A DNA stretch of 64,000 bases from Yersinia hibernica. Its GTDB lineage: Bacteria; Pseudomonadota; Gammaproteobacteria; Enterobacterales; Enterobacteriaceae. Positions 1 through 64,000 of this stretch are shown here, piece by piece. Both the position numbers and the translations under genes were made by a program. The notes below the pieces were generated by a model. That model searched no databases, was not told the origin of the DNA, and saw only the letters and a list, made by a program, of their open reading frames with translations. How positions within the stretch are numbered: position 1 is the stretch's first letter; the number at the start of each line of letters is the position of its first letter. The stretch is from the NCBI RefSeq assembly GCF_004124235.1, contig NZ_CP032487.1, positions 1,674,001 to 1,738,000 of the forward strand, read 5' to 3'.

Positions 1-1
1 G

Positions 2-208
2 CGCAATGAGGCAGTAAAAGCATTGTTATCAATGGCAATTCAGGCCGCCAAACGGCAAGGAAAATATGTCGGTATCTGTGGCCAGGGCCCATCAGATCAC
101 GAAGATTTTGCTTTATGGCTGATGGAGCAAGGGATCGACAGTTTGTCTCTTAATCCAGACACGGTGGTACAAACTTGGTTGAGTCTGGCGGAGCATACCA
201 AACATTAA
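2..208 (+). CDS. ppsA: Phosphoenolpyruvate synthase, C-terminal end (partial)
   Basis: Only the last 68 codons lie in the window; the gene begins to the left. PpsA makes phosphoenolpyruvate from pyruvate and ATP in gluconeogenesis. The visible tail carries the family's C-terminal core, including GICGQGPSD and SLSLNPDTV, part of the PEP-utilising TIM-barrel domain that holds the catalytic cysteine (GICGQ). The stop is TAA at 206-208, followed by a terminator hairpin. Converging on rprA and ydiK matches the E. coli neighbourhood. Frame is set by the conserved tail, so the call is firm although the start is unseen. Confidence 0.95.
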   Translation, partial: RNEAVKALLSMAIQAAKRQGKYVGICGQGPSDHEDFALWLMEQGIDSLSLNPDTVVQTWLSLAEHTKH

Positions 209-245
209 TGGGTAGTGGGTTATACCGATAGACAGATATTGAATT

Positions 246-274
246 ATCCGCAGTTGCGGCTGCGGATTTTTTTC
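246..274 (+). terminator. Intrinsic terminator of ppsA
   Basis: An 8-bp stem (ATCCGCAG / CTGCGGAT) with a 6-nt loop is followed by a run of seven T, 38 nt after the ppsA stop. Confidence 0.8.
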
Positions 275-387
275 AATTATACAAATATATTTATAGTCAT
301 TGGTGTTGCCAATAGCCGGCCGGGCAGTGATAAATCGGGCAGAATGGGTGTGAACCAAAATAGGGCATTTTGCGCCAGAATATCAAT

Positions 388-510
388 AAAAAAAAAGCCC
401 GTCTTAGGTGACAGGCAAAGACTACACACAGCAATACGTGTATCGATTACAGATATTTAAATAAGTCATTATGAAATGATTTATTTAAATGTCTTAGGGG
501 GAACTGCTGG
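388..510 (-). ncRNA. rprA: RprA small regulatory RNA
   Basis: On the minus strand the stretch around 412-433 reads TTGCTGTGTGTAGTCTTTGC, the same as the conserved 3' part of E. coli RprA. It is followed at once by a GC stem (GCCTGTC / GACGGGC) and a long T run (388-396), as in E. coli. A 5' stem-loop is also present (ATTTAAATAA... at 455-490). In E. coli, RprA is an Hfq-dependent sRNA that activates rpoS translation and is switched on by RcsB. Position agrees: E. coli rprA lies next to ydiK on the same strand. The 3' end is set by the terminator. The 5' end is inferred from a -10-like TATTAT at 514-519, so it may be off by 10-25 nt. Confidence 0.85.
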
Positions 511-545
511 TCAATAATACTAAGTAAATTCCGTGAGTTAGTCAT

Positions 546-559
546 TAAGAAATATCCGA
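546..559. promoter_or_regulatory. RcsB box upstream of rprA
   Basis: TAAGAAATATCCGA matches the RcsAB/RcsB consensus TAAGAATATTCCTA at most positions. It sits just upstream of the weak -35 region of the inferred rprA promoter, as in E. coli, where rprA is a classic RcsB target. Confidence 0.6.
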
Positions 560-716
560 ATAAAATTGATTTAATATATACTTATTATAAAAGTAATTTC
601 GTCTTGTTATTAATGTCGGCCTTATTTAATATCTATACGATGGGTTGCATAGAATATAAATAGAAATATTAAAATGTCGGTTGTTTATTGTTAATAGCGA
701 ATATAGCTAAATAATA

Positions 717-745
717 GGGGTTAAGCAGCATAACTGCCAAACCCC
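717..745. terminator. Hairpin just downstream of ydiK
   Basis: GGGGTT pairs with AACCCC, and an inner GCAG/CTGC stem extends the hairpin. It begins 8 nt after the ydiK stop. There is no clear T run on the minus strand, so termination is uncertain; it could instead protect the 3' end of the mRNA. Confidence 0.4.
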
Positions 746-753
746 ATGAAATA

Positions 754-1857
754 TTAAAGCTCTTCTAAATGTTTGGCGACTTCTTGCATGCTCTCTTCGG
801 GCTCAGGGGCTTCACTGACCCACGCCGATGTCAGGCGATAGGAAATGGCCAACACCACCGGGCCGATAAACAGCCCAATCATACCGAATGACAACAACCC
901 GCCAATAACACCGGAAAGAATTAATATCATTGGCATATCGGCTTCCATTCGGATGAGATAGGGCCGTAATATGTTATCCATTGTTCCGACAATACAGCTC
1001 CAGACCAGTAATATCGTGCCCCAGGTTGAATCACCGGTCCAATACAGCCAGATGACTGAGGGGATCAGTATCAGCAGTGGCCCGAGTTGCGCCACACAGC
1101 AAATAAACATTAATACCGTGAATAGCATTGCATATTGTATCCCGGCAATGGCCAGACCAATCCCGCCGAGCACGGCTTGCACCAACGCCGTGACCACCAC
1201 CCCGAGTGCGACCGCCCGGATAGCTTTGGCGGTCAGCACCACCACGGCATCGCCACGTTTATCGGCTGCCCGCACCGCAAAATGGCGAATCCCCAGGCCG
1301 ACTTGTTCGCCATGGAAATAAAGCAAAGTGCTAAACAGCACCATCAGTGCCAGATGAATTAAGAAGTAGCCGACATGGGCTGCTTGCGCGACTAGCCAGG
1401 TTGCAGCGGCCCCAATATAGGGCTGAACTTTGGCAATCAGGACATTGCCGCCGCCGGCAATCAGTGAATGCCAGCCGCTATACAATTTATTGCCCACCAT
1501 GGGGATGGATTTAAGCCAGGTGACATCCGGCATTTTTAAATTAGATGGGCTGGATGCCCACTGGATAAGCGGGCCACTGTTCTCAACCAAGCTACTGACC
1601 AGCAGTGCAATGGGGATAACGAACAGTAACACCAGCAGAAGGGTCATGATAATTGCCGCCAACCAGCGCTTGCCCCATAACAGATTTTGCAATCGGATAA
1701 GCAAAGGCCAGGTGGCAATCACGACCATGCCAGCCCAGGCAAAGCCCATGATAAAGGGCTGTACCACCCAAAAACTGGCGATAATCATAATCAAAATGAA
1801 TATCACCCCAAACATCAGTTTAGGTAAATCGAAATGACGTAGCTGCGGGTAATTCAT
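754..1857 (-). CDS. ydiK: AI-2E family inner-membrane transporter YdiK
   Basis: The 367-residue protein closely follows E. coli YdiK (370 residues) through its length, including the stretches FVIPIALLVSSLVE, RAVALGVVVTALVQAVLGG and LSGVIGGLLSFGMIGLFIG. Several hydrophobic segments and the glycine-rich C-terminal pore region are typical of the AI-2E exporter family. The cargo of YdiK is not known. It is divergent from ydiJ and sits upstream of rprA on the same strand. The ATG at 1857 gives the same N-terminus as the family. Function beyond 'permease' is family inference. Confidence 0.9.
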   Translation of the reverse strand: MNYPQLRHFDLPKLMFGVIFILIMIIASFWVVQPFIMGFAWAGMVVIATWPLLIRLQNLLWGKRWLAAIIMTLLLVLLFVIPIALLVSSLVENSGPLIQWASSPSNLKMPDVTWLKSIPMVGNKLYSGWHSLIAGGGNVLIAKVQPYIGAAATWLVAQAAHVGYFLIHLALMVLFSTLLYFHGEQVGLGIRHFAVRAADKRGDAVVVLTAKAIRAVALGVVVTALVQAVLGGIGLAIAGIQYAMLFTVLMFICCVAQLGPLLILIPSVIWLYWTGDSTWGTILLVWSCIVGTMDNILRPYLIRMEADMPMILILSGVIGGLLSFGMIGLFIGPVVLAISYRLTSAWVSEAPEPEESMQEVAKHLEEL

Positions 1858-2302
1858 TAGTGGATTCTCATTTCACAAATCATGGCAAGGTGGCCATCGC
1901 ACTGTATTCTCGGTACTCATTAGATTGGGTACTAATGCGGTATTTGCACCCATCTTATTAAACTTCAATAGTAATCATGGTGTATTTCCGCTGTTTTTAA
2001 CAGAGCGCTTAAGTTTTACTGCGGTGATTTTCTCCGAAGAAGGGGAAGGCGCTCGGTATCATACAAATCTGATTGCAGCCCCAGTGCCCGAATAACGCCC
2101 TGCGCGCAGGCTTTGGCTATTATTTATGCAATATAAAATTTTGATACTCAATCTTTTATAATGGTATTTGACCTTGGCTGATAGCCATCACTTTTGCATC
2201 ATTCTGAATTGACATAAATTGTTCGACAAAGGTGATGGCTAGCAGATAATCTTTCAGCGGAACAGTCCTTAAAACAAACACACATTAGATAGGGTCACAC
2301 TA
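1858..2302. other. Divergent intergenic region ydiK-ydiJ
   Basis: 445 bp between two divergent genes. It must hold both promoters, but no operator or convincing -35/-10 pair could be assigned by eye. No ORF, RNA gene or repeat was recognised. Confidence 0.5.
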
Positions 2303-5300
2303 ATGATCCCACAGATTTCTCAAGCACCGGGTGTTATTCAGTTGGTGCTGGATTTTTTGGATGCTTTGAAGCAACACGGATTTACCGGCGATACCGCCAC
2401 CCATTATGCCGACCGCCTGACCATGGCGACGGACAACAGTATTTATCAACTGCTGCCTGATGCCGTGATTTTTCCGCGCTCGACGGCGGATGTCACATTG
2501 ATTGGCCGTTTGGCGGGGCAGGAGAATTTTAAATCCTTGGTCTTCACGCCACGCGGTGGAGGAACCGGGACGAATGGCCAAGCACTGAACACCGGCATTG
2601 TGGTGGATATGTCGCGTCATATGAACCGGATACTCGAGGTCAATGTAGAGCAAGGTTGGGTGCGGGTTGAGGCGGGCGTCATTAAAGACCAGCTTAATCA
2701 ATACCTGCAGCCACTGGGGTATTTCTTCGCGCCAGAGCTATCGACCAGTAATCGCGCTACCTTGGGCGGCATGATCAACACCGATGCTTCGGGGCAGGGG
2801 TCATTGGTCTATGGCAAAACGTCTGACCATGTGCTTGGGTTGCGCGCCATTTTGCTGGGGGGGGAAATGCTCGACACCCGGGCCATGCCGACGGCGCTGG
2901 CGGAAACGATTGCGCAGGAAGACTCTGTCACCGGCCGCATTTATCACACCGTGCTGCATCGCTGTCGTGAGCAGCGGGCGCTGATTGTGGAGAAATTCCC
3001 CCAATTAAATCGTTTTCTCACCGGTTATGACTTGCGCCACGTATTCAGTGATGACCTGCAAACCTTTGACTTGACAAGAATTTTAACGGGAGCAGAGGGC
3101 ACTTTGGCTTTCATTAGCGAAGCCACCTTGGATATTACCCCGCTGCCGAAAGTGCGTCGCTTAGTGAATGTGAAGTATGACTCCTTTGATTCCGCGTTGC
3201 GCAATGCCCCTTTTATGGTGGAGGCCAACGCGCTGTCAGTGGAAACTGTGGATTCCAAAGTCCTCAACCTGGCGAAAGAGGATATTGTTTGGCACTCGGT
3301 CAAAGCACTGATTACTGATGTGCCCGATAAAGAGATGCTGGGGCTGAATATTGTTGAGTTCGCCGGCGATGATAAGGCGCTGATTGACAGCCAAATGGCG
3401 TCTCTGTGTCAGCGGTTGGATGATTTGATGGCGGCCCGTGAGGGCGGGGTTATTGGCTACCAAATTTGCAGTGAATTAGCCGGAATTGAGCGCATTTATG
3501 GGATGCGTAAAAAAGCCGTGGGGCTGCTGGGTAACAGTAAAGGGCAAGCTAAACCTATTCCGTTCGCCGAGGACACCTGTGTACCGCCACAACATTTAGC
3601 CGATTATATCGTCGAATTCCGGCAATTATTGGACAGCCATCATCTGGCCTACGGTATGTTTGGCCATGTCGATGCCGGCGTGTTGCATGTTCGTCCAGCA
3701 CTGGATATGTGTGATCCGCAGCAAGAGATGCTGATGAAGCAGATTTCGGACCAAGTGGTGCAGTTGACGGCGCGCTATGGCGGGCTGCTGTGGGGCGAGC
3801 ATGGTAAAGGTTTCCGGGCAGAATACAGCCCAGAGTTCTTTGGTGATGTGCTTTATCATGAATTGCGGCAGATAAAATCAGCATTTGACCCCGATAATCG
3901 GCTCAATCCCGGCAAAATTTGCTCTCCTTTGGCCAGTGATGCGCCGATGATGAAAGTGGATACTTCGGATAAGCGCGGCACCCTGGACCGGCGTATCCCG
4001 CTGGCGGTCAGAACATCATTCCGTGGCGCGATGGAGTGCAATGGCAACGGGCTGTGCTTTAACTTTGATGTCCGCAGCCCGATGTGCCCGTCAATGAAAA
4101 TCACCGGCGACCGAATTCATTCGCCTAAAGGGCGGGCTGCCTTGGTGCGCGAGTGGCTGCGGCTGTTAGCCGAGCAAGGAGTTGACCCGGTGGCGTTGGA
4201 GCATGGGCTGGCGACCAAGCGGCCAAGTTTGCGCGGGTTAATTGAAAAAACGCGCAATACTTGGCATGCCCGCCAGGGGGATTATGATTTCTCTCATGAG
4301 GTCAAAGAGGCGATGTCCGGCTGTCTGGCATGCAAAGCTTGCTCGACCCAATGCCCGATAAAAATTGATGTGCCGGGGTTCCGTTCCCGTTTCCTGCAGC
4401 TGTATCACACCCGTTATCATCGCCCACTGCGTGATTACGTCGTTGCCAGTGTCGAGGGCTACGCCCCGCTGATGGCGAAAGCGCCCAGCGTGTTTAACTT
4501 CTTCCTGAAACAGCCGTGGGTCGGCGCGTTAAGCCGCAAAAGCATTGGCATGGTGGACTTGCCGCTGCTGTCCAGCCCCAGCCTGAAGCAGTCCTTATCC
4601 GGTCATTATGCCAGCACCATGACCTTGGAACAGTTGGAAAAACTGCCCGATTCCGAGCGCCGCCAGCATGTTTTGATAGTGCAAGACCCTTTTACCAGTT
4701 ACTACGATGCCCAAGTGGTGGTCGATTTTGTCCGGCTGGTGGAGAAACTGGGGTTTAATCCGGTATTGCTGCCATTCTCACCTAACGGCAAGGCGCAGCA
4801 TATCAAAGGGTTCTTACAACGGTTTGCTAAAACAGCCCGGAAAACGGCGGATTTCCTGAATCGCATTGCGCTGCTGGGGATGCCAATGGTCGGGGTTGAT
4901 CCGGCGTTGGTGCTGTGTTATCGCGATGAATATAAAGAGATTTTAGGTGATTCCCGTGGTGACTTCAAAGTGCAATTGGTGCATGAATGGTTGCAGGTGG
5001 CGCTAGCTGAACAGCCAGAGCAACACCTGAGCGGTGAATCATGGTATCTATTCGGCCATTGCACTGAAACCACCGCTTTGCCGGCGAGCAGTCAGCATTG
5101 GGCTGCCATATTCTCCCGTTACGGTGCCAAGTTGGAAAACGTCAGTGTTGGTTGCTGCGGCATGGCAGGTACTTATGGCCATGAAGTGAAGAACATGGAT
5201 AATTCCTTAGGTATTTATGCATTATCCTGGCAACAGGCATTGCAAAAGCTGCCGAGTAAACGTTGTTTAGCCACCGGGTACTCGTGTCGCAGTCAAGTTA

Positions 5301-5359
5301 AGCGCATTGAAGGCAACGGGTTGCGGCATCCATTGCAGGCATTGCTTGAACTGGTCTAA
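2303..5359 (+). CDS. ydiJ: D-2-hydroxyglutarate dehydrogenase-type FAD/Fe-S oxidoreductase YdiJ
   Basis: The length of 1018 residues equals E. coli YdiJ. The N-terminal part (about 45-500) is an FAD-binding PCMH domain with FAD-linked oxidase C-domain (FTPRGGGTGTNGQ, TILGG-like ATLGGMINTDASG). The middle has cysteine-rich segments near residues 578-595 and 673-685, the latter CLACKACSTQCP, a 4Fe-4S ligand pattern. The C-terminal part has the CCG-type motif SVGCCGMAGTYGHE. E. coli YdiJ oxidises D-2-hydroxyglutarate to 2-oxoglutarate; the activity is inferred by homology. The ATG at 2303 has a modest AGGG ribosome site. menI follows 56 nt later. Confidence 0.92.
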   Translation: MIPQISQAPGVIQLVLDFLDALKQHGFTGDTATHYADRLTMATDNSIYQLLPDAVIFPRSTADVTLIGRLAGQENFKSLVFTPRGGGTGTNGQALNTGIVVDMSRHMNRILEVNVEQGWVRVEAGVIKDQLNQYLQPLGYFFAPELSTSNRATLGGMINTDASGQGSLVYGKTSDHVLGLRAILLGGEMLDTRAMPTALAETIAQEDSVTGRIYHTVLHRCREQRALIVEKFPQLNRFLTGYDLRHVFSDDLQTFDLTRILTGAEGTLAFISEATLDITPLPKVRRLVNVKYDSFDSALRNAPFMVEANALSVETVDSKVLNLAKEDIVWHSVKALITDVPDKEMLGLNIVEFAGDDKALIDSQMASLCQRLDDLMAAREGGVIGYQICSELAGIERIYGMRKKAVGLLGNSKGQAKPIPFAEDTCVPPQHLADYIVEFRQLLDSHHLAYGMFGHVDAGVLHVRPALDMCDPQQEMLMKQISDQVVQLTARYGGLLWGEHGKGFRAEYSPEFFGDVLYHELRQIKSAFDPDNRLNPGKICSPLASDAPMMKVDTSDKRGTLDRRIPLAVRTSFRGAMECNGNGLCFNFDVRSPMCPSMKITGDRIHSPKGRAALVREWLRLLAEQGVDPVALEHGLATKRPSLRGLIEKTRNTWHARQGDYDFSHEVKEAMSGCLACKACSTQCPIKIDVPGFRSRFLQLYHTRYHRPLRDYVVASVEGYAPLMAKAPSVFNFFLKQPWVGALSRKSIGMVDLPLLSSPSLKQSLSGHYASTMTLEQLEKLPDSERRQHVLIVQDPFTSYYDAQVVVDFVRLVEKLGFNPVLLPFSPNGKAQHIKGFLQRFAKTARKTADFLNRIALLGMPMVGVDPALVLCYRDEYKEILGDSRGDFKVQLVHEWLQVALAEQPEQHLSGESWYLFGHCTETTALPASSQHWAAIFSRYGAKLENVSVGCCGMAGTYGHEVKNMDNSLGIYALSWQQALQKLPSKRCLATGYSCRSQVKRIEGNGLRHPLQALLELV

Positions 5360-5415
5360 TATCTGAAAGCAGCTAATACTGCTGCAATTTCAAATATGAA
5401 GGATAAGGAGAGAGC

Positions 5416-5838
5416 ATGCTTTGGAAACGCACGGCGACACTCGAACAGTTAAATCAGCAAAGCCAAGACTGTATGGTCGGGCATTTGAGTATTGAGTTTA
5501 CTCGATTTTCCGACGACGAACTGGAAGCCACCATGCCGGTTGACCACCGGACAACACAACCCTTTGGCTTGCTGCATGGTGGGGCGTCGGTGGTGTTAGC
5601 AGAGTCGCTGGGTTCTATGGCCGGGTATTTATGTACCACACCGGGGCAACAGATAGTGGGGTTGGAGGTCAATGCCAACCATATCAAAGCGGCCCGCTCT
5701 GGCAAGGTACGTGGCTGTTGTCGTGCTATTCATGTTGGCCGCCGCCATCAGGTGTGGCAGATTGAGATTTTTGATGAACAAAACCGCCTGTGTTGCACTT
5801 CCCGCTTAACCACCGCGGTGTTATCGCCCACGGAATAA
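5416..5838 (+). CDS. menI: 1,4-dihydroxy-2-naphthoyl-CoA hydrolase MenI
   Basis: This 140-residue single hotdog-fold thioesterase is close to E. coli MenI/YdiI. The PaaI-type active-site segment [14 protein letters not shown] is complete, with the catalytic glutamate at residue 63. The enzyme releases CoA from DHNA-CoA in menaquinone synthesis and may also proofread acyl-CoA species. The start at 5416 is supported by GGATAAGGAGAG just upstream. It probably shares a transcript with ydiJ. The E. coli order ydiJ-menI-suf is kept. Confidence 0.92.
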
Positions 5839-5984
5839 CCCTCCATAATACTAATTGATATGTTGCTTCGGGCTATGGGTCAGCTTGCAGCAACATACAT
5901 CGCCATCGCCATCGCCATCCTTCTGTTGCTTTATCCCGGAGTATTTTGTTAATTCGATAAATGTGGTGAATCTCTCTGATAGGT

Positions 5985-6003
5985 TTCCCCTGAGGGGGTT
6001 TTC
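5985..6003 (+). terminator. Possible terminator downstream of menI
   Basis: CCCC-TGA-GGGG hairpin followed by GTTTT, about 150 nt after menI. The loop is short and the T run modest. Confidence 0.35.
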
Positions 6004-6250
6004 AGCTAAAATTAATTCAGAAATAGGTATTTTTTATGAATGTTTAAAAATACTGGGGCTAACGACGATTAGCCTCTGATATAGCAAGGGATTCGAGCAT
6101 CGCTGTCATAATTATTCTTTTATTTCATGGCGATAAAAGTGTACTTGTCTATCCAGACTTCTCCGGCCATCGCAGCATGCTTATTCGTTGCCGCCTCATT
6201 TGGGGTCTAAACGGCACTTTTCTTAATATCCCTGCAAAACAAACGGTTGA

Positions 6251-6269
6251 AGTGATAATTATTATCACT
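6251..6269. promoter_or_regulatory. Fur box of the suf operon
   Basis: AGTGATAATTATTATCACT is a perfect 9-1-9 palindrome of the GATAAT/ATTATC type bound by Fe-Fur. It lies 8 bp upstream of the likely -35 of the sufA promoter. suf is a known Fur-repressed, iron-starvation operon in enterobacteria. Confidence 0.9.
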
Positions 6270-6276
6270 ACCATTG

Positions 6277-6305
6277 TGAACAATCTGTGTTGATTTACCT
6301 ATAAT
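6277..6305 (+). promoter_or_regulatory. Likely sufA promoter
   Basis: TGAACA (6277-6282) and a perfect TATAAT (6300-6305) are separated by 17 bp; a start near 6312 would give a leader of about 37 nt before sufA. IscR and OxyR sites known from E. coli were not resolved. Confidence 0.6.
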
Positions 6306-6348
6306 CAGCCAGCTAATCGATATGTGATTAAAAGATAAGGTAGGGCAT

Positions 6349-6720
6349 ATGCAACAGGAATCAGTCGGGACATTTTCCCTCGATGATAATGTTTGGCAGG
6401 GCGTGACGATAACCGACAGTGCCGCGGCACAAATTACGCGTCTCATGCAGCAAGACCCTGAAATAAAAGGGTTACAGCTTGGGGTCAAGCAATCTGGTTG
6501 TGCTGGGTTTGCTTATGTAATGGATATGGCTAAGGAGCCAGCCAGTGATGTATTGGTGTTCGAGCACGGTAGCGCCAAGCTTTATGTGCCGTTGAAAGCG
6601 ATGCCGTTTATCGATGGCACCGAGGTGGATTATGTCCGCGAAGGACTCAATCAGATTTTTAAATTTAATAATCCTAAAGCTCAGCATTCCTGCGGGTGTG
6701 GCGAGAGTTTTGGCGTTTGA
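6349..6720 (+). CDS. sufA: A-type Fe-S carrier SufA
   Basis: This 123-residue HesB/IscA-family protein has the three cysteines that bind the cluster: C51 in QSGCAGF, and C115 and C117 in [11 protein letters not shown]. It carries Fe-S clusters made by SufBCD to apoproteins in the cytosol under iron limitation or oxidative stress. It is the first gene of the suf operon, 14 bp before sufB. The start has GATAAGGTAGGG upstream. Regulation by the Fur box at 6251-6269 is inferred from position. Confidence 0.96.
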
Positions 6721-6734
6721 GCGATGTAAACGAA

Positions 6735-8261
6735 ATGACACGAAGCAATGTAGAAGTTCCAGATGATGTGCAGGCTTGGGTCAGCGATGGTCGCTACAAA
6801 GAAGGTTTTTTTACACAACTTGCGACTGATGAATTGGCGAAAGGCCTCAATGAGGATGTCATTCGCGCCATTTCAGCGAAGCGTAATGAACCGGAATGGA
6901 TGTTGGAATTTCGTCTCGGTGCCTATCGCAGCTGGCTGGAAATGGAAGAGCCGCACTGGCTGAAAGCACATTATAACAGCCTGGATTATCAGGATTATAG
7001 CTATTACTCCGCGCCGTCATGTGGCAGCTGTGATGATAGCTGTGATTCGCAGCCCGGAGCGGTACAACAATCATCTGCCGACAGTGCAGCGCCACGAGAT
7101 CTGTCTGAGCAGGCGCTGAATGAGTACCTCACCGCCGAGGTGGAATCTGCTTTTGCCCAGTTAGGGGTTCCGGTGCGTGAAGGGGCTGAGGTGGCCGTTG
7201 ACGCCATTTTTGACTCCGTTTCGGTGGCGACCACTTACCGGGGCAAACTGGCCGAGCAGGGCATTATTTTTTGCTCTTTCGGCGAAGCCATTCAGGAATA
7301 CCCAGATTTAGTGCGTAAGTATTTGGGCTCCGTGGTGCCGGCCAAAGATAACTTTTTTGCCGCACTCAATGCCGCGGTGGCCTCTGACGGCACCTTTGTC
7401 TATGTCCCCAAAGGTGTGCGTTGCCCGATGGAGCTCTCGACCTACTTTCGCATTAACGCCGCCAAAACCGGGCAGTTTGAGCGCACTATTTTGATTGCCG
7501 ACGAAGACAGCTATGTCAGTTATATCGAAGGATGCTCTGCACCCGTTCGTGATAGTTATCAGTTACATGCGGCAGTGGTTGAGGTCATTTTGCATAAAAA
7601 TGCAGAAGTGAAATATTCCACCGTGCAGAACTGGTTTGCTGGGGCTGACAGCACGGGCGGCATTCTCAATTTTGTGACCAAGCGCGCATTGTGTGAAGGG
7701 GCCGGGTCGAAAATGTCGTGGACTCAATCAGAGACCGGTTCGGCCATTACTTGGAAATACCCCAGTGTGATTTTGCAGGGCGATAACTCCATCGGTGAGT
7801 TTTTCTCTGTCGCCCTAACTAACGGTCATCAGCAGGCGGATACTGGCACCAAAATGATCCACATTGGCAAAAACACCAAATCAACAATTATCGCCAAGGG
7901 GATCTCTGCCGGTCATAGCCAAAATACCTATCGTGGTTTGGTGAAAATACTGCCCGGTGCGGATAACGCCCGTAATTTCACGCAATGTGACTCGATGCTA
8001 ATTGGCCCGGACTCTGGCGCTCACACTTTCCCATATGTGGAAGTGCGCAATAACTCGGCGCAATTGGAGCACGAAGCGACAACCTCAAAAATTGGTGATG
8101 ACCAACTGTTTTATTGTTTGCAGCGCGGCATCAGCGAAGATGATGCCATCTCAATGATTGTTAATGGTTTTTGTAAGGATGTATTCTCCGAGTTGCCGTT
8201 GGAGTTTGCTGTTGAAGCACAAAAATTGTTAGCGATTAGCCTGGAACACAGTGTCGGTTAA
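6735..8261 (+). CDS. sufB: Fe-S cluster scaffold subunit SufB
   Basis: 508 residues, against 495 in E. coli SufB. The core is nearly identical, including [11 protein letters not shown] with the acceptor cysteine at residue 418 (E. coli C405). The ATG at 6735 gives the family N-terminus; a longer reading from 6696 would overlap sufA and lacks homology. A stretch after residue 110 ([19 protein letters not shown] region) makes the protein about 13 residues longer, next to a cysteine cluster CGSCDDSC. SufB, with SufC and SufD, builds nascent Fe-S clusters using sulfur from SufSE. Confidence 0.96.
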
Positions 8262-8311
8262 GCGTTCGCTGCATATGTCAAGTTTTGCGCTTCTGCGCAC
8301 CAAGGAACCTT

Positions 8312-9058
8312 ATGTTAAGCATCAAGAATTTAAAAGTGAGTGTGGAAGGTAACGAGATCCTCAAAGGGGTAGATTTAGCGATAAAACCCGGTGAGGTGCA
8401 TGCCATTATGGGGCCGAATGGCTCAGGTAAAAGTACCTTGTCGGCGGTATTGGCTGGGCGCGAAGAGTATGAGGTCACCGAGGGCAGTGTGACTTTCAAA
8501 AACAAAGACTTATTGGTGTTGGATCCCGAAGATCGTGCCGGTGAAGGGGTGTTTCTGGCTTTCCAGTATCCCGTGGAGATTCCTGGGGTAAGCAACCATT
8601 TCTTCCTGCAAACAGCCGTTAATGCGGTACGCAAATATCGCCAGCAAGATTCACTGGATCGCTTTGATTTCTCAGACTTTATTGAAGAAAAGATTGAATT
8701 ACTCAAAATGCCCGCAGACTTGCTGACTCGCTCGGTTAATGTGGGGTTCTCTGGCGGCGAGAAAAAACGCAATGACATTTTGCAGATGGCGGCGCTGGAG
8801 CCCTCATTATGCATTCTGGATGAAACTGACTCCGGTCTGGATATCGATGCCCTGAAAATTGTCGCCAATGGGGTGAACTCGCTGCGTAATGAAGAGCGCG
8901 CGTTTATCATTGTGACCCACTATCAGCGTATCCTCGATTACGTCAAACCTGATTTTGTCCACGTGTTATATCAGGGGCGTATTATTAAGTCTGGTGATTT
9001 CACCTTAGTGAAGCAGTTGGAGGAGCAAGGCTATGGCTGGCTTACCGACCAACAGTAA
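8312..9058 (+). CDS. sufC: Fe-S assembly ATPase SufC
   Basis: A 248-residue ABC-type ATPase with Walker A GPNGSGKST, signature FSGGEKKRNDILQMA and Walker B LCILDETDSGLD. It powers structural change in the SufBC2D scaffold. The start at 8312 has AAGGA upstream (8302-8306) and matches the family N-terminus MLSIKNL. Its end overlaps sufD by 26 bp, which indicates translational coupling. Confidence 0.97.
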   Translation: MLSIKNLKVSVEGNEILKGVDLAIKPGEVHAIMGPNGSGKSTLSAVLAGREEYEVTEGSVTFKNKDLLVLDPEDRAGEGVFLAFQYPVEIPGVSNHFFLQTAVNAVRKYRQQDSLDRFDFSDFIEEKIELLKMPADLLTRSVNVGFSGGEKKRNDILQMAALEPSLCILDETDSGLDIDALKIVANGVNSLRNEERAFIIVTHYQRILDYVKPDFVHVLYQGRIIKSGDFTLVKQLEEQGYGWLTDQQ

Positions 9059-10346
9059 TATCCCAAAGCAACAACGTATTCTGGATGAACAGCGCGTCCA
9101 TGCTTTGGCTCATTTTGGCCAGTTATTTCAGCAGCATCAAAGTGACAAAGGGGCTGAAGTCACGGCGCATTGGCAACAGGTACTGAAGTTGGGTTTCCCC
9201 AACCTCAAGCATGAAGATTGGAAATATACGCCACTGGAGCGCCTATTCGCCCATCGTTTCCGCTTCGCTTGTGCCCCTCGGGTGACAGCGACTCAGCGGG
9301 ATGAGTTGTCATTGGTGCAAGATGCCCATCGATTGGTTTTCATTGATGGCTGCTATGCTCCAGAATTGAGTGACAGTGAGTGCGGCCCGTACCAACTGGC
9401 ACCGCTAACTGAAAAATCTCAGTTTCCCGCGGCGATTCAATCGGAAGTGTTTCTACATTTGACCGAAAGTCTGGCGCAGGAAAGTTTATATATCCGCTTG
9501 CCCGCCGGGCAACACAGTGATAAACCGCTGTATCTGCTGCATATCAGTTCAGGTAATGACTCTGATATCGTGAATACCAGTCATTATCGTCACCATCTGG
9601 CGATTGAAGCTTCAGCACAAGCACAAGTGATTGAGCATTTTGTCAGCCTCAATCAACAACCGCACTATACCGGGGCGCGGCTGACCATGTCAGTGGGCGA
9701 CAATGCAGAGTTGAACCATTGCAAACTGGCGTTTGAAGCGACTCAAAGTTACCATTTTGCCCATAACGATATCACCCTCAGCCGTGATGCGCGGGTTCGC
9801 AGTGACAGTTTCCTGCTCGGTGCCGGGCTAACCCGCCACAATACCAGCGCCCAGTTAAATGGCGAGGGCGCGACTTTATCCATTAATAGTCTGTTATTGC
9901 CCATAGGGCGCGAAATTTGCGATACCCGCACTTATCTGGAACATAACAAGGGCTATTGTGAAAGCCGTCAGTTGCACAAAACCATGGTGCGTGAGCGGGG
10001 CAAAGCGGTCTTTAATGGCATGATTAAAGTGGCTCAGCACGCACTAAAAACCGACGGCCAGATGACGAACAACAATTTGTTGCTCAGTCAATTGGCTGAA
10101 GTGGATACCAAGCCCCAACTGGAAATTTATGCCGATGATGTGAAATGCAGCCATGGGGCCACTGTGGGGCGCATTGACGCCGAGCAACTGTTTTATCTGC
10201 AATCGCGTGGTATCCATCAAGCGGATGCACAGCAAATGATTATTTTTGCTTTTGCCGCCGAATTGACCGAGGCCATCCATCACGACACTATCCGTAAAGT
10301 GGTGCTGGCCCGTATTGCTGAGCGGCTGGCGAGGGAGACACTATGA
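9033..10346 (+). CDS. sufD: Fe-S scaffold subunit SufD
   Basis: 437 residues, a little longer than E. coli SufD (423). The N-terminus MAGLP and the conserved beta-helix segments ([26 protein letters not shown]) match. SufD pairs with SufB in the SufBC2D complex and helps bring in iron. The start lies inside the sufC end, and the stop overlaps the sufS start by 4 bp (ATGA). Confidence 0.96.
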
Positions 10347-11578
10347 GTCTCCCCAATCAACCATTCCCTATTGAACAAGTCCGAGCCGATTTTCCTCTGC
10401 TCAGCCGGCAGGTTAATGGCCAGCCGCTGGCGTATCTGGACAGTGCTGCCAGCGCACAGAAGCCACAAGTGGTTATTGACCGGGAACTTAACTTTTATCG
10501 CGCAGGTTATGCGGCGGTTCACCGCGGTATCCACACCCTGAGTGGCGAGGCAACCCAACAGATGGAGGCGGTTCGCAGTCAGGTTGCCGAATTTATCCAT
10601 GCTGCCAGCGCCGAAGAGATTGTGTTCGTCAAAGGAACCACTGAGGCCATTAATTTGGTGGCTAACAGTTATGGTCGCCATCACCTGAAAGCCGGTGACA
10701 GCATCATCATTACCGAGATGGAGCACCACGCCAATATTGTCCCTTGGCAGATGCTGGCAAAAGATATTGGCATTGAAATCCGTGTTTGGCCGCTGACAGC
10801 AACAGGTGAACTTGAACTCACCGCTTTGGCGAGTTTGATTGACAGCACCACTCGATTGCTGGCTATCACTCAGGTTTCCAATGTGTTGGGGACGGTGAAC
10901 CCCATCAAAGACATTGTGGCTCAAGCTAAAGCTGCGGGTTTAGTGGTGCTGGTGGACGGCGCGCAGGCCATCATGCATCAACCGGTGGATGTACAAGCGC
11001 TGGGCTGTGATTTCTATGTTTTCTCGGGCCACAAGCTGTATGGGCCATCAGGTATTGGCATTTTGTACGGCAGGGGCGAACTGTTACAGCACATGCCACC
11101 TTGGGAGGGGGGCGGGGCGATGATTAAAACCGTCAGCCTGACCCAAGGCACCACCTTTGCTGACCCGCCGTGGCGTTTTGAAGCGGGCTCGCCAAATACG
11201 GCTGGCATTATGGGCCTTGGTGCGGCCATCAGTTATGTGAATCAGTTGGGCCTAACTCAGATCCAACAGTATGAAGAGTCGCTGATGCAGTATGCATTGG
11301 CGCAACTGAGCCAGATTCACAGCCTGAAAATTTATGGCCCGGCCACTCGAGCCGGGGTCATCGCCTTCAATCTTGGGGGGCATCATGCCTATGATGTGGG
11401 CAGTTTCCTCGATCAATACGGTATTGCGATTCGTACCGGGCATCATTGTGCCATGCCGCTGATGGAATTTTACCAAGTGCCGAGCATGTGCCGCGCCTCA
11501 CTGGCACTTTATAATACCCGCGAGGAAGTTGACCGGCTGGTCAGTGGGCTACAGCGCATCGAAAAATTGCTGGGCTGA
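10343..11578 (+). CDS. sufS: Cysteine desulfurase SufS
   Basis: A 411-residue class II cysteine desulfurase. The PLP lysine is K231 in [13 protein letters not shown], and the sulfur-carrying cysteine is C369 in [11 protein letters not shown]. It takes sulfur from cysteine as a persulfide and passes it to SufE. It overlaps sufD by 4 bp. A strong hairpin terminator follows at 11610, so transcription into sufE is likely reduced. Confidence 0.97.
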
Positions 11579-11609
11579 GTGCAAACAGTGCGCGACAGTG
11601 CCCCCTAAG

Positions 11610-11645
11610 GCCGACTATTATTTTAATTAGTCGGCTTTTATTTTT
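11610..11645 (+). terminator. Strong intrinsic terminator between sufS and sufE
   Basis: GCCGACTA (11610-11617) pairs perfectly with TAGTCGGC (11628-11635), followed by TTTTATTTTTA. It lies 31 nt after the sufS stop and just before the sufE ribosome site. Confidence 0.8.
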
Positions 11646-11662
11646 ACTTTAGGATGTGTGTT

Positions 11663-12085
11663 ATGGCGGGTATGCCAGATAGAGATAAATTAATTCGTAA
11701 CTTTTCCCGTAGCAATAATTGGGAAGAAAAATACCTGTATATCATTGAGTTGGGTGCACAGTTACCCCCGTTGACCGAAGCGCAGCGCCAGCCAGAGAAT
11801 CTTATTTCTGGTTGTCAAAGCCAAGTGTGGATAGCAATGACGCCCTCCGCTGAGGGAACGGTGATTTTTGCTGGTGATAGCGACGCCGCTATCGTCAAAG
11901 GTTTAGTCGCCGTGGTCTTCATCTTGTATCAAGGTTTGACTCCGCAGCAGATAATTGATTTAGACGTTCGGCCTTTTTTTGCCGATTTAGCGCTAAGTCA
12001 ACATTTAACTCCCTCGCGTTCCCAAGGGCTAGAAGCCATGATCCGCGCTATTCGTGCTAAAGCGGCGGCGCTAAACACGCATTAA
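11663..12085 (+). CDS. sufE: Sulfur acceptor protein SufE
   Basis: 140 residues; the acceptor cysteine is C51 in [10 protein letters not shown]. SufE receives persulfide sulfur from SufS and boosts its activity. The ATG at 11663 gives the family N-terminus and has AGGATG upstream; an in-frame ATG at 11654 would leave almost no ribosome site. In this genome it is split from sufABCDS by a terminator hairpin, so its dose may be set by read-through. Confidence 0.95.
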
Positions 12086-12311
12086 GCGCGGCCAACATTT
12101 TGTGCTGTATTCATTCGCGACTGAGCATTTTTGCGTCTTGAGTCACAGTATTAAAATGGTGAAATTTCAGCAGCTTAAATCAGTCGTCATGCTGGAAAAA
12201 GCCGAATAAATTACATTGTAACACCTTGATTTCTAGAGATATAAATTGCCTTTATAATAAGTGCTGTTACTATATGGTGGCCTTATTATTGGCTGCTAAA
12301 ATTAACGTAGA

Positions 12312-12438
12312 TATACCCGTCATCTTTCACACTGCTGGTGCGTTGGCTGCTCTGGCTCCCCGAATCACTTACGGATGTAAGCTCATCGGGATCCACTTGT
12401 TGGCCGCCATTCCTGCAACTTGAAATCTATTGGGTATA
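12312..12438. repeat. ERIC element (127 bp)
   Basis: It begins TATACCCGTC and ends CTATTGGGTATA, with the central CACTTACGGATGTAAG inverted repeat and GCGTTGGCTGC arm typical of ERIC sequences. The full 127-bp length is kept. It lies 42 bp upstream of ldtE and can fold into a long RNA hairpin if transcribed. Confidence 0.9.
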
Positions 12439-12480
12439 GCCGTGTAAATCGAATTTTAAGAAGTGATGTAGGAACTAAGC

Positions 12481-13545
12481 ATGAAACGTGCATTAACTTT
12501 GATTGGTATGTTATTCGCAACTTGTCTGGCGGGAAGTATCACCGTTGCCAATGCGACCGAGTATCCTCTGCCGCCAGCCAATAGTCGTCTGATTGGTGAA
12601 AATACTACTTATACCGTTCCAAATGATGGCCGTCCGCTTGAGGCTATTGCTGCCGACTATAAAATCGGTTTGTTGGGGATGCTGGAAGCAAACCCAGGCG
12701 CTGACCCGTATTTGCCGTTGCCGGGCTCGGTATTAACTATCCCGACTCAGATGTTGCTGCCTGATACTCCACGTGAGGGTATCGTCATCAACCTGGCTGA
12801 ACTGCGTCTTTATTATTTCCCTAAAGGCCAGAACAAGGTTGTGGTATATCCTATCGGTATCGGCCAGTTAGGCCGTAATACTCCGACGATGACGACCTCA
12901 GTGAGCCAAAAGATCCCGAATCCAACTTGGACGCCAACAGCGAATATCCGTAAGCACTACGCCGCCGACGGTGTTACCTTGCCTGCGGTCGTTCCTGCGG
13001 GGCCGGAAAACCCTATGGGGCTGTTCGCAATGCGCTTGGCGGCCGGGAAGGGGGAGTATCTGATCCACGGCACCAACGCTAACTTCGGTATTGGCATGCG
13101 TGTTAGCTCCGGCTGTATCCGTTTACGTCCGGATGACATCGAAGCGCTGTTCAAATCAGTACCTAAAGGTACTCGCGTGCAAATCATCAACGAGCCGGTT
13201 AAATATTCTGTTGAGCCAGACGGCAAACGTTATGTGGAAGTGCATCAGCCATTGTCTCGTGTAGACAGTGATGACCCACAAACGATGCCAATTGCTATCA
13301 GCAGCAGCCTACAGAAGTTTATTAACGACAGCCAGACTGATGAACAAGTGGTGCAGGAAGCGATTGTACGCCGTGCTGGCATGCCGGTTATCGTTACGGT
13401 AGGTGAGACTGCCCCTGCGCAAGCTCCGGCGGCTGTAGCGCCGCAGGATGAGCAACAGGCGCAACCGCAGAGTCAAGAACAACCGACTGAACCTGTAATC
13501 CCTAACTTGGTTCAACCAGGCCCAGTTTACTCTGCGGCGAACTAA
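12481..13545 (+). CDS. ldtE: L,D-transpeptidase LdtE
   Basis: 354 residues: signal peptide (about 1-25, ending in AITVANAT-like residues), a LysM-like segment (about 40-95), then a YkuD domain. The catalytic motif is HGTN...SSGCIRL, with the active cysteine at residue 212. The C-terminus is a Gln/Pro/Ala-rich tail. E. coli LdtE (YnhG) makes 3-3 meso-DAP crosslinks in periplasmic peptidoglycan. The gene order sufE-ldtE-lpp-pykF is the same as in E. coli. Confidence 0.93.
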   Translation: MKRALTLIGMLFATCLAGSITVANATEYPLPPANSRLIGENTTYTVPNDGRPLEAIAADYKIGLLGMLEANPGADPYLPLPGSVLTIPTQMLLPDTPREGIVINLAELRLYYFPKGQNKVVVYPIGIGQLGRNTPTMTTSVSQKIPNPTWTPTANIRKHYAADGVTLPAVVPAGPENPMGLFAMRLAAGKGEYLIHGTNANFGIGMRVSSGCIRLRPDDIEALFKSVPKGTRVQIINEPVKYSVEPDGKRYVEVHQPLSRVDSDDPQTMPIAISSSLQKFINDSQTDEQVVQEAIVRRAGMPVIVTVGETAPAQAPAAVAPQDEQQAQPQSQEQPTEPVIPNLVQPGPVYSAAN

Positions 13546-13561
13546 GTCTTAAGCGGTACTC

Positions 13562-13607
13562 TTTTTGCCACGGCGACCACTGGTGCGTCGTGGCAAAATT
13601 TTTTTAC
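13562..13607 (+). terminator. Terminator of ldtE
   Basis: TTTTGCCACG...CGTGGCAAAA forms a strong stem followed by a run of T (13600-13606), 17 nt after ldtE. Confidence 0.8.
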
Positions 13608-13708
13608 CGGGCACTTGTCGCGTGAAATGCATTGAAGATAAGTAGGCAGTCAGGACAGCGAAAGGGTTTCAGGGAAGGTAGCAGTCAACATGGGTTTCAG
13701 CGAGGCAA

Positions 13709-13738
13709 AAAAATGGCGCACAATGTGCGCCATTTTTC
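13709..13738 (-). terminator. Terminator of lpp (bidirectional)
   Basis: ATGGCGCAC-AAT-GTGCGCCAT is a perfect 9-bp stem flanked by A7 and T5, so it can stop transcription from both sides. It sits 20 nt after the lpp stop. Confidence 0.85.
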
Positions 13739-13753
13739 ATTCAGGAAGTAATA

Positions 13754-14002
<249 letters not shown>

Positions 14003-14027
14003 CTAGATTAAGTTAATCTCCATGTAG

Positions 14028-14065
14028 CGTTACAAGTATTACACAAAGTTTTTTCGAAAGAGAAT
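14028..14065 (-). promoter_or_regulatory. lpp promoter and 5' leader start
   Basis: Reading leftwards, AAAAAACTTTGTG, TAATACT (14041-14035) and TTGTAACGCTACATGG are the same as the strong E. coli lpp promoter; transcription should start near 14028. The leader TAGAGGGTGTTAATA is also conserved. Confidence 0.85.
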
Positions 14066-14249
14066 AAATTTTTAGTATTAGAGGGGTTTATTTTGATCGT
14101 TCGCTCAAAGAAGCATCTTGTTTTAAAAAAAAGTTAAAAAAACGAGGCAAAACAGCCGGATTCTTTCAGATAAGTCCTACTCAGAAAAATGGCTTTGATG
14201 GGCTTAGGATAAAATGGATTTTTCAAAAAGTTTATTTTGCGGTGTTTAA

Positions 14250-14284
14250 AAAGGAAACGCCGCTATTGGCAGCGGCGTTTTTAA
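14250..14284 (-). terminator. Terminator of pykF
   Basis: AACGCCGC / GCGGCGTT 8-bp stem with an 8-nt loop; on the minus strand it is followed by TCCTTTTT. It begins 25 nt after the pykF stop. Confidence 0.75.
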
Positions 14285-14308
14285 TTAGCGTTTGGTGGTG
14301 CGTGACAA

Positions 14309-15721
14309 TTATAAAACGTGCACGGAAGAGGTATTGGTGGTGCCACTTGGCACTAATGCACCAGAAACCATGACGACCACGTCGCCTTTTTGTGCCAAAC
14401 CGCTCGCCAGCGCGGCTTCTTTACCGATGCGGTAGAAGTCATCTGTTGAGGCAATTTCGTTGACCAGCTGAGTAATCACACCTTTGGTCAGGATTAACTG
14501 ACGCGCGGTGGTTTCATTAGTGGTCAGCGCCAAAATAGTGGCGGTTGGGAAGTATTTACGCACTGACTTGGCAGATTTACCGCCGCCAGTGGCCACAACA
14601 ATCACTTTTGCTTCCAGTTTTTCAGCGGTTTCTACTGCACCACGGCAAACGGCTTCAGTAATACGCATTTTGCGGTTGTCGTTCAGTGTTTCGATGCGGC
14701 TAGGCATGATACGGTCTGTACGCTCACAGATGGTCGCCATGATGGTGACAGACTCTAATGGGTACTTACCCTTAGCACTTTCACCAGACAGCATCACGGC
14801 ATCTGTACCGTCTAAAATGGCGTTAGCCACGTCACCAGCTTCTGCACGGGTAGGGCGCGGGTTTTTGATCATGGAATCGAGCATTTGTGTTGCGGTAATG
14901 ACAACTTTGCGTGCGCGGTTACATTTTTCAATCATCATCTTCTGGGCGAAGATAACTTCTTCAACTGGGATCTCAACACCCAGGTCACCACGGGCAACCA
15001 TGATACCGTCAGAGGCTTCCAGGATTTCGTCGAAATTATTCAGACCTTCCTGGTTTTCAATTTTAGAGATGATCTGGATGTGCTCGCCACCGTGTGCTTT
15101 CAGGTGTTCGCGGATTTCCAGTACGTCTGAACGCTTACGAATAAAGGATGCCGCTACGAAGTCTACGCCTTGCTCACAACCAAAGATAAGGTCAGCTTTA
15201 TCTTTTTCAGCCAGTGCTGGCAGTTGGATAGAAACGCCTGGCAGGTTAACGCCTTTATTTTCACCCAAATCACCATTGTTCAGCACTTTACATACTACTG
15301 TGCTTTCAGTGACTTCCGTCACTTCCATACCAATCAAACCATCGTCAACCAGCACGGTGTTGCCAATTTTCAGGTCAGCAGCAAAACCTGGGTAGGTCAC
15401 CGCTACAATGCTGTTGTTGCCAATAACACTTTGGTCAGTGGTGAAAGTGAACGTTTGGCCAGCAACCAGAGCGGCATCTTTACCGCCTTCCAGTTTCATG
15501 GTGCGAATTTCAGGGCCTTTGGTATCGAGCAAAATACCGGCTTTGAGGCCAGTTTCAGCCATAACAGCACGAATATTCTTGATACGTTGGCCATGTTCTT
15601 CATAGTCACCGTGCGAGAAGTTTAAGCGCATAACGTTCATGCCCGCATTCAGCAGTTTCGTCAGCATCTCTTTGGATTCGGTTTTTGGGCCGATAGTACA
15701 AACAATTTTAGTCTTTTTCAT
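14309..15721 (-). CDS. pykF: Pyruvate kinase I
   Basis: 470 residues, the exact length of E. coli PykF. It begins [14 protein letters not shown] and carries the signature [12 protein letters not shown] and [14 protein letters not shown]. It makes pyruvate and ATP from PEP and ADP in the cytosol, and the type I enzyme is activated by fructose 1,6-bisphosphate. It is transcribed towards lpp but is separated from it by its own terminator. A Cra-type operator lies in its promoter region. Confidence 0.97.
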
Positions 15722-15962
15722 GACGGATTTTTTCTACAAGTTGTGATGGATAAAAAGCGAAAGTTCCGTTAAATACAGCAACGGAGTGGGATCTGATCAG
15801 TGTCTGGTGTAGCGAAACGTTACCAAGAAGCAAAACATTACTAAGAATAGATGACAGTTGCGGAAATTGAGCGGAAAACTTTAGCACGAGGCTAGACGCA
15901 TGATCGGGCGATGATGGCGTAAATGCGAGTTGTATTTTTTTAGCGTATCTACCGATCAAGAT

Positions 15963-15978
15963 GCTGAAACCATTCAAC
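15963..15978. promoter_or_regulatory. Cra (FruR) operator of pykF
   Basis: GCTGAAACCATTCAA contains the imperfect palindrome TGAAACCATTCA, close to the Cra consensus TGAAACGTTTCA. A second half-site TGAAACG follows at 15979. Both lie just downstream of the -10 at 15995-16000 (minus strand TATAAT), where a bound repressor would block transcription. Cra repression of pykF is established in E. coli. Confidence 0.6.
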
Positions 15979-15994
15979 TGAAACGACGGTTCGT

Positions 15995-16024
15995 ATTATA
16001 GGCGGTAAGTTGCGGGAAATGAAA
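15995..16024 (-). promoter_or_regulatory. Likely pykF promoter
   Basis: A perfect TATAAT on the minus strand at 16000-15995, with only a weak -35 about 17 bp upstream. This implies a leader of about 265 nt. The rest of 15722-16230 shows no gene. Confidence 0.45.
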
Positions 16025-16230
16025 TAGAAAACAGAAACTCATTGCCGTTTTTTATAAAAACGGGTCATTAGTCGCGCAAACACTTAGAATAATGCCCGGT
16101 TTGTTGCGCAACAAAAAATTTTTTTAACAAATTTAACAAGTAAATAAATGAATTTTTCGCAAAATCGTGTCATGCACTTAAGGGATTCAGACCGGGAGTG
16201 ATTAAAGGGCGAAAAACAGCGATAACGGAA

Positions 16231-16307
16231 TGGTGCGTTCTAATGGACTCGAACCATCGACCCCCACCATGTCAAGGTGGTGCTCTAACCAACTGAGCTA
16301 AGAACGC
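16231..16307 (-). tRNA. tRNA-Val (anticodon GAC), copy 1
   Basis: A 77-nt cloverleaf including encoded CCA. The acceptor stem starts GCGTTCT, the D arm is AGCTCAGTTGGTTAGAGC, the anticodon loop CTTGACATG gives GAC, and the T arm has GGTTCGAGTCC. The acceptor differs from copies 2 and 3 (GCGTTC/GAACGC versus GCGTCC/GGACGC) with compensating changes, like the E. coli valV/valW pair. Confidence 0.97.
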
Positions 16308-16345
16308 ATAGGGAGACAATTTGATATGACTGGCAAACGCAAGAG

Positions 16346-16422
16346 TGGTGCGTCCGAATGGACTCGAACCATCGACCCCCACCATGTCAAGGTGGTGCTC
16401 TAACCAACTGAGCTACGGACGC
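16346..16422 (-). tRNA. tRNA-Val (anticodon GAC), copy 2
   Basis: 77 nt with CCA encoded; acceptor stem GCGTCCG/CGGACGC and anticodon GAC. Same strand and 38 nt upstream of copy 1, so probably one precursor transcript. Confidence 0.97.
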
Positions 16423-16460
16423 GCATGATACTCTTGGTCTTTTAGGTAACATGATAATGT

Positions 16461-16537
16461 TGGTGCGTCCGAATGGACTCGAACCATCGACCCCCACCAT
16501 GTCAAGGTGGTGCTCTAACCAACTGAGCTACGGACGC
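16461..16537 (-). tRNA. tRNA-Val (anticodon GAC), copy 3
   Basis: 77 nt with CCA encoded and identical to copy 2 by eye. It is the promoter-proximal copy of the three-gene array. E. coli has two such genes at the matching place beside mdtK. Confidence 0.97.
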
Positions 16538-16783
16538 ACATCTTATCGGGTTGTTACCCTTTATTTTTACTCTTTTTTACCTGCCATCATTGTCTGACAG
16601 CGGGGACGAATATTAACGAGCCGCCCGTCTGCTGGCAAGGGGAAAAACGTAATATTCAGCGCAAACTGACGTAATTGCTGCGCTTTTACTCATTGCGCTG
16701 TTTTTTTCTTCATATTTTGTCACTGTCTTGGGTATTAATCGCCAGCATGAACGCCAGCAGTTAATACCCGTAATAATAGGCCG

Positions 16784-18157
16784 TTAGTGTGCTGCTTTTT
16801 GTAGAATATAAACTGCGGGCTGTTTTTGTAACCAACGAATCCGCAGCGCCATTAATATGGCCGCCGAGGTGAGGCCAATAACAAACCCAATCCAGAAACC
16901 ACTTGGCCCCATCGCGGGCACAATATAATCGGTCAGCCCCAATATATAGCCACTTGGTAGCCCCAGAAGCCAATAGGCGGTAAAAGTAATAAAGAAGATT
17001 GAGCGCGTATCTTTATAACCGCGTAATACGCCGCTGCCGATTACCTGAATAGCATCTGATAATTGGTAAAGTGCGGCCAGCAGCATGAGATGCGAGGCCA
17101 TCACCACCACTTCAGGGGTTTTGTTATACAGCAGGGCAATGTGTTCGCGAAATATCACAGTAAACACCGCGGTGACACAGGCCAGCATTAAACCCACCGC
17201 AATACTGGTATAAGCGGCCACTTTGGCATTTTCGACCGCCCCTTGTCCGAGACGGAAACCAACGCGAATGGTGGCGGCGACACTCAGTGACATCGGCAAC
17301 ATAAACATTAATGAGCTGAAGTTAAGTGCAATTTGGTGCCCAGCCACGGCGACAATACCCAGTGGCGAAACCAACAATGCGACAACGGCAAACAAGGTGA
17401 CTTCGAAAAACAGCGCCAGCGCCACGGGTAACCCCAGCCCTCCGAGCCGTTTCATCACTTGCCAGTCCGGTGCAGCAAACCCTTTTTCCAGTTTGATATC
17501 TTGCTGTGAGCGGGCGCGCGTCACATACCACCGCATCATCAGGAACATTACCCAGTAAACGGTTCCGGTTGCCACCCCGCAACCGACGCCTCCTAATGCC
17601 GGCGCACCAAATTTACCGTAGATGAAAATATAGTTAATCGGAATATTGACCAGTAAGCCAATAAAACCAATGACCATGCCGGGTTTGGTTTTGGATAATC
17701 CTTCACACTGATTACGCAGTACCTGGAAAAATAAGTAGCCGGGCGCACCCCACATAATGGCATGCAAGAAACCCACCGCTTTATCGGCCAGTACCGGGTC
17801 AATATTGTGCATCTGCTTAATAACGTGGTCACTGTTATAGAGCACCAGCATAATAAGCAATGAGACACAGAGTGCCAGCCAGAAGCCTTGCCTGACCTGA
17901 TGAGCAATCTGGCTGCGCCGCCCTGAGCCATTAAGTTGTGCGACGGTGGGGGTCAGCGCTAATAATAATCCGTGGCCGAATAAAATAGCCGGTAGCCAGA
18001 TGGAGGTGCCCACCGCCACGGCAGCCATATCTGTCGCACTGACAGAACCGGCCATAATGGTATCCACCACGCCCATGGCTGTTTGGGACAATTGCGCGAT
18101 AACAACAGGAATAGCGAGAGCCAATAAGCTACGCGCTTCGACAATATACTTCTGCAC
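16784..18157 (-). CDS. mdtK: MATE-family multidrug efflux pump MdtK (NorM)
   Basis: 457 residues, as in E. coli MdtK, with twelve predicted membrane segments in two MatE halves. Conserved stretches include [20 protein letters not shown] and [14 protein letters not shown]. The pump exports cationic drugs and fluoroquinolones, coupled to Na+ or H+. The start is GTG at 18157 with AAGGTG upstream, as in E. coli. A 9-bp inverted repeat (GGGTATTAA/TTAATACCC, 16730-16769) lies 15 bp after the stop and may form the transcript end, though it lacks a T run. Confidence 0.95.
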
Positions 18158-18176
18158 GTATGCACCTTTCTAATTA

Positions 18177-18302
18177 ATACCCTTCATCGCTCAAATTATA
18201 GGTGTGTTGGCTGCGCTTACGGACTCGAATCATTCACTTATGTAAATTCAGCGAGAGGTGTTTGCTTGCCGCCTACCTGTACTTTGATATCTATTGGGTA
18301 TA
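18177..18302. repeat. ERIC element (about 126 bp, diverged)
   Basis: It begins ATACCCTTCATC and ends TCTATTGGGTATA, with GGTGTGTTGGCTGCGCTTAC and TTGCCGCC as in ERIC. Same orientation as the 12312-12438 copy but more degenerate. It occupies the divergent mdtK-ribE region. Confidence 0.8.
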
Positions 18303-18492
18303 TTGCGACGAATTACCGAGAGATAAATAAAATAGCGGGAAAGCGAAGTAAGATTGTACCGACTCGCCAAGCTTAATCAATGAAATACCACGGAAGTGCC
18401 TTTTTCATCTAAGTGGTTTGGTTTTCCTTATCTTCTGAGGCAAAATTGGCGTAATGATATTTTCTTTAGATAACAGATAAGAGGCATGGCGT

Positions 18493-19146
18493 ATGTTTAC
18501 CGGTATTGTTCAAGGCACCGCGCCAGTGGTTGCCATTGATGAGAAATCTAACTTCCGCACCCATGTGGTAGAAATGCCAAGTGAGATGTTAGCTGAATTA
18601 GCCTTGGGTGCTTCTGTTGCCCACAATGGCTGCTGTTTAACAGTGACAGCAGTTGACGGAAATCGCATCAGTTTTGATTTAATGAAGGAAACGCTGCGCA
18701 TTACCAATTTGGGGGATATTAAAGTTGGTGACGTGGTTAATCTGGAGCGGGCGGCTAAGTTTAGTGATGAAATTGGCGGTCATCTTATGTCCGGTCACAT
18801 TATTTGTACTGCTGAAATAGCCAAAATATACACATCAGAGAATAACCGCCAGATCTGGTTCCGGATGCCAAATGTTGATTTGATGAAATATGTATTACAC
18901 AAAGGTTTTATCGGTATTGATGGTATCAGCCTGACCATCGGTGAAGTGGTGGGCAACCGTTTTTGCGTACATTTGATTCCAGAAACACTGGCGCGAACCA
19001 CCTTGGGGAAAAAGCGTCTGGGGCATCGGGTAAATATCGAAATAGACCCACAAACGCAGGCGGTGGTGGATACCGTTGAGCGCGTCTTGGCGCAACGCGA
19101 TATTGCTCAAGCAGCAGTGGCTGCTGAAAAAGCGGTGCGGGAATAG
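18493..19146 (+). CDS. ribE: Riboflavin synthase alpha chain
   Basis: 217 residues: two tandem lumazine-binding repeats, the first opening with MFTGIVQG and the second around residues 98-195 ([17 protein letters not shown]). It turns two 6,7-dimethyl-8-ribityllumazine into riboflavin. E. coli uses the name ribC or ribE for it. Start at 18493 with GATAAGAGG upstream. No FMN riboswitch was seen in front of it. Gene order cfa-ribE-mdtK agrees with E. coli. Confidence 0.96.
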
Positions 19147-19151
19147 AATAA

Positions 19152-19186
19152 TAAAAAGCAGGGGGATATTCCTCCTGCTTTTAATA
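19152..19186. terminator. Bidirectional terminator between ribE and cfa
   Basis: AAAAGCAGGgGGATATTCCtCCTGCTTTT stem flanked by A and T runs, between convergent genes. Confidence 0.8.
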
Positions 19187-19203
19187 TATTGAGTTTTAAC
19201 AGA

Positions 19204-20355
19204 TTAACGCGGAACGCGAATTCCACCTTCGACGCCATTTGGGCTGAATAATACTTGCCACAACTGTATATCTCTGGCGCGAAATGCGCCTGCACAGGCA
19301 TTCAGATAATAGCTAAACATCCGCTCAAATCGCGGCGAGTAATTCTCAGCTAAAGTCGGCCATGCGGCTTGGAAACGTTCGTACCATGCCATCAGTGTTC
19401 GGTCATAATCAGCGCCAAAATTATGCCAGTCTTCCATAATGAAATAAGGTTCGCTGGCTTGAGCAATATGTTTCACCGAGGGCAGACAACCATTAGGGAA
19501 AATATATTTATCAATCCATGGGTCAACACTCAAATCAGTGCGATTCGCCCCGATGGTATGTAACAAGAATAATCCGTCGGGCTTCAAATTGCGGTTAACC
19601 ACATCGAAATAGGTGCGATAGTTTTTAGGCCCGACATGTTCGAACATGCCGACTGAGACAATACGATCAAATTGCTCATTTAGATCTCGGTAATCCTGCA
19701 ATAGAATCGTAACATCCAAGCCTTCACAACGTTTTTGCGCTAATTTTTGCTGTTCAGCTGAAATTGTCACACCGGTGACAGACACCCCGAAATGGCGGGC
19801 GGCATAAGCGGCAAGGCCACCCCAGCCACAACCAATATCGAGTAACTTCATACCCGGCGCTAATTGCAGTTTCTCACAGATCATCTGCAATTTGTTTATC
19901 TGAGCTTGCTCCAGTGTGGTCGCGTCTTTCCAATAAGCGCAAGAATATTGCATATTCGGGTCAAGTATGAGGCTGAACAGATCATTACCCAGGTCGTAAT
20001 GTTCTTTACCGACAATCCAGGCTCTTTTCTTGGACTGCAAATTGATAAGGCGGGCCGCGCCAATGCGTAAAGTATCTTTGAGATGGTGGGGCAGTTGATT
20101 CTCTAAGCCAGCTCTGAGAACCCGTTGGAAGAAAATATCCAGCCGGTCACATTCCCACCAGCCATCCATATAACTTTCACCTAATGCCAAAGATCCTTCT
20201 TGTAATACCCGCTTAAAGAAGTCTGGGTTATTAACTCTAATGTCGAAGGGGCGTGAGCCATTGACTTCAATATCAGCCCGGTTCAGCATTTCTTGAACAA
20301 TGCGAAACCACGGGTTTTCTTGAATACTCTGGTCTTCTATACAGGATGAACTCAT
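19204..20355 (-). CDS. cfa: Cyclopropane-fatty-acyl-phospholipid synthase
   Basis: 383 residues, matching E. coli Cfa (382). The S-adenosylmethionine site LLDIGCGWGG lies mid-protein, followed by SVGMFEHVGPKNY and the C-terminal NACAGAFRARDIQLWQV. It adds a methylene group across double bonds of membrane lipid acyl chains, which raises acid tolerance at stationary phase. The start at 20355 (MSSSCIED) has AGAAG upstream; an upstream in-frame ATG at 20418 adds 21 residues without homology. The long upstream region suggests more than one promoter, as in E. coli. Confidence 0.95.
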   Translation of the reverse strand: MSSSCIEDQSIQENPWFRIVQEMLNRADIEVNGSRPFDIRVNNPDFFKRVLQEGSLALGESYMDGWWECDRLDIFFQRVLRAGLENQLPHHLKDTLRIGAARLINLQSKKRAWIVGKEHYDLGNDLFSLILDPNMQYSCAYWKDATTLEQAQINKLQMICEKLQLAPGMKLLDIGCGWGGLAAYAARHFGVSVTGVTISAEQQKLAQKRCEGLDVTILLQDYRDLNEQFDRIVSVGMFEHVGPKNYRTYFDVVNRNLKPDGLFLLHTIGANRTDLSVDPWIDKYIFPNGCLPSVKHIAQASEPYFIMEDWHNFGADYDRTLMAWYERFQAAWPTLAENYSPRFERMFSYYLNACAGAFRARDIQLWQVLFSPNGVEGGIRVPR

Positions 20356-20452
20356 AGCTTCTCCATCACTTTCTTCTGACTTATGACCCGCGTAACTAAA
20401 TGACACACGCGAATACATACCAATAAAGTTGGTGTCTGGTATCCATTACGGA

Positions 20453-20591
20453 TATACCCTTTGTACTTGACGTCGCAGTGGTGTTTGCGGCTCTCATTCA
20501 GAGTGCCAATCTAAGCGCTGAGCAACATGGGTTTAACCCATCTGTCATTCGCTTACTGCCTGGCTGCAACCTCAATAACGTTGAGTAAAAG
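20453..20591. repeat. Possible degenerate ERIC-like element
   Basis: The left end TATACCCTTTGTACTTGA and the GGTGTTTGCGGCT segment resemble ERIC, and the right end (CTGCCTGGCTGCAACCTCAA) resembles its other arm. The centre is unlike ERIC and holds a small palindrome, ATGGGTTTAACCCAT. The rest of the 455-bp cfa-punC gap shows nothing recognisable. Confidence 0.35.
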
Positions 20592-20810
20592 AGGAAGATT
20601 AAGAAGATACCCTAATTACGCTTGGGTTTAGGGTGACTCATCCATAAGTGTAAATGTGACGCAATCCACGCATCCAGAAAGTGCTTAAGATAATGCTTTT
20701 TTTTAATGGTATTCTAATCGGTTAAATCGAGTATAGGCTTGCCGGGATGCTTTCTCAATAATAAATCGTACCCGGCATTGATGCGCCTTAGTGACTATTT
20801 CTATTGGGAA

Positions 20811-22028
20811 TTATGACTCCGCGCAATTATAGTCATTATTGTTAGTATGGCTTTTTTCTTTCCTTAACGCGTAGCAATGAATGCCATAACCCAATGCCGC
20901 CAAAATGACCGTCGAGAGCATGACGGTCACGGTTGCGAGTAAGGGTTGGCTGATATAGGCCGACACCATCATGCTCGCAATAAAACACAAGCCCAGTTGC
21001 AGCGTATTTTGCAGTGCTGCGGCTTTGCCTGTATTCGCTGGAAAGGGCATTAATGCATTTGCCACGATAATAGGGTAGCAGGCACCATTCACAAGCGCCA
21101 TTAAGCAGAAAGGAATAAGTAGGGTAACCAGTGTTGGTGTGGTCAAGGTGGCTATCAGATAAAGCGCAATCATGCTGATAGCATAACCGCTCAGTAGCCA
21201 CGGCAGCAGTGTATTACCCTTAATCCGGCTCAGCGCACTGCGGCAACCAAATCCACCCAACAGGAAAGCTAATGTCTGCGGGACATAACTCAAACCAATA
21301 ATATTCGGGCTATAGCCCATATCACCTAAAATAAACGGTGATCCTGTTAGCCAGGCGAAAAATCCTGCGCTGCAGGCCGCGAACATCATCACGTTGCCGC
21401 TAAACGCCGGGAATTTCAGCAATTGCCAGAAGCTCATGGCACTTTTGCTTTGGGTCGCAGGGTTTGGCGTGGTTTTTTTCCGTTCTTTCAGCAATGCGGT
21501 TGGGATCAGTAATAGCAATGTCGTTATCAATAAAACCACAAAAATTGACCGCCAACTGAAGTGGTTTAATAACCATGCGCCGAGCAATGGGGCCAGCGCA
21601 GGGGATAGTGCCACCAACGGCATAATGGTCGCAAATACCCGGTTGGCCTTGCCGTCGCGATAACGGTCTACGACTAATGCTTGCCAACTCACGGCGGCAG
21701 AACAGACTCCGATTGCCTGAATAAAGCGCAGGATCAGTAACTGTGTTGCCGTTTCAACCCATAAAATTCCCAGACAACCCAGAGCAAATAAACCCAACCC
21801 TGCTAACAACACGGGTTTACGGCCTAATTTGTCCGAGACTGGCCCCCAGATAAGCTGGGCGATAGCAAAACCGGCGAGAAAAATGCTGAGACTGGCACTG
21901 ATAGAGCCGGCGGAGGTTTGTAACTCTTGTTGCATGGCACCAAAGGCGGGTAAATACATATCGGTCGCCAGGTATCCCAACATGCTTAAACCGGCAAGGT
22001 AGAACATGAAACTTGCAGACGTTTTCAT
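20811..22028 (-). CDS. punC: Purine nucleoside MFS transporter PunC (YdhC)
   Basis: 405 residues, a DHA1-type Bcr/CflA major facilitator with about twelve membrane helices and the loop 2-3 motif [16 protein letters not shown]. It follows E. coli YdhC, renamed PunC for adenosine and purine nucleoside import. It is divergent from its presumed regulator punR, and an inverted repeat lies in the shared promoter region. Start is ATG at 22028. The substrate is inferred from homology and neighbour only. Confidence 0.88.
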
Positions 22029-22159
22029 TCTTTATTTCTCTTTATCATTTTTTTGCAGGTGATTGACTACTTTTAGCCATTTTATCATTAGGAATTTAGT
22101 GCGGGGGGCATTCTAGCCGCAGAGATATTCGGTTGTGAAACGGTAATATTTGCGACATG

Positions 22160-22178
22160 CTATCAAAAAATTTGATAG
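22160..22178. promoter_or_regulatory. Perfect inverted repeat, likely PunR operator
   Basis: CTATCAAA-AAA-TTTGATAG, a perfect 8-3-8 inverted repeat, lies 32 bp before punR and 131 bp before punC. LysR-type regulators usually bind such dyads in divergent promoters. Assigning it to PunR is inference. Confidence 0.5.
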
Positions 22179-22209
22179 TCACTATTGCGTTTCGCTGAGG
22201 CAAAAAAAC

Positions 22210-23145
22210 ATGTGGTCAGAATATTCATTGGATGTGGTGGATGCGGTCGCTCGCACCGGGAGTTTCAGTGCCGCCGCTCAAGAATTGCACCGGGTGCCGT
22301 CCGCGGTCAGTTATACTGTACGACAATTAGAGGAGTGGCTGGCGGTCTCTTTATTTACGCGGCGTCATCGCGACGTAGAATTGACGGAGGCAGGCAGAGT
22401 TTTTATCAAAGAAGCCCGCGATGTTATCAAAAAAATGAATGACACACGCCGTCAGTGCCAGCAAGTCGCGAATGGTTGGCGCGGGCAATTAAATATTGTG
22501 ATTGATAAAATCGTCAAACCACAGCGCAGTCGCCGTTTAGTGCAGGATTTTTATCGTCATTTCCCGGATATCGAATTGCGGGTGCGTTATGAAGTGTTTA
22601 ACGGCGTCTGGGATGCACTGGTGGATGGGCAAGCTGATATGGCTATTGGGGCAACACGTGCTATCCCGGTGGGTGGGCGGTTTGTGTTTCGTGACATGGG
22701 TTTTTTGAGCTGGCATTGTGTGGTCAGTGTCAATCATCCTTTAGCCCAATTAACCGGGCCTATTAATGATGACCAGCTGCGGCCTTATCCCTCTTTGTGC
22801 CTGGAGGATACCGCGCGAAATTTACCTAAACGGGATACCTGGACATTGGATAATCAGCAGCGGTTAGTCGCACCGGATTGGGCGACGGGAATAGACTGCT
22901 TGTGTGAAGGGTTATGTATCGGAATGGTTCCGGCCCATATGGTGTCACCATTGATTCAACAAGGAAAATTGGCGGCATTAACACTGACAGAGCCCCTGCC
23001 GGACAGCCCGTGTTGTTTGACCTGGGAGCAGCATAATCATTCCCCAGCCTTAGCATGGATGCTGGATTATCTGGGTGACAGTGTCACGCTAAATGATGAG
23101 TGGCTAAAAGATGATAATGATGGCACGCCGGGAGCGGCAGGATGA
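22210..23145 (+). CDS. punR: LysR-type regulator PunR (YdhB)
   Basis: 311 residues. The N-terminal winged helix-turn-helix (MWSEYSLDVVDAVARTGSFS, then AAQELHRVPSAVSYTVRQLE) is followed by a periplasmic-binding-like effector domain. The start at 22210 gives the E. coli YdhB N-terminus; an earlier in-frame ATG at 22150 would run through the operator-like dyad and has no homology. In E. coli PunR activates punC. The C-terminal tail after residue 300 is not conserved. Confidence 0.88.
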   Translation: MWSEYSLDVVDAVARTGSFSAAAQELHRVPSAVSYTVRQLEEWLAVSLFTRRHRDVELTEAGRVFIKEARDVIKKMNDTRRQCQQVANGWRGQLNIVIDKIVKPQRSRRLVQDFYRHFPDIELRVRYEVFNGVWDALVDGQADMAIGATRAIPVGGRFVFRDMGFLSWHCVVSVNHPLAQLTGPINDDQLRPYPSLCLEDTARNLPKRDTWTLDNQQRLVAPDWATGIDCLCEGLCIGMVPAHMVSPLIQQGKLAALTLTEPLPDSPCCLTWEQHNHSPALAWMLDYLGDSVTLNDEWLKDDNDGTPGAAG

Positions 23146-23182
23146 GCTGCCGGTAACCTGTGGGGCTACCGGCAGGGGAAGC

Positions 23183-24208
23183 TTAACGGCGATAATCGCG
23201 ATAGGGGCCATCAGCAACAGAGCGGCGCTCTATCAGTTTCGGATGGACTTCAATGGTTTGCGGGTCTTCGCGTTTACTGACAATACGGTCGAGTAACATG
23301 GCAAAAGCCATTTCACCCAATCTCTCTTTGGGTTGATGAATGGTGGTCAGCGCCGGTGAGAAATAGCGGGCATTGCGCACATTATCATACCCGATCACTG
23401 AAATATCTTGTGGCACTCGCAGGCCCAGTTCATCCGCAGCACATATTGCGCCCATTGCCATAATATCGCCACCACAGAACACGGCCGTCGGACGATGTTT
23501 TTGTGTCAGAATTTGGTGCATAGCCTTATAACCAGACTCCGGCTCAAAATCGCCTTGCACCACCCACTCATCACGTAATGGAATATTGGCTTCTTCCAGG
23601 GCTTTCAAAAAGCCCTGATGGCGGCCCCCCCCGGTATTACGCGATAATTGACCAGGAATAGCGCCAATATCGCGGTGACCGCGCTCGATAAGATAACGAC
23701 CGGCTAAATAGCCGCCTTCGAAAGCATTATCAATAATCGAGTCGGTAAAATCGCCACGAGCAGTGCCCCAGTCCATCACCACCATAGGGATATTGCGATA
23801 ATCTTCCAACATTCCCAGTAATTGTTCCGGATATTCAGAACACATCACCAATAATCCATCGACACGTTTTTGTGCCAGCATGGCCAAATAGGCTTTTTGT
23901 TTATCCAGATTATTATGTGAGTTACATAAAATGAGGGTGTAACCTTGGCTATAACAGCTATTTTCAACTGCCTCGATCACTTCAGCAAAATAGGGTGCTT
24001 CACTGGATGTCGCCAATAAGCCAATGGATTTGGTGTGATTGACTTTCAAGCTACGGGCCACCGCGCTGGGTGAATAATGCAGCTCTTTAATGGCCGCCCA
24101 CACAGCGGCCTTGGTATTTTCGGCGACGAAACGAGTTTTATTGATAACGTGCGAAACGGTGGTGGTGGACACACCCGCGTGTTTGGCCACATCTTTAATC
24201 GTTGCCAT
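23183..24208 (-). CDS. purR: Purine repressor PurR
   Basis: 341 residues, exactly the length of E. coli PurR. LacI-type DNA-binding head [20 protein letters not shown], hinge helix [11 protein letters not shown], then a corepressor domain for hypoxanthine and guanine. It represses purine synthesis genes. The ATG at 24208 is the family start; the eight codons before it are unsupported. A PurR-type box lies 47 bp upstream, so it likely represses itself. Convergent with punR. Confidence 0.96.
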
Positions 24209-24254
24209 AGAAAAAATGACTCCTAAGCTCACCTGTTACAGCAGGTAAGTATTA

Positions 24255-24270
24255 TGTTAATCGTTTGCCT
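24255..24270. promoter_or_regulatory. PurR operator of purR
   Basis: On the minus strand AGGCAAACGATTAACA fits the PurR consensus ANGCAANCGNTTNCNT at all but two of the defined positions. Autoregulation of purR is known in E. coli. Confidence 0.6.
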
Positions 24271-24540
24271 GCATGACTCGAATACCGCTCAGACAGCAAC
24301 ACGATAGTGGGCTGGCGAGCGAAGTCAGATGGTGGTCTGAGCCTATTTATTGGATGTTATTAGTCAGTATGCAGTTATGAACTGCGAATTTTGTCTGATC
24401 TGGAGGAAAAGTGGAAGCGCTAATCAATGTTATAAAGTGCGTAATGAGCACAAGATTTTTTTCCCTAACTGTGGGAAAATGATTTGACGCACTCATTGTG
24501 TGCCTTTTCCCTACTAAAATTAACCGGCTGAGGAGTTTTT

Positions 24541-24630
24541 ATGGATACCAATCTGAAGATGTCGCTAATTACCACTGTTGGTGCGCTGGCAATGATTATT
24601 GTCTTTAGCTTCGTGGCGGTAATGAATTAA
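24541..24630 (+). CDS. ynhF: Small membrane protein YnhF (29 residues)
   Basis: A 30-codon gene with GAGGAG placed 7-8 nt before its ATG. The product starts MDTNLKMSLITTVGALAM, has a single membrane helix and ends VAVMN. It resembles E. coli YnhF (29 residues, MSTDLKFSLVTT...), a small inner-membrane protein of unknown role. It lies between purR and sodB as in E. coli, and gene order plus identical length support it. It points towards sodB and is followed by a terminator hairpin. Confidence 0.85.
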   Translation: MDTNLKMSLITTVGALAMIIVFSFVAVMN

Positions 24631-24654
24631 TTCACCTGCATGCCGGTGATAAGT

Positions 24655-24680
24655 AGGGCGGTTTACCCGCCCTTAATTAT
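24655..24680. terminator. Terminator between ynhF and sodB
   Basis: AGGGCGG-TTTAC-CCGCCCT stem followed by TAATTATT on the plus strand; sits between convergent ynhF and sodB. Confidence 0.6.
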
Positions 24681-24690
24681 TGCGCCGCGA

Positions 24691-25269
24691 TTAAGCTAAA
24701 TTCTGCTCAACAAAAGACCAGTTAACCAAAGCCCAGAAGTTCTCCAGGTATTTTGGTCGCGCATTACGATAATCAATATAATAAGCGTGTTCCCATACAT
24801 CCACCGTCAACAGCGGCTTATCTTGGGTCGTCAGCGGTGTTGCTGCATTTGATGTACTGACAATGGCTAGGGAGCCATCCGCTTTTTTGACCAGCCACGT
24901 CCAGCCCGCACCAAAGTTTTTCACTGCGGCATCAGTAAATTGTGCTTTAAATTCAGCGAAAGAACCGAAAGATTGCTGAATGGCAGCGGCAATTTTGCCT
25001 GTCGGTTCGCCGCCCCCATTGGGTGACAAACAGTGCCAGTAAAAGGTGTGATTCCAGACTTGGGCCGCATTATTAAAGATGCCACCACTGGAGGTTTTGA
25101 CTATCTCTTCCAGGGTTTTACCCGCAAATTCGGTATCTTTAATCAGATTATTGAGGTTGACCACATAGGTGTTGTGGTGCTTGCCGTAATGGTATTCCAG
25201 CGTTTCAGCAGAAATGTGCGGTTCCAGTGCATTTTGTGCATAAGGTAATGCCGGTAATTCAAAAGACAT
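24691..25269 (-). CDS. sodB: Iron superoxide dismutase SodB
   Basis: 192 residues, almost the same as E. coli SodB. Metal ligands are seen as H27 (HYGKHH region), H in [10 protein letters not shown], and D and H in [11 protein letters not shown]. It turns superoxide into hydrogen peroxide and oxygen in the cytosol. The ATG at 25269 has AAGGAGAG upstream; the track upstream has no homology. In enterobacteria the mRNA is a RyhB target; the pairing site could not be fixed here. Confidence 0.97.
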
Positions 25270-25446
25270 CGCGCTCTCCTTTCGGGGTTGCTCAGGGTGT
25301 TTGCTCCTCAAATTCAATCATTAGCCAGCGCTAAGAAAGGTGAGGGGCGGTTAAAATCGTAATTGTTGTATTTTTGTTGTGGGTATTAATTTTAACAACT
25401 TTCGGCAGGAATAACAGGTATAACCACACAGATTAATGGGGAATGG

Positions 25447-25468
25447 CACCCGATAAGCCTATCGGGTG
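25447..25468. terminator. Hairpin after mepH
   Basis: CACCCGATA-AGCC-TATCGGGTG, a perfect 9-bp stem 12 nt after the mepH stop. No T run follows on the minus strand, so it may be a 3'-end stabiliser rather than a terminator. Confidence 0.45.
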
Positions 25469-25479
25469 TGGTGATGCGA

Positions 25480-26361
25480 TTAGCGGATGGTTTTCGGTGT
25501 TACGACACGGCGAGCGCCGACATAATGATCTTGCCAATAGTCATTATCCATCATGCTAATGCGAATTTCTTCACCGGTTCGTGGGGACTGAATAAACTTT
25601 CCGTTGCCTAAATAAACCCCAACATGGTCAGCAACACCACGGTTGGCAATATTGAAGAACACTAAATCACCACTTTCTAATTCAGCGCGTTTCACCGGTG
25701 CTGCATCACGTAAATGATACATTTCATTAGCGGTACGTGGCATTTTTATCCTGATGACATCTTTATAGGCATAATAAATCAGCCCGCTGCAATCAAAACC
25801 GGTATTAGGGGAGCTACCGCCCCAGCGATAAGGTTTACCGACTTGCTTCATCAGTTTACTCATTGCAGTCTGTTTGGCGTGTTGGTAGCGTTTTTTATGA
25901 GCAGGGCTGAGCTTTATTTTATTATTTAGCGCTAATTCAGTATTGGCTTTACCTTGAGCTTTATTTCGCTGGCGACCATAAGCGACTTTTTCTTTTTTGC
26001 TAACGGAGGCTTTTTTATTGGCGGTAGTTTTAATATGAGATGCTTTATTCGCCATTGCTTTATTGCTATTTAATTTCTTATTGGTGGGTTTACTGACCGC
26101 TTGTGCTTTCTTCTTTATGGTTTTACTGGCAGTGGCGGCGGTTGTTTTATTTGTGATGTTTTTACTGGTGGCTTTATTGTTATCAACTTTAGTTTTTTTG
26201 ATATTTTTATCAGCTTTGCGTTTTTTACGCTCATCAGCGCTGGCTTGACTGATTTGACCTTTCTTTTGCTCAGCCGAGACGTGAGCCTGCGGTGACGCGT
26301 GCGCGAGGTTTAGAAATAACTGGGTAAACAGCAGCACAAACAGCGTAAGTATTAAACGCAT
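25480..26361 (-). CDS. mepH: Peptidoglycan DD-endopeptidase MepH (NlpC/P60)
   Basis: 293 residues. Signal peptide about 1-23, then a low-complexity Lys/Ala/Thr linker of about 130 residues, then an NlpC/P60 domain. The catalytic cysteine is C191 in NTGFDCSGL, with the histidine in VADHVGVYLG. The domain follows E. coli MepH (YdhO), which cuts D-Ala-mDAP crosslinks to allow wall growth. The start at 26361 gives a clean signal peptide (MRLILTLFVLLF). Flanked by sodB and grxD as in E. coli. Confidence 0.9.
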   Translation of the reverse strand: MRLILTLFVLLFTQLFLNLAHASPQAHVSAEQKKGQISQASADERKKRKADKNIKKTKVDNNKATSKNITNKTTAATASKTIKKKAQAVSKPTNKKLNSNKAMANKASHIKTTANKKASVSKKEKVAYGRQRNKAQGKANTELALNNKIKLSPAHKKRYQHAKQTAMSKLMKQVGKPYRWGGSSPNTGFDCSGLIYYAYKDVIRIKMPRTANEMYHLRDAAPVKRAELESGDLVFFNIANRGVADHVGVYLGNGKFIQSPRTGEEIRISMMDNDYWQDHYVGARRVVTPKTIR

Positions 26362-26794
26362 AATAACGCTACCCACCTTGGCCCTGAAATGAATATGAAG
26401 AGTCACAGTATTGCTGAAACTTCGGATATAAAAAAGCAGAGAGCGACAGGATTCTAATCGATATTGTGAGAAAACGTTAATGGCGTCGCAATTGTCGCTT
26501 TTTTACACGGCTAACGGCCTTAAATCAACCATACGTCAACGGGTTAGCCACTCGATATTTTTGCCATCCCACAATGAAGATAATAATGAAGTGTGGGGAT
26601 CAAAAATGTTATTCTAAATGCACATATTTGTAGCTGACAGTATAACCATTTGCTGACAGAGTAAAGCCCCTGCAAAAGATGGCGTTTTATTCCAGTCGTG
26701 GCAGTCGCTACAATAGGCCGGACGCAATAATAAAATAGCCCTAATGAATAGGTTCTCAGTATTGTAGCCACAAAATGGCTTGAGGAAGCAAGAA
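26362..26794. other. Divergent intergenic region mepH-grxD
   Basis: 433 bp holding the promoters of both genes. No operator, RNA gene or repeat family was recognised. Confidence 0.4.
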
Positions 26795-27145
26795 ATGACG
26801 ACGATTGATAAAATTCAGCGCCAGATAGCAGAAAACCCCATCCTGCTTTATATGAAGGGTTCACCTAAGCTGCCAAACTGCGGTTTCTCTGCTCAGGCTG
26901 TACAGGCGTTATCCGCTTGTGGCGAACGCTTTGCTTATGTTGATATTCTGCAAAACCCAGATATCCGTGCTGAGTTGCCAAAATACGCTAACTGGCCAAC
27001 ATTCCCTCAGTTGTGGGTTGATGGCGAATTGGTTGGCGGTTGCGACATTCTGATGGAAATGTATCAGCGTGGTGAGTTGCAACAGTTGCTGAAAGAAACA
27101 GCGGATAAATACCGGACTGAAGAAGAAAAACCGGCAGCAGAGTAA
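26795..27145 (+). CDS. grxD: Monothiol glutaredoxin GrxD (Grx4)
   Basis: 116 residues with the CGFS active site (C29) in PNCGFSAQAVQAL and the glutathione-binding WPTFPQLWVDGELVGGCDI. It binds a 2Fe-2S cluster with glutathione, often in a complex with BolA, and takes part in Fe-S trafficking. Start at 26795 has TGAGGAAG upstream. A strong terminator follows. Confidence 0.97.
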   Translation: MTTIDKIQRQIAENPILLYMKGSPKLPNCGFSAQAVQALSACGERFAYVDILQNPDIRAELPKYANWPTFPQLWVDGELVGGCDILMEMYQRGELQQLLKETADKYRTEEEKPAAE

Positions 27146-27171
27146 TGTGCGGGTAGGTCAGTGCAACCAAC

Positions 27172-27201
27172 AAAAAGGTGGCTAGCAGGCCACCTTTTTT
27201 T
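27172..27201 (+). terminator. Terminator of grxD
   Basis: AAAAAGGTGGC-TAGCAG-GCCACCTTTTTTT: an 11-bp stem with A and T runs; can also act on rnt from the other side. Confidence 0.9.
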
Positions 27202-27233
27202 ATCGTGAAATGTCTATTTTTTCTGGTGCTAGA

Positions 27234-27881
27234 TTATTCTGACTCACCCGCAGGTACTGGCCAACCGCCCAGTTTTTTCCAACGATTGACTAACTCACAG
27301 AATAATTTTGCTGTTTGCATTGTGTCGTATAAAGCGGAATGCGCTTGGCTACTATCAAACGGAATACCGGCCGTCAGGCAGGCTTTTGCCAACACTGTTT
27401 GCCCCAGAACTAGCCCACTGAGGGCCGCAGTGTCAAAAGTGGCGAACGGGTGGAATGGATTGCGTTTCAAGTTGGCGCGCTCGGCCGCCGCCATCACAAA
27501 ACTGTGATCAAAATGGGCATTATGCGCGACGATAATTGCGCGGTTACAGCCTTTATCTTTCAGTCCTTTGCGAACAGCTTTAAAAATAGCATGTAAAGCA
27601 TCATGTTCACTGACGGCACCACGTAACGGGTTAGTGGGGTCGATCCCATTAAACGCCAGTGCTTCAGGTTGCAGATTGGCCCCTTCGAACGGTTCTACAT
27701 GAAAATGCAGTGTTTCATCTGGCAGTAACCAACCCTCTTGGTTCATTTGCAAGGTGACGGCGGCAATTTCTAATAATGCATCGGTTTTAGCATTAAAGCC
27801 GGCGGTTTCTACATCAATTACTACTGGGTAATACCCACGAAAACGGCCACTCAGGGCGTTAATGTCACTTTTATCTGCCAT
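27234..27881 (-). CDS. rnt: Ribonuclease T
   Basis: 215 residues, the same length as E. coli RNase T. DEDD exonuclease: D23 and E25 in [10 protein letters not shown], a further aspartate in AHFDHSFVM, and the HxxxxD motif in HSALYDT. It trims the 3' ends of tRNA and other stable RNAs. ATG 27881 matches the family N-terminus; the upstream in-frame reading runs through the gloA terminator and is rejected. Downstream of gloA on the same strand, as in E. coli. Confidence 0.95.
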
Positions 27882-27957
27882 CAGTTTCTTATCTTCAGCG
27901 AATTCAGCACGTATTATGTCAAATTTTGGCGCGGGATGCAGGGGGATATCGCGATGA

Positions 27958-27982
27958 GAAAAAGGCACCTTTGTGGTGCCTT
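27958..27982 (-). terminator. Terminator between gloA and rnt
   Basis: On the minus strand AAGGCACC-ACAAA-GGTGCCTTTTTC, 8 nt after the gloA stop and 77 nt before rnt. Partial read-through would feed rnt. Confidence 0.75.
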
Positions 27983-27990
27983 GGGGTTAA

Positions 27991-28401
27991 TCAGTTTCCA
28001 AGGCCGTGTCCGGCGCTTTTATTTTCGATTAACTCGATTTTGTAGCCGTCGGGATCTTCAACAAAAGCAATAATAGTATTACCGCCTTTGACCGGGCCTG
28101 CCTCGCGGGTCACTTTGCCCCCGGCATGACGAATTTGGTCACAAGTGGCGGCAACATCATCAACACCTAGCGCCAGATGACCAAATGCAGTGCCCATTTC
28201 GTAGCTATCAACGCCCCAGTTATAGGTCAGCTCAATCACTGAACCTTCACTTTCATCACTGTAACCGACGAATGCCAGCGAGTATTTGTACTCGGTATTT
28301 TCGCTGGTACGCAGTAAACGCATCCCTAATACCTTGGTGTAGAAATCGATGGAACGTTGCAGGTCACCGACGCGGATCATGGTATGGAGTAAGCGCTTCA
28401 T
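27991..28401 (-). CDS. gloA: Glyoxalase I (lactoylglutathione lyase)
   Basis: 136 residues, one longer than E. coli GloA. The four metal ligands are in place: H6, E57 in VIELTYNW, H75 in GHLAL and E123 in YKIELIE. With glutathione it turns methylglyoxal into S-lactoylglutathione. It follows nemRA, which in E. coli is co-transcribed with gloA to detoxify electrophiles, but here a strong terminator at 28523-28557 sits between nemA and gloA. Confidence 0.96.
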
Positions 28402-28522
28402 AATACCTCTTTATAATTAATAGTTTAATTTTTAAAAATCATTATAAATCAAAACTAAGTCATCATCATATCGCAATATGGCTTCCCTCACTACCTCGTC
28501 ATCTTCTATTGCCCAAAAACAA

Positions 28523-28557
28523 AACAGTCAGTCAGAATTATCTTCTAACTGACTGTT
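28523..28557 (-). terminator. Terminator of nemA
   Basis: AACAGTCAGT / ACTGACTGTT, a 10-bp stem extended by AGAA/TTCT, followed on the minus strand by TTTGTTTTT. Confidence 0.85.
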
Positions 28558-28583
28558 ATTTAATGATTTAACCTACTGATAAA

Positions 28584-29681
28584 TCACAATGTCGGGTAGT
28601 CGGTGTAGCCCTTAGCCCCACCGCCATAGAAAGTATCGCCGTCGGGGTCATTCAGTGGCGCATTTTGTTGTAAACGTTCAAGCAGGTCCGGGTTGGAAAT
28701 ATAGCTGCGGCCAAAGGCAACGGCATCAATAAATCCTTTTTCAATCAGGTTTTCAGCCTTTTCTGCAGTATAGGCACCCGCACCGACAATCACCCCGTTG
28801 AAACGGGCGCGCACGGCATCGCGGAATGCATCTGAGTAAGGTTTACCCCCAGCCCAGTCTGGCTCTGAAATATGCAGATAAGCAATATGACGTTTATTTA
28901 ACTCTTCGACCAGATATAACGCGGCTTCTTCTTGGTCTTCGCCATTATCCAGGCCATTGAATGGCCCTAAAGGTGAAATTCGAATGCCAATATGCTCAGC
29001 GCCCCATTCGGCAGCCGTGGCATCAACCACTTCCAGCGTTAGACGAGTACGGTTTTCAATGCTGCCACCGTATTGGTCGCTACGTTGGTTCGATGCTGGC
29101 GACATAAATTGGTGCAATAAATAGCCATGGGCTGCATGCAGTTCAATATAATCAAATCCCGCTTCACGGGCATTGGCTGTTGCCTGGCGGAAATCATTAA
29201 TGATGCCTGGGATTTCATGCGTTTCCAGTGCGCGTGGGGTAGAGCAGGGAACACGAACCCAAGCACCCGTTTCATCGCGCACGGTAGTGCGGGTGTCTGC
29301 GGCAATGGCGGAAGGCGCTACCGGGGCTTGTTGACCCGGCTGTAAACTGTTGTGTGAAATTCGGCCAACATGCCATAACTGCACCGCAATATGGCCGCCT
29401 TCATCGTGAACCGCTTGAGTGATTTTTTTCCACGCGGCTAACTGCTCTTGAGTGTGTAACCCCGGAGCCCCGGCATAGCCTTTCGCTTGAAAAGAAATCT
29501 GGGTGGCTTCGGTGATAATCAACCCCGCGCTGGCTCGTTGACGATAATATTCAGCCATCAATGGGGTTGGAATATCACCTGGTTCAATACTACGCAGGCG
29601 TGTCAGTGGCGCCATAAATACACGGTTCGGCAAAGTGAGCGCGCCAACTTTCACGGGGGAGAACAGTTTAGCAGTCTTCAT
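28584..29681 (-). CDS. nemA: N-ethylmaleimide reductase NemA (Old Yellow Enzyme)
   Basis: 365 residues, an FMN-dependent TIM-barrel ene-reductase. OYE landmarks are [13 protein letters not shown] near the N-terminus, the substrate-binding pair in [13 protein letters not shown], and [15 protein letters not shown] for phosphate binding. It reduces maleimides, nitro compounds and other reactive electrophiles using NADPH. It lies 83 bp downstream of nemR with a possible second NemR site between them. Confidence 0.94.
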
Positions 29682-29698
29682 GGTGCGTCCTATATTAA

Positions 29699-29713
29699 TA
29701 GACCAGTCGACTA
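29699..29713. promoter_or_regulatory. Possible second NemR site before nemA
   Basis: TAGACCAGTCGACTA keeps one full half-site (TAGACC) of the NemR box and a diverged second half. It lies 18 bp before the nemA start. Confidence 0.4.
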
Positions 29714-29764
29714 GAGACTGGGTAAATCCTGAAAATACAAAAGAGTAGCTTCAGGATCATTGGA

Positions 29765-30367
29765 TTATTGAGCGGGTTGTAAAATCAGTTCGATACTTTC
29801 TAGCGCACAGGTCAGCGGCGCAACAGACCGTTTCACCTTCGCGCGCAACGATGCACCTAGCCACAAGGCATAGAGCGTCTCTGCGGTGGCAGCAGGGGAA
29901 AGCGTGATACGTAATGAGCCTTCTTCAACTCCGGCTTCAATCGCATCTTGCAAACGGCCAATGACGCGAGCAGTGCCGATATCTAGCGCATGGCGCATAG
30001 GTTCGGATAAATCACTCACTTCGGCTGATAGTTTAACCGCCAGACAAGCATTGTGGCATTCACTACCACAATAGTTGGCAATAGATTGAGCAAAATAATG
30101 CAGCAGGTGTTGGCGTTTATCCCCTTGTGTTCCCGATAACAGGTTTGCCATCCCTGCGTCATAGCGATCAAAATAGCGCTGTAACATCGCCTCACCGAAT
30201 ACTTCCTTTGAACGGAAATAGTGATAAAACGAACCCTTCGGGATACCCGCCGTGGTGAGTAACAAGCTGAGACCCATCCCATTAAAGCCAAGGCGCAGGC
30301 TAAGGCTCTCACCGGTGGCTAGCAGGTGTTCACGGGTGTCTACGTGAGTGTGCGGTATTTTGTTCAT
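29765..30367 (-). CDS. nemR: TetR-family electrophile-sensing repressor NemR
   Basis: 200 residues. N-terminal TetR helix-turn-helix with IPKGSFYHYFRSKE. The redox cysteine of E. coli NemR (C106) corresponds to C108 in NACLAVKLSAEV; C100 and C104 are nearby. It represses itself and nemA until modified by bleach, NEM or quinones. The perfect box at 30382-30397 lies 14 bp before its start. Confidence 0.93.
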   Translation of the reverse strand: MNKIPHTHVDTREHLLATGESLSLRLGFNGMGLSLLLTTAGIPKGSFYHYFRSKEVFGEAMLQRYFDRYDAGMANLLSGTQGDKRQHLLHYFAQSIANYCGSECHNACLAVKLSAEVSDLSEPMRHALDIGTARVIGRLQDAIEAGVEEGSLRITLSPAATAETLYALWLGASLRAKVKRSVAPLTCALESIELILQPAQ

Positions 30368-30381
30368 GTCCAGTAGCGTAA

Positions 30382-30397
30382 TAGACCAATCGGTCTA
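30382..30397. promoter_or_regulatory. NemR operator
   Basis: TAGACC-AATC-GGTCTA is a perfect palindrome identical in form to the E. coli NemR box. Confidence 0.85.
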
Positions 30398-30484
30398 GGT
30401 CAAGAAAAAAATGCCAGCGGAGGGGGCGCTGGCATTAACGTTGTGATCTATTGGTTATTTATGGGCATTTTTTATTCGCTAACC

Positions 30485-32116
30485 TTAACTTCGACATTTT
30501 TGCAGCAAATCCATTCCAGATTGATATTCAGTAGTTTGAATATTCATCATCCCCAAGAGGGTGTGGAAGAGATTATCCTGTGAAATATCATCATGTTGTG
30601 CGCTGTCGGATACACATTGACGATTGATGCCATAGTTTTTTGTATATTCAGGAGATAGCCACATTAAAAAAGGAATGTGTGTCTGCTGGCTGGGGGCAAA
30701 TATGTAGGGTGTTCCATGTAAATACAGGCCATTTTCGCCTAATGACTCGCCGTGATCGGAGAGATAGACCAGGGCGGTGTTAAATCGATTATTGTGCCGT
30801 TGCAGTAATTTCACGGTGCTATCCAACATCGCATCAGTGTAAAGAATGGAATTATCATAAGTATTGACCAGTTCCTGAGAGGTGCAATCCTGAATTTGAT
30901 TGCTATCACAGGTGGGGGAAAACTGGCGTATATCGGGTGTCGAGCGGCGGTAATAAGCCGGGCCATGGCTCCCCATTTGGTGCAGTACAATGACAGTGTC
31001 GTCTTGTAATCCATTGATATAATTGTCTAACTTGTCGAGCAGGGCATGGTCTAAGCAGACGCCATTTTCACACTCAGCCGTTAATTGCAGCTGAGTCACA
31101 TCTTGGTGAGGAATACGATCACAAGCCCCTTTGCAGCCACCGTCATTTTCGCGCCACAATACATTTAATCCGGCATGGGCAAGAATATCCATCAGGCCCT
31201 CTTGATGGCTGGCGAGTGTGGCATCATAATTTTTACGCGGCATATTTGAGAACATACAGGGCACCGAAACCGCAGTTTCTGTCCCGCAAGAAGCGGCGTT
31301 TTTGAAATAAATAACATTCTGTTTTTGCAAGCGGGGATTAGTTTCCCGCCCATAGCCACCCAAAGAGAAGTTCTCTGCTCGGGCCGTTTCCCCGACCACT
31401 AAAATTACCAGTGTTTTCTGTTGTTGCCCGCTAATTAACGGGCCTTTATGGGCATCTTGCCCGATAGTCACGAGTGCCATATTACCGGTGAAGTATTTCT
31501 GTTTAGCAAACTGAAAACTACCGCTGACAAAATTGGACGGCGTTAACATCTTAACAATGCTTTTATTATTACGGATAAGCGAGGCGTAATCTTTATAAAA
31601 TAGTGTTGCGATGAGCATGATAATGACAGTTGATACCAGTATGTTGGTGATACGCAACCCCAACATATACCACCAAGGGCGCGTTGCCTTGATATGGACA
31701 AAGCAGATAATAATGGCGGGCAAAATGCCCAATATCAGCAGCCACAGTGCCATGCGCGGGGTGAAAAGGGCGGTGGCTTCGCGGGAATTGGTTTCAAATG
31801 CGTTCTGCATCATATTGGCATCGATGACGGCACCATAACTGAACATAAAATAGTTAGCTGCCGCGCCGCCTAACAGAAACATAATAATGAGCGGTTTGCG
31901 CAACACCGGCACAGCCAATAGACTGAAAATGATATTGAGGGCGCAGAAAATGACGACCGGAATGGTCGCGGCAAATAAGTAACTGTCACTGCTGTCAAAG
32001 TGAATGAGCGACCAAGCTTTAGCAATAAACAGGGCGTTTTGGAAAAGAGTAAAAAATAGCGCCGTGGTTAAAATAAAAATCAATCCGTTACACTGTAACT
32101 TGCATCGAGCATTCAT
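30485..32116 (-). CDS. eptA: Lipid A phosphoethanolamine transferase EptA (PmrC)
   Basis: 543 residues from the ATG at 32116 (TTG at 32128 is an alternative). Five N-terminal membrane helices are followed by a periplasmic sulfatase-fold domain. The catalytic threonine is T279 in SCGTETAVSVPCM, with LVVGETARAENFS before it and LSDHGESLGENG after. It adds phosphoethanolamine to lipid A and so lowers binding of polymyxin-like peptides. It stands between nemR and ydhL, not beside a pmrAB pair. EptB is less likely because similarity to EptA runs along the full length. Confidence 0.9.
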   Translation of the reverse strand: MNARCKLQCNGLIFILTTALFFTLFQNALFIAKAWSLIHFDSSDSYLFAATIPVVIFCALNIIFSLLAVPVLRKPLIIMFLLGGAAANYFMFSYGAVIDANMMQNAFETNSREATALFTPRMALWLLILGILPAIIICFVHIKATRPWWYMLGLRITNILVSTVIIMLIATLFYKDYASLIRNNKSIVKMLTPSNFVSGSFQFAKQKYFTGNMALVTIGQDAHKGPLISGQQQKTLVILVVGETARAENFSLGGYGRETNPRLQKQNVIYFKNAASCGTETAVSVPCMFSNMPRKNYDATLASHQEGLMDILAHAGLNVLWRENDGGCKGACDRIPHQDVTQLQLTAECENGVCLDHALLDKLDNYINGLQDDTVIVLHQMGSHGPAYYRRSTPDIRQFSPTCDSNQIQDCTSQELVNTYDNSILYTDAMLDSTVKLLQRHNNRFNTALVYLSDHGESLGENGLYLHGTPYIFAPSQQTHIPFLMWLSPEYTKNYGINRQCVSDSAQHDDISQDNLFHTLLGMMNIQTTEYQSGMDLLQKCRS

Positions 32117-32279
32117 TGTGAAAATCAAATCCTACAGTTCACTCATTGATGCAATGCTATTGAATGAAACTTAAGATAACCTTAGCGGTTAGGGTGCAGT
32201 GTTGGTCGCGATGAGAAATAGGCACTTGTCAGCAGCGACGAAGCAGTCTTCAATTAAAGCGTCAGCAGTAGGAGGCTAT

Positions 32280-32519
32280 TTGGCTCAGCAACTTGAGTTT
32301 TTTGACATCCCCAGCCCGTGCCGTGGTATCTGTCAAACAGATGACCGCGGTTTTTGTCGTGGGTGTATGCGTAGCCGGGATGAGCGCTTTAATTGGATGA
32401 AAATGAGTGACCCGCAAAAGCGCGATGTCCTGCGGTTATGCCGTCAACGCCTATTGCGCTTGCAGCGCGCCAACAAACAGGTGGATGACCCACTGCCGGA
32501 ACAACCCTCATTATTCTGA
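32280..32519 (+). CDS. ydhL: DUF1289 Cys-rich protein YdhL
   Basis: 79 residues, the same as E. coli YdhL. The start is taken as TTG at 32280 because AGGAGG (32270-32275) lies just before it and the next residues (AQQLEFF) match E. coli from its second residue. Four cysteines in CRGIC and FCRGC suggest a small metal-binding site. The C-terminus EQPSLF is conserved. Function is unknown. Confidence 0.85.
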   Translation: MAQQLEFFDIPSPCRGICQTDDRGFCRGCMRSRDERFNWMKMSDPQKRDVLRLCRQRLLRLQRANKQVDDPLPEQPSLF

Positions 32520-32656
32520 TTCGCCATTATTTTGTCTTACCGTTTAGCCATTATGGCGATTAAGTGGCTCAGCCCCAATTCATTGGTCAGGGAGGATTTA
32601 ACCTTGCTGTCGGTTGTGTATGCTGATGGGCAGATAAACACATGAGGTAGCGAATA

Positions 32657-33553
32657 ATGGATACACGTAGCCAACTGGCTCCACTTGGGCCGGAGTTTTC
32701 TCGCATGATTTGCGGTTATTGGCGGCTGATGGAGTGGGACATGACAGCGCAACAGTTGTTGGCTTTTATCGAGCAACATATTGAGTTGGGTATTACCACC
32801 GCTGATCATGCAGATATTTACGGCGGTTATCAATGCGAACAGGCATTTGGCCAAGCATTGCGCCTTAAACCCTCGCTGCGTCAGCAACTGGAGTTAGTCA
32901 GTAAATGTGGTATTGCCACCACGGCAAAGCCAGAACATGCTTTGGGGCACTATATTACTGACCGCTCTCATATTATTGAAAGTGCTGAACAATCTTTAAC
33001 CCATCTGCATACCGACTATCTTGATTTATTGCTGATCCATCGGCCAGATCCCTTGATGGATGCTGATGAAGTTGCCGAGGCATTCACGCAATTACACCAA
33101 AGTGGCAAAGTAAAATATTTCGGTGTGTCAAACTTTAGCCCTGCACAATTTAGTTTGTTGCAGTCGCGCCTGCCATTCTCCTTGGTCACCAATCAGGTAG
33201 AAATCTCGCCTTTGCACCAACCCGCCATTGTGGATGGAACGCTGGATGCTTGCCAACAGTTACGCATTAAGCCCATGGCGTGGTCTTGTTTGGGCGGTGG
33301 CCGCCTGTTTAGTGACCCTGAATTCCAGGCATTACGTCACGAGTTACAGGCCGTTGCTGATGAGATTGGTGCGCAAAGTATCGAACAAGTGGTGTATGCC
33401 TGGGTGCTGCGTTTACCTTCGGCCCCGTTACCGATTATTGGCTCAGGCAAGATAGCGCGGGTGAAAACCGCATGGGCGTCACTTTCCCTCACCATGACTC
33501 GGCAGCAATGGTTCCGGATTCGTCGTGCTGCTTTGGGCTATGACGTGCCGTAA
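32657..33553 (+). CDS. ydhF: Aldo/keto reductase YdhF
   Basis: 298 residues, as in E. coli YdhF. AKR-type TIM barrel with the catalytic tetrad region in TADHADIYGGYQ and VSKCGIA, followed by LLLIHRPDPLMDADEV. It is an NADP-dependent oxidoreductase of unknown substrate. ATG at 32657 matches the family. It is convergent with ydhK, 24 bp apart. Confidence 0.92.
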   Translation: MDTRSQLAPLGPEFSRMICGYWRLMEWDMTAQQLLAFIEQHIELGITTADHADIYGGYQCEQAFGQALRLKPSLRQQLELVSKCGIATTAKPEHALGHYITDRSHIIESAEQSLTHLHTDYLDLLLIHRPDPLMDADEVAEAFTQLHQSGKVKYFGVSNFSPAQFSLLQSRLPFSLVTNQVEISPLHQPAIVDGTLDACQQLRIKPMAWSCLGGGRLFSDPEFQALRHELQAVADEIGAQSIEQVVYAWVLRLPSAPLPIIGSGKIARVKTAWASLSLTMTRQQWFRIRRAALGYDVP

Positions 33554-33577
33554 GCCAGTGTTCTGCGCCAGCGAGCC

Positions 33578-35602
33578 TCAGGCTGGTGCAACATGCTGTT
33601 CCTCGTCAGGCATCGCCATTTGGAGCTGGGTTAGCGAGCAATACAGCCGCCAAATGAGCCCGGCTAGTTCTCGGCCAGAGGCATCCGGATATTGCCCTAA
33701 AATAGCGCTCATCCGCTGCAATTCCTGCAATGTGGCGTGTAGTGAACTCGGCTGGACACCTTTCTCGGTCATACATCCTTTTAAGCAATGAATGCAGACA
33801 TCTCGCACTGCGGCCAGTGGTGCCGAGGGGGTTTGCCAATCGCGTAACTGCCAGACTACATGGCTGCAATTGAGCAGCACCATACCCCAGCGCAGCAGCC
33901 ACAGGCGCGCAGTTTGATCTTGGCTGAGATTGAGTTGATTGATGCGGTGATATATCAGTGATTCAAATTGATTCTGACTTTGCTGCGGGTGGCCGCTGAG
34001 CTGGTCGATAAAATCACGTCGTAGCAGGCGAATAATTCGCCGACTTTTGCGTTTGTCAGAACTGGGGCGCAGCAGCTGAAATGCCACGCCAGCCAACATA
34101 ACCCCCACCAATTTGCCAATATTATCATTGAGAAACGCTTGATAATCATAGCTGGGTGGGTTGGTGACACTCAGGAATGACCCCATAAAAACAATCAATT
34201 GCCCCCACAGGGCCGCATGAGCTGGATGCTGGAGTTTCATCATCTGCATGGTGATTAAAATCGGCAATAATAGGACGGCAAATTGCCAAAAATCATCTAT
34301 TTGCACCATCACGCCAAATTTTAGAATAAAGCAGCTTATCGAGAGTAAAACAATGGCTTTCAATAGGGTGGCAATGCTATCAGTGGGGGATGGGGTGGCC
34401 GAGTAGAGCACACAACTGACCGCCGCCAATGCCAGTGCCGCACTGCCCGAACTCCATTGTGTATGAATCCAAAATGCGCAGCCAACCACAATACAAACGA
34501 AGGTTCTCAGGCCATTATAGGCCGCTTCGTAAGTGTCGGTGTGGCGGGCGAGTGCGGTGACGGGCGGCGGGAGCAACACGCCATTGTCAGATTCTTTATC
34601 CAGCTGTGCTAACCAGCGATTGACTTGCAAATATAACCAACAGAAATGCCGTAGGCGCAACCAGAAGGCTTTATGCCGATAATCAAACTCATCATGGGGA
34701 GCAATGTGTTGCAGGATTTTGGCAACTTGATATTTATCACAATCGGCTTGCTGTAAGGCGGTGAGTAATTGTGCCAAGACGCTGGGCAGGTTTTCTGGTT
34801 GGGATGGCCAGTTGAGCAACATACGGCGTAAACTGGTAATCACGCTGGTGATGCGTAACTGGCGATGCAGAATAAAATTCAATACATTGTTTTGCCGACG
34901 TAAGCGGTAATGGCTCCAAAATGCCTGAATGCGGAGCAAATTCATGGTGAGGATTTGGCCAATCAGCCCCTCGTGCGAGGTGCGAATCTGCGGGTTTTGT
35001 TCGGTTTGCCATAACAATTGCGCATGTTCTAGTAAGCGAGCTTGCATCCGGCGCAATGAGGTCAGTAGCGCTTCGCCATCTGAGGTGCTGGGCAGCAGCA
35101 TCATCATCAGGCCGCCACAGAGAATGCCGGTAATCACTTCACAGACTCGAGCCTGGGCAATATCAAATATTTGCTGGGGGTCAGTGGTGTTGACCGTCGA
35201 GAAAGCAATGATAGCGGTGGTATAGCCCGCCAACGCAAAAGCATAAGAAACATTATTCTGGTAGTGATTTGAGACAAAAGTACATGCGCCAATCCAAGTG
35301 GCAATGGCGAAGGTGAACAGCCATGGGTCATTCAGACAATGCCCAGCAATCATCAGTGATGCCGCAGCGCCAATCAGACTGCCAATCACCCGGCCAATAC
35401 TTTTGCTTATCACACCGCCGACGGTGGGGAAACTGACCACCGCGGCGGACGTCATTGCCCAGTAGGGTTCGTCTAAATTGAGGGCAAACGCAATCCACAG
35501 TGATAAACACATCGCCAGTGAATTGCGCAGTGCATAACGCCATTGGCTCGCATTAGCCTTACCCCAAGGGGTGTGTTGCCACGAGGGGAACGTCAGGCGC
35601 AT
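33578..35602 (-). CDS. ydhK: FUSC-family inner-membrane efflux protein YdhK
   Basis: 674 residues, close to E. coli YdhK. Two blocks of membrane helices (about 25-165 and 365-490) frame a cytosolic region, the FUSC/AaeB-like layout. It forms one transcript with ydhI and ydhJ, starting 3 bp after the ydhJ stop. By analogy with AaeAB, YdhJ and YdhK form an efflux unit. The cargo is unknown. Confidence 0.9.
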
Positions 35603-35605
35603 GAT

Positions 35606-36463
35606 TTATTGCACCAAGGAGATGGTGCAGGTGGTGCCGGCAATCAAGGTGACATCGGCGGGGACATCGAGCAATTTAATTCTCACCGGCACCCGCTGTG
35701 CTAGGCGCACCCACGGCACATTAGGTTTTACATCCAACAACAAATTACCGCTGGTATCGACACTTTGGTCATAAATTGCCCGACCAATACTTTCGACCAC
35801 CCCACGTAAAGGAATGTTGCCATTATACAAAACAATCTTGGCTTCATTACCCTCGCTAATGTGTCTTAGCTTGGTTTCTTCGAAATACCCCATCACATAG
35901 AATGAGTCAGTATCTATTAGCGCGACTAATGGAGTTCCTGCGGTTGCATAGTCACCCACGCGAGTCTGTAAATTAGTGATATAGCCATTGGCAGGGGCAT
36001 AAATACGCGTTTTACTGAGATTCCATTTTGCTTGTTCAAGGTGTGCCAGAGCCCCTTGATATGCCGCTTTCATACTGTCTGCGGTTAAGTTGGCGATATC
36101 GAGGTCCTCACCAGAAATGATATTTTTGGGTAAGTTTCGCCGACGTGCGGCCTCATGATTAGCTTTGGCCAGATCAGCCTGCGCCCGCACCACGGCAGCT
36201 TGGGCATTATCCAGCGCTAATTGATAGGGTTGTGGGTCAATCACAAATAATAGGCTGCCAGAGCTTACCAACTGGTTATCATGAACTACTATTTTAACCA
36301 ACCGCCCAGAGACTTCAGGCGTGATACTGACTAATTCCGCCCGGACTTTACCATCACGAGTCCAAGGCGATTGCATATAATAATTCCACATCCACCAACC
36401 CGCACAGAGTGCTAGGGCGAACACGATGACTGACGAGAAGTATTTAAGAGACTGATGATTCAT
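35606..36463 (-). CDS. ydhJ: HlyD/EmrA-type membrane-fusion protein YdhJ
   Basis: 285 residues: one N-terminal membrane anchor (about 10-30), a biotinyl-lipoyl-like half (VSITPEVSGRLVKIVVHDNQ), a coiled-coil hairpin (about 80-145) and a second lipoyl/beta-barrel part. It should link YdhK to an outer-membrane channel. The gene is 6 bp downstream of ydhI. Confidence 0.92.
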   Translation of the reverse strand: MNHQSLKYFSSVIVFALALCAGWWMWNYYMQSPWTRDGKVRAELVSITPEVSGRLVKIVVHDNQLVSSGSLLFVIDPQPYQLALDNAQAAVVRAQADLAKANHEAARRRNLPKNIISGEDLDIANLTADSMKAAYQGALAHLEQAKWNLSKTRIYAPANGYITNLQTRVGDYATAGTPLVALIDTDSFYVMGYFEETKLRHISEGNEAKIVLYNGNIPLRGVVESIGRAIYDQSVDTSGNLLLDVKPNVPWVRLAQRVPVRIKLLDVPADVTLIAGTTCTISLVQ

Positions 36464-36469
36464 ATCAAT

Positions 36470-36706
36470 TTACCAACTGGCTAATATCCACAAAGAAACG
36501 CTGACCGCAATGACAAAAATGGACAGATCCATTAATATTGGATGCCAGATATCACCAGAGTAGATCCAATTCCGCAGCACATGATGGATCAGTAGCCATA
36601 ACACCAAACCTAGCATAACCGCCTTAAACATCGGCGGGAAATAGATAGAGGCACCTAAAATCAAGTCTGGCAAGGGTGCATTTATGGATAATATAGATAC
36701 ATACAT
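36470..36706 (-). CDS. ydhI: DUF1656 small membrane protein YdhI
   Basis: 78 residues with two membrane helices and the DUF1656 pattern [18 protein letters not shown] lies 8 nt before the ATG at 36706. Members of this family (also AaeX) always accompany a HlyD/FUSC pair. The exact role is not known. Divergent from rovA. Confidence 0.92.
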
Positions 36707-36858
36707 AAGGTTAATCCTTAAGAGGTAATTTTAGTAAATACATAATTTTTACTAAAGGATTCCCCATATTTATTGCTATTGTCCTAGCATCGACGGTATA
36801 TATACATTTGTGTTTTTAATGTTAATTACCCAAAATAGACGGGACTCTGGTAGTTATG

Positions 36859-36870
36859 CTAGCACGCTAA
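36859..36870. promoter_or_regulatory. Likely RovA/SlyA binding site
   Basis: CTAGCACGCTAA matches the SlyA-type palindrome TTAGCAAGCTAA at ten of twelve positions. It is 16 bp before the rovA start, fitting autoregulation. Confidence 0.45.
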
Positions 36871-36874
36871 ATAA

Positions 36875-37318
<444 letters not shown>

Positions 37319-37372
37319 AATAAATCTTACATATCTATTCACGGCAGAAATAAATTTTTAGTGGTAAAAAAT

Positions 37373-37403
37373 AAGCCAGAGATTGTTATGATCTCTGGCT
37401 TTC
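37373..37403. terminator. Bidirectional terminator between rovA and slyB
   Basis: AAGCCAGAGAT-TGTTATG-ATCTCTGGCTT, a perfect 11-bp stem with A run and TTT on opposite sides, between convergent genes. Confidence 0.85.
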
Positions 37404-37440
37404 ATCGGTTGTATCAATCAATCTGTGTCCAGATAGCTGA

Positions 37441-37908
37441 TTAGCGCGGGCTAACTGTCACCGTGCTGCCACTGGTGGCGAGCATAACGCGCTGACCAAC
37501 GCTAAAGCGGGTTGGGCCTTGTTTCTGTACCACCAGAATAGTGGTGCCATCATCTTTACGGACTTCAAGTTGCACGCCGTCAGTACGGTTTATTGCACCC
37601 TGAACCCCTTGTCCTGCCATACCGCCCGCCACTGCACCGGCTGCTGTCGCCAGGCTACGGCCCGTGCCGCCACCGACAGTATTCCCAAGGAAACCACCCA
37701 AGACAGCACCACCGATAGCACCTATGATATTGTTGTCATCACCGCCTTGAATAGTGACTGGACGAACTGAAAGTAAGGTACCGTAAGTCACTGTTTGTAC
37801 TTGCTTCGCTTGTGAGGCCGTAAAAACATCACCCGATAAGGTATTGTTGTTGGCACAACCGGTCAGAGTCACCGCAGCAATAGCAACGACGATTAATGGC
37901 TTGATCAT
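37441..37908 (-). CDS. slyB: Outer-membrane lipoprotein SlyB
   Basis: 155 residues, as in E. coli SlyB. Lipobox LTGC gives the lipidated cysteine C18. The middle is a glycine-zipper (GAIGGAVLGGFLGNTVGGG). It stabilises the outer membrane and is part of the PhoP regulon in relatives. No PhoP box with the right 11-bp repeat spacing was found here. Confidence 0.96.
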   Translation of the reverse strand: MIKPLIVVAIAAVTLTGCANNNTLSGDVFTASQAKQVQTVTYGTLLSVRPVTIQGGDDNNIIGAIGGAVLGGFLGNTVGGGTGRSLATAAGAVAGGMAGQGVQGAINRTDGVQLEVRKDDGTTILVVQKQGPTRFSVGQRVMLATSGSTVTVSPR

Positions 37909-38111
37909 AAAAACTCCTATTAATATGCATAACCGTATGACGGTTCAGTCTGCCTGGTATATCCAAATCCAGTCCATTGACGGCCTAGTATTTGCATAAA
38001 GTATGGCTTACTCAAATATTTATTTCACTACTTAACGTATGTTGACTGTGTGTTTGATTGTTTGACCACTCTAATAGGAACGCAGCTTAGCGGTTTATCC
38101 TTCAACCAATA

Positions 38112-38127
38112 TTAAACGGCGGTTTAA
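38112..38127. repeat. Inverted repeat in the slyB-anmK region
   Basis: TTAAAC-GGCG-GTTTAA, a perfect 6-4-6 dyad in the 443-bp divergent slyB-anmK gap, likely a regulator site of unknown identity. Nothing else was recognised in that gap. Confidence 0.4.
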
Positions 38128-38351
38128 CTTTCTGAAAGTAAGAAATATCGCTGCCATAACTCATACTGTCAGGATGAGTGACTTTTATGTGAGCCTTCTT
38201 GCAAATAAAAATCATTCTTTAAGACATGGCCCTATAGCGGTATACACTTAAAAAAGTATATCTTTTCATGATGTTAATTTTATTATTCTGACTTGGCGTC
38301 TGCCAAGTCTCATGGTTATTTTGCCCCTCAGTGGGAAATAAGGTCATTGCT

Positions 38352-39464
38352 ATGAAATCAGGCCGTTTTATTGGAGTGATGTCAGGAACCAGTTTAGATG
38401 GCGTCGATGTTGTGCTGGCCGCCATTGATGAGCGCATGGTGGCTCAGCAAGCCAGCCATTGCCACCCGATGCCGTTATCGCTGAAAAATGACATTCTCGG
38501 TATGTGCCAAGGGCAGTCGACCACGTTATCAGCCGTGGGGAAACTCGATGCTCAACTCGGGATATTATTTGCCGAGGCGGTGCTGGCGCTATTGGACAAA
38601 CAGGGGCTGACAACCCAAGACATCACGGCGATTGGTTGTCATGGGCAAACGGTGTGGCATGAACCGTTGGGCGAGCCTGGCTTTACCATACAGTTAGGTG
38701 ACAATAATCGCATTGCAGCCATGACAAAGATTGCCACCGTTGGGGATTTTCGCCGCCGCGATATGGCCTATGGTGGGCAGGGTGCGCCTCTGGTGCCCGC
38801 TTTCCATCATGCATTACTGGCCCATGCGACTGAGCGACGCATGGTTTTGAACATCGGTGGCATTGCGAATTTATCGCTGCTGTTACCTGATTTACCGGTG
38901 CGCGGTTTTGACACTGGCCCCGGGAATATGTTGATGGACGCCTGGATTTGGCGCAACCGCGCATTACCTTATGATAAAGATGCTGCCTGGGCGCTGTCAG
39001 GGCGGGTTAATCAACCGCTACTGGAGCTGTTGTTCAGTGACCCATACTTTGCCAAACCGGCCCCGAAAAGCACCGGGCGTGAGTATTTCAATGCTGGGTG
39101 GCTGGATAAGCAATTGACTCAATTTCCGGGCCTAAAATCTGAAGATATTCAGGCGACACTTGCGGAGCTGACCGCGCTTTCCATTGCTGAACAAGTCCAG
39201 TTGGCTGGGGGCTGTGAGCGGTTGCTGGTTTGTGGTGGTGGGGCCAGAAACCCCTTGGTCATGTCGCGGATGTCAACATTATTGCCCGGCACCGAAGTGT
39301 GTGTCACGGATGATTTTGGCGTCAGTGGCGATGATATGGAGGCGCTGGCATTCGCCTGGCTCGCATTTCGCACCTTATCCGGTAAACCGGGTAATTTGCC
39401 CTCAGTGACCGGGGCTAGTTGCGAGACCATTTTAGGAGCAGTCTATCCTGTATCGTTACGATGA
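38352..39464 (+). CDS. anmK: Anhydro-N-acetylmuramic acid kinase AnmK
   Basis: 370 residues, as in E. coli AnmK (369). ASKHA-fold motifs: [12 protein letters not shown] at the N-terminus, [22 protein letters not shown] and GGGARNPL. It opens and phosphorylates 1,6-anhydroMurNAc to MurNAc-6-P in wall recycling. The start at 38352 (MKSGRF) matches the family. Confidence 0.96.
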
Positions 39465-39519
39465 CGGTGCTAAGCTATCTGAGATGATGGTGGCTTATTG
39501 ATGCAATAAGGACGGCAAA

Positions 39520-39837
39520 GTGAAATATTTATTGACAGTGGGCGCAGTGCTGGGCGTGAGCGCCGTATTTATGTTGTCGGGCTGCAGTTTGGTGCAACCG
39601 AAGAGTGAAACGTTGCATTACCAATGTGGCACCACCAAACTGAAAGTCATGCAGGATAATAAACAAGACAAAGTCAGCTTGATTTTAGATGGTAAACAGC
39701 TGAATTTGCCACAAGTGCGCGCGGCATCTGGGGCTAAATACAGTGATGGGCGTTATACTTTCTGGTCAAAAGGAAATACCGCTTTTGTTGAACGTGACGA
39801 AAAAGTCATTATCAATGACTGTGTTTTGATCAAGTAA
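39520..39837 (+). CDS. mliC: C-type lysozyme inhibitor lipoprotein MliC
   Basis: 105 residues. Signal peptide with lipobox LSGC (C22), then a small beta-barrel holding YQCGTTKLKV and a paired C-terminal cysteine in INDCVLIK. MliC in the outer membrane blocks host lysozyme; the gene lies after anmK as in E. coli (ydhA). Start is GTG at 39520 with AAGGA upstream. Confidence 0.92.
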   Translation: MKYLLTVGAVLGVSAVFMLSGCSLVQPKSETLHYQCGTTKLKVMQDNKQDKVSLILDGKQLNLPQVRAASGAKYSDGRYTFWSKGNTAFVERDEKVIINDCVLIK

Positions 39838-39927
39838 TCAGGCGGTTGTCGGCTCAGGGTGATTGTGATTCTGCGGCTGCAAGGGCAGAATGATAATCAC
39901 TGCTTTCCAGTGCGTAACAGAGCTTAT

Positions 39928-40581
39928 ATGACTGACAATAATGAATTTGATGTTGCAGATTTGCGCCGTGAATATGTTCGTGGCGGCCTGCGCCGCAGTG
40001 ATTTAACCGAAAATCCATTGGAATTGTTTGAGCGCTGGCTAAAGCAAGCTTGTGATGCGCGCTTGCCTGATCCGACGGCCATGTGTGTGGCCACCGTTGA
40101 TGCGAGTGGCCAGCCATATCAGCGCATTGTGCTGCTAAAACACTATGATGATCAGGGTTTGGTGTTCTACACCAACTTGGGCAGTCGTAAAGCGCAGCAA
40201 TTAGCTGAAAACCCGCATATTAGCTTGCTATTCCCCTGGCACATGCTCGACCGACAGGTCATTTTTCTGGGGCAAGCTGAGCGCCTGTCCACCCTCGAAG
40301 TGCTGAAATACTTCAGCTCCCGCCCCAAAGATAGCCAGATTGGCGCGTGGGTATCCCAGCAATCTTCACGGATCTCCGCGCGTGGCGTGCTGGAAAGTAA
40401 ATTTCTTGAGTTGAAGCAAAAATTCCAGCAAGGTGAGGTTCCGTTGCCCAGCTTCTGGGGTGGGTTCCGGGTTAAATTCGACTCGGTCGAGTTTTGGCAA
40501 GGGGGCGAACACCGTTTGCATGACCGTTTTATCTATCAACGGGATGCCAAAGCATGGAAAATTGACCGTTTAGCCCCGTGA
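39928..40581 (+). CDS. pdxH: Pyridoxine/pyridoxamine 5'-phosphate oxidase
   Basis: 217 residues, matching E. coli PdxH (218). FMN-binding split barrel with [19 protein letters not shown] and the C-terminal [13 protein letters not shown]. It makes pyridoxal 5'-phosphate, the cofactor of SufS among others. The start at 39928 fits the family; the longer reading from 39859 is unsupported. Confidence 0.96.
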
Positions 40582-40609
40582 AGATGATGAAATAATTGTG
40601 GTTAAACCT

Positions 40610-40636
40610 AGCGCTCGCGGGACGGGCGCTTTATTC
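40610..40636 (+). terminator. Terminator after pdxH
   Basis: AGCGCTCG-CGGGA-CGGGCGCT 8-bp stem followed by TTATT. Confidence 0.6.
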
Positions 40637-40714
40637 TATACCTTCCTTGAGCACCCCTCGTAAAATACAAATTTTGTACCAGACAATGTTTGGTAAAAGA
40701 CAATGGAGTCGTTG

Positions 40715-41989
40715 ATGACCAGCAGCAACCTGATTAAACAATTGCAAGAGCGGGGCCTCGTTGCCCAGGTGACGGATGAAGACGCGTTAGCAGAGAGACT
40801 GGCGCAAGGGCCAATTTCACTGTATTGCGGGTTTGATCCGACCGCAGACAGCTTGCATTTGGGCCATTTGGTTCCGTTGTTGTGCCTAAAGCGTTTCCAA
40901 CTGGCAGGGCATCGCCCGGTTGCTTTAGTCGGTGGTGCGACCGGTATGATAGGTGACCCCAGCTTCAAAGCCAGCGAGCGTAAGCTGAATACGGAAGATA
41001 CCGTGAATGAGTGGGTGGAGAAAATCCGCCGTCAGGTGTCCCCATTCCTGGATTTTGATTGTGGTGAAAACAGCGCGATTGCCGCTAACAACTACGACTG
41101 GTTTGGTGGCATGAATGTGCTGACTTTCCTGCGCGATATCGGCAAGCACTTCTCTGTTAATCAGATGATTAATAAAGAGGCGGTAAAACAGCGCCTGAAT
41201 CGTGACGATAGCGGTATTTCATTTACTGAGTTTTCCTACAACCTGTTGCAGGCTTATGATTTTGCTTGCCTGAATAAAGCACATGGCGTGGCATTGCAAA
41301 TTGGCGGTTCTGACCAATGGGGCAATATTACCTCCGGTATTGATTTGACTCGCCGTCTTCACCAGCAGCAGGTTTATGGCTTGACTGTTCCACTGATAAC
41401 CAAAGCCGATGGCACCAAGTTTGGTAAAACCGAAGGTGGTGCTGTGTGGCTTGACCCGCAGAAAACCAGCCCTTACAAATTCTACCAATTCTGGATTAAC
41501 ACCGCGGATGCTGATGTTTATCGCTTCCTGAAATTCTTTACTTTCATGAGCTTGGAAGAGATAAACGCGCTGGAAGACGAAGATAAAAACAGTGGCAAAG
41601 CACCACGTGCGCAGTATGTGTTGGCAGAAAATGTCACCGGCATGGTGCATGGGGCGGAGGGGCTGGCGGCAGCTAAGCGCATCACTGCCAGCTTGTTCTC
41701 GGGTGATTTACATGAGATGACCGAAGCTGACTTTGCTCAGTTAGCCCAAGACGGGATGCCCACTATCGAATTGAGCCGTGAGGCAGATTTGCAACAGGCT
41801 TTGGTTAATGCCGAACTGGTTCCCTCCCGTGGTCAGGCGCGCACCATGATTAGCTCCAATGCGGTGGCTATCAATGGCGAGAAGCAATCAGATCCGGAAT
41901 ACACTTTCACTGAGAGTGACCGGTTATTTGGGCGCTATACCTTATTGCGTCGTGGCAAAAAACATTATTGCCTGATTAGCTGGCGATAA
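40715..41989 (+). CDS. tyrS: Tyrosyl-tRNA synthetase
   Basis: 424 residues, as in E. coli TyrS. Class I motifs: HIGH variant HLGHLVPLL and KMSKS variant KFGKTEGG; a C-terminal S4 RNA-binding domain (about 355-424). Start at 40715 ([10 protein letters not shown]) with GGAG upstream. Gene order pdxH-tyrS-pdxY-gstA equals E. coli. Confidence 0.98.
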
Positions 41990-41998
41990 GAGTAAAAG

Positions 41999-42030
41999 AA
42001 ATAAGGGGCGAAAATGTCCCTTATTTTTTT
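41999..42030 (+). terminator. Terminator between tyrS and pdxY
   Basis: AATAAGGG...CCCTTATT stem followed by seven T (42023-42030). Confidence 0.8.
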
Positions 42031-42061
42031 GCTGATGGGTTATTCACTTTAGGCCGTGTCA

Positions 42062-42922
42062 ATGAAAAATATACTTTCAATTCAGTCACATGTTGTTTTT
42101 GGCCATGCAGGTAATAGTGCGGCTGAGTTTCCTATGCGCCGGATGGGGGTGAATGTCTGGCCGCTAAATACCGTGCAGTTTTCGAATCATACTCAATATG
42201 GACACTGGACGGGGTGCGTCATGCCTGCCAACCATCTGACTGAAATTGTACAAGGTATTGCCGATATTGGTCGGCTGAAAGATTGTGATGCAGTATTAAG
42301 TGGTTATATTGGCTCCCCTGAACAAGGCGGCCATATTTTGGCGGCTGTCGCGCGAGTCAAACAGGCCAATCCCAGTGCTTGGTATTTTTGTGACCCGGTC
42401 ATGGGGCATCCTGAAAAAGGCTGTATCGTGGCCCCCGGGGTGGCGGAATTTTTCTGTAAAGAGGCTTTGCCGGCCAGCGATATCATTGCACCGAACTTGC
42501 TTGAGCTGGAGCAACTCAGTGGTGTGCGGGTAGAAAATGTTGAGCAAGCCGTTAAGGTGGCCCGTGACTTGTGTGCTAAAGGGCCAAAAGTGGTGTTGGT
42601 TAAACACTTAAGCCGCGCCGGTTATAACCCAGACTGTTTTGAAATGTTGTTGGTGACAGCGCAGGATGCTTGGCATATCAGCCGCCCGCTGGTGGATTTC
42701 GGCGCGCGCCAGCCGGTGGGGGTAGGTGATTTGACCAGTGGCTTATTATTGGTGAATTTACTCAAAGGTGAACCATTAGATAAAGCGCTCGCCCATGTGA
42801 CTGCCGCAGTATATGAAGTCATGCTGAAAACTCAGGAGATGGGTGAGTATGAACTTCAGGTGGTTGCAGCACAGGACGCGATTGTTCATCCTGCCTGTCA
42901 ATTTACGGCGACGAAATTATAA
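42062..42922 (+). CDS. pdxY: Pyridoxal kinase PdxY
   Basis: 286 residues from ATG 42062; GTG at 42056 is possible but is too close to the TTAGG ribosome site. Ribokinase fold with [17 protein letters not shown] and the catalytic end [14 protein letters not shown]. It salvages pyridoxal by phosphorylation, so with pdxH two vitamin B6 genes flank tyrS. Confidence 0.96.
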
Positions 42923-42973
42923 TCTATCGCTCAAGTGCCCCGCAAGCAGGGGCACGGTCAGTAAGCTAATCCA

Positions 42974-43582
42974 TTATTTCTTGGCATCTTCTGCGGCGAG
43001 GGCGGCTTTGACTGCCGGGCGCTCAGCCACACGCGCCATAAATTTATCTAAATGGCTACGTTGTTTAATATCAAGTTTCAGCGCATTTGCCCAGCGGGTC
43101 ACGGTAAATAAATAGGCGTCAGCCACACTGAATCTTGAGCCTAACAGATAATCATGTTTTGCTAATTCGCCATCAACATAGCTAAATTGTTTATCCAGGC
43201 GCTCACGGGCCATGGTTTTATATTCATCGGGTGTTTTAGGATTAAACAGTGGGCTGAAACCTTTATGTAATTCAGTCGCCACGAAGTTTAACCATTCAAT
43301 AGCATGATAGCGAGACAGAGTTCCTGGTGGGGCAATTAGGTGGCGATCAGGGACTTTATCGGCCAGATATTGCACAACAGCCACCCCCTCAGTGAGTAGG
43401 CTGCCGTCATCGAGCAACAGCGCAGGGACTTGTCCTTTTGGGTTGATGCTTAAATAGTCTTCACCCGTTTCCGTTTTTTTCGTCGCCAGATCGACGCTTT
43501 CAATACTGAAATCTAACCCCGACTCACGTAATACAATATGTGGGGATAAAGAGCAGGCACCGGGTTTATAGAACAATTTCAT
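42974..43582 (-). CDS. gstA: Glutathione S-transferase GstA (beta class)
   Basis: 202 residues. The beta-class catalytic cysteine C10 is in [15 protein letters not shown]; thioredoxin-like N-domain with [11 protein letters not shown], then an all-helical C-domain. AAGGAG lies 8 nt before the ATG at 43582. Convergent with pdxY. A 9-bp dyad CTACAGTGG/CCACTGTAG (43698-43724) stands upstream, of unknown role. Confidence 0.94.
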
Positions 43583-43764
43583 CACAAACTCCTTAATCAA
43601 GCACTGAAAGAAAAAAGCTTCCTTAATCCTAAGGCGGGCAGACAAAAAATGCAGCCAGAGCAATGTAATATCATTATGCACTATATAAGCTGTTGGCCTA
43701 CAGTGGCAAATTGTCCCACTGTAGACCATCCATGACAGTTATTTTAGTCAATGGATATCAATTA

Positions 43765-44028
43765 TTACCGTGGTGGACGTGTGCTGATAGAGGAAGACCA
43801 GCTAAAGGTGGTGGTGCTTGGGGCGGTTTTTTTGGTTTTTTTGTCTACGCGGGTTAATTTGGCGACTTGTGCGCGGGCGCTCATGATTTTTTCTATTGCT
43901 TCGTCTTTCACTTTATTTTGTTCTGAGTTAGTTAATGCCCTTCCTAAATTGATTCTGGCCCTATCGAGTTGCGTTTTGACGTCGCGTTGCTCACTTTCGG
44001 TCATTTCTTTTAATGTCAGCTTTTTCAT
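43765..44028 (-). CDS. DUF3811 protein, YjbD-like
   Basis: 87 residues resembling E. coli YjbD: KEMTESEQRDVKTQLDRARI near the start, ALTNSE, then a Lys-rich part and FSWSSS near the C-terminus. Mostly helical and charged. Function unknown. In E. coli the gene lies elsewhere, so its place here is a local difference. The opposite-strand ORF covering it is a shadow. Confidence 0.75.
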   Translation of the reverse strand: MKKLTLKEMTESEQRDVKTQLDRARINLGRALTNSEQNKVKDEAIEKIMSARAQVAKLTRVDKKTKKTAPSTTTFSWSSSISTRPPR

Positions 44029-44159
44029 TTTTTTTGCCTTGTTTGCATCAGTCTTACACAGTGTACAACCTTATTCTGTGCGGCGATGTAAGAGATTGCG
44101 ATCTAGGCGACATTAATCACGATAAAAGCCTGTTACTGCTGCCGTCAAGCACAATAGGC

Positions 44160-44187
44160 CCGCTCTGCGCGCACTGACACAGAGCGG
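44160..44187. terminator. Hairpin after yohC
   Basis: CCGCTCTG...CAGAGCGG, a perfect 8-bp stem with a 12-nt loop, 21 nt after the yohC stop; no T run on the minus strand. Confidence 0.4.
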
Positions 44188-44208
44188 ATGCAGTAGTATG
44201 TGACGGTG

Positions 44209-44799
44209 TCACAATAATCGTGAGCCATACCCCCATAGTAAAACGGTCAGGCCAAGCAGTAATTCTAACACCAGGACGCCAATGGCAAAGGTGGAGCCGG
44301 AGAAGATAAAACCCTCTTGCCGGTCAATATTCAAGAAGGTGGGGATGGCCAAATACATCAAGTAACCGGCATAGCACAGTGCGATAACGCCGACCAATAA
44401 ACATAACCAGATAATCGGGTAGAGGGCGACAACCCCGGCCAAAAACATCGGGGTGGCAGCATAACCGGCAAATAGTGTACAACTTTGCCAGCTCGGGCGG
44501 CTTTCATAGCGGCGGGCCATCCAGTAAATCACCCGGCCCATCAGGGCGACGGCGGCCAGAATCAAAACATAGAAAATCACCGCGGAATAGAGCGCGGTAA
44601 CGGGCGTCAGTTTTATGGTCTGACCATCACCAAAATTCCAACCCACTTGAGTGGTGCCGATAAAGGCACAAATCACCGGAATGGCCGCCATCAGAAGAAT
44701 GTGATGCGCATACATATGGCGTACGCTTTCGCCCTCACGTTTGATCTGTTGCAGCTCTCGGCCGGGGTGGGTCATCAGGCCCCAAACATGGTTTATCAT
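44209..44799 (-). CDS. yohC: Yip1-family inner-membrane protein YohC
   Basis: 196 residues, very close to E. coli YohC (AAIPVICAFIGTTQVGWNFG is shared almost exactly). Five membrane helices of the Yip1 domain. Role in bacteria unknown. It is not beside gstA in E. coli. GAGGTG lies before the ATG at 44799. Confidence 0.88.
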   Translation of the reverse strand: MINHVWGLMTHPGRELQQIKREGESVRHMYAHHILLMAAIPVICAFIGTTQVGWNFGDGQTIKLTPVTALYSAVIFYVLILAAVALMGRVIYWMARRYESRPSWQSCTLFAGYAATPMFLAGVVALYPIIWLCLLVGVIALCYAGYLMYLAIPTFLNIDRQEGFIFSGSTFAIGVLVLELLLGLTVLLWGYGSRLL

Positions 44800-45026
44800 A
44801 CATCACCTCCTGTCAGTTATCGGCCACCAATAACTGATTAATATCATCCTGATATGCCCTCAGGATAAGGGTTAGCACTGTGCGGCCTAAGAAAAGTATA
44901 GTTTATTTTTTGCGCACTAATAATGTGAAGCAGTTCGCATTAATAAGGCGGGCTATATGTATAGCTTCAGCAAATGTTTAAGATAAATGAGTGACTTAAT
45001 AACGTTACTTTTAATAGGAGCTGGCT

Positions 45027-45383
45027 ATGGGTATTCAGGGAAATGATAGTCGAATCGACAACATAGAGTTTGCTGTGAGTGATATTGCTCGCACGAAGGA
45101 TTTCTATGGCAAGGTTTTCAACTGGCGCTTTACTGACTATGGGCCGCAATATTGCGAGTTTACCGATGGCCGGCTGACCGGCGGTTTCACCACCCAGAGT
45201 GTGGTTCAGCCCAATGGCGGGCCGCTAGTCATTCTGTATGCCGATGATTTGCAACAGATGCAACAGCGGTTAGAGGAGGCCGGAGCCGCCATTGTGGTGC
45301 CTATCTTTGCTTTTCCGGGCGGACGACGTTTTCACTTTACCGATCCCGATGGGTATCAGTTGGCCGTTTGGTCTGATAATTGA
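45027..45383 (+). CDS. VOC-family (glyoxalase-like) protein
   Basis: 118 residues with one vicinal-oxygen-chelate beta-alpha-beta-beta-beta repeat pair: IEFAVSDIARTKDFYGKVF at the N-terminus and FHFTDPDGYQLAVW at the C-terminus. The set of metal ligands is incomplete (no H in the first strand), so enzyme activity is doubtful. Substrate unknown. TAGGAG lies before the ATG at 45027. It ends in a strong shared terminator with dtpA. Confidence 0.8.
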   Translation: MGIQGNDSRIDNIEFAVSDIARTKDFYGKVFNWRFTDYGPQYCEFTDGRLTGGFTTQSVVQPNGGPLVILYADDLQQMQQRLEEAGAAIVVPIFAFPGGRRFHFTDPDGYQLAVWSDN

Positions 45384-45400
45384 CGGTGTGAATCAGAAAC

Positions 45401-45430
45401 AAAAAAGCGCTCCCGAAAGAGCGCTTTTGG
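45401..45430. terminator. Bidirectional terminator between VOC gene and dtpA
   Basis: AAAAGCGCTC-CCGAAA-GAGCGCTTTT, a 10-bp stem with A and T runs, between convergent genes. Confidence 0.9.
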
Positions 45431-45441
45431 TGAACGGATGA

Positions 45442-46965
45442 TTAAATCGCGGCGGCAGATGAGGTTTTTTTGCTCTCCGCTGGCGCTAAGGTCATACGAT
45501 ACAGTTTAGGGGCGGTTAACATCATCAGCACGGCGATGATGGCGGTCACAATACCAATTTGCATAAACACATGGCTGTAGATAGCCAGTGATGCATGGGC
45601 GTCAGTGATATCACTCGGGACGGCGGTTAAGGCGGCCACTTTACCGGCAATCAGGGCGGCGGCGGCGGTGGTCAGGAACCATGAGCCCATGATGAAGCCC
45701 ATCAAGCGCTGCGGCACTAACTGCGCAACCATCGCCAGACCCAAGCCAGAAATCATCAATTCCCCAATACTTTGCAGTGCATAGCTCAGAATCAGCCAGT
45801 TGACAGAGACAATCCCGTGTTCGTTAGCGAAGCTTGCGCCCCATGGCAAGACCAAGAATGCTGCAGAGCAAAGCACCATGCCGAAAGCAAATTTGTGCGG
45901 CATTGGCAGCCGGTCGCCCATTTTGTTATAGATAGCGGCCAATATTGGGCTGGCAACCATGATCCAGAATGGGTTCAGCGCCTGATACTGTTCTGGTTCG
46001 AAAGCAATACCAAAGATTGAATGCTCAACGTTGTGAATAGCAAAGAAGTTCAGCGAGGTGGGCATTTGGCTATACAGCACAAAGAACACCACGGCTTCCA
46101 GCATCAATAGGAACGCCACAATCATTCTGCGGCGGGCGGTGCCGTGCAGAGAAAATGTCTCTTTGGCAAAGATAAAGATAATGCCCAGAGAAACCAGCGC
46201 CAGCGCCCAGCGCGCAACAACTTGGTTGTGCAGCAACCAGCTCGACAGGGTGACCAGAGCAACCACACCAACCAGCACCAGCAGTAATTTTTTAATCTGC
46301 AATGGCGCGAAGTCAGGTTTAGAACCCTGGCTTTTCACCCACTTACGGCAGAACCAGAAGTTCACCAGAGTGATGAGCATCCCCACCACACTCAGAGAAA
46401 ATGCCACACTCCAACCATACTTAGCGGCTAACCATGGTGTCGCCAGCATAGAGAAGAACGAACCGATATTGACGGACATATAGTACATGGTGAATGCACC
46501 GTCCAAACGCGGGTCGTCTTTGTTATAGCAAGTCGACAGCAGGGAGGACGGGTTAGCTTTAAACAAGCCATTACCCACAGCAATGGTCGCCATGCCCAGA
46601 TAAACCCAGAAAATATCATGGCCGGAGTAGGCAATCATCGAATAACCGACTGCCAGTGTCAGTGCACCCAGCACGATAACGCGCTTCGCGCCAAGAACTT
46701 TATCCCCTAACCAGCCACCAATGGCGACAAAACCATAGACCAGGGCGCTGAAAGAGGAGAATAAGGTTATCGAATCGGCTTCGCTCATCCCAAGCATTTT
46801 TACCAGATAGACGGCCATGATCCCTTGCAGGCCGTAATAACCAAAACGCTCCCAAAGCTCGATTGAGAAAATCAGGTAAAACGCTTTTGGTTGCTTGAAA
46901 GCATTCAGGCTGATTTCGGGTTGACTGTTATTGGGTGGTTGTTGATTGTTGTTTGCTGTTGACAC
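45442..46965 (-). CDS. dtpA: Proton-dependent di-/tripeptide permease DtpA
   Basis: 507 residues from GTG at 46965, which is preceded by AGAGG and gives the E. coli DtpA N-terminus (STAN). A GTG at 46983 is a possible longer start. POT family with [10 protein letters not shown] on helix 1 and the signature [13 protein letters not shown]. About fourteen membrane helices. Imports peptides with H+. Gene order gstA-dtpA is as in E. coli apart from the three inserted genes. Confidence 0.94.
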
Positions 46966-47503
46966 GGAAACCTCTGTTTTCACTACCTGACATAAATGAC
47001 AGAAAAGACAAAAGTGAATGCACGAAATGGCATCCTTTTGCGTTGTTATAAGATGTTTAGCGGCGGTTAATGTTCACTATCTTTGTCAATGAGACAAGTC
47101 TTTTGTAATGTTCTATTACATATATCTCTATCAGCGCGATAAAACTATGTTGCAAATGTTATGCAGTATTAACGCTTATGTTTTTGCTATTTGGCGAATT
47201 TTTGTTTTGCTTAAAAGCTGAGCTGATTTTGTTTAGTGATATATTCTGCTATTTGGCTGTTGAGTGGTTAATATTGTTATCTGTAGATGAATAACCAAAC
47301 CAATATTGTGCTTATTGCGAAAAGCCTGAAATTATCCAAAATGCGCTCAAATGTTAATCAATCGCAGGGCGGAGTTTAACCATAAACTGCAGGAGGTTCA
47401 CAACGTTGTGTAAATTTTTAGCCGCAAAAAGGCCCATAGCGCAAAACATTGCATAAGGGCACAGTGGTATACTGGTTATCATCATGAAAACCTGAGATTG
47501 TGT
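46966..47503. other. AT-rich divergent region dtpA-LysR gene
   Basis: 538 bp, AT-rich. It holds a perfect 12-bp palindrome CACAACGTTGTG at 47399-47410, 93 bp before the LysR gene, a fair candidate for its operator. No gene or repeat family was recognised. Confidence 0.4.
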
Positions 47504-48409
47504 ATGGATATCAAGCAACTTATCTATCTCTGTAATTTAGAGCGCGAGCGGCACTTTGGCCGAGCGGCTGAAGCCAGCTTTGTGAGTCAGCCGACATTGT
47601 CGATGCGCTTGAAGAATCTGGAGCGGGAGCTGGGGGTTGCACTGATAAACCGTGGCAATAATTTTGAAGGATTTACTGCGGAAGGTGAACGGGTTTTAGC
47701 CTGGGCAAGGGAAATTGTCTCTGTTTATCAAGGGTTGAAACTGGAAATCGAATCGCTAAAAAATGGTTTGAATGGCACCTTGCGTATTGGCGTGGTGCCG
47801 CAATGCAGTATCTCATTGGCACCGCTGCTAAAAAATGCCAGCGAGCGCTATCCCCAGTTGGACTATCAGGTATCGGTGTTAAGTGCGGATCAGTTGCTGG
47901 AGGCGCTGACTGGCCATTCAGTTGATGTGGGCATGGGCTTTTTTGAATTAGCCACATTGAATGGGCTACATTTTCAAACGCAATCCCTGCTTGATCGCGG
48001 GGTTGATGTCATCTTCCACCCGCAACATTTCCCCCAATTGATGGGCACTGAAGCATTAACATTGGCTCAAATTGCCCCATTGCCACTTTGTCTGGCAGAA
48101 CCTAGCCGCTATTTTCGCCGCTATCTGGATAATAGTTTTCGTGATGCGGGTCTGTCATTGCATGCCCGGCTGGAAAGCGCGTCTATATTTCAGTTACTGC
48201 AAGGGGTTTTTGTCGGGCTGGGTTGCGGCCTGTTTCCACAGGGCAGTTTGCTGGCGGAGATGTCGCCGGCGCTACAGCGCAGGCCCGTGAATATCCCCAA
48301 GATGAGCCGGCATGCTGCGGTGGTGGTGGCTGAACCAGGGCGGGTGACGCCGCTGGCCCAGCACTTCTTTGATGTCACCCAGGCGTGGCTGACTGCCCAC
48401 GAGGCCTAA
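47504..48409 (+). CDS. LysR-family transcriptional regulator
   Basis: 301 residues. Helix-turn-helix with RERHFGRAAEASFVSQPTLS and MRLKNLERELG, followed by a substrate-binding-like effector domain. The regulon is unknown. Start at 47504 (MDIKQLIYL) rather than the TTG at 47498. It converges on the CMD gene 13 bp away, so it does not share a promoter with it. dtpA is divergent and could be a target. It could not be matched to a named E. coli regulator. Confidence 0.85.
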   Translation: MDIKQLIYLCNLERERHFGRAAEASFVSQPTLSMRLKNLERELGVALINRGNNFEGFTAEGERVLAWAREIVSVYQGLKLEIESLKNGLNGTLRIGVVPQCSISLAPLLKNASERYPQLDYQVSVLSADQLLEALTGHSVDVGMGFFELATLNGLHFQTQSLLDRGVDVIFHPQHFPQLMGTEALTLAQIAPLPLCLAEPSRYFRRYLDNSFRDAGLSLHARLESASIFQLLQGVFVGLGCGLFPQGSLLAEMSPALQRRPVNIPKMSRHAAVVVAEPGRVTPLAQHFFDVTQAWLTAHEA

Positions 48410-48422
48410 AGAGCGGCGGTCA

Positions 48423-49634
48423 TCAAACCGTTCGCCCTAAAGTGTGGCGCAGGCGGTTGACCCAGCCTGCCGAGGCGACATGGAAGATAATACTGAGTAG
48501 CTGCCTATCACTGAGGCCCAGAGCCTGTAGCGGCGCAATATGTTGCTGGCTAAAGCGCTCTGGAGCACGGGTCAGTTCGGCGGTGAGCTGAATAAGTGGG
48601 TGGAACATGTGGTTCTGGGGCGGTATTGCCAGCGCATTATCAATCCCTGACTGCAGCGCGGCTAAGAACGCGGTATTTGCTGTCAGTTGCCGCCAATGAT
48701 GTTGATGTTTGGCTTGGCAGTAGCGGCTGCCATTGATGCGCGCACTGGCCAGCGACACTAACTCCAGCCAATCAGAGGGCATGTGCTGCGGGCGAGATAG
48801 CCGGGTGGTTATCGCGCGATAGGCTTGGAAACTCGCTTGATGATGTGCCAGTAACTGATTGAGTGTGATCTCGCTCTGCGCCGGGGAATCTGGCCCGGCC
48901 ACCGGCTTGTTTTCCTGCCGTGAGGGCAGCCAACCTTGCCAGTGCGGCTGACTTTGCGACACCGGGTCTGATGGTGCATCTTCCATCCGCGGGAAGCCGG
49001 GTAGTATGACGGTCGGATAGCCAGCTTGAGCAGAAAAGCCCGCGACCACGCGGGCCTGGAATCCGACAAAACCAATTATCTGCGATAAAACAATAATATC
49101 GCTATCCGTGAGCCCCACATCGGCCAATTGCTGGAGTGCATGCCGGTCAATTAATGTCGGTTGGCTGGCGAGTTGGCGAGCATATTGCGTGATTTGGGTG
49201 AGCCGGATATTGCTTTCCCGCGAGGCATCGGGGCTGGAAAGTGGTGTGAGGCGGGCAGCATAGTGGCTACATAAGCGCTGAATGCCGGTCACTTGGGCGA
49301 CGGTTAGGGCGCTGCTCAATCTGTCATACAGCGAAAATGTATTTTCACGATTTAGGTCAACAACCGGAGGGAACAGCGCCTGATACATGGCATCTGCCGC
49401 AGATAATATCGCGGTGTGGTGGTGCAAGGTGTCATCTAATACAGTGGGAATATTATTAGCTAAGCCCAGCAGAAAAATACCCTGTTCGATAATATTTCCC
49501 TCCTGATAGGTATTATCGATATCACCGCTATTTCCTGTGTTATTTTCGCCCGCCCCGCATGTTGCCAAAGCCCGGCCACTGCGCTGAGTCTCATGATACC
49601 AATGCGCATTATCTTGCCGTCTAAATTGCACCAT
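48423..49634 (-). CDS. Two-domain carboxymuconolactone-decarboxylase/AhpD-like protein
   Basis: 403 residues from ATG 49634, which has GGAGG upstream. It reads as two CMD-fold halves joined by a Pro/Ser-rich linker (about 225-265). The N-half has IIVLSQIIGFVGFQARVVAG, the C-half ASARINGSRYCQAKHQHHW. The CxxC redox pair of AhpD is not present: one cysteine remains in the C-half and none at the matching place of the N-half. It looks like a fusion of the two CMD proteins known from peptide-transporter operons, but no such transporter adjoins it. Activity unknown. Confidence 0.7.
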   Translation of the reverse strand: MVQFRRQDNAHWYHETQRSGRALATCGAGENNTGNSGDIDNTYQEGNIIEQGIFLLGLANNIPTVLDDTLHHHTAILSAADAMYQALFPPVVDLNRENTFSLYDRLSSALTVAQVTGIQRLCSHYAARLTPLSSPDASRESNIRLTQITQYARQLASQPTLIDRHALQQLADVGLTDSDIIVLSQIIGFVGFQARVVAGFSAQAGYPTVILPGFPRMEDAPSDPVSQSQPHWQGWLPSRQENKPVAGPDSPAQSEITLNQLLAHHQASFQAYRAITTRLSRPQHMPSDWLELVSLASARINGSRYCQAKHQHHWRQLTANTAFLAALQSGIDNALAIPPQNHMFHPLIQLTAELTRAPERFSQQHIAPLQALGLSDRQLLSIIFHVASAGWVNRLRHTLGRTV

Positions 49635-49976
49635 AGTGACCTCCGTTAGGGGCAGCAACACGCCAAAGTTAAAGGTGGATGAGTCACCACCGCGCTAGGT
49701 GATTGGTGTGGATAAATGAGCAAGAGGGTGGATATTGTGGTATCTGGCAGGCAGTTATGCAGAGTGTGAGGGGTCAACATCAGCGAGATATCCTGTTGTT
49801 TTATGGAGTGAACACAGTGGATATCATTGCTGATCGAGTTGGCGAGATAAAATAATGTTAAACCATAATTCATAACTAAAAGTAATAACATATTATTATA
49901 TATAACAAAAATGTCGTTACGTTAGTTGATAACTGGCTAAAGGGCGCGGGTAAGAATAAAAAATCTGCCAGTAGAC
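49635..49976. other. Intergenic region before the fimbrial locus
   Basis: 342 bp. Near 49955-49967 the minus strand shows a weak hairpin (TCTACTGGCAGA) followed by TTTTTT that may end the fimbrial transcript. Otherwise no feature was recognised. Confidence 0.35.
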
Positions 49977-50624
49977 TTAGATAGCAAATGCAAAGTTAAT
50001 GGTTGTTGAACCATCAATCTGAGTATCTTCAGTGACCGGGCCATTCATGGTGGCAGCCCCTGCTAATACAGTATGGACAGCAATATCAATACTAAAGGTT
50101 TTGCCCGCCTTTAATGAATTGTCTGCATTAGACCAACCCTGTGTGTAATTTTTGTACATTCGTGATGTGGTAGTACAATTAGGTTCTGCACCAGACTCTG
50201 GCGGGCCATCACAGCGAATATTTGCAGAGACGTTATCGACCTTGGGGTTTGTCATCAGGAACGTGTAGTAGCCAATTTTGCCTGTACCATTAACAAAACC
50301 CAAACCATAATTACCGCCTCCGGTAGCACTTTCAGACCCACTGCGATTATCCTGTACTGTATAGGTGAGATAAGTCTCGGTATCACAGGTCGTGACCCAC
50401 GTTTTTGTCACTGTCGGCAAGGCGGTGGTGGTCGTGCCGGATTTTATATTGGTGGCTGAAATTTTGCCTAAATCATAAACACCATTATCAGGCGCGATGA
50501 CCGTACAAGTAGGGACACCCAGTTTTCCTTTGACCTTTAAGTCAGCTGTCGGCGTGGCCGCCTGTGTTGCAAAAGATAAAACTACCGGTGCAAGCAGCAT
50601 TAATTTGGCGATATATGCTTTCAT
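49977..50624 (-). CDS. DUF1120 fimbrial-type subunit, divergent paralogue
   Basis: 215 residues from ATG 50624: signal peptide MKAYIAKLMLLAPVVLSFAT, then a DUF1120 domain. It aligns with the four array subunits throughout (PTADLKVKGKLGVPTCTV; ends STTINFAFAI), but at moderate identity. It has four cysteines; array members have two, and the extra pair lies in IRCDGPPESGAEPNC. It is the last gene of the locus and may be read through from the array. The extra loop could make it a tip, adaptor or variant subunit; this is inference. The 113-bp gap upstream has an eroded copy of the array terminator (50681-50712). Confidence 0.8.
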   Translation of the reverse strand: MKAYIAKLMLLAPVVLSFATQAATPTADLKVKGKLGVPTCTVIAPDNGVYDLGKISATNIKSGTTTTALPTVTKTWVTTCDTETYLTYTVQDNRSGSESATGGGNYGLGFVNGTGKIGYYTFLMTNPKVDNVSANIRCDGPPESGAEPNCTTTSRMYKNYTQGWSNADNSLKAGKTFSIDIAVHTVLAGAATMNGPVTEDTQIDGSTTINFAFAI

Positions 50625-50737
50625 ATAATAATGTCGAATATGGCAATAATCCGACAGCTCCCCAATAAGGTTAAAACTAAAGTTAAGGGCCAAAATATTC
50701 TTTTAGCCCTTATGCCGTAAATTGATATTGGTGCGGA

Positions 50738-51376
50738 TTAGATCCCGAAAGCGAAATTCATGGTCATTGAACCATCCAGTTCAGCATCTTCCGTGATTGG
50801 ACCGCCCATCGTGGTGGTGCCAGCCAACATTGGGCTCACTGTGATATCAGCCACAAACACTTTACCGGTGCTCTGGGTGTTAGCCGCAGATGACCAACCG
50901 GTGCGCAGACCAGTGGTCAGACTGGCTGTTGTTGCTGCTGCAAACGTTGATGATGCAGAAGAGAACAAGTTAGACGCTTTGCCGTCTACAGTGCCGTTCT
51001 TAATCAGTGCAGTGTAGTAACCGATTTTGCCGGTCGTGTTCACATTACCCAGGCCAAAGTTAGTGGTGGCAACAGCACTGGCAGATGCTGCGCGGTTATC
51101 GACGGGCATGAAGTTCAGATAAGTATCAGCATCACAGGTCACCGTCCAAGTTTTCGTCATTGGGGTCAGCGCAGTCGTGGCTGTGCCTGATTTCACTAAA
51201 GATGAAGACAATTTACCGAAATCATAAACACCTTCATCTGGAGAAGCGACGGTGCAGCTTGGAACAGTCAGTGTACCGATAACTTTCAATTCAGCTGTCG
51301 GAGGAGCGGCATGTGCTGCAGTCATACCCAGAACCAGAGAAGATAAAACAGTCAGACCAATCAGTTGCTTTTTCAT
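50738..51376 (-). CDS. DUF1120 fimbrial-type subunit, array copy A
   Basis: 212 residues from ATG 51376 (signal peptide MKKQLIGLTVLSSLVLGMTA, cleaved after AHA). ATG 51397 would add seven residues before the signal peptide and lacks a ribosome site. The domain carries one cysteine pair (VPSCTVASPDEG and WTVTCDADTY) and ends in a beta-strand rich MNFAFGI, like pilins that donate a strand. It differs from copies B-D at about four bases near its 3' end; one changes S to N two residues before the FAFGI end. It sits beside a chaperone-usher pair, so it is likely a secreted, polymerised surface subunit. Confidence 0.85.
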   Translation of the reverse strand: MKKQLIGLTVLSSLVLGMTAAHAAPPTAELKVIGTLTVPSCTVASPDEGVYDFGKLSSSLVKSGTATTALTPMTKTWTVTCDADTYLNFMPVDNRAASASAVATTNFGLGNVNTTGKIGYYTALIKNGTVDGKASNLFSSASSTFAAATTASLTTGLRTGWSSAANTQSTGKVFVADITVSPMLAGTTTMGGPITEDAELDGSMTMNFAFGI

Positions 51377-51466
51377 GTGTAAGATATCCAAATTCATAAT
51401 GTAGGGTAAATGAAGATTTGTCTGTCAGCATGTGGATGTAAGCTCTATTTTGAGTTTCATCAAAAC

Positions 51467-51480
51467 ATGATCTAGATCAA
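51467..51480. promoter_or_regulatory. FNR-like box upstream of copy A
   Basis: On the minus strand TTGAT-CTAG-ATCAT, nine of ten matches to TTGATNNNNATCAA; 91 nt before the gene. Confidence 0.55.
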
Positions 51481-51549
51481 TTTATTTCGTTGGAGTGATT
51501 AAACAATAAACAGGCGTGGGCGTATATCGGAATGGAAGTGGACTTGATG

Positions 51550-51563
51550 TAAGAATATTCCTA
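51550..51563. promoter_or_regulatory. RcsAB-type box upstream of copy A
   Basis: TAAGAATATTCCTA, exactly the RcsAB box consensus, 174 nt before the gene and 69 nt beyond the FNR-like box. Confidence 0.65.
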
Positions 51564-51796
51564 CGAAATTTTTATCTTATTAAATCCATTATTATCAATG
51601 TGTTAATTGTGAAATTAATGCTCAGAAATAATCATTTTTGATGGATCCGAGTGACGAAAAAAGCGGGAGATGGGTATCTGTTTGCTCTACCGCCATCGTG
51701 AGTCAGTTATCCTCGATATGAGGGAGAAAATACACGCTTATTAGCATTGGTGTATTCTCTTTTATTTGTGAAAAAATACTGTTATCAATAAAACCA

Positions 51797-51837
51797 AAAC
51801 AAAAAATAAGGGCCGAAATAATATTCCGGCCCTTATT
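51797..51837 (-). terminator. Terminator of copy B
   Basis: AATAAGGGCCG / CGGCCCTTATT, a perfect 11-bp stem, then TTTTTTGTTTT on the minus strand, 26 nt after the gene. Confidence 0.9.
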
Positions 51838-51862
51838 CACTATTAATTTGTCTTCGCGGTAA

Positions 51863-52501
51863 TTAGATCCCGAAAGCGAAACTCATGGTCATTGAACCAT
51901 CCAGTTCAGCATCTTCCGTGATTGGACCGCCCATCGTGGTGGTGCCAGCCAACATTGGGCTCACTGTGATATCAGCCACAAACACTTTACCGGTGCTCTG
52001 GGTATTGGCCGCAGATGACCAACCGGTGCGCAGACCAGTGGTCAGACTGGCTGTTGTTGCTGCTGCAAACGTTGATGATGCAGAAGAGAACAAGTTAGAC
52101 GCTTTTCCGTCTACAGTGCCGTTCTTAATCAGTGCAGTGTAGTAACCGATTTTGCCGGTCGTGTTCACATTACCCAGGCCAAAGTTAGTGGTGGCAACAG
52201 CACTGGCAGATGCTGCGCGGTTATCGACGGGCATGAAGTTCAGATAAGTATCAGCATCACAGGTCACCGTCCAAGTTTTCGTCATTGGGGTCAGCGCAGT
52301 CGTGGCTGTGCCTGATTTCACTAAAGATGAAGACAATTTACCGAAATCATAAACACCTTCATCTGGAGAAGCGACGGTGCAGCTTGGAACAGTCAGTGTA
52401 CCGATAACTTTCAATTCAGCTGTCGGAGGAGCGGCATGTGCTGCAGTCATACCCAGAACCAGAGAAGATAAAACAGTCAGACCAATCAGTTGCTTTTTCA
52501 T
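51863..52501 (-). CDS. DUF1120 fimbrial-type subunit, array copy B
   Basis: 212 residues, same start, signal peptide and cysteine pair as copy A; the C-terminus is MSFAFGI instead of MNFAFGI. By eye identical to copies C and D at DNA level. It has its own terminator and its own upstream control region, so each copy can be transcribed alone. Function as a surface subunit is inferred from the neighbouring chaperone and usher. Confidence 0.85.
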   Translation of the reverse strand: MKKQLIGLTVLSSLVLGMTAAHAAPPTAELKVIGTLTVPSCTVASPDEGVYDFGKLSSSLVKSGTATTALTPMTKTWTVTCDADTYLNFMPVDNRAASASAVATTNFGLGNVNTTGKIGYYTALIKNGTVDGKASNLFSSASSTFAAATTASLTTGLRTGWSSAANTQSTGKVFVADITVSPMLAGTTTMGGPITEDAELDGSMTMSFAFGI

Positions 52502-52591
52502 GTGTAAGATATCCAAATTCATAATGTAGGGTAAATGAAGATTTGTCTGTCAGCATGTGGATGTAAGCTCTATTTTGAGTTTCATCAAAAC

Positions 52592-52605
52592 ATGATCTAG
52601 ATCAA
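52592..52605. promoter_or_regulatory. FNR-like box upstream of copy B
   Basis: Same 14-bp site as at 51467, one period (1125 bp) further on. Confidence 0.55.
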
Positions 52606-52674
52606 TTTATTTCGTTGGAGTGATTAAACAATAAACAGGCGTGGGCGTATATCGGAATGGAAGTGGACTTGATG

Positions 52675-52688
52675 TAAGAATATTCCTA
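52675..52688. promoter_or_regulatory. RcsAB-type box upstream of copy B
   Basis: TAAGAATATTCCTA, one period after the copy A site. Confidence 0.65.
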
Positions 52689-52921
52689 CGAAATTTTTAT
52701 CTTATTAAATCCATTATTATCAATGTGTTAATTGTGAAATTAATGCTCAGAAATAATCATTTTTGATGGATCCGAGTGACGAAAAAAGCGGGAGATGGGT
52801 ATCTGTTTGCTCTACCGCCATCGTGAGTCAGTTATCCTCGATATGAGGGAGAAAATACACGCTTATTAGCATTGGTGTATTCTCTTTTATTTGTGAAAAA
52901 ATACTGTTATCAATAAAACCA

Positions 52922-52962
52922 AAACAAAAAATAAGGGCCGAAATAATATTCCGGCCCTTATT
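52922..52962 (-). terminator. Terminator of copy C
   Basis: Same 11-bp stem and T run as after copy B. Confidence 0.9.
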
Positions 52963-52987
52963 CACTATTAATTTGTCTTCGCGGTAA

Positions 52988-53626
52988 TTAGATCCCGAAA
53001 GCGAAACTCATGGTCATTGAACCATCCAGTTCAGCATCTTCCGTGATTGGACCGCCCATCGTGGTGGTGCCAGCCAACATTGGGCTCACTGTGATATCAG
53101 CCACAAACACTTTACCGGTGCTCTGGGTATTGGCCGCAGATGACCAACCGGTGCGCAGACCAGTGGTCAGACTGGCTGTTGTTGCTGCTGCAAACGTTGA
53201 TGATGCAGAAGAGAACAAGTTAGACGCTTTTCCGTCTACAGTGCCGTTCTTAATCAGTGCAGTGTAGTAACCGATTTTGCCGGTCGTGTTCACATTACCC
53301 AGGCCAAAGTTAGTGGTGGCAACAGCACTGGCAGATGCTGCGCGGTTATCGACGGGCATGAAGTTCAGATAAGTATCAGCATCACAGGTCACCGTCCAAG
53401 TTTTCGTCATTGGGGTCAGCGCAGTCGTGGCTGTGCCTGATTTCACTAAAGATGAAGACAATTTACCGAAATCATAAACACCTTCATCTGGAGAAGCGAC
53501 GGTGCAGCTTGGAACAGTCAGTGTACCGATAACTTTCAATTCAGCTGTCGGAGGAGCGGCATGTGCTGCAGTCATACCCAGAACCAGAGAAGATAAAACA
53601 GTCAGACCAATCAGTTGCTTTTTCAT
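52988..53626 (-). CDS. DUF1120 fimbrial-type subunit, array copy C
   Basis: 212 residues, identical to copies B and D by eye (C-terminus MSFAFGI). Central member of the array with full control regions on both sides. Identity in the silent third positions and in the spacer shows either very recent amplification or continuing gene conversion. Confidence 0.85.
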   Translation of the reverse strand: MKKQLIGLTVLSSLVLGMTAAHAAPPTAELKVIGTLTVPSCTVASPDEGVYDFGKLSSSLVKSGTATTALTPMTKTWTVTCDADTYLNFMPVDNRAASASAVATTNFGLGNVNTTGKIGYYTALIKNGTVDGKASNLFSSASSTFAAATTASLTTGLRTGWSSAANTQSTGKVFVADITVSPMLAGTTTMGGPITEDAELDGSMTMSFAFGI

Positions 53627-53716
53627 GTGTAAGATATCCAAATTCATAATGTAGGGTAAATGAAGATTTGTCTGTCAGCATGTGGATGTAAGCTCTATTT
53701 TGAGTTTCATCAAAAC

Positions 53717-53730
53717 ATGATCTAGATCAA
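53717..53730. promoter_or_regulatory. FNR-like box upstream of copy C
   Basis: Same site as in the other units. Confidence 0.55.
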
Positions 53731-53799
53731 TTTATTTCGTTGGAGTGATTAAACAATAAACAGGCGTGGGCGTATATCGGAATGGAAGTGGACTTGATG

Positions 53800-53813
53800 T
53801 AAGAATATTCCTA
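53800..53813. promoter_or_regulatory. RcsAB-type box upstream of copy C
   Basis: TAAGAATATTCCTA, one period after the copy B site. Confidence 0.65.
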
Positions 53814-54046
53814 CGAAATTTTTATCTTATTAAATCCATTATTATCAATGTGTTAATTGTGAAATTAATGCTCAGAAATAATCATTTTTGATGGATCCGA
53901 GTGACGAAAAAAGCGGGAGATGGGTATCTGTTTGCTCTACCGCCATCGTGAGTCAGTTATCCTCGATATGAGGGAGAAAATACACGCTTATTAGCATTGG
54001 TGTATTCTCTTTTATTTGTGAAAAAATACTGTTATCAATAAAACCA

Positions 54047-54087
54047 AAACAAAAAATAAGGGCCGAAATAATATTCCGGCCCTTATT
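54047..54087 (-). terminator. Terminator of copy D
   Basis: Same 11-bp stem and T run as after copies B and C. Confidence 0.9.
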
Positions 54088-54112
54088 CACTATTAATTTG
54101 TCTTCGCGGTAA

Positions 54113-54751
54113 TTAGATCCCGAAAGCGAAACTCATGGTCATTGAACCATCCAGTTCAGCATCTTCCGTGATTGGACCGCCCATCGTGGTGGTGCCAGCC
54201 AACATTGGGCTCACTGTGATATCAGCCACAAACACTTTACCGGTGCTCTGGGTATTGGCCGCAGATGACCAACCGGTGCGCAGACCAGTGGTCAGACTGG
54301 CTGTTGTTGCTGCTGCAAACGTTGATGATGCAGAAGAGAACAAGTTAGACGCTTTTCCGTCTACAGTGCCGTTCTTAATCAGTGCAGTGTAGTAACCGAT
54401 TTTGCCGGTCGTGTTCACATTACCCAGGCCAAAGTTAGTGGTGGCAACAGCACTGGCAGATGCTGCGCGGTTATCGACGGGCATGAAGTTCAGATAAGTA
54501 TCAGCATCACAGGTCACCGTCCAAGTTTTCGTCATTGGGGTCAGCGCAGTCGTGGCTGTGCCTGATTTCACTAAAGATGAAGACAATTTACCGAAATCAT
54601 AAACACCTTCATCTGGAGAAGCGACGGTGCAGCTTGGAACAGTCAGTGTACCGATAACTTTCAATTCAGCTGTCGGAGGAGCGGCATGTGCTGCAGTCAT
54701 ACCCAGAACCAGAGAAGATAAAACAGTCAGACCAATCAGTTGCTTTTTCAT
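54113..54751 (-). CDS. DUF1120 fimbrial-type subunit, array copy D
   Basis: 212 residues, the copy nearest the chaperone gene and identical to B and C by eye. Its upstream region follows the others only up to the RcsAB-type box; beyond it the sequence is unique and leads to the chaperone stop 288 bp away. This makes D the likely founder end of the array. Confidence 0.85.
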   Translation of the reverse strand: MKKQLIGLTVLSSLVLGMTAAHAAPPTAELKVIGTLTVPSCTVASPDEGVYDFGKLSSSLVKSGTATTALTPMTKTWTVTCDADTYLNFMPVDNRAASASAVATTNFGLGNVNTTGKIGYYTALIKNGTVDGKASNLFSSASSTFAAATTASLTTGLRTGWSSAANTQSTGKVFVADITVSPMLAGTTTMGGPITEDAELDGSMTMSFAFGI

Positions 54752-54841
54752 GTGTAAGATATCCAAATTCATAATGTAGGGTAAATGAAGATTTGTCTGT
54801 CAGCATGTGGATGTAAGCTCTATTTTGAGTTTCATCAAAAC

Positions 54842-54855
54842 ATGATCTAGATCAA
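54842..54855. promoter_or_regulatory. FNR-like box upstream of copy D
   Basis: Same site as in the other units. Confidence 0.55.
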
Positions 54856-54924
54856 TTTATTTCGTTGGAGTGATTAAACAATAAACAGGCGTGGGCGTAT
54901 ATCGGAATGGAAGTGGACTTGATG

Positions 54925-54938
54925 TCAGAATATTCTTA
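54925..54938. promoter_or_regulatory. RcsAB-type box upstream of copy D (variant)
   Basis: TCAGAATATTCTTA, differing at two positions from the other units. Homology with the other units ends here, so this is the duplication joint. Confidence 0.55.
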
Positions 54939-55039
54939 CTAGACTATTTTTCTAGCGGCTTAATGTATTGGGAATAACCTTTAGTGATTTAAAACTCAAG
55001 GGCACCATTCTCTGGCGGCCCCTGAGCATTAGACGAGTA

Positions 55040-55780
55040 TTAACGTGTGACAGGAAGAACAACTTCCGCTTGCACAAAACCGTAGCGGCTCAGTGGGGTG
55101 ACTTTCACTGAAGTGGGTGAAGACTTAATCGGGAATTGTTTGCTGGTGCCCGGCATAATATACGGGTTACCCAGTGGCACCACTTCATTACTCGGGACTA
55201 AAACCACCTGCGGGCCGAGGCGAACAACATGTTTACCCGGGTTTTTAATGGTCAGATTATTGCCGGATGCGGAGAAAACCAGCTCCTCCCAAGGATTTTT
55301 AATCTGGGGGACGGCATTGGGTTGGATCAAAAAGCCGATTTCCTGGCGGATAGGCATCACAGTCGCATTGCCCGGCACTTGTTCAACCCCTTCAAATGCA
55401 GCTTTGAGCAATACTTCGCTGTCCAGCACGGTGCCTTTTTTCAGCACAAAGTTAACTTGCTGACTTTGGCCGGCATCAATGCGTGTCACTGGTGGTGAAA
55501 TCAAAATCTGCTTACTGAAATCTTTGCCATCAATATCAATCAGTTTTGTCACCAGCAAAATAGGGTTGGCCGAGGTATTATCAATGGTAAAACTCGCGCG
55601 CCCCTCGCTTTCTTTTAATATGACGGTGGTACTTTCTAATTTGAATGATGCATAAGATGCCACACTCCAGCAGCTCATCAGCACCAGTAAATTGAAAACA
55701 AGAAATGCTTTAACACGGTTAAATACTGTGCTGCTTGCCACCGTATTTAATCGGCGCTGACTGACAATCATATTTTTCAT
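55040..55780 (-). CDS. PapD-like periplasmic fimbrial chaperone
   Basis: 246 residues with a long N-terminus before a signal segment (about 24-44, cut near ASYAS). Two immunoglobulin-like domains follow: FKLESTTVILKESEGRASFT, the VTRIDAGQSQQVNFVL strand and MPIRQEIGFLIQPNA. It should fold subunits and bring them to the usher. Located 57 bp after the usher gene with AGGA upstream. Only this chaperone serves the five intact subunit genes. Confidence 0.88.
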   Translation of the reverse strand: MKNMIVSQRRLNTVASSTVFNRVKAFLVFNLLVLMSCWSVASYASFKLESTTVILKESEGRASFTIDNTSANPILLVTKLIDIDGKDFSKQILISPPVTRIDAGQSQQVNFVLKKGTVLDSEVLLKAAFEGVEQVPGNATVMPIRQEIGFLIQPNAVPQIKNPWEELVFSASGNNLTIKNPGKHVVRLGPQVVLVPSNEVVPLGNPYIMPGTSKQFPIKSSPTSVKVTPLSRYGFVQAEVVLPVTR

Positions 55781-55837
55781 AATTCATCCTGTATCTGGAA
55801 TATCGGCTGACTTTCTCTTTGCTGACCCTGACTCATA

Positions 55838-58219
55838 TTAATGGCAAACCGCATCAGCAACTTCATACAATGTATCCGGGTCAAATTTCTCCGGCTCCAC
55901 GTAACTCACAATACACTCCCCACTGTTCGCGGCCTTAACCCGCAGCGTGGCACCAATTGTATTGTTTTCCAACATAAAATTACCATCCCCAATCAGGGTG
56001 CCCAAGAAATTACCTTTGGCATCCAACACATTGGCCCCGACAGGCATCGGTTCGCCGCGACTGTTACGGATGGTCAACAGCAACTGGCGCATTTCTGTCG
56101 CCTCAAAATTGCGAGTCGCGACCGAGCCACGGCTCATCATCAAATCGGCACTGGTACTGTTGAGCCGCACATTCAGGGGCAATGTTTTGGTGCTGATTTG
56201 GGCCTTGGATGCACTATAAGGCATTACTGATGGCAACAGCGCTGTGCCAGCATAATCGGTTATGGACATCCCACTACTCGGTGATGATACCCGTAAATTT
56301 GACTGACTCGGCACGTTCACTATTGCAAAGGTGTCACCAATGGCCGATGCCGAAGTCGCAAAGGTATTGTTCGCGTAAGCCATTGAACCACTAGATGCCA
56401 GATACGCAGAACGACTATTGTTATTGGCCTGAGAAATCCCACCCGCTAGTTGTGAATAGGCTGTTTTCACATTCATTGCGCCATTAACCCGTTGCTGATT
56501 ATTACCGCCCGTTACCCCCACGGAATACCCTTTGTTATCACCCCAAGCCCCTTGATAAGTGCTGCCCAGCGTCGTATTACCATTATTACGTTGCATCCGG
56601 CCAGTGAGAGATCCATTACCCAGTGGCATACTAAGTCCCAAATAGACAGCATTGCGCCCCTGTGAACTTGACTGAACACTCAACGTGGTGGTCACTCGGC
56701 CAAATTGTTCACTGGCGGAAAACGTATGGGAGACACTGTTCTCTGCCTGATAATACATATTATTAGACAAAACATAGGAAAATGCGCCCCAGCGAGGATG
56801 GGCCCAGGTCACGGCTGCTGATGTGGCATTTTTCAGTTTGCCAACGGACAGGTCAGCCAAATTATTACCGCCACTTAGGGCATTATCAGGTGACCAGTAA
56901 TTGCTTGATTCGTAAACCGTCGATAAAGACGCACTCAGGTTGCCGTTAATAGACACCTGATTTTGTAATCCGAGTTGGTAACCTTGTCCGGCACCTTGGG
57001 TATTGGTATAGCTAGCGGTGGCTGAAATCCAAGCACTCTCAAACCCGCTGTATAGATTTTGCGCACTGATATTTTGATAATCTGCAGAAAGCAGCCCAGC
57101 GGTAGTGACCTGAAATGCATTCGCCGGACTAAATGCCATCTCGCCAGTTGCCAGTAAGGGAGACTTGCTTTCACTGCCACTGAGATTGTCGCGATAGCGA
57201 CCCAGTGCGAGCTGGTAGGTTGTCGCTTGTTGTTCAAAATTGGGATCAAGGGCGTTCGCTACGGTAAAATGTTGCTGGGTGCCGTCTTCTTCAATCACAT
57301 CAACATCCGTAGGGACACCGCTGGAGAAATTGCTGATATTGGATAATGAGAATGGGCCCGGTGCCACCACGGTGCGGTAAATAACCCGCCCACGCTGGCG
57401 AATTTCGATAGTGGCGTTGGTGTTGGCAATCCCTTCAATGGGCACAACCAGTTGGGTGTTATTGAGTTGGGCATTATCGGAATAAAGCTGGGCACCCATC
57501 ACTGGCAGACCAGAGTATGTATTGGCGACTAGGCCAAATTCCCCCAGCTGCACCACCGATTTTAAGGATTCGACGGCACGTAATGCGTAGGTTTCTTGAT
57601 TATCATAATGACCCACGCCCTGATTATAATTATAAGAGCCCCGGTTACGTACCACCCAGTTATAAAGGTTGATACCCGGCTCGAATTGCCCTTGAAATAA
57701 ATTCAGATTGTCGTTGCTGTTCTCAATACGCTGGCCGAAAATATTATAATTAAGCAACAGGGCGTGACCGCCTTGTTGATATTCACTGCCCTCCAATTCA
57801 GGGTCAAAGGCTTCCTGCGGTAAGGTCATTTCCACGCGAAACTGGCCGGGAAACAGCTTTACCACGACACCGGGCCACAGAGTTTCAATATTTTCACAAC
57901 TATCGTCGTCACTGTCTTTATGACGTAATTTCAGTGTCATCAATAATTTTCGGTCGGCACATAACTGACCTTCATTGCCAAATGTGGCTTCCGTGCGATA
58001 GGTTTTGCTGGCATTAATAATAATGGTGACGTCATGCTGACCGGGCAAAAATTTATCCTGCCCGCTGAAAAAATCGGCTAATTCTGCTGAGTAGCCCAGC
58101 CCCTCTAGCGTTTTTATATCAAATGCTACCGCGCCCTCTTTTGTCGCGGACATAGCCGTGACAGGGAGGAGGGGAAGCAGGCACGCGGTATAAAAAAGTG
58201 GGAGCTTACGGCTGAACAC
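55838..58219 (-). CDS. Outer-membrane fimbrial usher (FimD/PapC family)
   Basis: 793 residues, somewhat short for an usher (usually 800-880). Start is GTG at 58219 with AGGAT upstream. Signal peptide ends near AMSA. The N-domain, a beta-barrel with repeated aromatic strands, plug-type segment around 215-330 (VVAPGPFSLSNISNFSSG is the usher signature region) and a C-domain with the cysteine pair in SGECIVSYVEP and VADAVCH. It threads chaperone-bound subunits across the outer membrane. No two-domain adhesin gene is present beside it. Confidence 0.9.
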   Translation of the reverse strand: MFSRKLPLFYTACLLPLLPVTAMSATKEGAVAFDIKTLEGLGYSAELADFFSGQDKFLPGQHDVTIIINASKTYRTEATFGNEGQLCADRKLLMTLKLRHKDSDDDSCENIETLWPGVVVKLFPGQFRVEMTLPQEAFDPELEGSEYQQGGHALLLNYNIFGQRIENSNDNLNLFQGQFEPGINLYNWVVRNRGSYNYNQGVGHYDNQETYALRAVESLKSVVQLGEFGLVANTYSGLPVMGAQLYSDNAQLNNTQLVVPIEGIANTNATIEIRQRGRVIYRTVVAPGPFSLSNISNFSSGVPTDVDVIEEDGTQQHFTVANALDPNFEQQATTYQLALGRYRDNLSGSESKSPLLATGEMAFSPANAFQVTTAGLLSADYQNISAQNLYSGFESAWISATASYTNTQGAGQGYQLGLQNQVSINGNLSASLSTVYESSNYWSPDNALSGGNNLADLSVGKLKNATSAAVTWAHPRWGAFSYVLSNNMYYQAENSVSHTFSASEQFGRVTTTLSVQSSSQGRNAVYLGLSMPLGNGSLTGRMQRNNGNTTLGSTYQGAWGDNKGYSVGVTGGNNQQRVNGAMNVKTAYSQLAGGISQANNNSRSAYLASSGSMAYANNTFATSASAIGDTFAIVNVPSQSNLRVSSPSSGMSITDYAGTALLPSVMPYSASKAQISTKTLPLNVRLNSTSADLMMSRGSVATRNFEATEMRQLLLTIRNSRGEPMPVGANVLDAKGNFLGTLIGDGNFMLENNTIGATLRVKAANSGECIVSYVEPEKFDPDTLYEVADAVCH

Positions 58220-58379
58220 AAGGATATCCTAAATATAATGAGCCAATCATTTATCGATAGTAGTGCATTTGGTGATTTAATTTAAAATATAATTAAACCC
58301 AATTTGAAATGGGAGTAATTATTAATGATTGAACTCATGGCTGAGATAATTAATCACTCCAGCCGTTGCTAACAACAGG

Positions 58380-58624
58380 CTAATTAAACCGCAAAGGTAA
58401 GCTCAGCGTGAGCGAGCCGTCAATCTGAGCATCATCAGTGATAACGCCCTTCATCCCAGTAAAGCCTGCTAATGTTGGTGTGATACCCAAATCAGCACTG
58501 AAGATTTTAGCCGAGTTATCGGCCCCATAGTGATATTCCACCCATGAGGATAATTACGATGCATAGTCATTTGAGCATTTGCCACGGAACCGGCATAGAA
58601 GAGTTTTGTATCTTGGCCATCAAC
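58380..58624 (-). pseudogene. Truncated, frameshifted DUF1120 subunit remnant
   Basis: The minus strand encodes the C-terminal third of a DUF1120 subunit. VDGQDTKLFYAGS matches VDGKASNLFSSAS of the array. Then, in another frame, come SWVEYHYGADNSAKIFSADL and VITDDAQIDGSLTLS, which match TGKVFVADI and ITEDAELDGSMTM. A one-base frameshift near 58525-58545 separates the two parts. The signal peptide and first half are missing: the control region joins directly to the middle of the gene. Stop TAG at 58380-58382. It is a dead sixth member on the far side of the usher. Confidence 0.75.
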
Positions 58625-58640
58625 TCTGACCATCAATTAC

Positions 58641-58654
58641 ATGATAAAAATCAT
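58641..58654. promoter_or_regulatory. FNR-like box upstream of the pseudogene
   Basis: ATGAT-AAAA-ATCAT, eight of ten matches to the FNR consensus half-sites; it stands where the array's box stands relative to the next site. Confidence 0.4.
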
Positions 58655-58723
58655 TATGTTTCATTAGAATGATTAAACAATAATTTAGGCGGGAGGTACA
58701 TCAGAATGGAAGTGAACTTGCTG

Positions 58724-58737
58724 TAAGAATATTCTTA
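58724..58737. promoter_or_regulatory. RcsAB-type box upstream of the pseudogene
   Basis: TAAGAATATTCTTA, inside a perfect 16-bp palindrome GTAAGAATATTCTTAC; 69 nt beyond the FNR-like box, the same spacing as in the array. It may now drive the usher and chaperone genes. The rest of 58738-58928, up to sapF, shows no recognised feature. Confidence 0.6.
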
Positions 58738-58928
58738 CTAAATGCTCTAGTCATTAAAATAAGACTTATTGCTAGATGACCACCGTAATGAAGACTCTGA
58801 GGTATTATGCTGGCGCAGCATGACTGCACCACTAAGTTATGCGGGGGCCAACAGTCTATCAAACCCGTATTTGCCAGCCCCTAACCACCACGCTAATGCC
58901 GCCGCTGATACTTTACTGTGCCGAGTTG

Positions 58929-59744
58929 CTAGAAGTTGGCACTGTCCCGACGCCAAGCATCTGCAGTCAATGCCTCACCAAAGTGACTGGAAATCAATCG
59001 CTTGGTCAGTTCATGCAGCGGGGAGGCAAGCACTTCGGCGGTACTGCCGCGCTCCACAACCTCACCCTCATGCATCACCATCACCTGGTCACTGATATGC
59101 TTCATCATCCCTAAATGCTGGGTAACATAAATATAGGATATGCCGTGCTTTTCCTGTAATTCCAGCATCAGATTGATTATCTGTGAGCGCATGGACATAT
59201 CCAGCGAGGCCAAAGCTTCATCAGCAACAATGACTTTCGGTTGCAGAATTAACGCCCTGGCCAGCGCAATACGCTGCTTCTGGCCGGAGGCCAACATATG
59301 AGGATAATAATTCGCGTGGTCGGGCAACAACCCCACTTGTCGTAAAGTCTGGTAGATCCGCTGTTCACGCGCGGCGGCATCCAAATCGGTGTTCAGTTTT
59401 AGCGGTGCATCCAGCAGTTGACCGATACGCTGGCGCGGGTTGAGCGACGTGCTGGGATCTTGGAAAATCATCCGAATACGTTGGCTGCGATAGGCATAAT
59501 CACCATACACCAGCCGATGGTCATCAATGAGCAACTCTCCGTCGGTGGGCTCAATCATGCCCGACAACATTTTGGCCAAGGTGGATTTACCTGAGCCATT
59601 CTCGCCAATAACCGCCAGTGTTTGTCCCTCCCGTAGGGTGAAACTAACGGATTTAACCGCCTCCACATGTTGACGACGAAATAAGCCGGTGCGATAGCGG
59701 AAAGTTTTGCTGAGATTACGGACTTCGAGCAGCGTCTCGGCCAT
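58929..59744 (-). CDS. sapF: Peptide ABC transporter ATPase SapF
   Basis: 271 residues. Walker A GENGSGKST, a diverged signature LASGQKQRIALARAL and Walker B VIVADEALASLD. Last gene of sapABCDF; the start overlaps the sapD stop by one base. The Sap system affects resistance to antimicrobial peptides and exports putrescine in E. coli. Its 3' neighbour here is the fimbrial remnant. Confidence 0.95.
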   Translation of the reverse strand: MAETLLEVRNLSKTFRYRTGLFRRQHVEAVKSVSFTLREGQTLAVIGENGSGKSTLAKMLSGMIEPTDGELLIDDHRLVYGDYAYRSQRIRMIFQDPSTSLNPRQRIGQLLDAPLKLNTDLDAAAREQRIYQTLRQVGLLPDHANYYPHMLASGQKQRIALARALILQPKVIVADEALASLDMSMRSQIINLMLELQEKHGISYIYVTQHLGMMKHISDQVMVMHEGEVVERGSTAEVLASPLHELTKRLISSHFGEALTADAWRRDSANF

Positions 59745-60736
59745 TATTGCTCCTCCAGATTTAAGGGGAAATGGCAGGCAAAGGCGTGGTTTTTCACCAA
59801 TCGCAAGCGCGGTGTTTCAATACAGGTTTTTTGTGCATAGGGACAGCGCGGGCCCAGACGGCAGCCAATGGGCAAGTGTTCCAGTGATGGAATAGCCCCC
59901 GGCAAGGTATTTAGCCGACTTTTATGCGGTAACGAGCGGCCAAAATCGGGCATCGCCCGGATCAGCGCCTGAGTATAAGGGTGGTGTGGGGCGGCCAGTA
60001 GGTCTTCACAAACGGCACTTTCCACTGTTTGGCCGCAATACAGCACATTAACCCGGTCGGCCCACTTACTCATCATCTGCAAGTCATGGCTGATTAACAA
60101 AATAGTGGTGTTGTTATTCTGATTAAGCCGTGCCAGTAAGCGGAAAATTTGTGCTTGAGTAGTCGGCTCCATCGCATTGGTGGGTTCATCGGCAATCAAT
60201 AACCGGGGTTGATTTGCCAGCGCGATAGCAATCATGACTTTTTGGCATTCGCCCTCGGTTAGCTCATAGGGGTAGCTGCGCATAATGTCTTTGTGGTCTT
60301 TAATTCCCACCCGATGCAGCAGCTCGATGGCCCGACGTTTGCGCCAATGAAAGCGCTGCCACCAGCGGCCTTTGTAAGTCCAGCCGGGGATGGCTTGCAC
60401 CAGTTGCTGGCCAATATTTTCTGATGGATCCAGACAAGATTGCGGTTCCTGAAAAATCATCGAAATATTGTGGCCGATCACCTTACGCCGCTCGCGCGGG
60501 GTCAATTGCAATAAATCAATATCGTCAAAGCGAAAACGGTCTGCGGTAATACGCCAATTGTCTTTACTTACCCCGCAGATTGCTTTGGCAATCAAACTTT
60601 TACCCGAGCCGGACTCACCTACTAGCCCACGAATTTCGCCCTCTGTCAGGGTAATACTGATGCGGTCAACGGCTTTGACCATTCCTTCCGCGCTCATAAA
60701 TTCAATGGTGAGGTTACGAATATCAAGCAACGGCAT
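59744..60736 (-). CDS. sapD: Peptide ABC transporter ATPase SapD
   Basis: 330 residues, as in E. coli SapD. Walker [14 protein letters not shown], an unusual signature [15 protein letters not shown], Walker [14 protein letters not shown], and the C-terminal oligopeptide-transport extension with [14 protein letters not shown]. It also supports potassium uptake through Trk in E. coli. One-base overlaps with sapC and sapF indicate tight coupling. Confidence 0.96.
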
Positions 60737-61626
60737 TATTCCACCCCCGCATTAATCGCCCGGCGCATACCATCACCTAGCAGGTTAACCAGCAACACAC
60801 TGACCAAAATTGCACCTCCGGGCAGCATCACGGTCCATGGCGCGACATACACTAAATCCAGTGAATCTCCGAGCATCGCGCCCCATTCTGGTGAGGGCAA
60901 TTGCGCGCCTAAATCAAGAAAACCCAATGCGGCGATATCTAAAATGGCCATCGATAGCGCGCGGGTGAACTCAGTGACTAACACCGCCGCAATATTAGGA
61001 AAAATAGCATAGGCCAAGATATGAGGGGTGGAAGCCCCATCCAGACGGGCGGCAATCACATATTCTTTATCTAACTCATCATGCACGGCACTGTAAATGG
61101 TGCGTACCATGCGCGGCAACAATGCCAGCCAGACGGCGAACATGGCGTGTTCTAAACTGGGGCCGACAAAGGCCACCACAATGATGGCCAGCAGCAGAGA
61201 TGGGATTGAGAGTAATGTATCGAGCACATGATTAAGAATGGCGGAACGAAAACCATGGGTGATGCCGGCAAACACCCCCAGAATCACGCCACACAGTGCG
61301 GCGGCCAGCGTGACCAGTAATGCCGAGCCGTAAGTGGATGCGGTGCCGGCCAATAAGCGGCTTAAAATATCGCGCCCTAAGTCATCCGTGCCCAGAAAGA
61401 AAGAGACATTGCCGTAACGCGACCACGAGGGCGGTAATAATTGATAGCCCAAAAATTGTTGGTCGAGGGCATAGGGGGCCAGTGTGCTGCCCAGCACACA
61501 CAGCACCAATAACCCGAGGACGCCATAAAACCCCACCATCGCCAGGCCATCAGCATAGAAAAGCTGCCAGGTATACAGCAATGGGCTGGGCATTTTCTTC
61601 TCGCGGTAGACATTATCGAAGGGCAT
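60736..61626 (-). CDS. sapC: Peptide ABC transporter permease SapC
   Basis: 296 residues, matching E. coli SapC from the N-terminus ([11 protein letters not shown]). Six membrane helices and the DppC-type EAA loop around [20 protein letters not shown]. Its start overlaps the sapB end by 14 bp. Confidence 0.96.
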
Positions 61627-62578
61627 ACCATTCCTTATGCTTTAACGGCGTCATCATCGCGCCCAAAATATCTGACAGTACGTTAATCACGATAACCAAT
61701 GAACCGACCACCATCACGCCCGCTGAGATAGCGGCATAATCTTGCTGGCGAATGGCGTTGATTAGCCAGCGGCCTAACCCCGGCCAGTTAAAGACCACCT
61801 CGGTTATCATCGCCAATGTCAGCATGGTTGAGAACTGCAACCCCAATTTAGGAATGATGGGGGGTAAAGCATTGTGTAGAACATGGCGGCGAATAATGGT
61901 CAATCGGGATAAGCCTCGGGTTGCCGCGGCTTTAATATAGTTTTGCCCCATCACATCATCGGTGCTGGTGCGCATCAGGCGGATAACTTCAGTGGTGGGG
62001 GCCACCGCCAACGCGGTGATAGGTAAAATCATGTGTTGCAGTGCACTGAGCATCATCTCTTGGCGATAGGGTGACGGCGACAGCCATGCATCAACCAAAG
62101 CCAGCCCAGTGACGGGTTTGACCTGATATAACAGATCAAAACGCCCTGAGACCGGCAGCCAGCCCAAGTGCAATGAAAAGAACAACATTAATAGCAGCGC
62201 CAGCCAAAATACCGGGACGGAGAAGCCGAGCAGCGCCATTGAGCTGATGGTGATATCCGCCAATTTGCCGCGCATCACCCCGGCAATAATCCCCAGCGGG
62301 ATACCGACAAACAGGGCCAGGGTAAAGGCCAGCACACAGAGTTCCATTGTCGCCGGAAATGCTTCGCGCAATTGCTCACTGATAGGCTGACCATTAATGC
62401 TGGAAACGCCAAAATCCCACTGGAGCAGGCTACTGAAGTAGAAACGGTAAGCATCGAACAGTGAGGCTCCGCTTAAGGGGGCATGCGGGGTGAAATAGCT
62501 CAGGCTAAAACTGACCAATGACAACATAAACAGAGTTATTACCAACAGTAATAAACGCCGTAAGGTGAAGATTATCAT
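61613..62578 (-). CDS. sapB: Peptide ABC transporter permease SapB
   Basis: 321 residues, as in E. coli SapB. Six membrane helices, DppB-type permease with the EAA loop around [20 protein letters not shown]. It overlaps the sapA end by 4 bp (ATGA). Forms the membrane channel with SapC. Confidence 0.96.
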
Positions 62579-64000
62579 GGCTTTTTGCCCTCATCATGCG
62601 GACTTTCGCGAAACACACCCGCAAAAGAAGAATTACCAAATGGGCTTAAAACTAAACCTTTAATATCATAACGGTAGGCTTGCAACCTGAGGGATGATGC
62701 CAAAGGTAACAGCGGCAGTTGTTGCTCCAAAATTCGTTGCGCTTGCTGATAATATTCAATACGTGCCGATAATTGCTGGGAACGTAAAGCTTTTTGCAGC
62801 AACTCATCAAATTCAGGGTCACACCAGTGAGCATAGTTTGTTTGCGAACGAATTGCTGCACAGCTTAAGAGTGGGCGGAAGAAACTGTCCGGGTCATTAC
62901 TGTCTGTCGACCAGCCAGACAGTGTTAAGTCGTGGTTCATCTCCATCAAACGGGCTTCCTGAAAACGGCCTTCGACCGGCACGATATTCACCGTAATGCC
63001 GACTTGGGCTAAGTCCGCCTGTATTAACTCGGCCGTCTTTAATGGGCTGGGGTTATAAGACTGTGACGCCGTTGGTACCCATAAGTTGAGTTGCAGTTTA
63101 GTGATCCCCAGCGCTTTGAGGATCTCTTTGGCTTTTTCAGGATTATATTCAGTAACTTGAGCTTGATTATCATAAGCCCATGATGCCCGAGGTAAGATTG
63201 ATGCCGCGGTTTCAGCGGTACCGTAATAGATTGATTGCATCAATCGTTGGTTGTTAATAGATAAAGCAATGGCTTGCCGCACACGTTGGTCATTCAGTGG
63301 CGGTTTGCGGGTATTGAAAGCCAAATAGGCCACATTCATCCCCGGGCGCAGTGTCAACCGCAGCCGCGGGTCATCACGCAAGATAGAGAGCTGACTTGCG
63401 GCTGGATAAGCCAACACATCACATTCACCGGTCAATAACTTGGATAAACGCCCGGTGCCACCCGCGCCCAAATCAATGACCACCTGAGGCATGCGCGGCA
63501 AACCTTTCCAATAGTCACTGTTGCGGAATAAACGGATATATTGACCAGACCGATATTCGTTTAGCAAGAAAGGGCCAGTGCCGACGGGCTCGCGATCGAT
63601 TTGTTCTTGTCGGCCCTTGCGGGTTAAGACATCGGCATATTCAGCAGAAAGCACTGGCGCATAATGGGTCGCCAGATGCCAAAGAAATGATGCATCGGGA
63701 GCTTTCAGTTTAAATTCAACGGTATAGTCATCAAGTTTTTTGACGCTTTGCACCGCATCTGCAAATTGTAAGCTATCAAAATAGGGATATTCGCCGCCGT
63801 TGACATCATGATAAGGATGCTGTGAATCCAATACCCGCTGAAAACTGAATACCACGTCATCCGCCGTCATCTTCCGCGTCGGGGTAAACCAATCGGTGGT
63901 CTGGAAGGGAACATCTTTACGTAAATGAAAACGGTAGGTCGCGCCGTTATCCAGCACCTGCCAACTTTCCGCTAATTCAGGGATGAGCCGGTAAGTATAA
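62575..64000 (-). CDS. sapA: Periplasmic peptide-binding protein SapA (partial, 5' end outside window)
   Basis: About 475 codons of the C-terminal part of an SBP_bac_5 protein (E. coli SapA has 547). It begins inside the protein with [18 protein letters not shown] and runs through [19 protein letters not shown] to the stop at 62575. SapA captures peptides or haem in the periplasm for SapBC. Signal peptide and promoter lie beyond 64000. Confidence 0.95.

What the first reader, a model, noticed from the sequence alone, without database searches (positions are those of the whole stretch)
50738..54924. Four near-identical fimbrial-type subunit genes in an exact 1125-bp tandem array
Subunit genes at 50738, 51863, 52988 and 54113 repeat with an exact period; B-D and all spacers look identical by eye. 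Chaperone-usher loci normally have one major subunit gene. Each copy has its own control region and terminator, so copy number should directly set subunit dose, and the array can grow, shrink or swap sequence by recombination. A tandem array of self-contained DUF1120 units beside a single usher and chaperone is not a textbook arrangement.
Basis: partly seen in the sequence, partly recalled or inferred. Interest (0 to 1): 0.9.

Follow-up and report, generated by a model that had tools for sequence, protein, structure and literature searches.

The report
Fourfold pilin cassette array in Yersinia
A Yersinia chromosome carries an inserted surface-fibre gene cluster in which a single fibre-building gene, with its own switch region, has been copied four times in a row, probably to adjust how much fibre protein is made under envelope-stress control.

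Summary
Four 219-codon DUF1120 genes repeat with a period of exactly 1125 bp. B, C and D and the three spacers are identical; A differs by 4 nt (1 residue). The predicted subunit fold resembles chaperone-usher pilins. The array sits in a chaperone-usher locus of beta-fimbria type, inserted between sapF and a CMD-family gene; that site lacks the locus in 10 of 10 relatives where I located both genes. None of 24 other Yersinia genomes shows more than two near-identical tandem copies, though 11 of them are drafts. Each array gene follows an RcsAB-type operator. A strict form of the motif occurs at 8 places in the 4.8 Mb genome, all upstream of this subunit family, counting a relic at the operon head. 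A carries the majority (older) base at the four variable sites; differences lie only at the array's outer edges, as recombination within a tandem array predicts. Best reading: a recently amplified, Rcs-gated pilin cassette that raises subunit supply. Dosage and regulation are inferred. Novelty: a new variant of a known kind; the array is unusual, its parts ordinary.

The parts
50738..51397 (-). subunit gene copy A (DUF1120, 219 codons; likely start at codon 8); the variant outer copy
   Evidence: majority base at the 4 variable sites
51863..52522 (-). subunit gene copy B
52988..53647 (-). subunit gene copy C, identical to B
54113..54772 (-). subunit gene copy D, identical to B and C; first after the chaperone
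51398..51862 (-). 465-nt spacer A/B (terminator of B, about 205 nt, control region of A); repeated identically at 52523-52987 and 53648-54112
   Evidence: 86-88% identical over most or all of its length to subunit-subunit spacers in Y. massiliensis
51550..51563 (-). RcsAB-type box of A, 13/14 to the published consensus
52675..52688 (-). RcsAB-type box of B
53800..53813 (-). RcsAB-type box of C
54925..54938 (-). RcsAB-type box of D (slightly different, at the upstream edge of the array)
51467..51480 (-). FNR-like dyad TTGATCTAGATCAT (9/10 to the recalled FNR consensus); also at +1125, +2250, +3375
   Evidence: read; scoring (an overlapping second 9/10 site was printed there for the own genes)
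51804..51838 (-). intrinsic terminator after B: 16-bp stem and T run; identical after C (52929-52963) and D (54054-54088)
   Evidence: fold -29.4 kcal/mol, z -6.1
50684..50712 (-). weaker hairpin after A, possibly leaky, before E
   Evidence: fold -16.2 kcal/mol, z -3.2
49977..50624 (-). fifth subunit 'E'; nearest DNA relative among the loci fetched is the plasmid D-prime gene (72.5% over 93%); best RcsAB score upstream only 10/14
55040..55780 (-). PapD-like periplasmic chaperone
   Evidence: PF00345; NCBIfam PRK09918 302 bits (cut-off 183)
55838..58219 (-). outer-membrane usher
   Evidence: PF00577, PF13954, PF13953; best NCBIfam model PRK15304 422.7 bits (cut-off 723)
58398..58523 (-). relic: C-terminal piece of a subunit gene in front of the usher
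   Evidence: 48% over residues 174-215; described only
58639..58758 (-). control-region copy (74% to the array's) at the head of the usher operon, with a perfect 14/14 RcsAB palindrome at 58724-58737
49662..58928 (.). span between the CMD-family gene and sapF that holds the locus; 0.3-1.3 kb in relatives

Best explanation
This is a chaperone-usher locus of the beta-fimbria kind, acquired as a block between sapF and a CMD-family gene. Its main pilin lies in a self-contained cassette: RcsAB-type box and FNR-like site, DUF1120 pilin, terminator. Shown: the cassette is present four times in the assembly, three times identical, with differences only at the outer edges of the array. Inferred: an ancestral pilin-spacer-pilin' pair and a pilin-E pair recombined, leaving two near-identical pilin genes in tandem; homologous unequal crossing-over then amplified the unit to four, recently enough (or with enough homogenisation) that no interior difference remains. 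Inferred function: the subunit once at the head of the usher operon is now a relic, so the amplified downstream cassettes supply pilin, with output scaled by copy number and gated by the Rcs envelope-stress phosphorelay.
Against: No expression, binding, read-depth or phenotype data. The strict motif was written after seeing the sites, so its selectivity is partly post hoc, and the 37 subunit upstreams are homologous and partly identical, so not independent. The looser motif has 24 other sites in the genome, and its reversed control has 20 hits. The RcsA-like protein scores 63 bits against a 162-bit cut-off. The sigma-70 scan found fewer promoter-like sites than shuffles (11 vs 18.3) and none on the coding strand of the control regions. 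Foldseek found no match at E<=0.001. PMC3161016 notes that beta-fimbrial operons may make thin fibrillae or nonfimbrial structures. Exact identity of B-D fits a young neutral duplication equally well.
Confidence: 0.55

Rival explanations
1. Young neutral duplication: unequal crossing-over made extra copies that have not yet been lost, with no selected dosage role.
For: Interior copies are identical, so the array is young or homogenised. No other of 25 Yersinia genomes shows it. Tandem pilins elsewhere have diverged or decayed: the G011 pair is 89% identical over 915 nt, and G024 has one copy plus a fragment.
Against: All four frames are intact with intact control regions; homologues are under purifying selection. 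This does not exclude neutrality of the extra copies themselves.
Confidence: 0.3
2. Assembly artefact: the true locus has a different number of units.
For: Identical 1125-bp units are hard for short-read assembly; the sequencing technology is unknown to me.
Against: Two-contig genome rated complete. A distinguishable outer copy A and a distinguishable upstream edge at D argue for at least two units. Collapse is commoner than expansion, so the true number could be higher (general knowledge).
Confidence: 0.07
3. Variation reservoir: the copies serve as donors for antigenic change of the pilin by gene conversion.
For: The locus is a mosaic; two further pilin genes, 91-93% identical in DNA to the array genes, lie on the same genome's plasmid.
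Against: Within the array only one residue varies; a reservoir should hold variants.
Confidence: 0.05
4. The five RcsAB-type boxes act mainly as a sponge for RcsAB rather than as operators of extra pilin genes.
For: Five strict boxes within 7.2 kb.
Against: In most relatives scored, the box lies about 164-199 nt before a pilin start, as a promoter element would.
Confidence: 0.03

Closest known systems
Salmonella Stj, the only beta-clade fimbria of Salmonella (PMC3373541, 2012; passages and section 8 read)
   Same: chaperone-usher cluster of the beta clade without a typical adhesin gene; that paper says beta-clade clusters evolved by gene duplication and sequence divergence
   Different: no array of identical stand-alone pilin units is described in what I read; no usher tree was built here, so clade membership of this locus rests on names and models
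Putative beta-fimbriae of Y. enterocolitica O:3/4 (PMC3161016, passages read)
   Same: same genus; 'beta-fimbriae ... major subunit' is the name given by a source to at least ten of the 120 listed homologues
   Different: two putative clusters; no tandem pilin array mentioned in the passages read
Y. massiliensis pilin-spacer-pilin' loci, chromosome and plasmids (L051, L052, L059-L065)
   Same: homologous pilin, spacer, RcsAB-type box and, in several, usher and chaperone
   Different: the second linked pilin is a 53-64% paralogue, or in one case an 89% DNA copy; no array of identical copies
RcsAB-controlled hmsCDE, hmsT and hmsHFRS of Yersinia (PMC4381331, passages read)
   Same: operator consensus TAAGAAT-ATTCTTA
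   Different: those are biofilm genes repressed by RcsAB; here regulation and its sign are untested
P. aeruginosa CupD fimbriae, controlled by RcsB (PMC2696094, title and abstract start seen in listings)
   Same: chaperone-usher fimbria under an RcsB regulator
   Different: a different cluster in a distant genus; no tandem array known to me (recalled)

Membership tests
chaperone-usher fimbriae | usher with PapC_N, Usher and PapC_C domains | tested here: met
   all three above cut-off
chaperone-usher fimbriae | PapD-type periplasmic chaperone in the same locus | tested here: met
   PF00345 69.5 bits; PRK09918 302 bits over cut-off 183
chaperone-usher fimbriae | subunits with the pilin Ig-like fold | tested here: met
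chaperone-usher fimbriae | fibre actually assembled on the surface | not testable with these tools
   needs microscopy
beta-clade (Stj-type) fimbriae | usher falls in the beta clade | tested here: inconclusive
   best NCBIfam model PRK15304 at 422.7 bits is below its 723 cut-off; no usher tree built; 'beta-fimbriae' is only the source name of some subunit homologues
beta-clade (Stj-type) fimbriae | no double-size tip adhesin gene | tested here: met
   the five intact subunit ORFs of the locus are 215-219 residues (E counted from its ATG at 50624); the operon-head relic cannot be judged
DUF1120 (PF06551) | match over the curated cut-off | tested here: met
   28.4 bits vs 21 for A and B (C and D identical to B); E 21.5
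RcsAB-regulated promoters | box TAAGAATATTCTTA upstream | tested here: met
   13/14 before A-D, 14/14 at the operon head
RcsAB-regulated promoters | RcsB and RcsA encoded in the genome | tested here: inconclusive
   RcsB 451.6 bits over cut-off, RcsC over cut-off; the RcsA-like protein is below cut-off, 63 vs 162 bits
RcsAB-regulated promoters | binding and Rcs-dependent expression | not testable with these tools
   no expression or binding data
recombining tandem gene array | interior units identical, outer edges divergent | tested here: met
recombining tandem gene array | copy number differs between isolates of the species | not tested
   the genome set holds one genome per species

The most novel reading that the evidence does not exclude
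A pilin rheostat: RecA-dependent expansion and contraction of Rcs-gated pilin cassettes gives each cell lineage a heritable, reversible setting of pilin dose, and Rcs stress signals act on all units at once. This would be a copy-number alternative to invertible-promoter phase variation in chaperone-usher fimbriae.
Probability: 0.15. Interest if true: 0.75.

Novelty: new variant of a known kind. Interest (0 to 1): 0.5.

Why it matters
Fimbrial clusters can raise pilin output by gene order, extra promoters and stem-loops after the subunit gene (PMC3373541 section 8). Here the main pilin appears as a repeated cassette with its own operator, so dose could evolve in single recombination steps. The placement of strict RcsAB-type operators on this pilin family gives a directly testable link between envelope stress and a poorly studied class of fimbriae; that 2012 paper says no structural or functional information was available for the beta clade.

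Tried and rejected
Phage origin: no megablast match in 50,697 phage records. Known RNA elements: none at the gathering threshold in 48000-60000. Sequence match of the subunit to solved structures: none at E<=1; only fold comparison gave relatives. Sigma-70 promoter scan: nothing on the coding strand of the control regions. Papers: 'DUF1120' gives 1 paper, a database paper; searches aimed at tandem or amplified fimbrial subunit genes (one search returned none) showed no array of identical chaperone-usher pilin units in the abstract starts listed or in the passages that I read of PMC3373541 and PMC9820224; 'beta-fimbriae' with Yersinia 8 papers; RcsB with fimbriae (only the top rows listed). This covers open-access PMC papers only. 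A Bordetella avium precedent that I half recalled was not found. Passages of PMC5829831, PMC6478967, PMC4654587 and PMC7730088 were read and add little; PMC4654587 says beta-fimbrial chaperones carry non-classical anchoring residues, which I did not test here.

Rows dropped or corrected. In one search, 44 subunit upstreams were scored; I used 37 of them, leaving out 7 second or later genes that I judged to lack a control region of their own. Of the 37, the four without the looser motif are own2_D, mas11C6_D, roh_D and roh_Dsolo; mas11C6_D has a 180-nt run of N in its leader. In the automatic ORF set, 29 of 46 subunit ORFs had the motif. The first control (33 of 261) still contained subunit genes and was replaced. 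My notebook says that 12 of 35 loose sites lie beside DUF1120 genes; on recount 11 are upstream of one (the operon-head relic included) and one (C1:2323565) is downstream. Rarity in the genus rests on assemblies: 13 of the 24 other genomes have 3 contigs or fewer, 11 have 20 or more and could hide an array. The order-wide Pfam scan (11 of 394 genomes match, own included) is insensitive to divergent members (it scored 11 own places against 14) and is only a weak negative. One search also printed a second probability, for three sites, not used.

Full report
WHAT IS THERE. The window is G000:C1:1674001-1738000 of a Yersinia genome of two contigs (4,742,939 and 60,496 bp). Four DUF1120 genes lie on the minus strand at exact 1125-bp steps. 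B and C units are identical over 1125 nt; D is identical as far as the upstream edge of the array; A differs at four bases, three silent and one N/S. The array spans 50737-54925. In transcription order the locus reads: control-region copy with a perfect RcsAB palindrome (58639-58758), relic of a subunit C-terminus (58398-58523), usher, chaperone, D, C, B, A, and a fifth, divergent subunit E.

WHERE THE LOCUS SITS. sapF and the CMD-family gene are 9.3 kb apart here. In the 10 relatives where I have both (G002, G003, G004, G006, G007, G008, G011, G013, G014, G015) the gap is about 0.33-0.55 kb in nine and 1.27 kb in G014, which by eye holds another gene. The conserved leader of the CMD-family gene is recognisable here up to about 49945-49963. 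So the whole fimbrial locus is an insertion relative to these. A related operon (usher 91%, chaperone 87% DNA identity) lies on the same genome's plasmid C2, with two pilin genes 91.5-91.9% identical to B.

COMPARISON WITH RELATIVES. The 25 Yersinia genomes held were searched: 17 have a match, 14 of them, own included, at 67% identity or more. A common order is pilin - other subunit(s) - usher - chaperone (L044-L048, L069, L070, L072). Y. frederiksenii has relic - usher - chaperone - one pilin - E, as here but with a single pilin (L066). Y. massiliensis genomes have pilin - spacer of about 465 nt - second pilin of 53-64% protein identity. The only other tandem of similar pilins seen is a G011 pair at 89% over 915 nt; G024 has one copy plus a fragment. 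Only this genome shows more than two near-identical tandem copies; 13 of the other 24 have 3 contigs or fewer, and 11 are drafts of 20 or more contigs in which an array could be collapsed.

HOW THE ARRAY AROSE (inference). The spacer is 86-88% identical over most or all of its length to the Y. massiliensis pilin-pilin' spacer. The A-to-E gap is short, and part of it (52 nt, 79%) resembles the Y. frederiksenii pilin-E gap. A hybrid of the two arrangements would leave two like pilin genes in tandem. Segment identities to the best relative range from 72% to 100% along the locus, as recombination between loci predicts. At the four variable sites A's base is shared by 10, 11, 12 and 12 of 12 homologues, B-D's by 1, 0, 0 and 0. 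All four fall in the outer 244 nt of the unit (0.002 by chance if placed uniformly; the bound was set after seeing them), and D's differences begin at its RcsAB box, at the upstream edge. Divergent outer edges with an identical interior are what unequal exchange or conversion within an array leaves.

CONTROL. PMC4381331 (passages) gives the RcsAB consensus TAAGAAT-ATTCTTA. Each array gene has a 13/14 match 166 nt before its first ATG, and the operon head has 14/14. In simple shuffles of the 44 upstreams, 0 of 880 reached 13 and 10 of 880 reached 12; of the real 44, which are homologous and not independent, 24 reach 12 or more. The strict pattern TARGAATATTCYKA, written after seeing the sites, has 8 distinct sites in the genome: five here and three before the plasmid pilin genes; the reversed control has none. 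A looser pattern has 35 distinct sites, 11 of them upstream of DUF1120 genes (the operon-head relic included), against 20 hits for the reversed control. It occurs within 300 nt of 33 of 37 selected subunit genes against 0 of 173 mechanical non-fimbrial ORFs. An FNR-like dyad (recalled consensus) also lies upstream; scores of 9 or more arise in 25 of 880 shuffles, so this is weaker. RcsB and RcsC are present; the RcsA-like protein is below cut-off. Three identical strong terminators follow D, C and B; a weaker hairpin follows A. No terminator-like site was found between chaperone and D, so D may also be read from the operon. No sigma-70-like promoter was found on the coding strand of the control regions.

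MECHANISM AND CONFIDENCE. Shown: the array in the assembly, the insertion, the edge signature and the operators as sequence. Inferred: amplification by homologous unequal crossing-over (likely), Rcs control (plausible, sign unknown), a dosage role (plausible; a neutral young duplication is the main rival). PMC3373541 section 8 describes an extra promoter for a displaced subunit gene (as in K99) and stem-loops after the subunit gene as ways to keep subunit output high; repeating the whole cassette would be another way to the same end. PMC3161016 notes that beta-fimbrial operons may make thin fibrillae or nonfimbrial structures, so the surface product is open.

NOVELTY. A new variant of a known kind: ordinary chaperone-usher parts in an unusual array. 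The listings and passages seen through described no such array; subscription papers were not searched.

Noticed in passing
L065 7000-18175 (Y. massiliensis plasmid; same length as NZ_CP028488.1): The pilin-pilin' pair is present twice as an inverted repeat, 100% identical over at least 2822 nt, flanking usher and chaperone; recombination there would invert the usher-chaperone block.
   Followed up: partly
L054 10333-17975 (own plasmid): A transposon, by eye Tn3-like with a MerR-type regulator and a heavy-metal P-type ATPase (no family scan), sits in a pilin-pilin' spacer; its ends are inverted repeats flanked by a 5-bp GTGTA duplication. The chromosomal array's spacer shows the uninterrupted site.
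   Followed up: partly
L056 5795-10769 (own chromosome, about 2.32 Mb): A second subunit locus (pilin, E-type, third subunit) shows no usher or chaperone of this family in the 16 kb fetched; a LuxR-type regulator (7109-7708) and a second pilin, 98% identical in DNA to the first, follow.
   Followed up: partly
L090 1435-2046: Another RcsA/LuxR-like regulator, 36 bits to the RcsA model, below its cut-off, beside an ORF that by eye is an IS1-like transposase.
   Followed up: no
window 16231-16541: Tandem repeat of period 115 nt, 2.7 copies, whose unit by eye looks like a tRNA gene; not scanned with ARAGORN.
   Followed up: no
L059 11527-11706: A 180-nt run of N lies inside the leader of the Y. 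massiliensis pilin.
   Followed up: no
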